35,736 nt of DNA from Synechococcus sp. 8F6 (GTDB lineage Bacteria; Cyanobacteriota; Cyanobacteriia; PCC-6307; Cyanobiaceae): contig NZ_NQKZ01000020.1 of the NCBI RefSeq assembly GCF_002252665.1, positions 1-35,736 of the forward strand, in the 5' to 3' direction. Within the stretch, counting starts at the first letter, position 1. Each line of letters opens with the position of its first letter. The notes below the pieces were generated by a model. The model was given only the letters and a program-made list of their open reading frames with translations. It ran no database searches and was not told where the DNA came from. Positions 1 through 35,736 of the stretch are shown piece by piece. The translations under genes and the position numbers were made by a program.

Positions 1-1
1 T

Positions 2-73
2 CGGCTCTTCCACTGGCTCCAACACCCTCCCTCTCAGGCGGTGCAGGCTCCCAGCTTCGGCATGACGCAGTGA
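2..73 (+). CDS. Possible 3' end of a hypothetical protein (partial)
   Basis: The reading frame entering the window at base 2 stays open until a TGA at 71-73 and encodes about 23 C-terminal residues ending in QAPSFGMTQ. Its third positions are mostly G or C, like the sure genes here, whereas the other two plus frames are poorer in this respect. That is the only argument for it being coding. The stop lies inside a small hairpin (63-81) that could help end transcription. The stretch is too short to name, and it could equally be non-coding. Confidence 0.3.
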   Translation, partial: RLFHWLQHPPSQAVQAPSFGMTQ

Positions 74-283
74 AAGCGTCAGTTCCTAAACTTTTCGATT
101 GTCCAGGTGCTTCCGCTTCCTCCCCCTCTCGGGAGCTCTAGGCGGAACGTCGCCTCCTGGCGACTCAGAAAACTTACAACACCGTCGGCTCTCGCCTCCT
201 TCTGCCATAAGCCTGCTCGCTTTCGGGTTTCCCCTTGCGCGCAGTCCAACAACATAACACCCCCTCTGACCGCTGAGCAAGGA
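74..283. other. Gap of 210 bases with consecutive hairpins
   Basis: No convincing gene is visible. Three inverted repeats can be read. One is TGACGC / GCGTCA (63-81, overlapping the preceding stop). The second pairs TTCCGC (111-116) with GCGGAA (142-147), with an inner CTCCC / GGGAG (120-135). The third is a perfect GTCGCC-TCCT-GGCGAC (149-164). The last two sit back to back, so either strand would fold as RNA. None is followed by a clean U-run, so they are not classical terminators. A 40-codon minus-strand frame starting with ATG runs across the hairpins and is very rich in Arg, Lys and Pro; its composition does not look like that of a real protein. The gap may hold a small RNA or the leader of a gene beyond the left edge. 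Confidence 0.35.
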
Positions 284-1093
284 TCAGGCCACAAGCGCCT
301 CGGCCCACGGCATGAAACGGGCAAGGGTGTCCGGTCGATCGGCCGCCAGCACAGGGAAGTCGGCCGTTGAGAGATCGGACCCGGCGGCGATGGCCTCCGG
401 CGATCGCACCAACCAACGGATCGGACAGCCGAGCTCGCTGAGCACCAACCAGGCGGCGGCCAGATCCCAAATCTTGGGAGTCGCCTCCAGGGCCGACACC
501 GTCTGGCCCATGGCCACACTCACCAGATTGAGGCTGGCCACGCCGAGCAGGCGGATCTTGCCGGGGAAGCGTTGGTTGGGCAGTTTCTGCAACACCCCGA
601 TCGAGCGGCTGCACAGCGACGCACAACCGGCGGGGTGGCTCTGCCGGGACGGAGGCTGGAGCAAGCGGCAATTGCGCCAGGCTCCCTGACCACGGATGGC
701 CACGATGCGTTGGCGCAGCGGCGGCACATCCAGCACCGCCAGCACCGGGATACCACCCTCAAAACGTGCCAGGGAGATGGCCCAATAGGGGATGCCGGCG
801 GCAAAATTCGTGGTGCCATCGAGCGGATCCACCACCCAGTAAGCATCGCTCCCTGGCACGGTTTTGTCCCCTTCTTCGCTGAGGACTCCCTCGCCGGGAT
901 ACAGCTGGGCCAATCCCTCCACCAGGGTGGCGTCACTCCAGCGGTCGCAGGCGGTGATCAGGCTGCCATCCGCTTTGAGATCGGAGGCCATGTGGCCAAA
1001 ATCGGCGCGTTGGCGCTCGGCCACCCGATCGAGCAGGGCGTCCAGACCAGGACTGAGATGCGGGGCCGGGAGGGTGGTGGGATCAGCGTTCAT
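284..1093 (-). CDS. Inositol monophosphatase family protein
   Basis: This is a predicted Mg2+-dependent phosphatase of the inositol-phosphatase / histidinol-phosphatase / CysQ superfamily, 269 aa, about the usual family length. The metal-binding signatures are present: LSEEG at residues 72-76, DPLDGTTNF at 89-97 and the C-terminal metal motif around PKIWDLAAAW (207-216). The real substrate cannot be read from sequence; in cyanobacteria paralogues act on inositol phosphates, histidinol phosphate or PAP. It is the last gene of a minus-strand run. Its ATG overlaps the TGA of the upstream pucC-like gene by 4 nt (ATGA at 1090-1093), so translation is probably coupled. No terminator with a U-run is visible after its stop. 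Confidence 0.85.
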   Translation of the reverse strand: MNADPTTLPAPHLSPGLDALLDRVAERQRADFGHMASDLKADGSLITACDRWSDATLVEGLAQLYPGEGVLSEEGDKTVPGSDAYWVVDPLDGTTNFAAGIPYWAISLARFEGGIPVLAVLDVPPLRQRIVAIRGQGAWRNCRLLQPPSRQSHPAGCASLCSRSIGVLQKLPNQRFPGKIRLLGVASLNLVSVAMGQTVSALEATPKIWDLAAAWLVLSELGCPIRWLVRSPEAIAAGSDLSTADFPVLAADRPDTLARFMPWAEALVA

Positions 1094-2508
1094 CCGAGCT
1101 CGAGGGCCAGCACCTTGCTGAGGCTCCTCCCCGTATCCTCCCTGAACTGACGCAGGTTGACGCGGCTCAGCAACAGCAAAGCCGCAAAAGCCACAGCCGC
1201 CTCCGCACTGAACACGAGCGCGTAGGGGGCATAGGTGGAGGCTGGCAGGTCGAAGACCTGTTGCAGCGCCCGAGCCAGATCGAACAAACCACCCCCCACC
1301 ACCTTGCCGAGGGCCCTGGAGAGGGCCTGGGCCAATCCCCAGACGCCCACAAAGGTGCCCGCCGCTTCCGGCAGGGTGAGATCCAGCATCAGCACCAGGG
1401 CGCTGTTGGTGCCGATGCCCGCCGCCAGACCAAACAGCAGCATCACCAGCTGAAGCACGGGCACCCGACCCACTAAACCAGCAAGGGCCAGAAGCACGAG
1501 GCTGGCGAGAATCAGCTGACAGCCCAGCCGGGCTGTGGCCAACTTGCCAAGCCTTGGCACGATCCAGAGGCCGGCGAGCAACAGGCCCACCAGCGTGCCC
1601 ATGCCCCAGAACGCATTGAGGGAGGCCGTGGCGGCTATCGGCATGCCAAACACGTCGGCGCCATAACTTTCCAGGATGGGGTCCTGGAGAAACAGCGCCA
1701 GGGTGAACAGCACCAGAAAGGAGAAAAACACCAGCACCTGACGGCTGGACGTGATCAGAGCCCAGGTCTGGGCGAGGGTGATGGCGTCATCGCGGCGCTC
1801 GCTAGCCAAACCAGACGGGTCCCTGACGCCACCGGGCTCCAGCCCCAAGGTGGCGACCACCGTGAGGGCCAGCACCACCACCACCACCTTGGCCATGAAT
1901 CCCAGCAACACAGGCTCCAGAAGGGCTGGATCGGTGATGCCATCCAGCCCGCGCAGGTTGAGGCTGATGGCGATCGCGCCGATGACGATGCCCACCGTGA
2001 GCAGGCACCAGATGATGCCCACCGCCCGGGGCCGCTCCACTTCGCTGGTGCGATCGATCACCAGGGCGAGGTAGGGGGTGGTGGCCAGAGAAATGGCCAA
2101 CCCATAGCAGGCAAACAGCCCGCACAGGCCAGCGATCCCAAGGCCCAACTCCGGCTGGGAGGCGCTGTCCAGCAAGCGACCCACATGAAAGATCAGAGGG
2201 ATCGACAGCACGGCCAGTCCACAGAACAGCGCCGTACCCAGCCAGATGTAGGGCGTGCGATGGCGGCCCCCAACCGGATGGGCATCCGAGATCTGACCAA
2301 ACAGCACCCGGGATGGGGCAACAAACTGCTCAAAAGCCAGAGCGCCTCCAACCAGCAGGCCAGGAAAGCCGAGCTCACTCAGCATCACCCGGTTCAGCAG
2401 GCCAGCAAAAACAACGGCCAAACAGCCAAGGCAGCCCTGAAACAGCCCCAGACGCAGGGTATTGGCCAGGCCCAGAGTCGGGTGCTGACCAGCCAAAGTG
2501 GCGCTCAC
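1090..2508 (-). CDS. BCH/PucC family major facilitator protein
   Basis: This 472-aa polytopic membrane protein has about twelve hydrophobic segments and the look of the PucC / BCH2 group of MFS proteins. An N-terminal stretch around residues 20-90 contains LNRVMLSELGFP, PSRVLFGQISDAHP and GRHRTPYIWLG. Family members are tied to chlorophyll or light-harvesting complex assembly in phototrophs; cyanobacterial paralogues are thought to move or chaperone chlorophyll at the thylakoid membrane. The start is taken as GTG at 2508, only 4 nt after the stop of the tolC-like gene, and the end overlaps the inositol monophosphatase start by 4 nt. That places it mid-operon. The family call is firm; the cargo is inference. 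Confidence 0.85.
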   Translation of the reverse strand: MSATLAGQHPTLGLANTLRLGLFQGCLGCLAVVFAGLLNRVMLSELGFPGLLVGGALAFEQFVAPSRVLFGQISDAHPVGGRHRTPYIWLGTALFCGLAVLSIPLIFHVGRLLDSASQPELGLGIAGLCGLFACYGLAISLATTPYLALVIDRTSEVERPRAVGIIWCLLTVGIVIGAIAISLNLRGLDGITDPALLEPVLLGFMAKVVVVVLALTVVATLGLEPGGVRDPSGLASERRDDAITLAQTWALITSSRQVLVFFSFLVLFTLALFLQDPILESYGADVFGMPIAATASLNAFWGMGTLVGLLLAGLWIVPRLGKLATARLGCQLILASLVLLALAGLVGRVPVLQLVMLLFGLAAGIGTNSALVLMLDLTLPEAAGTFVGVWGLAQALSRALGKVVGGGLFDLARALQQVFDLPASTYAPYALVFSAEAAVAFAALLLLSRVNLRQFREDTGRSLSKVLALELG

Positions 2509-2512
2509 CGGC

Positions 2513-4210
2513 TCAAACCGCTCCTTGGGAGGCAGCCTGACAGGCCGGGATCAAGGGAGTGGGTTCCACGGGCACATCGGAAGCACCGACTGGCTTCGCA
2601 GCAGGGAGAGACTGGGGCGTACAGCTGGCCACCTGATCGAGACCAGTTCGGCGACGCAGCTCTGCCAAGCGCTTGTTGTAGTCGGTGATGGCATTGGAGT
2701 AGCGCACCTCGGCTTGGGTGAGATCACGCTGGTTGTCCACCACCTCCCGTTGGGTGGTGACACCGGCCTGGAAGCGCAGACGGGCCAAGCGCAGCGATTC
2801 CCGGGCTGAGATCACTTCCCGGGAGGTGGTGACGATGTTGCGGTTGTTCTTTTCGAGCTCGTAGAAGCTGGTTTCCACCTCTTGACGGATGCCGTCACGG
2901 CGCTGGGCAAAGCGGAAGGTGTTCTCCTGCGCGAGCTGCTTGTTCTGCCGCGACTGGGCTACGGCGGCACCGCCGTCAAAGAGCCGCCAGCTCAGGTTGA
3001 GCCCGAGGGCCGTTTCGTAATTTGCGCCATCTGCGCCGGGCTGAGCCGTGACAACGGACTCGTTGCCGTTGAAGACATTCCCGGTGAAGCCGGCAAAAAT
3101 ATTGAGAAATGGCTGAACGGCTCCCAGGGCCGCATTAGCCTGGCTGTTGGCGATTGAGATGTCGAGCAGGGCCTGATCGAGCTCTTCGCGGAAGGTGTAG
3201 GCCGCGATGATGCTCTCCTGCAAGGAGGGCTGCCAGACCCCGAACACCCGGGCTGGATCCTTGGCGGTTGGGGTGACGTTCTGGGGCAGGTCCAACAGGG
3301 CCGCCAGCGTGCGGCGCGCAATCGCCTGGGCCGCCAGGGAGTTGGTGAGCAACTGCTGGTCGCGGGAGAGCTGGGTTTCGGCCTCCAGCACCTCCAACTT
3401 GGTGGCTACCCCGGCCTGGAAGCGGGCCTTAGCATCCCGCAGGCTCACGATCGAAGCCCGCACCGACTCCTGGCCGATCCGCACCTGATCATCGGCCTGC
3501 TGCAGATCGAAGTAGATGGACGCCGTCTGCAGTCGCAGATCCCTCAGAGCGATCACGTATTGGAACTTGGCCTTTTCAAACTGATCACGGGCCGCCGCGA
3601 TCGTGGGGACCCGCTGGGGATTGATCAGGGACCACTGGGCCGTCAGAGCGGCACCGAGGGACCAGCGTTCCGTTGCTGAAATCGATGTGGTGCCGTTGGC
3701 AGCATCCGAACGCGCCTGACCGGTGGTGAAGGTCGGCAGCGAGTTGGCTTGCAAGTTGAGGTTGGGATACCACTGAGCAATTTGGGCCCGCAGGTTGCTC
3801 TGGGCCTGATCCACCTGGCTGGCGATCGCCTTGAGATTGGGGTTGTTCACCTCTGCCAGATTTTCGACCTCCAGCAAACCAAGGGGCCGCAACTCGAGGA
3901 TTCGCACCTGCTCCGGCTTGACCGGCAGGGCCAAGGAGGCTGGAGCTGGAAGGTTGTTCAGGCCAGGAGCCAGCTGGGTGGCTGCCGGCGTCACCAGGGT
4001 GGGATTGACTTTGGGGCGGTACCCCCGCACTTGGGTGGGGCTACCGCCCCGAGGCGTTTCAGGGGCGAGGGGCAACGGCGGAGGCATTGGCAAGCCAGCC
4101 TCCGCCTGAGACGGGGGTGAAGCAGCTGAATCCTGGGCCTCAGCGGCAAGCGCCACCATCGGAGCCCCCAGCAGGCCGATGAGCGCGAGTCGAGAGATGG
4201 ATTTGGACAC
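2513..4210 (-). CDS. TolC family outer-membrane efflux protein
   Basis: This 565-aa protein starts at GTG (4210) with a signal peptide, MSKSISRLALIGLLGAPMVA, and a likely cleavage after ALA near residue 22. A Pro-rich linker of about 100 residues follows. Then come two long homologous halves of alpha-helical heptads, each with the outer-membrane-factor pattern (LEVLEAETQLSRDQQLL in the first, REVVDNQRDLTQAEVRY in the second). TolC proteins form trimeric channels across the outer membrane for type I secretion or drug efflux. No membrane-fusion or inner-membrane pump gene is adjacent here, so the partner must lie elsewhere. It lies 26 nt downstream of the TIGR03279 gene and 4 nt upstream of the pucC-like gene. 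Confidence 0.9.
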   Translation of the reverse strand: MSKSISRLALIGLLGAPMVALAAEAQDSAASPPSQAEAGLPMPPPLPLAPETPRGGSPTQVRGYRPKVNPTLVTPAATQLAPGLNNLPAPASLALPVKPEQVRILELRPLGLLEVENLAEVNNPNLKAIASQVDQAQSNLRAQIAQWYPNLNLQANSLPTFTTGQARSDAANGTTSISATERWSLGAALTAQWSLINPQRVPTIAAARDQFEKAKFQYVIALRDLRLQTASIYFDLQQADDQVRIGQESVRASIVSLRDAKARFQAGVATKLEVLEAETQLSRDQQLLTNSLAAQAIARRTLAALLDLPQNVTPTAKDPARVFGVWQPSLQESIIAAYTFREELDQALLDISIANSQANAALGAVQPFLNIFAGFTGNVFNGNESVVTAQPGADGANYETALGLNLSWRLFDGGAAVAQSRQNKQLAQENTFRFAQRRDGIRQEVETSFYELEKNNRNIVTTSREVISARESLRLARLRFQAGVTTQREVVDNQRDLTQAEVRYSNAITDYNKRLAELRRRTGLDQVASCTPQSLPAAKPVGASDVPVEPTPLIPACQAASQGAV

Positions 4211-4236
4211 GCCTGATACAGCCTGATGGCCAGATC

Positions 4237-5631
4237 TTAATGAGATCGAAAATTCTCATCGAAGCAGGAGGCCACAAGGTCGTCTGCCCCCCCCAGCAGC
4301 CGGATGGGCACAGGCAGTTGGCGCTCCAGCTCAACCAGGGTGAGGTCGTCCAGGAAGACTGGCTCCCCCTGGCGCAGCATCACGGCCGGCAGCAGCAGGG
4401 CCTCGCCCAGATCGCGACCCGACAGGCCTGCCAGCAGATCCGAACCCGTCAACAGGCCCGTCACCACCTGCTCCTGGCCCCAATAGGGGCTGGGTAGGCC
4501 CTGCAGGATCAACTCCAGGCCGTCCACAGCATTCAGCCGTGCCACCACAGGCTCGAGCGCTTTGGCCACCAACTGGCCCACCACCCAGCTGAGGCGCCGC
4601 GGCCGGGGCAAGGCCTGGGGCAGGTTTTGGGTGGCCTCATCAAGCGCTTCCAGAAAGGCGCGAATGCTGCCCACACCGTTTTCCTGTTGGGGCAAATCCT
4701 CATACTCCGCCCGGGGCGGTAGGGGCAGGCCGGCCATCAGGTACCACTCATCCGACAACCAGGCAAAACGGCTGCCCAGGTCTTGCTGGAACTGTTGCTG
4801 CAGGGGTTCCACAAGGGCGATCACCTGGCGCGCGGCGTGGCGATTAACAGGCACCAACGCATCCCCATCGGGACGAAAGCGGGTGAGGCCCACCGGCACC
4901 ACCGCCACCGAGAGCACCGCGGGCCACTCCCCAGCGGCGAACGCGGCCAGATCGTGCAGGGTCTGCTGCAACGCCGGGCCGTCGTTGATCCCAGGGCACA
5001 CCACCACCTGGGCGTGGATCTGCAGATCCCGCTGGGCAAACCAGCCCAACTGCTCGAGCAGCAGGCCAGCCCGTGGATTCACCAGCAAGCGGCTGCGCAA
5101 CTCCGGCTCGGTGGCATGCACCGAAACAAACAAGGGGGAGAGCCGCTGCTCCTCAATGCGCTGCCAGTCGGCGGCGGTGAGGTTGGTGAGCGTCAGATAG
5201 GAGCCGTAAAGAAAACTGAGGCGATAGTCGTCGTCTTTGAGGTAGAGGCTGCTGCGGCGCCCTGGCGGCTGCTGATCGATGAAACAGAAGGGGCAGGCGT
5301 TGTTGCACTGCTTGAGCCCGTCGAACAGGGCCTCGGTGAAGCCCAGGCCCAGGCCTTCGTCGAGATCCTTCTCCAGCTCCACCGTGTGGCGGGTGCCATC
5401 GGAATCTTCCACCTCGAGGGTGAGCTCCTCCTCACCCACCAGAAACTGCAGGTCGATCAGATCCCGCGGGCGTTTGCCGTTGATGCTGAGCAGCCGATCG
5501 CCGGGCTGAAAGCCGAGCTCTTCACCGATGGAGCCTGGCTCCACCGTGGCCACCACGGCTGGGGCCGGCAACCGGGGGGACGTGCCATCGAGGGCAGCCA
5601 GGGCAATCCCCGCAGAGGGCTCATTCCACAC
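4237..5631 (-). CDS. TIGR03279/DUF512 protein: PDZ plus CxxxCxxC Fe-S oxidoreductase-like
   Basis: This 464-aa protein belongs to the cyanobacterial group annotated as a putative Fe-S oxidoreductase (TIGR03279). Residues 24-75 resemble a PDZ fold (VEPGSIGEELGFQPGDRLLS). A C109-x3-C113-x2-C116 cluster then follows in CNNACPFCFIDQ, the spacing used by radical SAM proteins to hold a 4Fe-4S cluster. The C-terminal half is the DUF512 region. The open frame runs far upstream into uppP, so the start must be internal. I chose GTG at 5631, which leaves 23 nt after the uppP stop and gives an N-terminus (WNEPSAGIALAAL) just before the PDZ. No good Shine-Dalgarno supports it, so the start is uncertain. 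The function is unknown, though the family is conserved in oxygenic phototrophs. Confidence 0.8.
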   Translation of the reverse strand: MWNEPSAGIALAALDGTSPRLPAPAVVATVEPGSIGEELGFQPGDRLLSINGKRPRDLIDLQFLVGEEELTLEVEDSDGTRHTVELEKDLDEGLGLGFTEALFDGLKQCNNACPFCFIDQQPPGRRSSLYLKDDDYRLSFLYGSYLTLTNLTAADWQRIEEQRLSPLFVSVHATEPELRSRLLVNPRAGLLLEQLGWFAQRDLQIHAQVVVCPGINDGPALQQTLHDLAAFAAGEWPAVLSVAVVPVGLTRFRPDGDALVPVNRHAARQVIALVEPLQQQFQQDLGSRFAWLSDEWYLMAGLPLPPRAEYEDLPQQENGVGSIRAFLEALDEATQNLPQALPRPRRLSWVVGQLVAKALEPVVARLNAVDGLELILQGLPSPYWGQEQVVTGLLTGSDLLAGLSGRDLGEALLLPAVMLRQGEPVFLDDLTLVELERQLPVPIRLLGGADDLVASCFDENFRSH

Positions 5632-5654
5632 GGCGGGAGGTGGTACGCAAAGAA

Positions 5655-6536
5655 CTAGCCATTTACTCTGGCGCCCAACCAGATCAGGATGGCAACGCCG
5701 AACAGCAGCCGGTAGATCACAAACACCCAGGTGCTGTGGTGCTGCAGGAAACGCAGCAACCAGGCAATCGCGACCCACGACACCACCGCCGCGGCCGCGA
5801 TTCCCACCAGCATGGGCACCACGCCGCCGCCGGAGGGGGCACTGAAGGCCTCCTTTAACGACACCAGTCCGGCCAGGGTGATCGCCGGAATGCCCAACAA
5901 GAAGGAGAAGCGGGCCGCCGCCTGGCGCTGCCAGCTGTCGAAGAGAGCAGCGGTGAGGGTGCTGCCGGAGCGGGAGACGCCGGGTACGAGCGCCAGGGTC
6001 TGGGCCAGACCCACCCACAGACCATCACGGGGCTGCACGTCGTCGAGCTGCCGGCGGCGGCTGCCCACCCATTCAGCCCAGGCCAACAACAGGGCCATCA
6101 CGATGGACACGACCGCGATCGAACCCATGCTGCGCAGCGGCGAGTTGTCGTAACCCGGCACCCAGAGCTTCAAAGCCAGACCCGCCAACACGATCGGCAC
6201 GGTGCCCAGGGCGATGGCAACCCCCATGCGGGCGGAGGGATCGCTCCATTGGCCATAGCGGAAGGCCCTGGCCACCCCGCGCAGCACCTCAGCCAGGTCG
6301 GCACGGAAATAGCCGAGCACCGCCGCAATGCTGCCCAGTTGGATCACGGCAGTCACCGCCACCCCTGGATCCCCCCAGCCCAGCAGCACCGGCACCACCT
6401 TGAGATGGGCCGTGCTGCTGATCGGCAAAAACTCCGTCAGCCCCTGCACCACGCCGAGGATGAGCGATCGAAAGCAGGCTTCCCAAATCCCGATGATCGG
6501 GGGGGTCAGATCCGGAAGAACGGCAAACAGGGCCAT
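5655..6536 (-). CDS. uppP: Undecaprenyl-diphosphate phosphatase (UppP/BacA)
   Basis: This 293-aa integral membrane protein recycles the lipid carrier for peptidoglycan and surface polysaccharides by removing a phosphate from undecaprenyl diphosphate. Both family signatures are visible: GVVQGLTEFLPISSTAH near residue 30 and PGVSRSGST near residue 180. There are about eight hydrophobic segments, and the length is typical. The ATG at 6536 was chosen because it gives the usual short N-terminus before the first motif, although the frame stays open further upstream. It is the first gene of the five-gene minus-strand run that ends at 284. A divergent gap of about 140 bases separates it from the DUF3120 gene and must carry its promoter. 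Confidence 0.95.
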   Translation of the reverse strand: MALFAVLPDLTPPIIGIWEACFRSLILGVVQGLTEFLPISSTAHLKVVPVLLGWGDPGVAVTAVIQLGSIAAVLGYFRADLAEVLRGVARAFRYGQWSDPSARMGVAIALGTVPIVLAGLALKLWVPGYDNSPLRSMGSIAVVSIVMALLLAWAEWVGSRRRQLDDVQPRDGLWVGLAQTLALVPGVSRSGSTLTAALFDSWQRQAAARFSFLLGIPAITLAGLVSLKEAFSAPSGGGVVPMLVGIAAAAVVSWVAIAWLLRFLQHHSTWVFVIYRLLFGVAILIWLGARVNG

Positions 6537-6678
6537 GCGGTGCCGGGCAAACTCGGCCGACCCTATGGCCGGAGCCCCCGCTCGACCCCTTAAGGTTGGA
6601 CAACTTTCTTTACATCCCTTGGTGGTCGGGGTCCGTCCCAGCGCACAGTCTCCGGCTCTGGGCCAACCGCTTGCCGCG

Positions 6679-7398
6679 GTGGGCAACGGGTTTTTGGCGT
6701 CGACGCCATGGGCCAGCAATGGCGCCTGGGCGTGGCTCCAGGCGGCTCAGAACCCTGGACTGATCCTGATCAGCGGCGTGTTGGTCACCCTGCCGGTGTT
6801 CCTGCAGGCCCCTTGGGTGCGGCTGGCCCCCTTCAGCGCTGCGCTGTTCACCGTGCCGCTGCTGGCTTTTGCCCTGGCGCTGGCCCACCACCCCAACCCC
6901 CGGATCCGCCGCAGCGGCGAGCTGCTGGTGGGGTTCTGCGGCAGCTGGCTGGGGGGGTGTCTGTTCTGGGGCTGGGTTCGGTTGCATCCCCTTTGGCATC
7001 TGCCGATTGAGGCCTTCGCTCTGCCGCTGGCCCTTGCGGGGCTGCAGGGACGCTGGAAGTTGGCCTGCGGCTTTTATCTGGGCTCCCTGATGGGGACGGC
7101 CTTCACAGATGCCGCCATGGCGGCCACAGGCGTGATGCCCTTTTGGCCCCAGGTGCTGAGTGCCAGCCCTGCGGATGCTCCGCTGCTGCTGCAGGCCGCC
7201 GCCCAGCAGGTGCTGGCTCCCCTGCCCCTGGCCCTGGTGTTGCTCTGCGGGGCGCTGTTGCTGCAGGCCTGCCGCTGGCTCTGGCAGCGGGGGCCGGTGG
7301 GGCGCATCACCGCCTCCGCCCTGGCCACCACCCTCGCAGTAGACGCCCTGTTTCTGCTGGCGGCCCTACTGGCGCCCAACCTGAGCGGGCTGATCTGA
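6679..7398 (+). CDS. DUF3120 cyanobacterial membrane protein
   Basis: This is a hydrophobic protein of about 239 aa with six or so membrane segments, recognisable as the DUF3120 group found in cyanobacteria. Conserved-looking parts are PVFLQAPWVRLAPF, the HLPIEAFALPLAL stretch and YLGSLMGTAFTDAAMA. No function is known. The start is unclear: there is no suitable ATG, and the candidates are GTG 6679 (used here), GTG 6622 or TTG 6619, none with a strong Shine-Dalgarno. A 6-bp stem CCTGGG / CCCAGG at 7412-7431 follows the stop without a U-run, so transcription may continue into psbU. Confidence 0.75.
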   Translation: MGNGFLASTPWASNGAWAWLQAAQNPGLILISGVLVTLPVFLQAPWVRLAPFSAALFTVPLLAFALALAHHPNPRIRRSGELLVGFCGSWLGGCLFWGWVRLHPLWHLPIEAFALPLALAGLQGRWKLACGFYLGSLMGTAFTDAAMAATGVMPFWPQVLSASPADAPLLLQAAAQQVLAPLPLALVLLCGALLLQACRWLWQRGPVGRITASALATTLAVDALFLLAALLAPNLSGLI

Positions 7399-7509
7399 AG
7401 ATCTGCAAAATCCTGGGGCAGCCAGCCCAGGGATCCAGTCTCAGCTCTGTAACGTTGAACTCTGGTGGCTTCGACCACCTCCCGTCCCGTAGTTCAACGG
7501 AGTGTCGTG

Positions 7510-7887
7510 ATGAAACGGCTGGTTGCCTGGCTGATGAGTGGGGTGGTGCTGGCCGGCCTCCTGATCACGTTGTTGATTCCCCCCGCCGCCTATGCCGCCG
7601 ACCGGCGCAACCTGGCCGACGACAAAATCGCCGAGCGGGCCGGCAAGGTGGACCTCAACAATTGCTCCGTCCGTCGCTTCCAGGATTATCCCGGCATGTA
7701 TCCCACCCTGGCCGGCAAGATCGTCCTGGGTGGTCCCTATCAGAGCGTCGATGATGTGCTCAGCCTGGATCTGACCGACCGTCAGAAGGAACTGTTCAAC
7801 AAGTACAAGGACAACTTCACCGTCACTGAGGCATCGATTGCCCTCAACGAGGGCGACGACCGCATCAACGATGGCCAATACCGCTGA
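7510..7887 (+). CDS. psbU: Photosystem II 12 kDa extrinsic protein PsbU
   Basis: PsbU is a lumenal protein that caps the oxygen-evolving complex of cyanobacterial photosystem II and stabilises its Mn and chloride site. This 125-aa precursor has a thylakoid/Sec signal peptide, MKRLVAWLMSGVVLAGLLIT, ending in AYA at residues 27-29, and a mature part of about 96 residues. The helix-hairpin-helix-like core reads KVDLNNCSVRRFQDYPG with YPTLAGKIV, as in PsbU. The start ATG is supported by GGAG seven bases upstream. A short GGTGG / CCACC hairpin lies in the leader (about 7463-7480), and a strong terminator follows at 7912-7941. Presence of psbU fits Synechococcus/Cyanobium rather than Prochlorococcus. 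Confidence 0.95.
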   Translation: MKRLVAWLMSGVVLAGLLITLLIPPAAYAADRRNLADDKIAERAGKVDLNNCSVRRFQDYPGMYPTLAGKIVLGGPYQSVDDVLSLDLTDRQKELFNKYKDNFTVTEASIALNEGDDRINDGQYR

Positions 7888-7911
7888 GCCCTAAGCTGAC
7901 TGCCACCTTGA

Positions 7912-7941
7912 AAGCCGTCGGGGCCTTCCGGCGGCTTTTTT
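7912..7941 (+). terminator. Rho-independent terminator of psbU
   Basis: A 10-bp stem, AAGCCGTCGG pairing with CCGGCGGCTT (one G-T pair), closes a six-base loop and is followed directly by a T-run (7936-7941). It lies 25 nt after the psbU stop and 19 nt before the first nadB start candidate, so it should separate the two transcripts. Confidence 0.9.
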
Positions 7942-7959
7942 AGTGCCGGTCCTTGCCGG

Positions 7960-9636
7960 ATGCCTTCAGCCGCCATGGCAGAGCAGTTCTGGGATGTGGT
8001 GGTGGTTGGCAGCGGAGCTGCCGGCCTGATGGCCTGCCTGGAGTTGCCCAGCCATCTACGCGTTCTGCTGCTGAGCAAAGACAGCGATCCCGGTAGCACC
8101 CCCCGATCGGCCAGTCGCTGGGCCCAGGGGGGCATCGCCGCCGTGACCCGGCCCAACGACAGCTTCGCCAGCCACATCGCCGACACCCTGAGTGCCGGCG
8201 CCGGCCTGTGCGACCGGGCGGCCGTGGAACTGCTGGTGCATGAGGCTCCTGCCTGCGTGGAGCGCCTGCTCCAACTGGGGATGGCCTTTGACCGCGACGG
8301 CGATGGCCTCAGCACCACCCTCGAAGCCGCCCACAGTCACCGGCGCGTGCTGCATGCCCAGGACCGCACCGGCGGCGCCCTGGTGGATGCCCTAGAGCGG
8401 GAGGTGCTGAGGCAGCCCCTGCTCGAGCAGCGCAAGGGTGTGGTGGCGCTACAGCTCTGGATGGAGCACGGCCGCTGCGTGGGCCTGCAGGTGCTCGAAG
8501 GCAACAGGATCCACTGGCTGGGGGCGCGGGCCGTGGTGCTGGCCACCGGGGGAGGCGGCCACCTGTTTGCCCACACCACTAACCCGAACCTGGCCAGCGG
8601 CGATGGGGTGGTGATGGCCTGGCAGGCAGGAGCGGTGGTGCGCGATCTGGAATTCGTGCAATTCCATCCAACAGCCCTGATGCTGCCGGGAGCCCCCCAT
8701 TTTCTGATCTCCGAAGCCGTGCGCGGTGAAGGGGCCCACCTAGTGGATGGGGCGGGCAACAGCCCTGTGGATGGCCTGCCGGGCGGTGATCTGGCCCCCC
8801 GGGACGCCGTCAGCCGAGCCCTGGCCCGGCGCATGCGGGCGCTGGGCGTGGACCATCTCTGGCTGGATTTGCGGCCCGTGGGCGTCTCCCGACTGGAGCA
8901 GCAGTTCCCCACAATCCTGGGGCGCTGCCGCGAACTGGGGCTCGACCCCACCCGCGCACCAATCCCCGTGGCGCCCGCCGCCCACTACTGGATGGGGGGC
9001 ATCTGGACGGATCTGCACGCCGCCACCAGCCTGCCCGGGCTCTACGCCGTGGGGGAGGTGGCCTGCACCGGCGTACATGGCGCCAACCGCCTGGCCAGCA
9101 ACTCCCTGATGGAGTGCCTGGTGTTTGCCCGGCAATTGCGAACCATCCACCTGCCGCCGGCACCAGACCAGCCCCGCCCAACCCAACACGACACCAGCGG
9201 GGAACAGGATCTGCCCGAGATGGCCGGGCTGGGCCTACCCCAGCTGGGGGCCTTGGAAGCCCAAATCAGCGCCCTACGGGACCTGTGCTGGCAGGTGGCG
9301 GGCGTCGAACGCAGTGCCCACGCCTTGGCGCCTGCCCTCTTGAACGTGCGCTGCCAGCGCCAGCAACTGGAAGCCGGCCCTGCCTGGCAGCAACTCCAAG
9401 CGCTCACGCCTGGCCACTCCCTTCAGCTCGCCGCCGCCGACCTGCCAGCCCTGAAACGGTTGCAGGAGTTGCATCAGCGCCTGGTGCTGGCCGGGCTCTT
9501 GGTCGAAGCCGCCCTCTTTCGCAGCGAGAGCCGCGGCGGGCACCACCGCACCGATGCCCCCGCAGCCCAGCCCTTCTGGCAGCGCCACACCGACCAGCGA
9601 CAACACCAACCGCCCTCCACGTCGCCCCTGCTCTGA
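7960..9636 (+). CDS. nadB: L-aspartate oxidase (NadB)
   Basis: This FAD enzyme oxidises L-aspartate to iminoaspartate, the first step of de novo NAD synthesis, which NadA continues. The 558-aa product shows the dinucleotide-binding start VVVVGSGAAGLMACLEL, the substrate-loop motif RSASRWAQGGIAAV, the GEGAHLVD region, and the flavin-end motif GANRLASNSLMECLVFA. This is the succinate dehydrogenase/fumarate reductase flavoprotein fold with a C-terminal helical domain. ATG 7960 (MPSAAMAEQ) and ATG 7975 (MAEQFW) are both possible. The Gln/His/Pro-rich last 30 residues look poorly conserved. It is convergent with the VKOR gene, with only six bases between stops. Confidence 0.93.
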   Translation: MPSAAMAEQFWDVVVVGSGAAGLMACLELPSHLRVLLLSKDSDPGSTPRSASRWAQGGIAAVTRPNDSFASHIADTLSAGAGLCDRAAVELLVHEAPACVERLLQLGMAFDRDGDGLSTTLEAAHSHRRVLHAQDRTGGALVDALEREVLRQPLLEQRKGVVALQLWMEHGRCVGLQVLEGNRIHWLGARAVVLATGGGGHLFAHTTNPNLASGDGVVMAWQAGAVVRDLEFVQFHPTALMLPGAPHFLISEAVRGEGAHLVDGAGNSPVDGLPGGDLAPRDAVSRALARRMRALGVDHLWLDLRPVGVSRLEQQFPTILGRCRELGLDPTRAPIPVAPAAHYWMGGIWTDLHAATSLPGLYAVGEVACTGVHGANRLASNSLMECLVFARQLRTIHLPPAPDQPRPTQHDTSGEQDLPEMAGLGLPQLGALEAQISALRDLCWQVAGVERSAHALAPALLNVRCQRQQLEAGPAWQQLQALTPGHSLQLAAADLPALKRLQELHQRLVLAGLLVEAALFRSESRGGHHRTDAPAAQPFWQRHTDQRQHQPPSTSPLL

Positions 9637-9642
9637 GCGGGG

Positions 9643-10569
9643 TTAGGGCACCCGCCCGGGGTATCCAGAGAGCTGGGCCAGCTGGGCCAACGACTTCACA
9701 CCGGAATCGAGCTTGCCGTTGATCTCCCAGCTGGGGAAACCCTCGATGTTCTTGGTGTCGCAGAGGGCTTTCTGGCTGTTCTGACCATCAGCGGCACATT
9801 CCACCAAGGTGAGCTTGGCAGCGGCCTCCTTGCCGAAAAGCTCCTTCTGCTCGTGGCAATGGGGACACCAATAGGCCGTGTACATCACGGCACCGATGCG
9901 GGTGAGATGGTCGGCCAAGCCGATCGCCTCGGGGCTGCTGGCGGTCTCCACGACAGGGGGCACGCCGGCGCCCTGCACCGCCGCGGGACGATCCACCGAG
10001 GCAGCCCAGCCCAGGCCGAGCATCGCCACCAGCAGGGCCACAATCACAGCCCGGAACACCACCTGGCCGCGGTCGTCCCATTCACCGCCCACCAGGCTGA
10101 TCACAAACAGCGCCAGGCTCAGCGTGGCCGACAGCACGCAGAAGAAACAGAAGGCCTGGATCTTCACCACCATCAGCCCCATCAACAGCAGGCTGAACAC
10201 CGCCATGCCCGTGCTCAGCAGCAGCAGCCCCCACCAGCTGCGCTGGGCCAGGGCGGCGCGGGAATCACCGCGGAGCACCAGCGGCAACACCGCCAGCACC
10301 AGCACGGCCACGTAGGCCAGGCAACCAAACAGGGAGAGGGGCTGGCCCAGCAGGCTGCCCCAGGCGCTGTTCAGCACCTTGTCGCAGCCTTCGGCCCCAC
10401 CGGGACAACTCAGCGGGCCGAGCAGCCCCCAGCGCTTGAGGGTGATGGCACCGGTGTCGATGGCGCCGATGGTGGCCAGGACAGCCATGGCCACCCGGGC
10501 CCAGCGACGGGCCGGATCGCTGCGGCGCCGGGTGGAATTGAGGCGCTGGCTGAGGCGGGTGGTGGTCAC
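9643..10569 (-). CDS. Vitamin K epoxide reductase-thioredoxin fusion (VKOR)
   Basis: This bacterial VKOR homologue couples quinone reduction in the membrane to disulfide formation in lumen/periplasm proteins. The 308-aa product has a basic N-terminus, then a four-to-five-helix membrane domain. That domain holds the loop cysteines C55 and C62 ([10 protein letters not shown]) and the active-site pair C141-C144 (CFFC). It is fused to a C-terminal thioredoxin-like domain with CPHC at 235-238, its cis-Pro region GFPSWEING, and extra cysteines in [13 protein letters not shown]. This is the architecture crystallised from another Synechococcus. The only in-frame start near the domain is GTG at 10569 (MTTTRLSQ). 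The gene is divergent from rimO with about 90 bases between them. Confidence 0.92.
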
Positions 10570-10659
10570 GGCAACGGCTGCATTAACAGCATTCTCGCAG
10601 CCCCATCCGCCCACGCCCCCATAGGGTGGAAGGTCGGCTGCCCGGGCCGCTGGGGTCAG

Positions 10660-12051
10660 ATGGATCAGCAAATGATGAGCAAAAAGACCGTTGCCTTCGC
10701 CCACCTGGGCTGCGAGAAGAACCGGGTGGATACCGAGCACATGCTCGGTCTTCTGGCCGAGGCCGGCTACGGGGTGAGTGCTGATGAAACCGACGCCACC
10801 GTGGTGGTGGTGAACACCTGCAGCTTCATCCAGGAGGCGCGTGAGGAGTCGGTGCGCACCCTGGTGGAGCTGGCAGAGCAAGGCAAGGAGCTGATCATCG
10901 CCGGATGCCTGGCCCAGCACTTCCAGGAGGAGCTGCTCGAATCGCTGCCCGAGGCCAAGGCGATCGTGGGCACCGGCGACTACCAGCACATCGTTTCGGT
11001 GCTGGAGCGGGTGGAAGCTGGCGAACGGGTGAATCAGGTGAGCGCCAAGCCCACCTTCGTGGGCGACGAGCACCTGCCCCGCTACCGCACCACCAGTGAG
11101 GCGGTGGCCTACCTGAAGGTGGCGGAGGGCTGCGACTACCGCTGCGCCTTCTGCATCATTCCCCACCTGCGCGGCGACCAGCGCTCCAGGCCGAGCGAGA
11201 GCATCGTGGCCGAGGCCCAAGCCCTCGCGGCCCAGGGCGTGCAGGAACTGGTGCTGATCAGCCAGATCACCACCAATTACGGCCTCGATCTCTACGGCAA
11301 GCCCCAGCTGGCTGAGCTGCTGCGGGCGCTAGCAAAGGTGGAGATCCCCTGGATCCGGGTGCACTACGCCTACCCCACCGGCCTCACACCGGAGGTGCTG
11401 GCGGCCTACCGCGAGGTGCCCAACGTGCTGCCGTATCTAGATCTGCCGCTGCAGCACAGCCACCCGGAGGTGCTGCGGGCGATGAACCGCCCCTGGCAGG
11501 CCGAAGTGACCGGCGGCGTGCTGCGCCGCATCCGCGAGCAGCTGCCCGAGGCGGTGCTGCGCACCACCTTCATCGTGGGCTTCCCCGGCGAAACGGAGGA
11601 ACAGTTCCAGCACCTGCTGGATTTCGTGGCCGAGCAGCAGTTCGACCACGTGGGTGTGTTCACCTTCTCAGCTGAAGAGGGGACACCCGCAGCCGAGCTC
11701 CCGGATCAGGTGCCCGCCGAGGTGGCCCAGGAGCGCAAAGACCGCCTGATGGCCCTGCAGCAACCCATCGCCGCCGCACGCAATGCCGCCTGGGTGGGCC
11801 GCATCGTGGATGTGCTGATTGAGCAGGAGAACCCCAGCACCGGTGAAATGATCGGGCGCTGCGCCCGCTACGCCCCCGAGGTGGATGGCGAGGTGCGGGT
11901 GTTTCCCGGCGAAGGCGGCCTCTGCGCCTCTCCAGGCACACTCGTGCCGGTGCGGCTCACCGCCGCCGACACCTACGACCTGATCGGTGAGGTGGTGGGT
12001 GCCCGGGCGATGGTGGATGAAGCCCAGGCCTCGCTGCGGGGCGGCGCTTGA
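10660..12051 (+). CDS. rimO: Ribosomal protein S12 methylthiotransferase RimO
   Basis: This radical SAM methylthiotransferase modifies an aspartate of ribosomal protein S12. The 463-aa product has the three domains in order. The UPF0004 domain carries cluster cysteines C18 (HLGCEKNR), C54 (VNTCSF) and C83 (AGCLAQ). The radical SAM core has C158-x3-C162-x2-C165 ([10 protein letters not shown]), and a C-terminal TRAM domain begins near residue 385. The [11 protein letters not shown] segment before the radical SAM core favours RimO over MiaB. Three near-adjacent ATGs (10660, 10672, 10675) could serve; the last gives the N-terminus most like relatives ([13 protein letters not shown]). The TGA overlaps the TTG start of the next gene (TTGA). 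Confidence 0.95.
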
Positions 12052-13271
12052 GATGGCGTGAGCATCAACGCACCACCTTTCTGGTGGCGTCGGGGCTGAG
12101 TACAGCCGGATCGTTTGCTGGTCTCACCGCCAAGGGCTGGATCCTGATGGACGGCAGCGGCAACCCGATGGTGCTGGCCCTGCATTTCGCGGCCCTGGCC
12201 ATGCCGACATTGCTGGTCAGTGGCCCGGCCGGCGTGGTCACCGACCGACTGGGCTGCGAAACCGTGCTGATCCGCTCCCAGTGGGGGCTGTTCGGGGCCG
12301 GCATGCTCGGCGCCATTGCCATTCCCCTCAGCGATGGGGCCCTGCAGATCAGCCTGCTGCTGCTCAGCACCTTGCTGGTGGGCGTTGCCAGCGCCTACGA
12401 GCTCACCGCCCGCAACAAATACTGCGCCCTACTGGTGGACGGTCCTGGCCAGTTGGCGCCCTACATCACCAGCTTTTCGGTGGTGTTCAACGTGGGCAAG
12501 CTGGTGGGCCCGCCCCTGGGGGGCTGGCTGCTGGCCTGGACGGGGGCGGGACCGGCGCTGGCGATCGATGCCGCCACCTACCTGCTGCCCATCGCTTCAG
12601 TGCTGTGGCTGATCAAGCCCAACCGAACCCAGGAGCACCGCAGCGTCGCCGGTGCTGGCAGCAGCCTCAGGGCCGCCTGGACAGGCAGTGGGCCGGTACT
12701 GCGGCACGTGTTGCGCTACACGGCGCTGGCCTGCCTGGTGGGATTTTTTCACCCAGGCCTGGCGCCGCTGATGGCCCGGGATCTCCTGGGTCCATCCCCC
12801 CAGGCCCTGGGCCTGTTCACCAGCGTGCTGGCCGCCGGCAGCATCAGCGGCGGACTCGTGCTGCAACGGCACAGCCGCTGGCTGAGTCAGCGGCCGGCCC
12901 TGCTACTGGGCAGCTGCACGGTGGTAACGGCCGCCGCCCAGCTGGCCATGGCCCGCTTCAGCCAACCAGCCACCAGCAGCCTGGGGCTGGTGGCCACCTT
13001 TGCGATCGGAGCCGGCACCGCCTGCCTGCTGTCGGGGGTGAACCTGATCAGCCAGGTGGGGGCACCCATGGCGATCAGAGGCCGCATGGCGGGGCTGGGC
13101 CAGATCGCCTTCCTCGGCGGTGGCGGGCTGAGTGGATTGCTGGCGGCCACCCTGAGCCTCACGCTGGGCCTGCGCGGCACGTTTGCCCTACTGGGAACAG
13201 CCGGGCTGGTGGTCGGCTTGATCGAACTGCGCCAGCGGGGCCGATTGCGGCTGGAACTCAGATCAGCTTGA
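12048..13271 (+). CDS. MFS transporter, EntS-like (MFS_3) exporter
   Basis: This 407-aa protein has about twelve hydrophobic helices. It shows the MFS loop signature after helix 2 as [11 protein letters not shown], and an [21 protein letters not shown] segment typical of the EntS/MFS_3 exporter branch. The substrate is unknown. The frame can only start at TTG 12048 if the first helix ([16 protein letters not shown]) is to be complete. That TTG overlaps the rimO TGA (TTGA), implying coupled translation. Its last 14 bases overlap the 3' end of petL on the other strand. Membrane topology and family are clear; the start rests on context. Confidence 0.8.
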
Positions 13272-13350
13272 TGCCGCGCAGCACGATCGAGGCGGCGATG
13301 GCCACGGCCAAACCACCACCAACGAGGCCCAGATAGATCGCGACACCCAT
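13258..13350 (-). CDS. petL: Cytochrome b6-f complex subunit PetL
   Basis: This 30-residue single-helix protein is too short for usual ORF cut-offs. It begins MGVAIYLGLVGGGLAVAIAA and ends [10 protein letters not shown]. PetL is a peripheral one-helix subunit that stabilises the dimeric b6f complex in the thylakoid membrane. Length, one membrane span and the C-terminus of the form L-R-x-I-K-L-I match the cyanobacterial PetL pattern as I know it. An AGGG element lies about six bases before the ATG. The gene is convergent with the MFS exporter and shares 14 bp with its 3' end. The N-terminal helix is poorly conserved in this family, so identity rests mostly on the C-terminus and size. Confidence 0.75.
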   Translation of the reverse strand: MGVAIYLGLVGGGLAVAIAASIVLRGIKLI

Positions 13351-13497
13351 GGCTGCCCTGTCAAAGGTTCAGCCATTACAGCAGAAAGCGGGCACCATCA
13401 GCCCTTCCGTGAACCACCTAGGCTTGACTCCATTCGAGACGCATCCCAGCGCAGTCCAAGCGCCCTGGTTCAGCCCCTTTCCAGCTCTGCTGCCTGT

Positions 13498-15105
13498 ATG
13501 CGCACCCTGTTTGTCTACCCCGAGTTCCCGAAAACCTTCTGGAGCTACGAAAAAATCCTCGAGCTGATCGATCGGAAGGTCCTTCTCCCCCCGCTCGGCT
13601 TGGTAACGGTGGCGGCCCTGCTGCCCCAGAGCTGGGAGATGAAGCTGGTGGACCGCAATGTGCGCGAGGTCACCGATGCCGAGTGGGACTGGGCAGAGCT
13701 GGTGGTGATCTCCGGCATGATCGTGCAAAAGGGCGACATGGCGGTGCAGATCGCCAAGGCCAAACAGCGCGGCATCCCGGTGGCCGTGGGCGGCCCGTTT
13801 GCGAGTTCAACCCCGGATGCGCCGGAACTCGATCTGGCCGATTTCAAGATCCTCGACGAGGGCGAAATCACCCTACCGATGTTCATTGAAGCCTTGGAGC
13901 GGGGCGAACGCCAAGGCCGATTCAGCTCCGATGGGGTCAAGCCGGATGTCACCGGAACACCGATCCCGCGCTTCGACCTGCTCGAGCTGGACGCCTATTC
14001 GGAAATGTCGGTGCAGTTCTCCCGAGGCTGCCCCTTCCAGTGCGAGTTCTGCGACATCATTGTGCTATATGGCCGCAAGCCACGCACCAAAGCGCCAGAG
14101 CAACTGGTTGCTGAGCTCCAATCGCTTTACGACCTCGGCTGGCGGCGCTCCGTGTTTCTGGTGGATGACAACTTCATCGGCAACAAGCGCAACGTGAAGC
14201 TATTGCTGCCCCTGCTGCGCCAGTGGCAGATCGACCATGGTTTTCCCTTCAGCTTCGCCACCGAAGCCTCGGTTGACCTCGCCGCCGACGACGATCTGAT
14301 GCAGATGATGGTGGAATGTCGCTTTGAGAGCGTCTTCCTGGGCATCGAAACCCCCGACGAATCCAGCCTGGAAACCGCCGGCAAACTTCAGAACACCCGC
14401 AGTTCCCTGGAGGATTCGGTCAACAAGATCACGTCCTATGGCCTGCGGGTGATGGCGGGATTCATCATCGGCTTCGATGGTGAGAAAGAAGGGGCTGGTC
14501 GCCGGATCGTTGAATTTGTGACCCGCACCGGCATTCCCCACGCGATGATGGGCATGCTGCAGGCTCTCCCCAACACAGCCCTCTGGCATCGCCTTGACAA
14601 GGAAGGCCGGCTGATCGAAGGCAAAGCCGCCGCCAAAGGCGTCAACCAGACCAACCTGCTCAACTTCATCCCCACGCGGCCAATTCGTGATATCGCCAAT
14701 GAATACGTGGACGCCTTTGGCGCGCTCTACGAACCCAATGCTTTTATTGATCGCGTTTATTCGTACTTCCTGAAACTACCGCCCCAGAAATACAAGGAAC
14801 TCGTCGTTCCGGGCAGCCGTCCGTCGAAGCCTCCCAGCTGGATTGATCTGCGCGCTCTCGGCATCATTCTCTGGCGCCAGGGGGTGAAGCGGAACACACG
14901 GGTGCGCTTCTGGAAAGCCCTCTACGGCATGGCGAAGCACAACCCCAAGCGCTTCACCGGGTTCCTTTCCATCCTGGCGCACAACGAGCATTTCCTCGAA
15001 TACCGCGCCATCGTGCGCCGCGAAATCGAGGAGCAACTCACCACCCTGCCGCCCGATCCGCCCAAGGCTCCGGCTGAACCCAGCCGCGAATTACAGCCGG
15101 CCTAA
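13498..15105 (+). CDS. B12-binding-domain radical SAM protein
   Basis: This 535-aa protein has an N-terminal cobalamin-binding-like Rossmann domain (residues 1-150; VTVAALLPQSWEMKLVDRNV, AVGGPFASSTPDAPE) with no clear DxHxxG cobalamin ligand. A radical SAM core follows, carrying C178-x3-C182-x2-C185 (GCPFQCEFCD). The C-terminal region of about 180 residues resembles DUF4070. The general architecture is that of HpnJ/HpnP-like and BchE-like enzymes. It does not carry enough recognisable specificity to name a substrate, and neighbouring genes give no pathway. The ATG at 13498 is the first plausible start. A 147-bp gap separates it from petL and must hold divergent promoters for both. Confidence 0.85.
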   Translation: MRTLFVYPEFPKTFWSYEKILELIDRKVLLPPLGLVTVAALLPQSWEMKLVDRNVREVTDAEWDWAELVVISGMIVQKGDMAVQIAKAKQRGIPVAVGGPFASSTPDAPELDLADFKILDEGEITLPMFIEALERGERQGRFSSDGVKPDVTGTPIPRFDLLELDAYSEMSVQFSRGCPFQCEFCDIIVLYGRKPRTKAPEQLVAELQSLYDLGWRRSVFLVDDNFIGNKRNVKLLLPLLRQWQIDHGFPFSFATEASVDLAADDDLMQMMVECRFESVFLGIETPDESSLETAGKLQNTRSSLEDSVNKITSYGLRVMAGFIIGFDGEKEGAGRRIVEFVTRTGIPHAMMGMLQALPNTALWHRLDKEGRLIEGKAAAKGVNQTNLLNFIPTRPIRDIANEYVDAFGALYEPNAFIDRVYSYFLKLPPQKYKELVVPGSRPSKPPSWIDLRALGIILWRQGVKRNTRVRFWKALYGMAKHNPKRFTGFLSILAHNEHFLEYRAIVRREIEEQLTTLPPDPPKAPAEPSRELQPA

Positions 15106-15135
15106 CTGGCCTCAAGCACTCAGTCCTGCACGCGT

Positions 15136-15519
15136 TCAGTCCTGCACATAGTCGAGGCCCTGCTCCAGGCAGGCCTCGGCGCGCTGGAGTTCTCGGCCGA
15201 GATACAGGGCGTGATCCAGGCGGCTCAGGGGGTGGGGGCCAGATCCCTCCGTGAGGGCAATTCCCAGCTGCTTGGCGGATCGAGCCCGATACACGGCCAC
15301 CGGCCGGCGGGGACCGCCGCCACAGCAGCTCAACACCTCACCGGTGTCTGGATCGGTGGCCAGCCCGCGCTCATCAATGCCATTGCCGTAGTGCTCGGCC
15401 ACCAGCTCGGCCGCCTCCCGATCGATACGAATCAGGAAATAGCCGGCGGGATCCAGATCGATGAACCGCTGGGAGAGCTGCTCGTCGAGCTCTTGGCGGG
15501 TGAAGGGCACATCAGGCAT
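15136..15519 (-). CDS. DUF4346 domain protein
   Basis: This 127-aa soluble protein is recognisable as the cyanobacterial DUF4346 group. Characteristic segments are the LDPAGYFLIRIDRE start, HYGNGIDERGLATDPDTGE in the middle and the DHALYLGRELQRAE stretch near the C-terminus. No function is known to me. The ATG at 15519 lies inside the tail of the upstream acyltransferase gene, so the two overlap by 8 nt (ATGCCTGA). The last four codons (Val-Gln-Asp-stop) are duplicated immediately downstream with a 16-bp period, leaving a second copy after the stop. It is convergent with the radical SAM gene, with 30 bases between. Confidence 0.75.
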   Translation of the reverse strand: MPDVPFTRQELDEQLSQRFIDLDPAGYFLIRIDREAAELVAEHYGNGIDERGLATDPDTGEVLSCCGGGPRRPVAVYRARSAKQLGIALTEGSGPHPLSRLDHALYLGRELQRAEACLEQGLDYVQD

Positions 15520-16702
15520 GGGGTGGATCGTAGGAAGCCGTGAAGGGCAACTCAGCATTCATCGCCGCCATGGCCTCAGCCATCTCGGTATTGGCCCCTG
15601 GCAACCAGCGGCGCAGGATCCCGGCAAAGCGCGGATCACTCCAGCGGTGCAGGCTGACGCGGGGCTGGGCCACAAAGCCACGGCGGCGTTTGTGGCTGCC
15701 GCCGGCCCCGGGATCGAACCCACGGATGCCCCGTTCGATCGCCCAGGCGATCGGCGCGTAGTAGCAGACCTCGAAGTGCAGGCAGTCGATCTCCTCGTCG
15801 CTGCCCCAGTAGCGCCCCCACAGCTGATCGCCGGCATGCACGCAGAGCGACATCGCCACAGGCTGCGTCGGTTCGCCGCGGTGGGCACTGAACAGCACCA
15901 GATGCCGGCGCAGCTCAGGGTCGGTGGCCAGGGCTTCAAAGAACGTCTCGCTTAGGTATTTGCTACCCCAGGGACCCCAGCGGCTGCAGTGCTGGGCGTA
16001 GAAATCGTGCATGCGCCGCACCAGGGCAGGGGGAATGGCGTCCCCCGCCAGTGGGGTGACCGTCAGACCAGCAGCCCCCACCGCCTGGCGCTCCCGCTTG
16101 ATGTTGCGGCGCTGGTTGGCATTGAAACTGGCCAGGTAGGCGTCGAAATCGCTGTGGCCGGGATTGGTCCACAGGCTCTGCTGGTTGACCCAGGCCGCAC
16201 AACCAGCCGCCTCAGCCAAGAGCTGCCACTGGGGGTCGACATAGAGAAAGTTGCAGCTGAGGATGCCCTGCTGACGGCAGAAGTCGTCGATCAGCTCCAG
16301 CATCAGGGCCGTGAGCGCGGCAGCATCTTCAGCGGGATCGATCAGGAAGCGGTAGCCCTGCACCGGGCTCACCGGGCTCATCCCCACCAACTTCGGGTAG
16401 TAGCGCAGGCCCAGTTGTCCGGCGAGCTGGGCGAAGCTCTGGTCGAACACAAATTCGCCGTAGCTGTGCCCCTTGAGATACAGGGGGGCCACCGCCAGCA
16501 GCTCCCCTCCGCGCCACAGCCCCAGATGGCAGCTCTGCCATCCCTCGCGCGGCACGATGCTGCCGCTGGACTCGAGCTGGTGCAGCCAGCGCCAGCGGTA
16601 AAACGGCAAGCTCTGGGGGTGGGCAGCAGCCAGCAGGGCGTCCCAGCGGTGCTCCGGGATCTCCGTGAGGCTCTGATGCCAGCGGGCTTGCAACTCAGCC
16701 AT
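15512..16702 (-). CDS. FemAB-like (COG3146) GNAT-fold acyltransferase
   Basis: This 396-aa protein belongs to the FemAB_like / COG3146 group, two GNAT-type acyltransferase folds in tandem, often annotated as peptidoglycan-related N-acetyltransferase. Typical segments are YGEFVFDQSFA near residue 90, FNANQRRNIKRERQ near 200, HDFYAQHCSRWG with KYLSETFFE, LHFEVCYYAPI, and the C-terminal RGIRGFDPGAGGSHKRRRGF. The substrate is not established. The start is the ATG at 16702 (MAELQARW); an upstream in-frame TTG at 16723 would add seven residues but lacks support. The stop overlaps the DUF4346 start by 8 nt, so the two form an operon. It is divergent from the exported protein at 16777. Confidence 0.85.
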   Translation of the reverse strand: MAELQARWHQSLTEIPEHRWDALLAAAHPQSLPFYRWRWLHQLESSGSIVPREGWQSCHLGLWRGGELLAVAPLYLKGHSYGEFVFDQSFAQLAGQLGLRYYPKLVGMSPVSPVQGYRFLIDPAEDAAALTALMLELIDDFCRQQGILSCNFLYVDPQWQLLAEAAGCAAWVNQQSLWTNPGHSDFDAYLASFNANQRRNIKRERQAVGAAGLTVTPLAGDAIPPALVRRMHDFYAQHCSRWGPWGSKYLSETFFEALATDPELRRHLVLFSAHRGEPTQPVAMSLCVHAGDQLWGRYWGSDEEIDCLHFEVCYYAPIAWAIERGIRGFDPGAGGSHKRRRGFVAQPRVSLHRWSDPRFAGILRRWLPGANTEMAEAMAAMNAELPFTASYDPPHA

Positions 16703-16776
16703 GGCTGCTACGACGGCCGGCAAGGGGGGGAAGGGGCAAAACTAACCAGAGCTGTGCTGCCCTGGTGCCCCAACTG

Positions 16777-17172
16777 ATGCGTGCCCTCTTCACCCCGGCG
16801 CACCTGTTCACGCCCGTCCTGCTGACCAGCCTGCTGCTGCCGGTGCTGCAGCTGATGCGCCCCCAGCTGGAGCAGCGGCTCACAACCATGTGCGTGGAAA
16901 CGGCATCCGCCGGCAATGCCAGCCTGGCCGCCAAACTCGAGGCGCCCTGCGCTCAGTTGGCCAAACCCACCAGCCAATGCCTGGTGCAGGAAACCGCCTC
17001 CAGCGGCCGCAGCCTGGCGGTGTTGGGCGAACTGATCCGCGGCGACTTCGGCGCCGAGAGCGAACTGGTGGTGAAACGCTGCCTGGCGCGCATGCTGGGT
17101 CTGCCCGCCGGCAGCCTCCAGCACATCCCCTTCAAGGAGCTGGCTCAGGGCTTCGCCAAAACGCGGCGGTAA
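16777..17172 (+). CDS. Hypothetical exported or membrane-anchored protein
   Basis: I do not recognise this 131-aa protein. It starts with a short basic stretch and a hydrophobic segment (FTPVLLTSLLLPVLQL, residues about 12-27) that could be a signal peptide or anchor. The remainder is soluble and contains five cysteines (C39, C55, C68, C97 among them) spaced as might suit disulfides in an oxidising compartment. ATG 16777 is preferred over the in-frame GTG at 16765. Third-position GC and codon use match the neighbours, supporting a real gene. Its 3' end overlaps the convergent RibD-C reductase by 28 bp. Confidence 0.65.
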   Translation: MRALFTPAHLFTPVLLTSLLLPVLQLMRPQLEQRLTTMCVETASAGNASLAAKLEAPCAQLAKPTSQCLVQETASSGRSLAVLGELIRGDFGAESELVVKRCLARMLGLPAGSLQHIPFKELAQGFAKTRR

Positions 17173-17786
17173 CGCACCAGCAACTCATCGCCCTCCAGGC
17201 GCCGATGCTCTTCGAGACGCCAGGCGCCTGCCTGGACGGCCGCCTGCAACGGCACCCAGCTATGGGGTCCGCCTAGCACTTGGGGGCAGAGGGTGAGCTG
17301 CAGCTCCTCGATCCAGCCTTCCGCCAGCAGGCCCGCCGCCAGGGTGGCGCCGCCCAGCACCACCAGCCGCTCCAATCCCGCGGCCTGGAGAGTAGGCAGG
17401 GCAGCAGACCAAGCCTCCAGGCTCAGCTGTCGCTGAAATCCCGGCAGGGGACATGCCCCCGACGGAGCCAGCAACCAGCGCTGCAACGGCTGCTGCCAGA
17501 ACGGCAGCTCGGCGGGAATCTGGGCGGTGCGGGTCACCACCAGCGCCACCGGTTGATCGCTGCGGCCAGCGGCGGCCCGCTGGGCCAGCAGATCGGGGGC
17601 ATGGATCAGACAGGTGCTGCCGTGGCGCCGCAGGGTTTCGGCACCGATCAGGCAGCCGTCGGCCCAGGCCAGGGCCTCCTCCAGCACCCGACGATCACCC
17701 GCACCCCCCAGCTGCGCAGCTCCACCATCTGGGGGAGCCAGGCGGCCGTCGAGGCTGACGGCCAGCACCAGGCGCAGCTTTGGCAC
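17145..17786 (-). CDS. RibD C-terminal/DHFR-like reductase
   Basis: This 213-aa protein has the fold of the RibD C-terminal reductase domain, which uses NADPH to reduce a pyrimidine or pterin-like substrate. Recognisable parts are LRLVLAVSLDGRLAPPDGG at the N-terminus, GCLIGAETLRRHGSTCLI, the nucleotide-binding VLGGATLAAGLLAEG and the final ELQLTLCPQVLGG strand. There is no deaminase domain, so it is a stand-alone reductase of the riboflavin-biosynthesis type or a paralogue. The GTG start (17786) lies 9 nt after the stop of the pterin synthase fusion. The co-location of two pteridine/flavin-type enzymes suggests, but does not prove, a shared pathway. Confidence 0.8.
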   Translation of the reverse strand: MPKLRLVLAVSLDGRLAPPDGGAAQLGGAGDRRVLEEALAWADGCLIGAETLRRHGSTCLIHAPDLLAQRAAAGRSDQPVALVVTRTAQIPAELPFWQQPLQRWLLAPSGACPLPGFQRQLSLEAWSAALPTLQAAGLERLVVLGGATLAAGLLAEGWIEELQLTLCPQVLGGPHSWVPLQAAVQAGAWRLEEHRRLEGDELLVRYRRVLAKP

Positions 17787-17795
17787 CGGCAGCGC

Positions 17796-18737
17796 TCAGC
17801 CGGCCACCAGGGCTTCCAGGGCAGCGGGCACCATCTCCAGCTGGGGGGTTTCGGCAAACACCTCGGCGGCGTTGTTGGGGCTCTCCTGCAGGCGTACCTT
17901 GTGGAGCCGGGCGCCGGTGGCGGCGATCGGGGCGCTCAGCAGATCAGCGATATGCAGGGCGATGTTCTCGGCTGTGGGCACGGTGGCAGCGAAGTGCTCC
18001 ACATCTTTGTTGAGGAAGGTGTGGTCGAAGGGCTCCACCACCAGGTCGTCGACGAGCTGCTGCAGGGCCGCCAGGTCGCAGACCATGCCGGTGCGGGCAT
18101 CGATCGGACCTCGCACGGTGACATCGAGCAGGTAGTTGTGGCCGTGGCCGTGGGGCCGGGCGCACTTGCCGTAAATGGTCTCGTTCTCACTCTGGGAGAG
18201 CTCGGGCCGAGCCAGGCGATGGGCGGCGGCGAAGTGGGTGCGGATCGAGAGGAAAGCTTCCATGGGGGTCGGGGTGGAGCCGGGGGCGAGCAGGTCGACC
18301 CAGAGCGTTTCGGTTTCGTGCAGACGCAGCCCCACCAGGGGCAGCTTGGGGGCCAGGCGGGTCCAGATGGCCTGGCAGAGGGCTTCGGTGGTGGGCAGCC
18401 GACCCTCCGGGCGGCTCAGGTCAAACTCCGGCCAAGCCTCATTGAGACAACGGAAATCGAGCTGAGCCGTGACCTCGGCGCGAATGGCGTGCTTCACCTC
18501 CGAGAGATTGAGCACCATGCCATCGGCATCCAGGGGCCCACCCATCGCCACGATCAAGGTGTAGTTGTGGCCATGGCCCGGCGCCAGGCTGCAGGGCCCG
18601 AAGCGGGCTTGGTTGTCCTCGGGGCTGAGCTCGGGCAACCAATACCGATGACTGGCACTGAAGGTGGCCCGGCGCGTGATCACACAGGGCCGACCACGCC
18701 CATGGGTTGGGCCTTGGGCGGTTGCAGTAGCCGTCAT
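17796..18737 (-). CDS. Tandem 6-pyruvoyl/6-carboxytetrahydropterin synthase fusion
   Basis: This 313-aa protein is made of two PTPS/QueD domains. Domain 1 (about 18-150) has the zinc ligands H30, H55 and H57 (GHGHNY) and the nucleophile-position C49. Domain 2 (about 160-300) has H173, H198, H200 and C192. The acid/base pair of the family (Asp-His) is present in domain 2 as D238-H239, but in domain 1 it reads D94-F95, so the catalytic His is missing. The substrate-binding Glu is kept in both (E141 and E285). The enzyme acts on dihydroneopterin triphosphate, giving queuosine or pterin precursors. ATG 18737 is chosen over ATG 18761. It is co-transcribed with the reductase at 17145 and divergent from aroK. 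Confidence 0.88.
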   Translation of the reverse strand: MTATATAQGPTHGRGRPCVITRRATFSASHRYWLPELSPEDNQARFGPCSLAPGHGHNYTLIVAMGGPLDADGMVLNLSEVKHAIRAEVTAQLDFRCLNEAWPEFDLSRPEGRLPTTEALCQAIWTRLAPKLPLVGLRLHETETLWVDLLAPGSTPTPMEAFLSIRTHFAAAHRLARPELSQSENETIYGKCARPHGHGHNYLLDVTVRGPIDARTGMVCDLAALQQLVDDLVVEPFDHTFLNKDVEHFAATVPTAENIALHIADLLSAPIAATGARLHKVRLQESPNNAAEVFAETPQLEMVPAALEALVAG

Positions 18738-18808
18738 CGCCCAGGACTTGAGGCACTCCATCCTAGAAACGGCCAGGGCCGCGGCGTCTGTGCCATGAAA
18801 ACCTCCCC

Positions 18809-19435
18809 ATGACCACCCCCAGCCACCACGCCCTGGCCCAGCGGCTGCAGGGGCTCAACCTGTATTTGGTCGGCATGATGGGAGCCGGCAAGAGTGCGGT
18901 CGGCCGCCCCCTGGCCGAAGCGTTGGGCTACCGCTTCCTCGACGCCGACGACGCCCTCCAACAGGTGGCGGGCCGCACCATCCCGGACATCTTCGCCAGC
19001 GACGGCGAGGTTGGCTTTCGGGAGCTGGAAACGGCGGTGCTGGGCCAGATCGCTGGCTGGCATTCCCTGGTGGTGGCCACCGGCGGCGGGGTGGTGACCC
19101 GACCGGAAAACTGGGGACACATGCGCCAGGGCGTGGTGGTGTGGCTGGATGCGCCGGCACCGCTGCTGCTGAAGCGGCTGCGAGCCGATCCCACCCCCCG
19201 GCCCCTGCTCCAGGCCGACGATCCCGGCGCCCGTCTGGGTGAGCTCCTGGCCCAGCGGCAACCGCTCTACCGCCAGGCCGACCTGCAGGTGCCTCAGGGG
19301 GGCGAAGACCCCGCCCAGGTGGCCCAGCAGGTGCTGGCAGCCCTGCCAGCGATTCTCAAAGAGCCGGCCGCCGCCCCCGAAGCCCCGATCCGCCTCCAGA
19401 ACGACAACGGTGAAACCACCGCGAGCCTGAACTGA
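18809..19435 (+). CDS. aroK: Shikimate kinase
   Basis: This 208-aa enzyme phosphorylates shikimate at the 3-OH, the fifth step towards chorismate and the aromatic amino acids. It has the Walker A loop GMMGAGKS at residues 22-29, the shikimate-binding LDADDALQ (44-51) with GVRFRELE-type FRELE following, and the ATGGGVV loop near residue 90. The lid arginine region lies in RADPTPRPLL. The C-terminal 35 residues are a low-conservation Ala/Pro-rich tail longer than in many AroK proteins. A 71-bp gap separates it from the divergent pterin synthase. Its stop is 2 bases from that of the convergent CRR7 gene. Confidence 0.94.
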   Translation: MTTPSHHALAQRLQGLNLYLVGMMGAGKSAVGRPLAEALGYRFLDADDALQQVAGRTIPDIFASDGEVGFRELETAVLGQIAGWHSLVVATGGGVVTRPENWGHMRQGVVVWLDAPAPLLLKRLRADPTPRPLLQADDPGARLGELLAQRQPLYRQADLQVPQGGEDPAQVAQQVLAALPAILKEPAAAPEAPIRLQNDNGETTASLN

Positions 19436-19437
19436 GT

Positions 19438-19698
19438 TCAGCCGGGGGGCTCCAGTCGCACGGCGAACCACTGGATTGACAAGCCTGGGGCGAGCTCCAG
19501 TTCGCAGGCCGTTTCCAACAGCCGCTGGGCCTGCTCCGCAGGAGTGGCCAAAGCCGCCAGATCCGCCGGCACCTGCTCCAGGGCCGTGAGCTGAGCCGCC
19601 AGCCAGGCCAGGGTTTCGGCGGCGGTGAGAATCCGTTCCTCGCCGGCAGGCTCCAGCACCACGTAATGATCAAGCTCCCGCAACAGGGGATCGGACAT
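19438..19698 (-). CDS. crr7: CRR7-like protein (chlororespiratory reduction 7)
   Basis: This 86-aa soluble protein begins MSDPLLRELDHYVVLEP and ends SIQWFAVRLEPPG; an AQRLLETACELELAPG stretch sits between. This is the CRR7 family pattern. In plants CRR7 is needed to assemble the chloroplast NDH complex; in cyanobacteria the homologue is presumed to relate to NDH-1, which fits the presence of ndhO elsewhere in the window. The start ATG (19698-19696) shares the tetranucleotide CATG with the start of the divergent DUF6816 gene, so its promoter must lie inside that gene. A weak AGGG lies about nine bases upstream. Confidence 0.8.
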   Translation of the reverse strand: MSDPLLRELDHYVVLEPAGEERILTAAETLAWLAAQLTALEQVPADLAALATPAEQAQRLLETACELELAPGLSIQWFAVRLEPPG

Positions 19699-20362
19699 GA
19701 CTGGCGCCCTACTGGCCCCCATTCTGGCGCTGCTGCTGGCGGTCAGTCCCGGCGTGCTGGCGGAGCGGGCCGCCCACTGGCCCGAATGGCGCTTGCCCGC
19801 CCCCCTGGAGCGCCCCTCGAGCCGACCCGGGCACCAGGACCTCACCTACCCCGCCTGGATGGAGGGCGGCTGGCGGGTGCGCAGCGACGACCTCGACTAC
19901 CGGGTGCAGTTCGAACGCAACGCCAACGGCGCGGTGGTGGGCGATCGGGCCTTCAACGCCACGGCGATCGGCCGGGCCCTGCTGGGCAAAGCGCTGCTGC
20001 AGGTGGCCAATGATCCGGCCAACCCCAACCGCCAAATCGCCGTGCTGGCTGGCGATCAGCGGCTGGAATCGACGGTGGTGGGGCGCCGCAGCGAACAGCC
20101 GGATGCGACCCACTTCTGGACCGACGAGCTGGCCCTGCAGGTGCTGCATGGCCCCGGCGATCCGCGGGTGAGCCGGGTGGAAACCCTGAGCCGCTACAGC
20201 GTCCGCTCCGATGGGAGCGTGGGCGCCGAACAGTGGCAGGCCAGCTACCCCTCACCGGCCCTGGGGTTGGCCGCCGCGGCCAGCAGCAGCGGCCACTACA
20301 GCTTGGAGCTGACGCCCGTTAGCCCCGTCCCGCCTCCACCGCGATCCGATCCCGCCAGCTGA
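19697..20362 (+). CDS. DUF6816 family exported protein
   Basis: This 221-aa protein has a signal peptide (MTGALLAPILALLLAVSPGV, likely cut after VLA at residue 22), placing it in the periplasm or thylakoid lumen. The mature part carries the conserved LTYPAWMEGGWRVRS start, VVGDRAFNATAIGRALLG, NPNRQIAVLAGDQRLESTVV and QWQASYPSPALGLAAAASSS, recognisable as the DUF6816 group of cyanobacteria and plastids; function unknown. An in-frame stop 30 bases upstream leaves ATG 19697 as the earliest possible start, supported by AGGGGA six bases before it. The start overlaps that of divergent crr7. The last 44 bases overlap the 3' end of the GST gene. Confidence 0.8.
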   Translation: MTGALLAPILALLLAVSPGVLAERAAHWPEWRLPAPLERPSSRPGHQDLTYPAWMEGGWRVRSDDLDYRVQFERNANGAVVGDRAFNATAIGRALLGKALLQVANDPANPNRQIAVLAGDQRLESTVVGRRSEQPDATHFWTDELALQVLHGPGDPRVSRVETLSRYSVRSDGSVGAEQWQASYPSPALGLAAAASSSGHYSLELTPVSPVPPPPRSDPAS

Positions 20363-21038
20363 ACAGGGGTTCCAGCAGGGGATGGTCGGCGATGCCGCTG
20401 ACCCCCAGACCCGCCAGGGGCACGCCGCTGCTGGCTGGAAACTTCAACAACCCCAGCTGGGCCGCCACCGCCAGATCGGCCAACGTCAGGCGGTCGCCCA
20501 CCAAGTAGGGCTGGTCGGCCACCAACAACGCCAGCTGCTCCAGGTTGGTCTGCAGCTGTTGGCATTCGGCCGTGCCCACCACGCTGGCCACCGCCTCGCC
20601 TACGCCGGCCATCACCCCCGCCGGCAGGCTGCTCACCAGCTGGCGCAGGGGGCCCGGGGTGGAGTCCGGCAGCAGGGCACTGCGCAGCACGGCATCGCTG
20701 GCAGCGGCCTGCACCAGGGCCAACCGGCAACCCGCGGCCAGGGCCGTATCGGCCCAGTCTTCGATCAGCAGCACCCGAGCCCGCTCCGCCGGGGTCTCCG
20801 GCAGCAGGCGCGGCTCAGGATGATGCCGCTCGAGGTAGAGCGCAATCGCGGTGGAATCGGCGATCACCTCACTGCCGTCCACCAGCACCGGCACCTGGCG
20901 CTGGCCGGAAAGGCGGAACAGCTCCAACTGGCCGATGCCGGGGGTGACCTCCACCACGGTGTAGTCGAGGCGCTTGGCGGCAAGCACCAGCCGCACCTTC
21001 TCGCAGAAGGCGGAATGCCTGAACTGGTGCAGCTGCAT
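20319..21038 (-). CDS. Glutathione S-transferase family protein
   Basis: This 239-aa protein has the two-part GST layout. An N-terminal thioredoxin-like domain (residues 1-78) carries the active-site-like [11 protein letters not shown], the cis-Pro motif RQVPVLVDG and the glutathione-contacting [13 protein letters not shown] helical C-terminal domain contains the N-capping motif [12 protein letters not shown]. The Ser-x-x-Cys pair in HSAFCEK makes a Ser or Cys catalytic residue likely. The substrate is unknown. The length is normal for the family. It is convergent with the DUF6816 gene (44-bp overlap) and divergent from the DUF751 gene, with 65 bases between starts. Confidence 0.87.
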
Positions 21039-21103
21039 GCGTCAAACTCCGCCTCTGGGCGGCAGAGTAGCCAGCACGCAGCAGGCACCGACCACTCCGG
21101 GCA

Positions 21104-21310
21104 ATGAAGGACTTCTTCCTGAACGTGACGCGCTACCCGCGCTATCTGGTGGCCTTCGGCCTGGGGGTGGCCAATTCGGTGTTCGAGCCCCTCGCGGCCC
21201 GGGGCCGCAATCCAGTCACGGCGGTGGCCCTGATCGGGGCGGGCGTCAGCGGCATGCTCAGCCTGGCGCTGATCCTGCGTGCGATGGTGAACCCAGCACC
21301 GCTGGCATAG
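21104..21310 (+). CDS. DUF751 (Ycf33-like) membrane protein
   Basis: This 68-aa protein starts [20 protein letters not shown] and has two hydrophobic segments, the second in [19 protein letters not shown]. This matches the DUF751 / Ycf33 family of cyanobacteria and algal plastids, whose function is unknown. It lies 2 nt upstream of rbfA on the same strand and is very likely co-transcribed with it. No clear Shine-Dalgarno precedes the ATG. Codon use is like the neighbours. Confidence 0.8.
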
Positions 21311-21312
21311 CC

Positions 21313-21705
21313 ATGGCACAGAGCCGACGGGTGGAGCGGGTGGCCTCCCTGATCCGCCGCGAAGTGAGTGAGCTGCTGATCGGCGGCATCAAGGACGAGC
21401 GGGTCAGCCAGGGCATGGTGAGCGTCACCACCGTGGAGGTGGCCGGCGACCTGCAGCACTGCAAGATCTTCGTGAGCATTTTCGGCAGCGAGGACGATCG
21501 CAGCCAGGCCATGGAGGGTCTGCGCTCGGCGAGCGTCTACGTGAAAGGTGAGCTGGGCCGGCGGTTGAAGATGCGCCGTACCCCCGAGGTGGTGTTCGTG
21601 CTCGACCGCGGCCTTGAAAAAGGCACCTCGGTGCTGGGCCTGCTCAACCGACTCGAGGAGCAGCGGCAGGAGAAAGGTGAACCGGCCGAGGCCAGTGAGC
21701 TCTGA
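21313..21705 (+). CDS. rbfA: 30S ribosome-binding factor A
   Basis: RbfA is a late 30S assembly factor that binds near the 5' end of 16S rRNA and is needed in the cold. The 130-aa product has the KH-like fold signatures [19 protein letters not shown] at the N-terminus, [17 protein letters not shown], the KIFVSIFG strand and [20 protein letters not shown]. Its length is typical. The next gene overlaps its 3' end by about 29 bp (if GTG 21677 is right), so rbfA, the glycoside hydrolase and the preceding DUF751 gene form one transcription unit. Confidence 0.95.
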
Positions 21706-23344
21706 GGCCGCGCCTGATCCGGCCCTGCTGCGGCTGATTCACCAACTGCTGGTGGTGCGCGCCAGCGGCACCCTCGCCGACCACCAACGGGGCTACCCCC
21801 GCTGGGAACTGCCCAATGCCCAGCTCCGGGCCGTGTTGGAGGCCGGGGTGGGCGGCGTCATTCTTCTCGGCGGCAGCGCAGCGGAGGTGGCCCTGCGTTG
21901 CGCCCAGCTGCGGCGCTGGGCCGGCCAGCCACTGCTGCTCTGCGCCGATGTGGAAGAAGGGGTGGGCCAACGCTTTGACGGGGCCACCTGGTTGGTGCCG
22001 CCGCTGGCCCTGGGGCGCCTCTACCGGCAGGAACCGCAGCGGGCGGTCGCCCTGGCTGAGTGCTACGGCCGCTGCACCGGCCGGGATGCCCGGGCCCTGG
22101 GCCTCAACTGGGTGCTGGGGCCGGTGTGCGACGTCAACAACAATCCCGCCAACCCCGTGATCAACGTGCGGGCCTGGGGGGATGACCCTGCCTCAGCGGG
22201 GGCGCTGGCGGCGGCCTTCGTGAGGGGCGCCCAATCCGAAAAGGTGCTCGCCTGCGCCAAGCACTTTCCCGGCCACGGCGACACCAGCAGCGATTCCCAT
22301 CTCACCCTGCCGCTGCTGCCCCACAGCCGCGACCGGCTGGCGGCGATCGAACTGCCGCCCTTTGAGCAGGCGATCGCCGCCGGGGTGGCCTCCGTCATGA
22401 CCGCCCATCTGATGCTGCCCGCCCTTGATCCGGAGCGGCCCGCCACCCTGTCGAGGCCGGTGCTCACCGGGCTGCTGCGCGAGCAGCTGGGCTTTGGCGG
22501 GCTGGTGGTGACCGATGCCCTGGTGATGGAGGCCATCACCAGCCGCTACGGCGCCGGCGAAGCGGCGGTGCTGGCCCTGGAGGCCGGCGCCGACCTGGTG
22601 CTGATGCCCGCCGATGCCGCGGCCGCCATTGCGGCCATCGCTGAGGCCGTGCACAGCGGCCGACTCAGCCGGGACCAACTCGAGGCCAGTGCCGAGCGCC
22701 GCCGCCGGGCCCTCGCGTGCTGCGCCGAACCGGCGGCCGCCCCAGACCCCGAAGCCGCCGCCCAGCCCGACCAGGCCCTGGCCCTGGAGCTGGTGATCGC
22801 CACCCTGGAGGCCAGCCGGGAGGAAACGCCGGATGGCGGCAGGACTGCGACGGACCCGACGGCCGGACAGCCAGGAATCAACCTGATCCGCCTGGATTCG
22901 GCCCTGGCCGCCCCCTTTCTGCCCGCCACCGCCCCAGCCCTGAGCCGCCCCGAAGCCCGGGGCTGGCGCAGCGTGCTGCTGGAGAGCCGCAGCCCCAGCC
23001 TCTGGAGTGGTGTCGCCGACGCTCCCCTGGCCCTGGAGCACCTGGGCCCGGGGCCGGTGCTGCTGCAGCTGTTTGTGCGGGGCAATCCCTTCCGCGGCAG
23101 CGCCGGCAGCGCCGAACCCTGGCCAGCTGCGCTGCAGCAACTGGTGACGGCGGGGCGGCTGGCCGGCGTGGTGGTGTATGGCTCGCCCTACCTGTGGGAG
23201 GAGCTGCAGCCGCTGCTGCCCGCCGGGATTCCGGGGGTTTACAGCCCCGGCCAGATGCCCCTGGCCCAGGCGGAAGCGCTCAACCGGCTGGGCAGGGGGC
23301 TGGGGCTGGGGGACACTGAAGCCGGCGCCGGCTTCACCGACTGA
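21677..23344 (+). CDS. nagZ: Glycoside hydrolase family 3, beta-N-acetylhexosaminidase-like
   Basis: This is a GH3 enzyme of the NagZ type, predicted to release N-acetylglucosamine during peptidoglycan recycling. The NagZ loop KHFPGHGDT with DSH (K195 to H208) supplies the His-Asp acid/base pair typical of the subfamily, and D280 in [10 protein letters not shown] is at the nucleophile position. At 555 aa it is longer than single-domain NagZ: a second C-terminal alpha/beta domain (about 350-555) resembles the GH3 C domain, ending [17 protein letters not shown]. The start is GTG 21677, supported by AGGAG four bases upstream; GTG 21695 is the alternative. Sits between rbfA and a glycosyltransferase. 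Confidence 0.87.
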
Positions 23345-23349
23345 CGCCC

Positions 23350-24558
23350 ATGCTCAGCCTCTCGATGATCGTGCGCAACGAAGCCGAGCGGCTGGAGCGC
23401 TGCCTGGTCTCGGTGGCGGGGTTCGTGGATGAGATGGTGCTGCTCGACACCGGCTCCACGGATGCCACCGTCGCCGTGGCCGAGGCCTGCGGCGCCGTGG
23501 TGCACCAGCTGCCTTGGCCGGGTGATTTCGCCCCGGCCCGCAATGCGGCCCTGGAGCACGTGCGCGGCGACTGGGTGCTGGTGCTCGATGCCGATGAGTG
23601 GCTGCTGCCCGAGGCCCGCGAACCCCTGCGCCAGCTGATGGCGCAGCCGGATCTGCTGCTGATCAACCTGCTGCGCCAGGAGCGGGGGGCGGCCCAGTCG
23701 CCCTACTCCAACGTCAGCCGCTTGTTTCGCCGCCATCCGGCCATCCACTGGAGCCGGCCCTACCACTCCATGGTGGATGACAGCGTGCTGGCCCTGCTGG
23801 AGCAGGAGCCCCACTGGCGCCTGGCCGATTGCGATGTGCCGGCCATCGCCCATGACGGCTACAGGCCCGAGCTGCTGGCCAGCAGCACCAAGGCCGAGCG
23901 GCTGCGCCAGGCCATGGAAGCCGACCTGGCCGTCCACCCGGGCGACCCCTACGCCTGCGCCAAGCTCGGCAGCCTGGAGGTGAGCGAGGGCAACCGCGAA
24001 CGCGGCATCGCCCTACTGGAGCAGGGGCTGGCCCACTGCCCGCCCTGCCGCCATCCCGAGCGCTATGAGCTGCTGCTGCACCTGGCCATCGCCCACGCCA
24101 GCAGCGCCCCGGCCCGCGTCGAGCAGCTCTACCGCCAGGCCCTGGCCCTACCGCTGCCGCCGCGGCTCACCCTGGCGGCCCGGCTCAACCTGGCCGGCCT
24201 GCTGCAGCAGGGGGAGGCGCAGGGGCATACCCGCCTGGAAGAGGCCTGCAGCCTCTGCCGCGAAGCCACCGCGGCTGCCCCGGAGCTGGCCCTGGGCTGG
24301 CTGCATCTGGGGCTGGTCGAGCGGCGGCGGGGCCGGCTCCCGGATGCGATCGCGGCCTATCGCGCCGCCCTGCAGCGCGATCCCAGTCTGGCCGCCGCCC
24401 AACAGAATCTGGCGGTTGCGCTGCTGCTCGGCGGTGACATCCCCGGCGCCCGTTCGGCCTTTCGCCAGGCGATCGCGCTGCTGGTGCAGCAGAACCGCGG
24501 AGACGAGGCCGAGGCGCTGCGCCGCCAGGCCGGCACGATGGTCAAGCTGGACGACTGA
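23350..24558 (+). CDS. GT2 glycosyltransferase with TPR repeats
   Basis: This 402-aa protein has an N-terminal family 2 glycosyltransferase domain (residues 1-180; LSMIVRNEAERLERCL, LLDTGSTDAT and the DxD-like VLDADEW metal site). Helical repeats of tetratricopeptide type follow, for example LGWLHLGLVERRRGRLPDAI and AAAQQNLAVALLLGGDIPGA. This SunS/Wcaa-like GT plus TPR layout is common in cyanobacteria and is usually tied to glycosylation of proteins or surface polymers. Acceptor and sugar are unknown. No membrane segment is evident, so it is cytoplasmic. It starts 5 nt after the GH3 gene and ends 18 nt before hemD. Confidence 0.87.
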   Translation: MLSLSMIVRNEAERLERCLVSVAGFVDEMVLLDTGSTDATVAVAEACGAVVHQLPWPGDFAPARNAALEHVRGDWVLVLDADEWLLPEAREPLRQLMAQPDLLLINLLRQERGAAQSPYSNVSRLFRRHPAIHWSRPYHSMVDDSVLALLEQEPHWRLADCDVPAIAHDGYRPELLASSTKAERLRQAMEADLAVHPGDPYACAKLGSLEVSEGNRERGIALLEQGLAHCPPCRHPERYELLLHLAIAHASSAPARVEQLYRQALALPLPPRLTLAARLNLAGLLQQGEAQGHTRLEEACSLCREATAAAPELALGWLHLGLVERRRGRLPDAIAAYRAALQRDPSLAAAQQNLAVALLLGGDIPGARSAFRQAIALLVQQNRGDEAEALRRQAGTMVKLDD

Positions 24559-24576
24559 CCCCAGGACTGCACCGCC

Positions 24577-25386
24577 ATGACCCTGGCCCCCGAGTTGTCC
24601 CTGAGCGGCCGCACCATCGCCGTAACCCGGGCCGAGACCCAGCTGGGAGAGGCCCGGCGGCTGTTTGAGGCGGCCGGCGCCACGGTGGTCGACCTACCGG
24701 CGCTGGTGGTGACGCCCCCCGATGAATGGGGGCCCCTCGACGACGCCCTGGCCGAGCTCGACGACTTCCACTGGTTGGTGTTCTCCAGTGGCAATGGAGT
24801 GGAGGCCGTGGAGCAGCGGCTGCGCCGCCTGGGCCGGTCCCTGGCCCGGCGCCCCGCCAGCCTGAAGCTGGCCGCCGTGGGCCGCAAAACGGCAGCCCAG
24901 CTGGATGCTCTCGGCGCCAGCGCCGATTTCATCCCGCCCAGCTTCGTGGCCGACAGCCTGCTGGAACATTTCCCTGCCTCGGGATGGGGACTGCGGCTGC
25001 TGCTGCCTCGGGTGCAAAGCGGTGGCCGCACCCTCCTGGCGGAGGCCTTCGCCGAGGCCGGCGCCCGGGTGGTGGAGGTGGCGGCCTACGAAACCCGCTG
25101 CCCGGAGGGCTTGCCCAGCGCCGCCGTAGCAGCCCTGGAGCAACGGCACCTCGACGCCATCACCTTCAGCAGCGGCAAAACCGTGAGCCACACCTGCCAG
25201 ATGCTGGAGGCGGCCTACGGGCCGGCCTGGCCGCGCCAATTGGATGGGGTGGCCGTGGTGTCGATCGGCCCCCAGACCAGCGACCGCTGCCGGCAGCTGC
25301 TGGGCCGGGTGGATGGCGAAGCCGATCCACACGATCTGGCAGGCCTGGTGGAAGCCTGCAGTCGCAGCCTCAGAGCTCAGCCGTAA
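24577..25386 (+). CDS. hemD: Uroporphyrinogen-III synthase
   Basis: HemD closes and rearranges hydroxymethylbilane to uroporphyrinogen III, the branch point to haem, chlorophyll, bilins and cobalamin. The 269-aa product shows the weakly conserved two-lobe pattern. Lobe one starts LSGRTIAVTRAETQLGEARR with WLVFSSGNGVEAV, and lobe two has LLLPRVQSGGRTLL, VVEVAAYETRCP, AITFSSGKTVSH and VVSIGPQTSDRCR. Family sequence conservation is low, but these motifs together are diagnostic. It is the last gene of the plus-strand run from 21104. Its final 17 bases overlap the 3' end of the convergent lipoprotein gene. Confidence 0.92.
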   Translation: MTLAPELSLSGRTIAVTRAETQLGEARRLFEAAGATVVDLPALVVTPPDEWGPLDDALAELDDFHWLVFSSGNGVEAVEQRLRRLGRSLARRPASLKLAAVGRKTAAQLDALGASADFIPPSFVADSLLEHFPASGWGLRLLLPRVQSGGRTLLAEAFAEAGARVVEVAAYETRCPEGLPSAAVAALEQRHLDAITFSSGKTVSHTCQMLEAAYGPAWPRQLDGVAVVSIGPQTSDRCRQLLGRVDGEADPHDLAGLVEACSRSLRAQP

Positions 25387-25864
25387 CCGATTGCTTGCCT
25401 TGCCGCAGGGTGAGGCGCCCCTGCTGAACATCAATGCTGGCCACGCTCCAACCCGCCGGCAGCAGTGGGGTGGTGCGACCGCCGCGCTGGCCCACCCGCA
25501 AGGTGCCTGTTTCGCCCTCGAACTGCACCAGAGCTTCGGGCGTGCCGCCGGAGCGGATCACGCCATTGAAAATCAGACCCGGCGGCAGACTGAGCGGGGC
25601 CGAACTCCCCCCGGAGCCCCCCACCGGAGCGAAGGGGTCCACTCGCCCAGAGGCGATAGAAGCCACCACCTGGCTGGAACTGGGCAGGGGCGTGAGCCCA
25701 GCCGGAGGGCCCGGAGCGGCCATCGGGGGCGAGGCGGCTGGAGACGACCCAACCACGGCCGAAGGGGGCGGCGGCAGCTGGCTGGTCATCTCCGGGGGTT
25801 GCTCCCCACCACAGGAGGCCAGCAGTAGCGCAGCCCCTACAGCCACAGTGGCGAACCTAGGCAT
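25370..25864 (-). CDS. Hypothetical lipoprotein, Pro-rich
   Basis: This is a predicted outer- or inner-membrane lipoprotein of 164 aa. The signal peptide MPRFATVAVGAALLLASCGG has a lipobox (L-A-S-C), so Cys18 would be lipidated. A Pro/Ser-rich linker follows (about 20-70), then a compact domain starting at GRVDPFAPVGG with PPGLIFNGVIRSG, ALVQFEGETGTLRVGQ and GWSVASIDVQQGRLTL. The DPFAP element and the beta-rich domain recall PilP/GspC-type pilus or secretion proteins, but that likeness is weak and no pilus gene is nearby. The start ATG overlaps the upstream SRPBCC stop by 8 nt (ATGCCTAG), so it belongs to the zds operon. Confidence 0.75.
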   Translation of the reverse strand: MPRFATVAVGAALLLASCGGEQPPEMTSQLPPPPSAVVGSSPAASPPMAAPGPPAGLTPLPSSSQVVASIASGRVDPFAPVGGSGGSSAPLSLPPGLIFNGVIRSGGTPEALVQFEGETGTLRVGQRGGRTTPLLPAGWSVASIDVQQGRLTLRQGKQSVTAEL

Positions 25865-26300
25865 AACGGGTTTCAACCAGGTCACGGAAACGGTCCAGGT
25901 TGGCCTGGAGCTCCTTGGTGACGATCCCCCCCAGGATGCTGGGTTCCATCAGCGGTGCCAAGACCCCCGGCAACTCATAGCTGACACTCAGCTTCACCGC
26001 CGTCAGTTGGGGGGCTTGCGGATAGAAGCGCACCGCCCCTTTGGTGGGGAGGCCTCCCACCGACTCCCAGTGCAGCTGCTGGGCCTCCACCCGTTGGCTG
26101 ATCCGGGCCTTCCAGTGGAAGCGAAAGCCCTGAGCCGCCAGGGTCCAGTCGGTGAGATCGGGGTCGTTCGGTTCGGTCACCACCGACTCGATCCAGCGCA
26201 TCCATTCGGGCATGGACTCCAGATCACTCCACACCTCCCACACCTGCTCAACCGAAGCCCGGATGTCCGTGGTGACGCTGTGCTCGAGCCAACGGCCCAT
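25857..26300 (-). CDS. SRPBCC (START-like) family protein
   Basis: This 147-aa soluble protein has the helix-grip fold of SRPBCC/polyketide-cyclase proteins. It begins with SVTTDIRASVEQVWEVWSDL and SMPEWMRWIESV, has a central RISQRVEAQQLHWESVGG, and closes with a helix (LQANLDRFRDLVE). Members bind hydrophobic ligands or take part in lipid or pigment metabolism. The gene directly follows zds with an 8-nt gap. The TAG stop of zds forms part of its Shine-Dalgarno (TAGGAG, five bases before the ATG), so the two are tightly coupled. A role around carotenoids is plausible by context only. Confidence 0.85.
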   Translation of the reverse strand: MGRWLEHSVTTDIRASVEQVWEVWSDLESMPEWMRWIESVVTEPNDPDLTDWTLAAQGFRFHWKARISQRVEAQQLHWESVGGLPTKGAVRFYPQAPQLTAVKLSVSYELPGVLAPLMEPSILGGIVTKELQANLDRFRDLVETRYA

Positions 26301-26308
26301 GGAATCTC

Positions 26309-27796
26309 CTAACTAACAGAGGTATTGGTGGCCAGGGCCACGGGGCGGTCCAGGATCGCCGCAGCGGCCAGACGTCCACTCATGGTGGCGCCTTCCATCG
26401 AATCGATGTAGTCCTGTTTGGTGTAGCTACCGGCCAAAAAGAAGTTGCTCACCGGTGTGCGTTGATCCGGCCGGTAGGGCTCCATGCCGGGGGCCTCGCG
26501 ATACAGCGACTGGGCCAGCTTCACCACATTGCTCCACACCAGCGTGAGGCCTGCGGCGGAGGGGAACAGCCGGCGCACCTGGGCATCGGTGGCGGCCACG
26601 ATCTCCTCGGTTTTCTTGGGGATCCAGGGATCGCCAGGGGTGAGCACGCACTGCAGCAGGGAGCCCAGGCCCTGCTTGCGGTAGTCCTCTGGGCTGGCCA
26701 GGGCCAGATCGGCGAAGCAGCTGAAGTCGGCGTCGGCGGTGTAGAGGAGGTTGTTGAGGCCGGCGGGGCGGCTGAGATCGCCGCGGGCGGCCTGCGCGGC
26801 GGGGGAATCGCCCAGTTCAGTCACCCAGCCGTCGTAGCGCAGCTGCACGGTGGCCACCGGCACCGCTTCGAGCTGGTAGAGGTTGTCGAACAGGCTGTGG
26901 CTGCGCCAGGCCTCTGGGATCATCCGCTGGATGCCGGGCACATCGCAGGCGGCCAGGTAGGCATCGGCCTGCACCTGGATTTCACCCTCAGGGGTGCCCA
27001 GGGTGAGTCCGGTGACACGGGTGTCGGCGCTGGGGGTGGCGCCAGCCTCTTCGTAGTGGATCTCGGTGACCCGGTGGCGCAGGTGCAGCCGGCCGCCGCG
27101 CTGCTGGATGTAGTCGAAGATCGGGCCGGTGAGCCAGCGGTGGGGCGAACCCTTGAGCAGATTGAGCTTGGAGGCCTCGGTTTTGGATGCAAACATCATG
27201 AAGATGGTGAGCATGCAGCGGGCCGAGATCGCCTCGCAATCGATGAAGCCCAGGGCATAGGCGATCGGATTCCACATCCGCTCGATGCTCTGTTGACTGC
27301 CGCCATGGCCAACAAACCACTCCTGGAAGCTGATGCGATCCAGCGCGCGGATCGTCTTCATGGCGCCCTCGTAGTCGACCAGGCCGCGCACGATCGGGCT
27401 GGTGCCCAGGGCCAGGGCGTTGCGCAGCTTGTCAACCCAGTCGAGCTGGGGTGTGGTGAAGAAGGCCTTCAGGCCGTTGAAGGGAGCGCCGAGGGCGAAG
27501 CGGAAATCCAGCTCGCGCAGGTCGCCGCCCGTGTTCACGAACAGGTGGGTGTGATCCTTGGGCAGCAGGTTGTCGATCGCACCCACCTTGCGCAGCAGGG
27601 CGAAAAGGTTGGCGTAGTTGAAGAAAAACACATGCAACCCCATCTCGATGTGGTTGCCGCCCTCATCCACCCAGCTGCCCACCTTGCCGCCCATGAAGGG
27701 CCGCGCCTCGTAGAGATCCACCTGGTGGCCGGCATCCACCAGATCCACCGCCGCCGACAAGCCGGCCAGTCCTGAACCCACGATGGCGACGCGCAC
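26309..27796 (-). CDS. zds: 9,9'-di-cis-zeta-carotene desaturase
   Basis: Also called crtQ, this FAD amine-oxidase-family enzyme adds two double bonds to 9,9'-di-cis-zeta-carotene, giving poly-cis-lycopene in the plant/cyanobacterial route. The 495-aa product shows the FAD-binding [18 protein letters not shown] at the N-terminus, [20 protein letters not shown], the ZDS/PDS-type [20 protein letters not shown] block and the C-terminal flavin motif [19 protein letters not shown]. The start is GTG 27796 with AGGAG seven bases upstream. It heads a three-gene run with the SRPBCC and lipoprotein genes. It is divergent from the A-type Fe-S carrier with 110 bases between. Confidence 0.96.
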
Positions 27797-27906
27797 CCTG
27801 CTGCTCCTTGAGTGGGAACGACTCTATGGAGCGGGCCAGCCCGGCAGCGACTGGGCGGGCTCCATACGATGGGTGGAACAGGCCCAATCCCCCGATCACC
27901 CCGCCC

Positions 27907-28329
27907 ATGATGAGCAGCGAGATCGCCGAAGCCCAGGCCGCCACCGACGCGGTACCCCAGGCCACCTTCACCGCCAGAGACGGCAAGGGCATCCAGATCA
28001 CCGAGCCGGCCATGAAGCAGCTCGCCGCCCTGATGCAGCAGCAGGGCCCAGACAAGGTGTTGCGGGTGGGCGTGCGCTCGGGAGGCTGCAGCGGCATGAG
28101 CTACACGATGGATTTCATCGCTCCGACCGAGATCCGCAGCGACGACGAGCGCTACACCTATGAGCCAGCTGGGGCGCCCAGCTTCGAGGTGGTGTGCGAC
28201 CCGAAAAGCCTCCTCTACATCTACGGGATGCAGCTGGATTTCTCCAGTGCCCTGATCGGCGGCGGCTTTAATTTCACCAACCCCAACGCCACCCAGACCT
28301 GCGGCTGCGGCAGTTCGTTTGCGGTGTAG
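27907..28329 (+). CDS. A-type iron-sulfur carrier (HesB/IscA/SufA family)
   Basis: This carrier protein accepts Fe-S clusters or iron and hands them to apoproteins. The 140-aa product has about 25 extra N-terminal residues, then the core (GIQITEPAMKQLAALM). The three conserved cysteines are C61 in RSGGCSGMSY, and C132 and C134 in the CGCGSSF tail. Whether it is SufA-, IscA- or ErpA-like cannot be settled here. ATGs at 27907 and 27910 are both possible. Upstream, a TACGAT hexamer at 27865-27870 could be a -10 box, but no good -35 is seen. Confidence 0.9.
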   Translation: MMSSEIAEAQAATDAVPQATFTARDGKGIQITEPAMKQLAALMQQQGPDKVLRVGVRSGGCSGMSYTMDFIAPTEIRSDDERYTYEPAGAPSFEVVCDPKSLLYIYGMQLDFSSALIGGGFNFTNPNATQTCGCGSSFAV

Positions 28330-28363
28330 GCCATGGCCAAGCTCCTCAGCGCAGACCTCCCCG

Positions 28364-28411
28364 CTGATCGTGGAGCTGGCCGACAAGGTGGCAATCTGAG
28401 TCCACGATCAG
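28364..28411. repeat. Perfect 11-bp inverted repeat between Fe-S carrier and TPR gene
   Basis: CTGATCGTGGA at 28364-28374 is matched exactly by TCCACGATCAG at 28401-28411, with a 26-base spacer. In RNA it would form an 11-bp stem with a large loop. No U-run follows, so it is not a typical terminator. It lies 35 bases after the Fe-S carrier stop and 16 bases before the TPR gene start, in a 97-base gap. It could be an mRNA-processing stem or a protein-binding site. Confidence 0.6.
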
Positions 28412-28426
28412 GCCTGTCGACGCCCC

Positions 28427-28864
28427 ATGACCTCCCCCGAAGCCACCACCCAGGAAGCCCCCTCCCTGTTTGACCAGGCCATGGAGCGCTACCAGCAAGG
28501 GACCGCGCCGGCAGAGCTGATCGACAGCTTCCTCACCATCACCGAACAGGCCCCCGGACAGTCGGCTGGCTGGACCTGCCTGGCCTGGCTGCAGCTGCTC
28601 GACGACCAGCCCCAGGCAGCCCTGCGCTCCGCCAAGACGGCCGTTCGCCTCAATCCCCAGGACCCGCAGGCCCGCATCAATCTGAGCCTGGCCATGCTCG
28701 AGACCGGCGCCAAGGGTGTGCGGGAGCACATCGAAATCGTGCAGCGTGTGATGGCGATGGCGCCGGAGATGGCTGAAGAACTGCAGGAGTCGATTGCCGA
28801 TGGCCTCCAGCGCAAACCTGGCTGGAAGGCGATGGACAAGGTGAAGGCCTGGCTGGCGGGTTGA
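28427..28864 (+). CDS. Tetratricopeptide-repeat protein
   Basis: This 145-aa soluble protein has one to two TPR-type helical hairpins, for example AGWTCLAWLQLLDDQPQAAL followed by SAKTAVRLNPQDPQARINL, and a C-terminal helix that keeps the family pattern RKPGWKAMDKVKAWL. It is probably a small adaptor; no partner can be named. Its TGA overlaps the TTG start of the LpxB-related gene (TTGA at 28861-28864), so these two are an operon and may share a task. Codon use is like the surroundings. Confidence 0.8.
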   Translation: MTSPEATTQEAPSLFDQAMERYQQGTAPAELIDSFLTITEQAPGQSAGWTCLAWLQLLDDQPQAALRSAKTAVRLNPQDPQARINLSLAMLETGAKGVREHIEIVQRVMAMAPEMAEELQESIADGLQRKPGWKAMDKVKAWLAG

Positions 28865-30105
28865 AACCGGTTCTGCTGCTCAGCAACGGCCACGGGGAGG
28901 ACCTCAGCGGCGCCCTGGTGGCTGCCCAGCTGATCCAGCAAGGCATTTCCGTGGCAGCCCTGCCCCTGGTGGGTCATGGCAACCCCTATCGCCAGCTGGG
29001 GGTGCCGGTGCTGGGGCGCACCCGCAGCTGCAGCACCGGCGGCCTGGGCTACACCAGCCTGGCCGGACGCCTCAGCGAGCTGATGGAAGGCCAGCTGCTC
29101 TACGTGCTGGGCCGGCTGCTGCTGCTGCGCCGCCACCGGCGGCACTACGGGCTGGTGGTGGCCGTGGGCGATGTGCTGGCGGTGCTGGGGGGCTGGCTGT
29201 CGGGGCTACCCACCGCCGTGTATCTGGTGGCCTACTCGAGCCACTACGAGGGCCGCCTGCGGCTGTCCTGGCCCTGCGGCTGGCTGCTGGGTCGGCCCAG
29301 CATCCGGGCGATCTGGAGCCGCGATTCCCTCACCGCCACCGACCTCGCGCAGCAACTGGCGCGGCCGGTGCACTTTCTGGGCAATCCCTTCCTCGATGTG
29401 GTGAACGCGGCCAACCCCCACGGGCAGCAGCAGCAGCCAGAAGCGGTGGCGGCGGGCCTGGAACTGGCGCTGGTGCCGGGCAGCCGCCTGCCGGAAGCAG
29501 CCCGCAACCTGGGCCTGATGCTGCAGGTGTTGGCGCTGTTGCCGGACAACTGGATGCAAGTCCAGGGGCTGCGGCTACGGGCCGCCCTGGTGCCCGACCT
29601 GGACCGCCGCCGCATCGCCCAACTGGGGCAGACCCTCGGCTGGCGGCTGGAGGGGGAGGATCGCCTGGTGCGCGGCCCGCTGCTGCTGGAGCTGGGCTGG
29701 GGGCAGTTCACCGAGATCCTGCGCGGCGCGGCGCTGGTGCTGTGCACCGCCGGCACGGCCGCCGAACAGGCGGTGGGGCTGGGCAAGCCGGTGTTGCAGC
29801 TGGCGGGGCGGGGCCCTCAGTTCACGGCGGGCTTTGCCGAAGCCCAGCGCCGGCTGCTGGGCCCCGGCGTGCACTGCGCCCCCGGCCCCAGTGGCCAGGC
29901 CCGCACCCTGGCCACCTCGGCCCACCTGGTGCAGATCCTGCTGGATCAGCAGCGCGATCCCCACCACGGCCCCCGATTGCAGCGAGAGCTGGCGGCCATC
30001 GGCCTGGAGCGGATCGGCAGGCCGGGCGGCAGTGCCGCGATGGCCTCGGCGATCATGGAGCTTCTGGCGGATCCTGCCGCCCTCACCTCCCCGAATCGGC
30101 CATGA
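28861..30105 (+). CDS. Lipid-A-disaccharide synthase-related protein (TIGR03492)
   Basis: This 414-aa protein is of the LpxB-related cyanobacterial/plant group, a GT-B-type glycosyltransferase fold distantly related to lipid-A-disaccharide synthase. It starts KPVLLLSNGHGEDLSGALVA, continues with YGLVVAVGDVLAVLGGW and FLGNPFLDVV, and has the second-lobe motif CTAGTAAEQAVGLGKPVLQL. These residues mirror the UDP-sugar site of GT-B enzymes. Substrate unknown; it is not the classical LpxB. The start is TTG 28861, overlapping the upstream TPR stop. The end overlaps the next ATG by 4 nt (ATGA at 30102-30105). Confidence 0.88.
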   Translation: MKPVLLLSNGHGEDLSGALVAAQLIQQGISVAALPLVGHGNPYRQLGVPVLGRTRSCSTGGLGYTSLAGRLSELMEGQLLYVLGRLLLLRRHRRHYGLVVAVGDVLAVLGGWLSGLPTAVYLVAYSSHYEGRLRLSWPCGWLLGRPSIRAIWSRDSLTATDLAQQLARPVHFLGNPFLDVVNAANPHGQQQQPEAVAAGLELALVPGSRLPEAARNLGLMLQVLALLPDNWMQVQGLRLRAALVPDLDRRRIAQLGQTLGWRLEGEDRLVRGPLLLELGWGQFTEILRGAALVLCTAGTAAEQAVGLGKPVLQLAGRGPQFTAGFAEAQRRLLGPGVHCAPGPSGQARTLATSAHLVQILLDQQRDPHHGPRLQRELAAIGLERIGRPGGSAAMASAIMELLADPAALTSPNRP

Positions 30106-30368
30106 CGGCGCCCGACTCTTCTCCAGGCCTGCTGCGGCAGCTCAAAGGCGCCATGGACACGGTGCTGGTGGTGGATGTGTTTGTGGTGATCGCCGGGGCC
30201 CTCTGGTTTGCCACGGCGGTGGTGTTGCACAGCCAGAAGGTGGAAGCCCCATTGGAGTTGTTTCAGCGGCTATGGGAGCCGCTGTTCACCCCGGCGATCG
30301 GGCTGCTGATGGGGGCCGCCCTGCTCAGTGGGGTGCTGGGCTGGTGGCAGCAGCGAGGGCAGCGTTGA
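30102..30368 (+). CDS. Small hypothetical membrane protein
   Basis: This 88-aa protein has two predicted membrane helices, VLVVDVFVVIAGALWFATAV (about 21-40) and a second in TPAIGLLMGAALLSGVLGWW (about 63-82), with short polar ends. I do not recognise a family. The ATG overlaps the TGA of the LpxB-related gene by 4 nt, which strongly suggests one transcript (TPR, LpxB-related, this gene). Its last 44 bases overlap the 3' end of the convergent TIGR01777 gene. Confidence 0.75.
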   Translation: MTAPDSSPGLLRQLKGAMDTVLVVDVFVVIAGALWFATAVVLHSQKVEAPLELFQRLWEPLFTPAIGLLMGAALLSGVLGWWQQRGQR

Positions 30369-31260
30369 GCTGGGGGTATTGGTAGGCAAAGCCCTGGGCC
30401 TGTAAACGTTCAGGCAGCACCTGCTGACCCTCGAGCACCACCTGGGCACCGTCACCGAGCAGCAGTTGCAGGAGCGGCCCAGGCACGGGCAACAGGCTGG
30501 GCCGGCCCAGGGCCTGCCCCAGGGCAAGGGCGAAGCTGCCCATGGTGGTGGGCTCCGGGCTCACGGCGTTGTAGACCCCGCTGAACGAGACGTCCTCCAG
30601 GGCGGTGGCGATCAGGCGGCAGAGGTCGTGGCGGTGAATCCAGCTCATCCACTGGCGACCGGAACCCACCGGTCCGCCGAAGCCCATCCGAAACACCGGC
30701 AGCATCTTGCCGAGAGCACCGCCATCGGGGCCGAGCACGATGCCGATGCGCAGCTTCACAACCCGACAACCAGCGGGGGCTTGATCGGCGGCGTCTTCCC
30801 AGCGCTGGCAGATTTCGGCCAGAAAGTCGTTGCCGGCCGGGCTGGTTTCCTGGAAGCGGGCCTCCAGGCTGGTGCCGTAGAAGCCCACGGCCGATCCGCT
30901 CACCAGCACCGCCGGGGGCGTCTCGAGCCGTGCCATGGACGCCACCAGCAACTCGGTGGTGCGCACGCGGCTCTGTAGCAACACGTCCCGGTGGGCCGGC
31001 GTCCAGCGGCGATCGGCGATCGGCTCGCCAGCCAGGTTCACCACGCCGTCGGACTGGGACACGGCCACGTCGAGGCCGTTGTGGGCCCAGCTGGCGTGAT
31101 CGGCAGGATCGAGATGGAGGCAGGCGAGACGCTTGCCCACCAGGGCCGGGAAGGGCTGGGCCTGTCGGCTCACCAGGGTCACTTCGTGACCGAGCTCGAG
31201 CAGAAAGGGAACAAGCTCCCGGCCGACGAACCCCGAGCAACCCAGCAGCAGCAGGCGCAT
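30325..31260 (-). CDS. TIGR01777 family NAD(P)-dependent epimerase-like protein
   Basis: This 311-aa extended short-chain dehydrogenase/reductase begins MRLLLLGCSGFVGRELVPFL, where GCSGFVG is the nucleotide-binding loop. It continues with VVNLAGEPIADRRWTP, VSGSAVGFYGT and LRIGIVLGPDGGALGKMLP, all typical of TIGR01777 (YfcH/SulA-like). Near the C-terminus come SWIHRHDLCRLI, YNAVSPEPTTMGSFA and the DUF1731-like tail. Molecular function is unestablished in the family; it is a widely conserved companion of chloroplast and cyanobacterial genomes. It is divergent from ndhO with 87 bases between starts and convergent with the small membrane protein. Confidence 0.88.
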   Translation of the reverse strand: MRLLLLGCSGFVGRELVPFLLELGHEVTLVSRQAQPFPALVGKRLACLHLDPADHASWAHNGLDVAVSQSDGVVNLAGEPIADRRWTPAHRDVLLQSRVRTTELLVASMARLETPPAVLVSGSAVGFYGTSLEARFQETSPAGNDFLAEICQRWEDAADQAPAGCRVVKLRIGIVLGPDGGALGKMLPVFRMGFGGPVGSGRQWMSWIHRHDLCRLIATALEDVSFSGVYNAVSPEPTTMGSFALALGQALGRPSLLPVPGPLLQLLLGDGAQVVLEGQQVLPERLQAQGFAYQYPQLNAALAAATSPAPH

Positions 31261-31347
31261 TCTTCCTCTCTCGCGTTCAGGGAGGATAGGCATCGAAGCC
31301 TGGCCTGCGCCGCCGGCCTTAGCCTGTGGCCAACTGGAGTTCTTGCC

Positions 31348-31635
31348 ATGGCTGACGCCCCCGCTGCCGCCGGCTCTGCCACAGCCGCCCCCGCCGCTCC
31401 TGCTGCGCCGGCCAGCCAGCCGGCACTGAAGAAAGGAAGCCTGGTGCGGGTCAACAGTGCGGCCTACGCCGGCAGCCTGGAGGCGCGCGCCAGCGATGGC
31501 CTGCCGGGCTATGTGATCGAGGGGCCCGGCGAGATCCTGGCGATCAAGGGCGACTACGCCCAGCTGCGTTGGCGCCGGCCGGTGCCGGATGTGTGGCTGC
31601 GACTGGATCAGCTGGAAGCGTTTCCTACGGCATGA
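31348..31635 (+). CDS. ndhO: NAD(P)H-quinone oxidoreductase subunit O
   Basis: NdhO is a small oxygenic-photosynthesis-specific subunit of the thylakoid NDH-1 complex that sits on its hydrophilic arm near the ferredoxin site. The 95-aa product has an Ala/Pro-rich N-terminus and then the family core: LKKGSLVRVNSAAYAGSLEA, YVIEGPGEILAIKGDYAQL and RWRRPVPDVWLRLDQLE. The ATG has GGAG eight bases upstream. A 6-bp hairpin (AGCTCT / AGAGCT, part of an imperfect 9-bp stem, 31657-31679) lies just beyond the stop and could slow transcription before the toxin-antitoxin genes, but it lacks a U-run. Confidence 0.94.
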   Translation: MADAPAAAGSATAAPAAPAAPASQPALKKGSLVRVNSAAYAGSLEARASDGLPGYVIEGPGEILAIKGDYAQLRWRRPVPDVWLRLDQLEAFPTA

Positions 31636-31679
31636 GAACACCTGGCAAAGCAGGGATCAAGCTCTATTGAAGAGCTCGA

Positions 31680-31982
31680 TTAAGCGTTATCGATTCGTGA
31701 TCGCCAGTATCCTGGCCGTCTAGAGAGATGTGCGAACGCAAAGATGACGATTTCATCCTTGTGGCAACGATAGACAACGGCAAACGGAAAATCCCTGACG
31801 AGCAATCGCCGGGTATTTCCCCTGTACTGCGAACCAGTCAGGGGGTAGATAAGAGCACGCAACACCGCTTCTTGAACTGAAGCCAGAAACCGGGAGCCCA
31901 ATCCAGCTTCCTTACTTTCAAAGTATTCTACTTCCGCAATCAGCTCAAGCTTGGCTGCATCCGCAATCCGAGCGGTTCTCAC
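31680..31982 (-). CDS. ParE/RelE-type toxin of a toxin-antitoxin pair
   Basis: This 100-aa basic protein has the RelE/ParE fold pattern: ADAAKLELIAEVEYFESKEA in the N-terminal helices, AVLRALIYPLTGSQYRGN, then the beta-strand block TRRLLVRDFPFAVVYRC and a terminal AHLSRRPGYWRSR. The ParE branch (gyrase poison) is more likely than the RelE branch (ribonuclease), judging by the PFAVVYR and RRPGYW signature, but activity is inferred. The GTG start overlaps the antitoxin stop (GTGA, 31979-31982), the classic antitoxin-first arrangement. The stretch looks less GC-rich than its flanks, suggesting horizontal arrival. Confidence 0.88.
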   Translation of the reverse strand: MRTARIADAAKLELIAEVEYFESKEAGLGSRFLASVQEAVLRALIYPLTGSQYRGNTRRLLVRDFPFAVVYRCHKDEIVIFAFAHLSRRPGYWRSRIDNA

Positions 31983-32206
31983 CGAAGGATCGCACTCGCT
32001 TCGGCAAATACATCATCAGCGCTATGGGTTGGCATCAATCCACGATCAACAGCGTCTAGACGGTGCGCAACCTCGTCCTGCCAGGCAGAATCAATTTCAT
32101 TTGTTGAAGAATGCAAAGATTCCAGCATCACCTCAGCAAGTCTTGCTCTGTCCTCAGGGCAGAGAGTTCGAGCTTGCTCTTCGAGTCGCTTCAGCAGGGG
32201 CGTCAT
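31979..32206 (-). CDS. Addiction-module antitoxin (TIGR02574-like)
   Basis: This 75-aa protein is probably the antidote for the toxin encoded directly downstream. It matches the addiction module protein pattern: an N-terminal helix (LLKRLEEQARTLCPEDRARL), AEVMLESLHSS, an acidic SAWQDEVAHRLDAVDRG and a short C-terminal tail. Such antitoxins wrap around ParE-type toxins and usually repress their own promoter. The promoter should lie upstream of 32206, inside or beyond the small ORF that overlaps it. Confidence 0.85.
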   Translation of the reverse strand: MTPLLKRLEEQARTLCPEDRARLAEVMLESLHSSTNEIDSAWQDEVAHRLDAVDRGLMPTHSADDVFAEASAILR

Positions 32207-32414
32207 GCGTCGATGGCGGAAGTTGATTCACAATTCTAGCCCCGGCAACTTCGGCTGCCTTGGCTAAAGCTGAGGGATCGTCCCATTTAACCGTCCCCAC
32301 CGCCTCCTCAGACACCAACGCCGTCGTCGGCTCCAACAGCTGCCGGTTGCTGCCGGGGTCAGCAATGGCTGCGGAGAGCCCACCCTCGCCCGGATAGACG
32401 GTTGCCGTGAGCAA
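32154..32414 (-). CDS. Unrecognised small ORF upstream of the antitoxin
   Basis: This 86-codon frame starts at TTG 32414, right after an in-frame stop, and ends inside the antitoxin gene, overlapping it by 53 bases. The translation (LTATVYPGEGGLSAAIADPG at the N-terminus, KWDDPSALAKAAEVAGARIV later) has a natural composition for about 65 residues, then becomes Ser/Arg-rich within the overlap. The last part may therefore be read-through of non-coding sequence. No family is recognised. It may be a decayed gene fragment of the accessory patch or a chance frame. No Shine-Dalgarno is evident. Confidence 0.3.
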   Translation of the reverse strand: MLTATVYPGEGGLSAAIADPGSNRQLLEPTTALVSEEAVGTVKWDDPSALAKAAEVAGARIVNQLPPSTHDAPAEATRRASSNSLP

Positions 32415-32474
32415 AGGAGGCTGTAGTCATGTCACCCAACATTGATCATCAAACGGTAGAAGATGGGATCCGGA

Positions 32475-32767
32475 TCACATGCCATAGATCTGCTGGCAGG
32501 TGGCTGCAATCTCACGAGCAATGATCGGATTACGCACCGCACCAGCCATCACCAAGTCCACCTCAGCACCAAGCAAATGGTGAAGCGCATCACGCATGCC
32601 GAAAAGGCATGGGCCTTGCGAACAGGCGGCATCGGCTGGAAATCAACCAGGAAGTCAAGATCAGTCAGACCCGGTTGATAGTCAGGCCGAAGCACTGAAC
32701 CAAACACAAAAAGCCGATCAACACGGTGCTGGCGGCAGAGCTCATTCTGCCGGGCGCACGCCCTCAA
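32475..32767 (-). pseudogene. MNT-type nucleotidyltransferase, frameshifted
   Basis: The first frame (TTG 32767) encodes a minimal nucleotidyltransferase: helix RQNELCRQHRVDRLFVFGSV with the G23-S24 motif, then TDLDFLVDF giving the D36-x-D38 metal pair. The match to the family breaks at a run of four T bases (32605-32602 on the minus strand). After it, frame one runs to a premature TGA at 32549. Adding a single T restores a perfect continuation, MRDALHHLLGAEVDLVMAG and then PIIAREIAATCQQIYGM, ending at TGA 32475. A one-base loss in a homopolymer best explains this: a real pseudogene or a sequencing error. Such proteins act as AMPylating antitoxins beside HEPN toxins, but no HEPN gene is adjacent. 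The start overlaps the J-domain stop (TTGA). Confidence 0.75.
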
Positions 32768-33432
32768 CGCCGCAGCTGACGGGAATCGGCCAGCAACTGG
32801 CTGCGGCGAGCCTTGGCCTGGCGCAACAGCTCACGGGCATCGCGCAGATAGGAATCCACGTAGCCGAGCGTGTAACGCTCGAGATCAGCGAAAGCATCCT
32901 TCACCAGGCTGAGGCAGTGGTAGAGGGCGAGGCTGAAGCTCTCTACCCCTGCTGGACAGGAGCGGGAGCGGTAGAGGGCTTCCACCTTGACCAGGCGCGC
33001 CTGGCTGACCTCCAGAAAACGGCAAAACGCCTCCATCAAGGCGTCGTCGTAGGGATCGGCGGCCAAAGACTTGAGTTGGCCCGGGAAGGAGTTGATCACC
33101 TGAGCGAGAAACCGATCGCACGGAGCCACCACGAGCTGCAGCCAAGCAAGCAGATCCTGCTCAGTGGCCGTTGCCGTAGGGGGAGCAGCAGACTTGTCTG
33201 GCGCCTTGCCCCTTTGACGGGTTGTGGTGGTGCGGCAGGCGTGGTCGTGGCGGTGGCGGCGGTCGGCGTCGCCGAGCACCTCCCAGGCGGCATTGAGGGC
33301 CAGGATTGTGCGGTCGTCGCCACCGGCATCGGGGTGGTGCTGTTTCACCAGGGCCCGGTAGGCGGCCTTGATTTCGGCAGCCGTGGCAGCAGGCGACACG
33401 CCCAGCACGCGATAGGGATCGGCAGCAGCCAG
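32764..33432 (-). CDS. J-domain (DnaJ-like) protein, probable CTG start
   Basis: This protein of about 222 aa has an N-terminal J domain (DPYRVLGVSPAATAAEIKAA, then the HPD motif at residues 33-35 in KQHHPDAGG) and a 150-residue helical C-terminal part of unknown type. J-domains stimulate Hsp70 ATPase. The start is a puzzle: the first ATG/GTG/TTG in frame is GTG 33408, which would delete the conserved DPY and helix I. CTG 33432 gives a complete domain (MAAADPYRVLG) and has GGAGG seven bases upstream, so I use it. ATT 33438 is too close to that GGAGG. The next in-frame stop upstream is only 17 codons before the CTG. The stop overlaps the nucleotidyltransferase start. Confidence 0.7.
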   Translation of the reverse strand: MAAADPYRVLGVSPAATAAEIKAAYRALVKQHHPDAGGDDRTILALNAAWEVLGDADRRHRHDHACRTTTTRQRGKAPDKSAAPPTATATEQDLLAWLQLVVAPCDRFLAQVINSFPGQLKSLAADPYDDALMEAFCRFLEVSQARLVKVEALYRSRSCPAGVESFSLALYHCLSLVKDAFADLERYTLGYVDSYLRDARELLRQAKARRSQLLADSRQLRR

Positions 33433-33494
33433 GGCAATGCCTCCGCAAGCAAAACGGCTCAGGCGATGACTTTATCCAGCAGCGGCCGCCCAAC

Positions 33495-33520
33495 AAAAAA
33501 CCCCGGCTTGCGCCGAGGTT
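33495..33520 (-). terminator. Rho-independent terminator of the porin gene
   Basis: On the minus strand a 9-bp stem, AACCTCGGC with GCCGGGGTT (one T-G pair), closes a GCAA tetraloop and is followed by a T-run. It lies about 80 bases after the porin stop. It should end the porin transcript before the J-domain gene. Confidence 0.9.
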
Positions 33521-33598
33521 GATCGAGGTGTGTGTTGAGAAGTGGAGGACGCAGGGCCGGAGGTGTGTGAGGGATCCGGCCCAGTTGTGTTCTGTGGA

Positions 33599-35134
33599 TC
33601 AGAACTTGAAGGTGGTCTTCAGCACGACGCCGTAGGTGTCCTCGTTGCGAGGACCGCCTGTAGCGGAAAGGTCTACACCACCGCCATCAATCCAGAAGAA
33701 GCCAGGAGTCACACTGATGTTGTCAGTGACCTGGAACTTGTACCACACCTCAATGCCGAACTTCTCTTGGAGAGTATCAGCAACCGCGCTGTTGTTGATG
33801 GTGCCAGCGATATTGGTGGGGGCGTGACCCAAACCGATCCCGAAGGCGTTGCCCTTCATGAAGGCATCATCCCACTGAAGGCCAACCATCCACGACCAGG
33901 AGTCGTCGTTGGGGTTGGAACCATTCCACTGGGAGGCACCGAAGCCGGCGCTGATGGAAGGGATCAAACCGGACTCTTCAGGCTGCCAGTAGGCACTGAA
34001 GCCGTAGTTGTTAGAACCAACTGCTGAGTAAGTACCGCCCGCGTTTGCGATGTTGGCAGCTTCAATGTAGTTGTAAACAATCGCAGCGCCCCAGTTGTTG
34101 GCGGAATAGCCAACCTGAATCGTGGTGGTGCTGCCATCACCGAAACCGCCGCCGATGGTTGTACCAGCAGTTGTACCAACTCCGTTATTGGTACCAACTT
34201 CAGCCGAGGCTTCGTTGGACACGTAGTTGGCACTGAGGCTAAAGCCGTCCTTCTCATACCAGAGGCCAACACCAGCGCCAAGGTTCAGGCTGTAGGCGTT
34301 GTTGGCACCGCCGTAGGTGAAGCGATCGAGGATCGAATCAGCCGGATACACGCTCGGCCACATGGCCAGCATGTCGTCTTGGCGCACCTTGCCGCCGAAG
34401 GTAGCAGTGAAGTTTTCGCCGATCGGGAACTGATAGAAGAGGCGGTCGATCGAAACCACATCAGGACCAGCTTCCTCCTGGAAAGCCACTTCCATCAGGG
34501 TGTTGCCACCGCCGAAGGCGGACTCACCGAAGTTGCCAGCACGCAGGGTGGTGCGCAGCAGATCCTTGCCGGTGAAGCTGGTGTCGAGGATCAGGCGAAC
34601 GTCATAGTTAAACGACACCTGCTCGGCTTGCTCGGTGACGGTATCTGGATTCACCGCAGCGGATGCACCGCCGACCACGAAGGTGGCGATACCCTTCAGC
34701 TTGGTGGTGGTGGAGAACTGGTTGGCTTCCAGTTCGCCCACTTTGGCCTCAAGACCGTCCACGCGGCCCTTGAGGATGGCGAGTTCCTTCTCGAACTCGG
34801 CCATCAGCTTCTTGAGCTCGTCGGTCACTTCGGTGACGCGGTCGAGGCAAGCGTTGAGAAGAGCAGCTGCTTCGAAGCGGGTCATGGCCCGGCCACCCTT
34901 GTAGGTGCCGTCGGGGTAACCAGCGACGCAGCCGTAGCGCTCGATCAGGTTGGATAGAGCCTGGTAAGCCCAGTCGGTGGGCTTGACGTCAGAGAACTGG
35001 GAGATGCTGGTGACTTGCTCCTCGGAGGCATACTTGTTGACGCCGTCCAGGTTGAGCTCAGCTGCGGTAGCGGCCACGGGGGCCAGCAGACCGAGGGCTG
35101 CAGGTGCAACCAGGAGTTGCTTAAAGAGTTTCAT
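33599..35134 (-). CDS. Cyanobacterial porin, SLH plus OprB family (SomA-like)
   Basis: This 511-aa outer-membrane porin is of the abundant cyanobacterial type (iron uptake porin/SomA). It has, in order, a signal peptide (MKLFKQLLVAPAALGLLAPV, cut near residue 24), an SLH domain (about 42-95: QFSDVKPTDWAYQALSNLIE, AGYPDGTYKGGRAMTRFEAA) that tethers the protein to the cell wall, a heptad coiled coil (about 98-138), and a beta-barrel of the OprB type. It ends in Phe (VVLKTTFKF) as outer-membrane barrels do. The start ATG has GAGGA five bases upstream. The 489-base region upstream has a five-copy 22-bp repeat and other signals. The permeating solute is not evident. Confidence 0.93.
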   Translation of the reverse strand: MKLFKQLLVAPAALGLLAPVAATAAELNLDGVNKYASEEQVTSISQFSDVKPTDWAYQALSNLIERYGCVAGYPDGTYKGGRAMTRFEAAALLNACLDRVTEVTDELKKLMAEFEKELAILKGRVDGLEAKVGELEANQFSTTTKLKGIATFVVGGASAAVNPDTVTEQAEQVSFNYDVRLILDTSFTGKDLLRTTLRAGNFGESAFGGGNTLMEVAFQEEAGPDVVSIDRLFYQFPIGENFTATFGGKVRQDDMLAMWPSVYPADSILDRFTYGGANNAYSLNLGAGVGLWYEKDGFSLSANYVSNEASAEVGTNNGVGTTAGTTIGGGFGDGSTTTIQVGYSANNWGAAIVYNYIEAANIANAGGTYSAVGSNNYGFSAYWQPEESGLIPSISAGFGASQWNGSNPNDDSWSWMVGLQWDDAFMKGNAFGIGLGHAPTNIAGTINNSAVADTLQEKFGIEVWYKFQVTDNISVTPGFFWIDGGGVDLSATGGPRNEDTYGVVLKTTFKF

Positions 35135-35206
35135 GGGTTCCTCACACGAGATGGCGCAATGCGCCGCATACATAATCGCCGGATAACACAGCAGCGGCGT
35201 CTGCTC

Positions 35207-35322
35207 CTGTGCCAGTGCGCACAATGGCCTGTGCCAGTGCGCACAATGGCCTGTGCCAGTGCGCACAATGGCCTGTGCCAGTGCGCACAATGGCCTGTGC
35301 CACTGCGCACAATGGCCTGTGC
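35207..35322. repeat. Five tandem 22-bp repeats plus a partial sixth, upstream of the porin
   Basis: A 22-bp unit beginning CTGTGCCAGTGCGCACAA repeats head to tail at 35207, 35229, 35251, 35273 and 35295. Units 1-4 are identical; unit 5 differs by one base (CAC for CAG). A sixth unit stops after six bases (35317-35322). Each unit contains the perfect 8-bp palindrome GTGCGCAC and outer arms GCCA / TGGC. There are no spacers, so this is not CRISPR. A 22-bp period is about two helix turns, so the palindromes face one side of the DNA. The array ends 73 bases before the porin ATG, which suits an operator cluster. Confidence 0.95.
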
Positions 35323-35325
35323 TGC

Positions 35326-35365
35326 AAAAACGATGCCCCCGACGGGCACAGGGCTCGCCGGGGGC
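35326..35365 (-). terminator. Possible terminator or attenuator hairpin upstream of the porin
   Basis: A 7-bp perfect GC stem (GCCCCCG at 35335-35341 with CGGGGGC at 35359-35365) encloses a 17-base loop. On the minus strand it is followed after four bases by five T residues (35330-35326). It resembles a weak intrinsic terminator placed between the short frame at 35397-35450 and the repeat array. Confidence 0.4.
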
Positions 35366-35396
35366 TCTCGCCGGGCTGCATCAGCCGCGAAACCAA

Positions 35397-35450
35397 CTAG
35401 AGGGCGTTCTCCGCGATCAGCAGACCCTGGGTGAAACAACTGGAACTCAC
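35397..35450 (-). CDS. Possible 17-residue leader peptide
   Basis: GTG 35450 opens a 17-codon frame (SSSCFTQGLLIAENAL after the start), closed by TAG. An unusually strong Shine-Dalgarno, AGGAGGAGG, lies about six bases upstream. The frame is followed by the GC hairpin and T5 described separately. The layout recalls an attenuation leader, but no run of a single amino acid or alternative fold was found, and such a short frame can occur by chance. Confidence 0.25.
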   Translation of the reverse strand: MSSSCFTQGLLIAENAL

Positions 35451-35561
35451 GGGCACCTCCTCCTCTGGGGATTGGGGCCAGCCGGCGATGCCTTCGGCAC
35501 CACCTGAGCCCAAGGGCCAGGACGGCGCCACACCACTGCTGACAGAACGCTGTAAATGTAG

Positions 35562-35597
35562 CCAAGAAAAAAGCGCCCCCGTGGGAGCGCTTCTTGG
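35562..35597 (-). terminator. Rho-independent terminator of psbD
   Basis: The 6-bp stem AAGCGC / GCGCTT (35571-35576 with 35587-35592), with extra inner G-C pairs, is followed on the minus strand by a T6 run (35572-35567). Outer arms CCAAG / CTTGG (35562-35566 and 35593-35597) also pair. It lies 27 bases after the psbD stop, so this psbD transcript ends here instead of continuing into psbC. Confidence 0.9.
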
Positions 35598-35623
35598 TCG
35601 GCAAAAACCGTTGAACCCTTGAA

Positions 35624-35736
35624 TCAAAGAGCGTTGCCGCGGGGCAGAACCTCTTCAGGGAAGACGAAGTTTTCGTGCGGCTGGTCAGCCGGTGCCATCC
35701 AGGCACGCAGACCTTCATTCAGAAGAATGTTCTTCG
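35624..35736 (-). CDS. psbD: Photosystem II D2 protein, C-terminal end (partial)
   Basis: The minus-strand frame entering from the right edge encodes the C-terminal 37 residues of D2, including [20 protein letters not shown] and [16 protein letters not shown] before the TGA at 35626-35624. The D2 tail is diagnostic; the D1 tail is different. D2 is a core reaction-centre subunit in the thylakoid membrane. A terminator follows within 30 bases and no psbC is found, although psbD and psbC usually overlap in one operon. This is therefore probably the extra, monocistronic psbD copy that many cyanobacteria carry. Most of the gene is outside the window. Confidence 0.95.

Follow-up and report, generated by a model that had tools for sequence, protein, structure and literature searches.

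Tandem repeats in bacterial VNTR promoters tune expression through their copy number, and CRP uses its residue Glu181 to read the G:C pair at position four of TGTG. Operators of the CRP/FNR type (E. coli CRP, Synechocystis SyCRP1) have the form TGTGA-N6-TCACA. For cyanobacteria, Xu and Su (2009; PMC2633013) give crp as absent from 17 of 29 genomes and report no CRP-site signal in CC9902, RCC307, WH8102 or WH7803. A phosphate-stress regulator of the CRP family, PtrA, is described from marine Synechococcus, and a study of Crocosphaera reports both som and ptrA as phosphate-responsive (PMC12260270). Here we describe a conserved porin promoter element that is undescribed in the open literature searched and that is expanded fivefold in one lineage.

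The window is one whole contig (35,736 nucleotides) of the 2.5-Mb draft genome of Synechococcus sp. 8F6 (G000), and the copy number of the array is that of this one assembled genome. TRF places the best tandem array of the window at 35206-35322 (period 22, 5.3 copies, 98% matches, score 227; the second-best array scores 72). It is made up of five 22-bp units and a further 7 bp, with GCACA at the distal end and GG on the gene side, and it starts about 73 bases upstream of the porin ATG (35134-35132, minus strand). The features are, from the gene outwards:

33599..35134, minus strand: porin gene, 511 aa, with SLH and OprB domains (Pfam) and in the 'iron uptake porin' por_somb family (NCBIfam)
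35139..35147, minus strand: GTGTGAGGA, ribosome-binding site
35153..35165, minus strand: hairpin GGCGCATTGCGCC, where the mRNA is predicted to begin (putative start near 35165)
35172..35177, minus strand: predicted -10, GATTAT; among 34 non-redundant promoters the second base is A in 25 and the sixth is T in 26
35195..35200, minus strand: predicted weak -35 region, a putative assignment; third base G in 33 of 34 promoters
35206-35207: GG, gene-side end of the array
35208..35229, minus strand: unit 1, closest to the gene, exact GGCCATTGTGCGCACTGGCACA, where relatives have their single element
35230..35251, minus strand: unit 2, exact GGCCATTGTGCGCACTGGCACA
35252..35273, minus strand: unit 3, exact GGCCATTGTGCGCACTGGCACA
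35274..35295, minus strand: unit 4, exact GGCCATTGTGCGCACTGGCACA
35296..35317, minus strand: unit 5, outermost, one change (GCAGTGG, shared with both sister species)
35318..35322, minus strand: GCACA, what is left of a partial sixth unit at the distal end
35326..35365, minus strand: intrinsic terminator, separating the array from the upstream transcript

The five near-perfect head-to-tail copies before an SLH-OprB porin gene, and their distance from its ATG, are as the initial annotation had them. Allowing up to three mismatches, GGCCATTGTGCGCACTGGCACA is matched five times on the minus strand, each time within the array. The rest of the window has no match, and 100 shuffles give none. The annotation had also put the palindrome GTGCGCAC in every copy, which holds for the four inner units but not for the outermost, where the plus strand has CTGCGCAC instead; TGTGC-N6-GCACA and GTG-N8-CAC are present in all five. 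The palindrome occurs at 93 places genome-wide, four of them inside the array (reversed control, nine), and is therefore over-represented beyond it; on this count we rejected it as the regulator motif. The core TGTGNGCANTGGCACA, in contrast, is found at five places in the genome, all in the array, and we rejected a dispersed repeat family of the REP, MITE or STRR kind on this ground and on the model search below, in which 150 candidates per genome were scored.

The porin orthologues of the two sister species (G008 and G014) and of G001, G005, G006 and G012 are preceded by one copy at the same place, as are those of G015, G013, G004 and G003, and in both sister species the copy is not a perfect palindrome. 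Of 16 genus genomes 10 have the core TGTGNGCANTGGCACA, G000 in five copies and nine others in one copy apiece; eight of these nine copies precede this porin, and that of G011 is within an unrelated ORF, permease-like by eye. Exact matches to the element were sought without success in four genus genomes that are 82-88% complete (G002, G007, G009 and G010). In the porin promoter of G011 (L172/L034) just the right half is kept, TGGCACAGG, and over the left half lies what we take to be a Fur/Zur-like box; a possible reading is a natural rewiring in which the right half was retained. We note that the G011 porin adjoins a Fur-type gene, as judged by eye.

A search with model R1 gave 15 places at E <0.09 in 11 of the 16 genus genomes, all before this porin, besides six weaker places (E 0.2-1.9); 150 of 452-1117 candidates were scored per genome, so that weak sites may be missed. 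The model leans to the full element, since four promoters with a degenerate left half (L141, L172, L179 and L192) were left out of it. Within G000, where 150 of 741 candidates were scored, it finds no place beyond the array up to E 10. The initial annotation named a spread over many unrelated loci as evidence against a promoter function, and the candidates scored show no such spread. The looser TGTGN8CACA has 14 exact sites in G000 besides the array, and of the 10 examined, nine are inside an ORF (mechanical calls, 100 aa or longer), one of the nine also lying immediately ahead of a porin paralogue. A second porin of G000 has a TGTGN8CACA beginning 113 bp before its ATG. A porin paralogue at C10:33000-34000 (L031) follows a zinc ABC-transporter binding protein-like gene (by eye), and TGAGAATCGTTATCA between the two is presumably a Zur-like box.

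The element extends well beyond the genus. We collected porin promoters in 300 family genomes by their leader only (hairpin GCGCATTGCGC followed by GTGTGAGGA), a pattern found at 64 places in 60 genomes with no match for the reversed control; addition of G006 gave 65 promoters in 61 genomes. All 65 lead into a porin-like start by a permissive test (L177 ends after MK). The right half of the element, CTGKCACA with at least 7 of 8 positions matching, is present in 60 of the 65, at 76-82 bases upstream of the end of GTGTGAGGA. Five windows farther upstream have it in 1, 1, 3, 1 and 1 of the 65 promoters, the reversed motif is in place in one of 65, and 200 shuffles average 0.9 with a maximum of 4. 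Two parts of the left half, neither of which was used in choosing these 60 promoters, are in register with it: TGTG lies exactly 8 bases before CACA in 38, being absent in exact form from the other 22, and CRTTG is in place in 50. The right half is missing in register in five promoters (L167, L191, L202, L203 and L204), of which L202-L204 carry CTGGCACA upstream of the scored range, as seen by eye.

A profile of 34 non-redundant promoters, the remaining 31 of 65 being near-duplicates or without the right half, gives the conserved block GG-N-C-R-TTG-TG-N3-T-CTGKCACA. Its 22 positions hold 0.27-1.94 bits and the preceding 26 no more than 0.25, although the eight right-half columns score high partly through their use in picking the promoters; downstream of the 22 bp, position +13 (G) has 1.74 bits and +5, +11 and +12 have 0.5-0.6. 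The repeat unit of the window corresponds to these 22 positions. Conservation is asymmetric, with CATTG on the left and the inner TCTG on the right kept and their mirror positions not. This block, and not the palindrome that the annotation had proposed as a regulator motif, is what relatives share. An exact TGTGN8CACA followed after 40-70 bases by GTGTGAGGA was found in 64 of the 400 family genomes searched, spread over 17 of 59 genera (reversed control, 0), porin identity being checked for part of these places. The element is very probably a regulator site, and the resemblance of the unit to one, noted at the outset, is strengthened by its match to a conserved promoter element. A search of the open literature, which leaves subscription papers outside its range, found no description of this element or array.

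The element also keeps its distance from the gene. In unit 1 the TGTG begins 85 bases before the end of GTGTGAGGA, compared with 84-86 bases in the 10 other genus promoters of the set with an exact TGTGN8CACA, which speaks against the suggestion that the repeats had altered the spacing of the promoter. No sigma-70 consensus was found at the porin promoter, and a promoter that needs an activator would fit this. In promoters aligned on the leader hairpin, a conserved A and a conserved T have the spacing of A2 and T6 in a -10 element, from which the porin mRNA probably begins at that hairpin; a start there would put the centre of the element near -50. The predicted -10 starts 30 bases after the CACA of the proximal unit, the start position itself being a prediction. 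The Prochlorococcus proteins PMM1119 and PMM1121 are porins. We take GTGTGAGGA to be the complement of the Yfr1 core, with a putative pairing between the two. PMM1119 and PMM1121 are named as Yfr1 targets in PMC6778093.

Upstream of the array is a 17-codon ORF (MSSSCFTQGLLIAENAL, window 35397-35450, minus strand) with a strong ribosome-binding site, a leader that reaches to about 35546, a conserved hairpin before it and a terminator after it. It lies between the porin and psbD, in which the window presumably ends, the gene being named from the D2 C-terminus. Its QGLLIAEN/KGLLIAEN core is also found before porins of other genera (L151, L178, L181-L188 and L201). The two stretches searched match no Rfam family at gathering score, and in a consensus fold of 10 sequences 5 of 57 pairs have a change on both sides.

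Transcription that reads through from this side could make the array act as RNA, through long hairpins with a role in termination, insulation or cleavage, and the transcribed array has a predicted fold of -68.4 kcal/mol (z -4.38). Any tandem of a partly self-complementary unit folds strongly, however, and with a terminator just upstream of the array, a predicted start downstream of it, and single copies in relatives that cannot form a multi-unit hairpin, we regard such a role as highly improbable. Rfam gives no match over the array at gathering score; an RNA family was rejected, the sub-threshold miRNA-like scores being what a self-complementary repeat gives.

Pairs of TGTGN8CACA sites no more than 28 bp apart were found in 6 of 400 family genomes (reversed control, 2 of 400), and G000 is the sole one to have three or more in succession. 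Among the other paired genomes, G161, the one whose locus was examined, has both sites before its porin. The exact 20-base junction between units is found once each in 11 other records among 84,980 species genomes; these are titled as non-cyanobacteria, the genome studied here is possibly outside that set, and a search with one exact 20-mer would miss arrays of diverged units. A porin tree of 10 rows places G000 as sister to G008 plus G014 (support 99/98). The single copy in these sisters, together with the sole array among 400 genomes, points to a conserved promoter element that was expanded recently and in this lineage, with the proximal copy at its usual spacing, and the recent local expansion that had been offered as one of two readings thus gains in support. 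The other reading, a regulator array, is no true alternative to it, because the thing expanded is the conserved promoter element.

The one variable base gives some information on how the expansion may have run. The outermost unit has the base of both sister species, so the simpler reading takes the four inner units as derived, and the idea that the array has aged from its outer edge is not supported. An alternative is that the outer unit may have mutated, as the inner-unit base is the family majority (30 of 34 promoters).

Whether the additional copies matter is a separate question. They may be a recent, unselected minisatellite made by slippage, which the partly self-complementary sequence would help, with a functional single element and four extra copies that have no effect on the porin. 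The array is evidently young (four units identical and a fifth one base off), it is absent in the sister species, more than two copies are absent in the other 399 family genomes, and it folds strongly as a single strand, all as neutral slippage would have it; such slippage would leave the same picture as a functional expansion. The repeat period, on the other hand, matches the conserved element in length, and unit 1 keeps the usual spacing. Second TGTGN8CACA sites are also present downstream of the main element in two other promoters, L194 (G161) at 24 bp and L141 (G036) at 22 bp, although these are 2 of 65, were noticed post hoc, and in L141 the main element is a right half only. We consider neutral slippage a tentative but real candidate. 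The second sites of L194 and L141 are again about two turns from the main element.

The explanation that we favor, with moderate confidence, is a fivefold expansion of the conserved 22-bp element that raises regulator occupancy at the porin promoter. The element would be the site of a dimeric transcription factor, with TGTG-N8-CACA giving the spacing of its half-sites, and the predicted site would have its centre some 50 bp upstream of the transcription start, beside a poor -35. Slippage or unequal exchange would have added units upstream, about two helical turns apart, with the proximal copy staying put. Each copy would bind the same dimeric regulator, and several dimers could give a higher occupancy or local concentration at the promoter, so that the porin might be regulated more strongly or more sensitively than in the sister species. 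The location of the element upstream of the -35 favors an activator; were the factor a repressor, the same geometry would give tighter repression. The asymmetry of the element counts against this proposal, as a plain homodimer site would not need it. That the extra copies alter porin expression at all we hold with slightly less assurance, leaning towards an effect. A stronger version, in which selection built a cooperative array of five sites in two-turn phase that retunes a main pore of the outer membrane through an unrecognised dedicated porin regulator of the family (apparently Synechococcus, Cyanobium and Prochlorococcus), seems unlikely. It is more doubtful still that the copies are a sink that titrates a limiting regulator from other targets: five sites stand together against the 14 other exact TGTGN8CACA in the genome, but five are few, and with nine of the 10 examined other sites within ORFs there is no clear regulon to titrate from.

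The HTH_Crp_2 profile has five matches in G000. NtcA, PtrA and a pair of small CRP-like proteins account for four of them, and the fifth is below the cut-off in an ORF that is GntR-like by eye; no CRP orthologue was recognised among these matches, the profile being a general one and not a dedicated CRP model run genome-wide. The residue at the position of CRP Glu181 is, by eye, Val in NtcA, PtrA and one small protein and Pro in the other, which argues against each as a simple reader of GTG. PtrA is a possible regulator of the element. Its gene in G000 scores 352 bits (cut-off 300), and it is above the cut-off in 156 of 300 genomes and, by eye, in 11 of the 17 genera with a TGTGN8CACA-N40-70-GTGTGAGGA match. 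This co-occurrence, counted without correction for shared ancestry, fits yet does not single PtrA out, and we rejected it as decisive; the six genera without PtrA above the cut-off have one matching genome each and none of their boxes has CTGKCACA. The open literature searched yielded no PtrA binding site. The genes of the two short CRP-like regulators (L090 and L091) are at C10:43647 and C10:37348, on a contig that also has two porin paralogues. HTH_Crp_2 matches are within a few kb of porin matches in G001, G004, G005, G006, G012 and G015.

Outer-membrane porins determine what these photosynthetic bacteria take up, and a promoter element common to many genera is a handle for finding its regulator. 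The array is in effect a natural promoter mutant, and comparison with the single-copy sisters offers a direct test of retuning by operator multiplication.

Set beside known systems, the element is closest to CRP/FNR operators, with TGTG and CACA halves 8 bases apart, a spacing present in all five units and in register in 38 of 65 promoters. It differs from the CRP consensus in lacking the inner A and T, which are C and G in the array units (of 34 family promoters, 19 have C and 6 have A as the inner-left base), and in its asymmetric conservation. The predicted -10 is 30 bases downstream, compared with about 22 in the cyanobacterial CRP promoters described in PMC2633013. NtcA sites (GTA-N8-TAC) have an equal dimer spacing and NtcA is encoded in the genome, but the units have GTG/CAC where NtcA sites, as set out in PMC3898017, have GTA/TAC, and the NtcA site does not match. 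The phosphate-stress regulator PtrA likewise has its gene in G000. Between species, compared with one genome each, the copy number is one versus five. The array resembles VNTR promoters in having its tandem repeats immediately before the gene of an outer-membrane protein, and differs from them in that what is repeated looks like a conserved regulator site, where theirs is a spacer.
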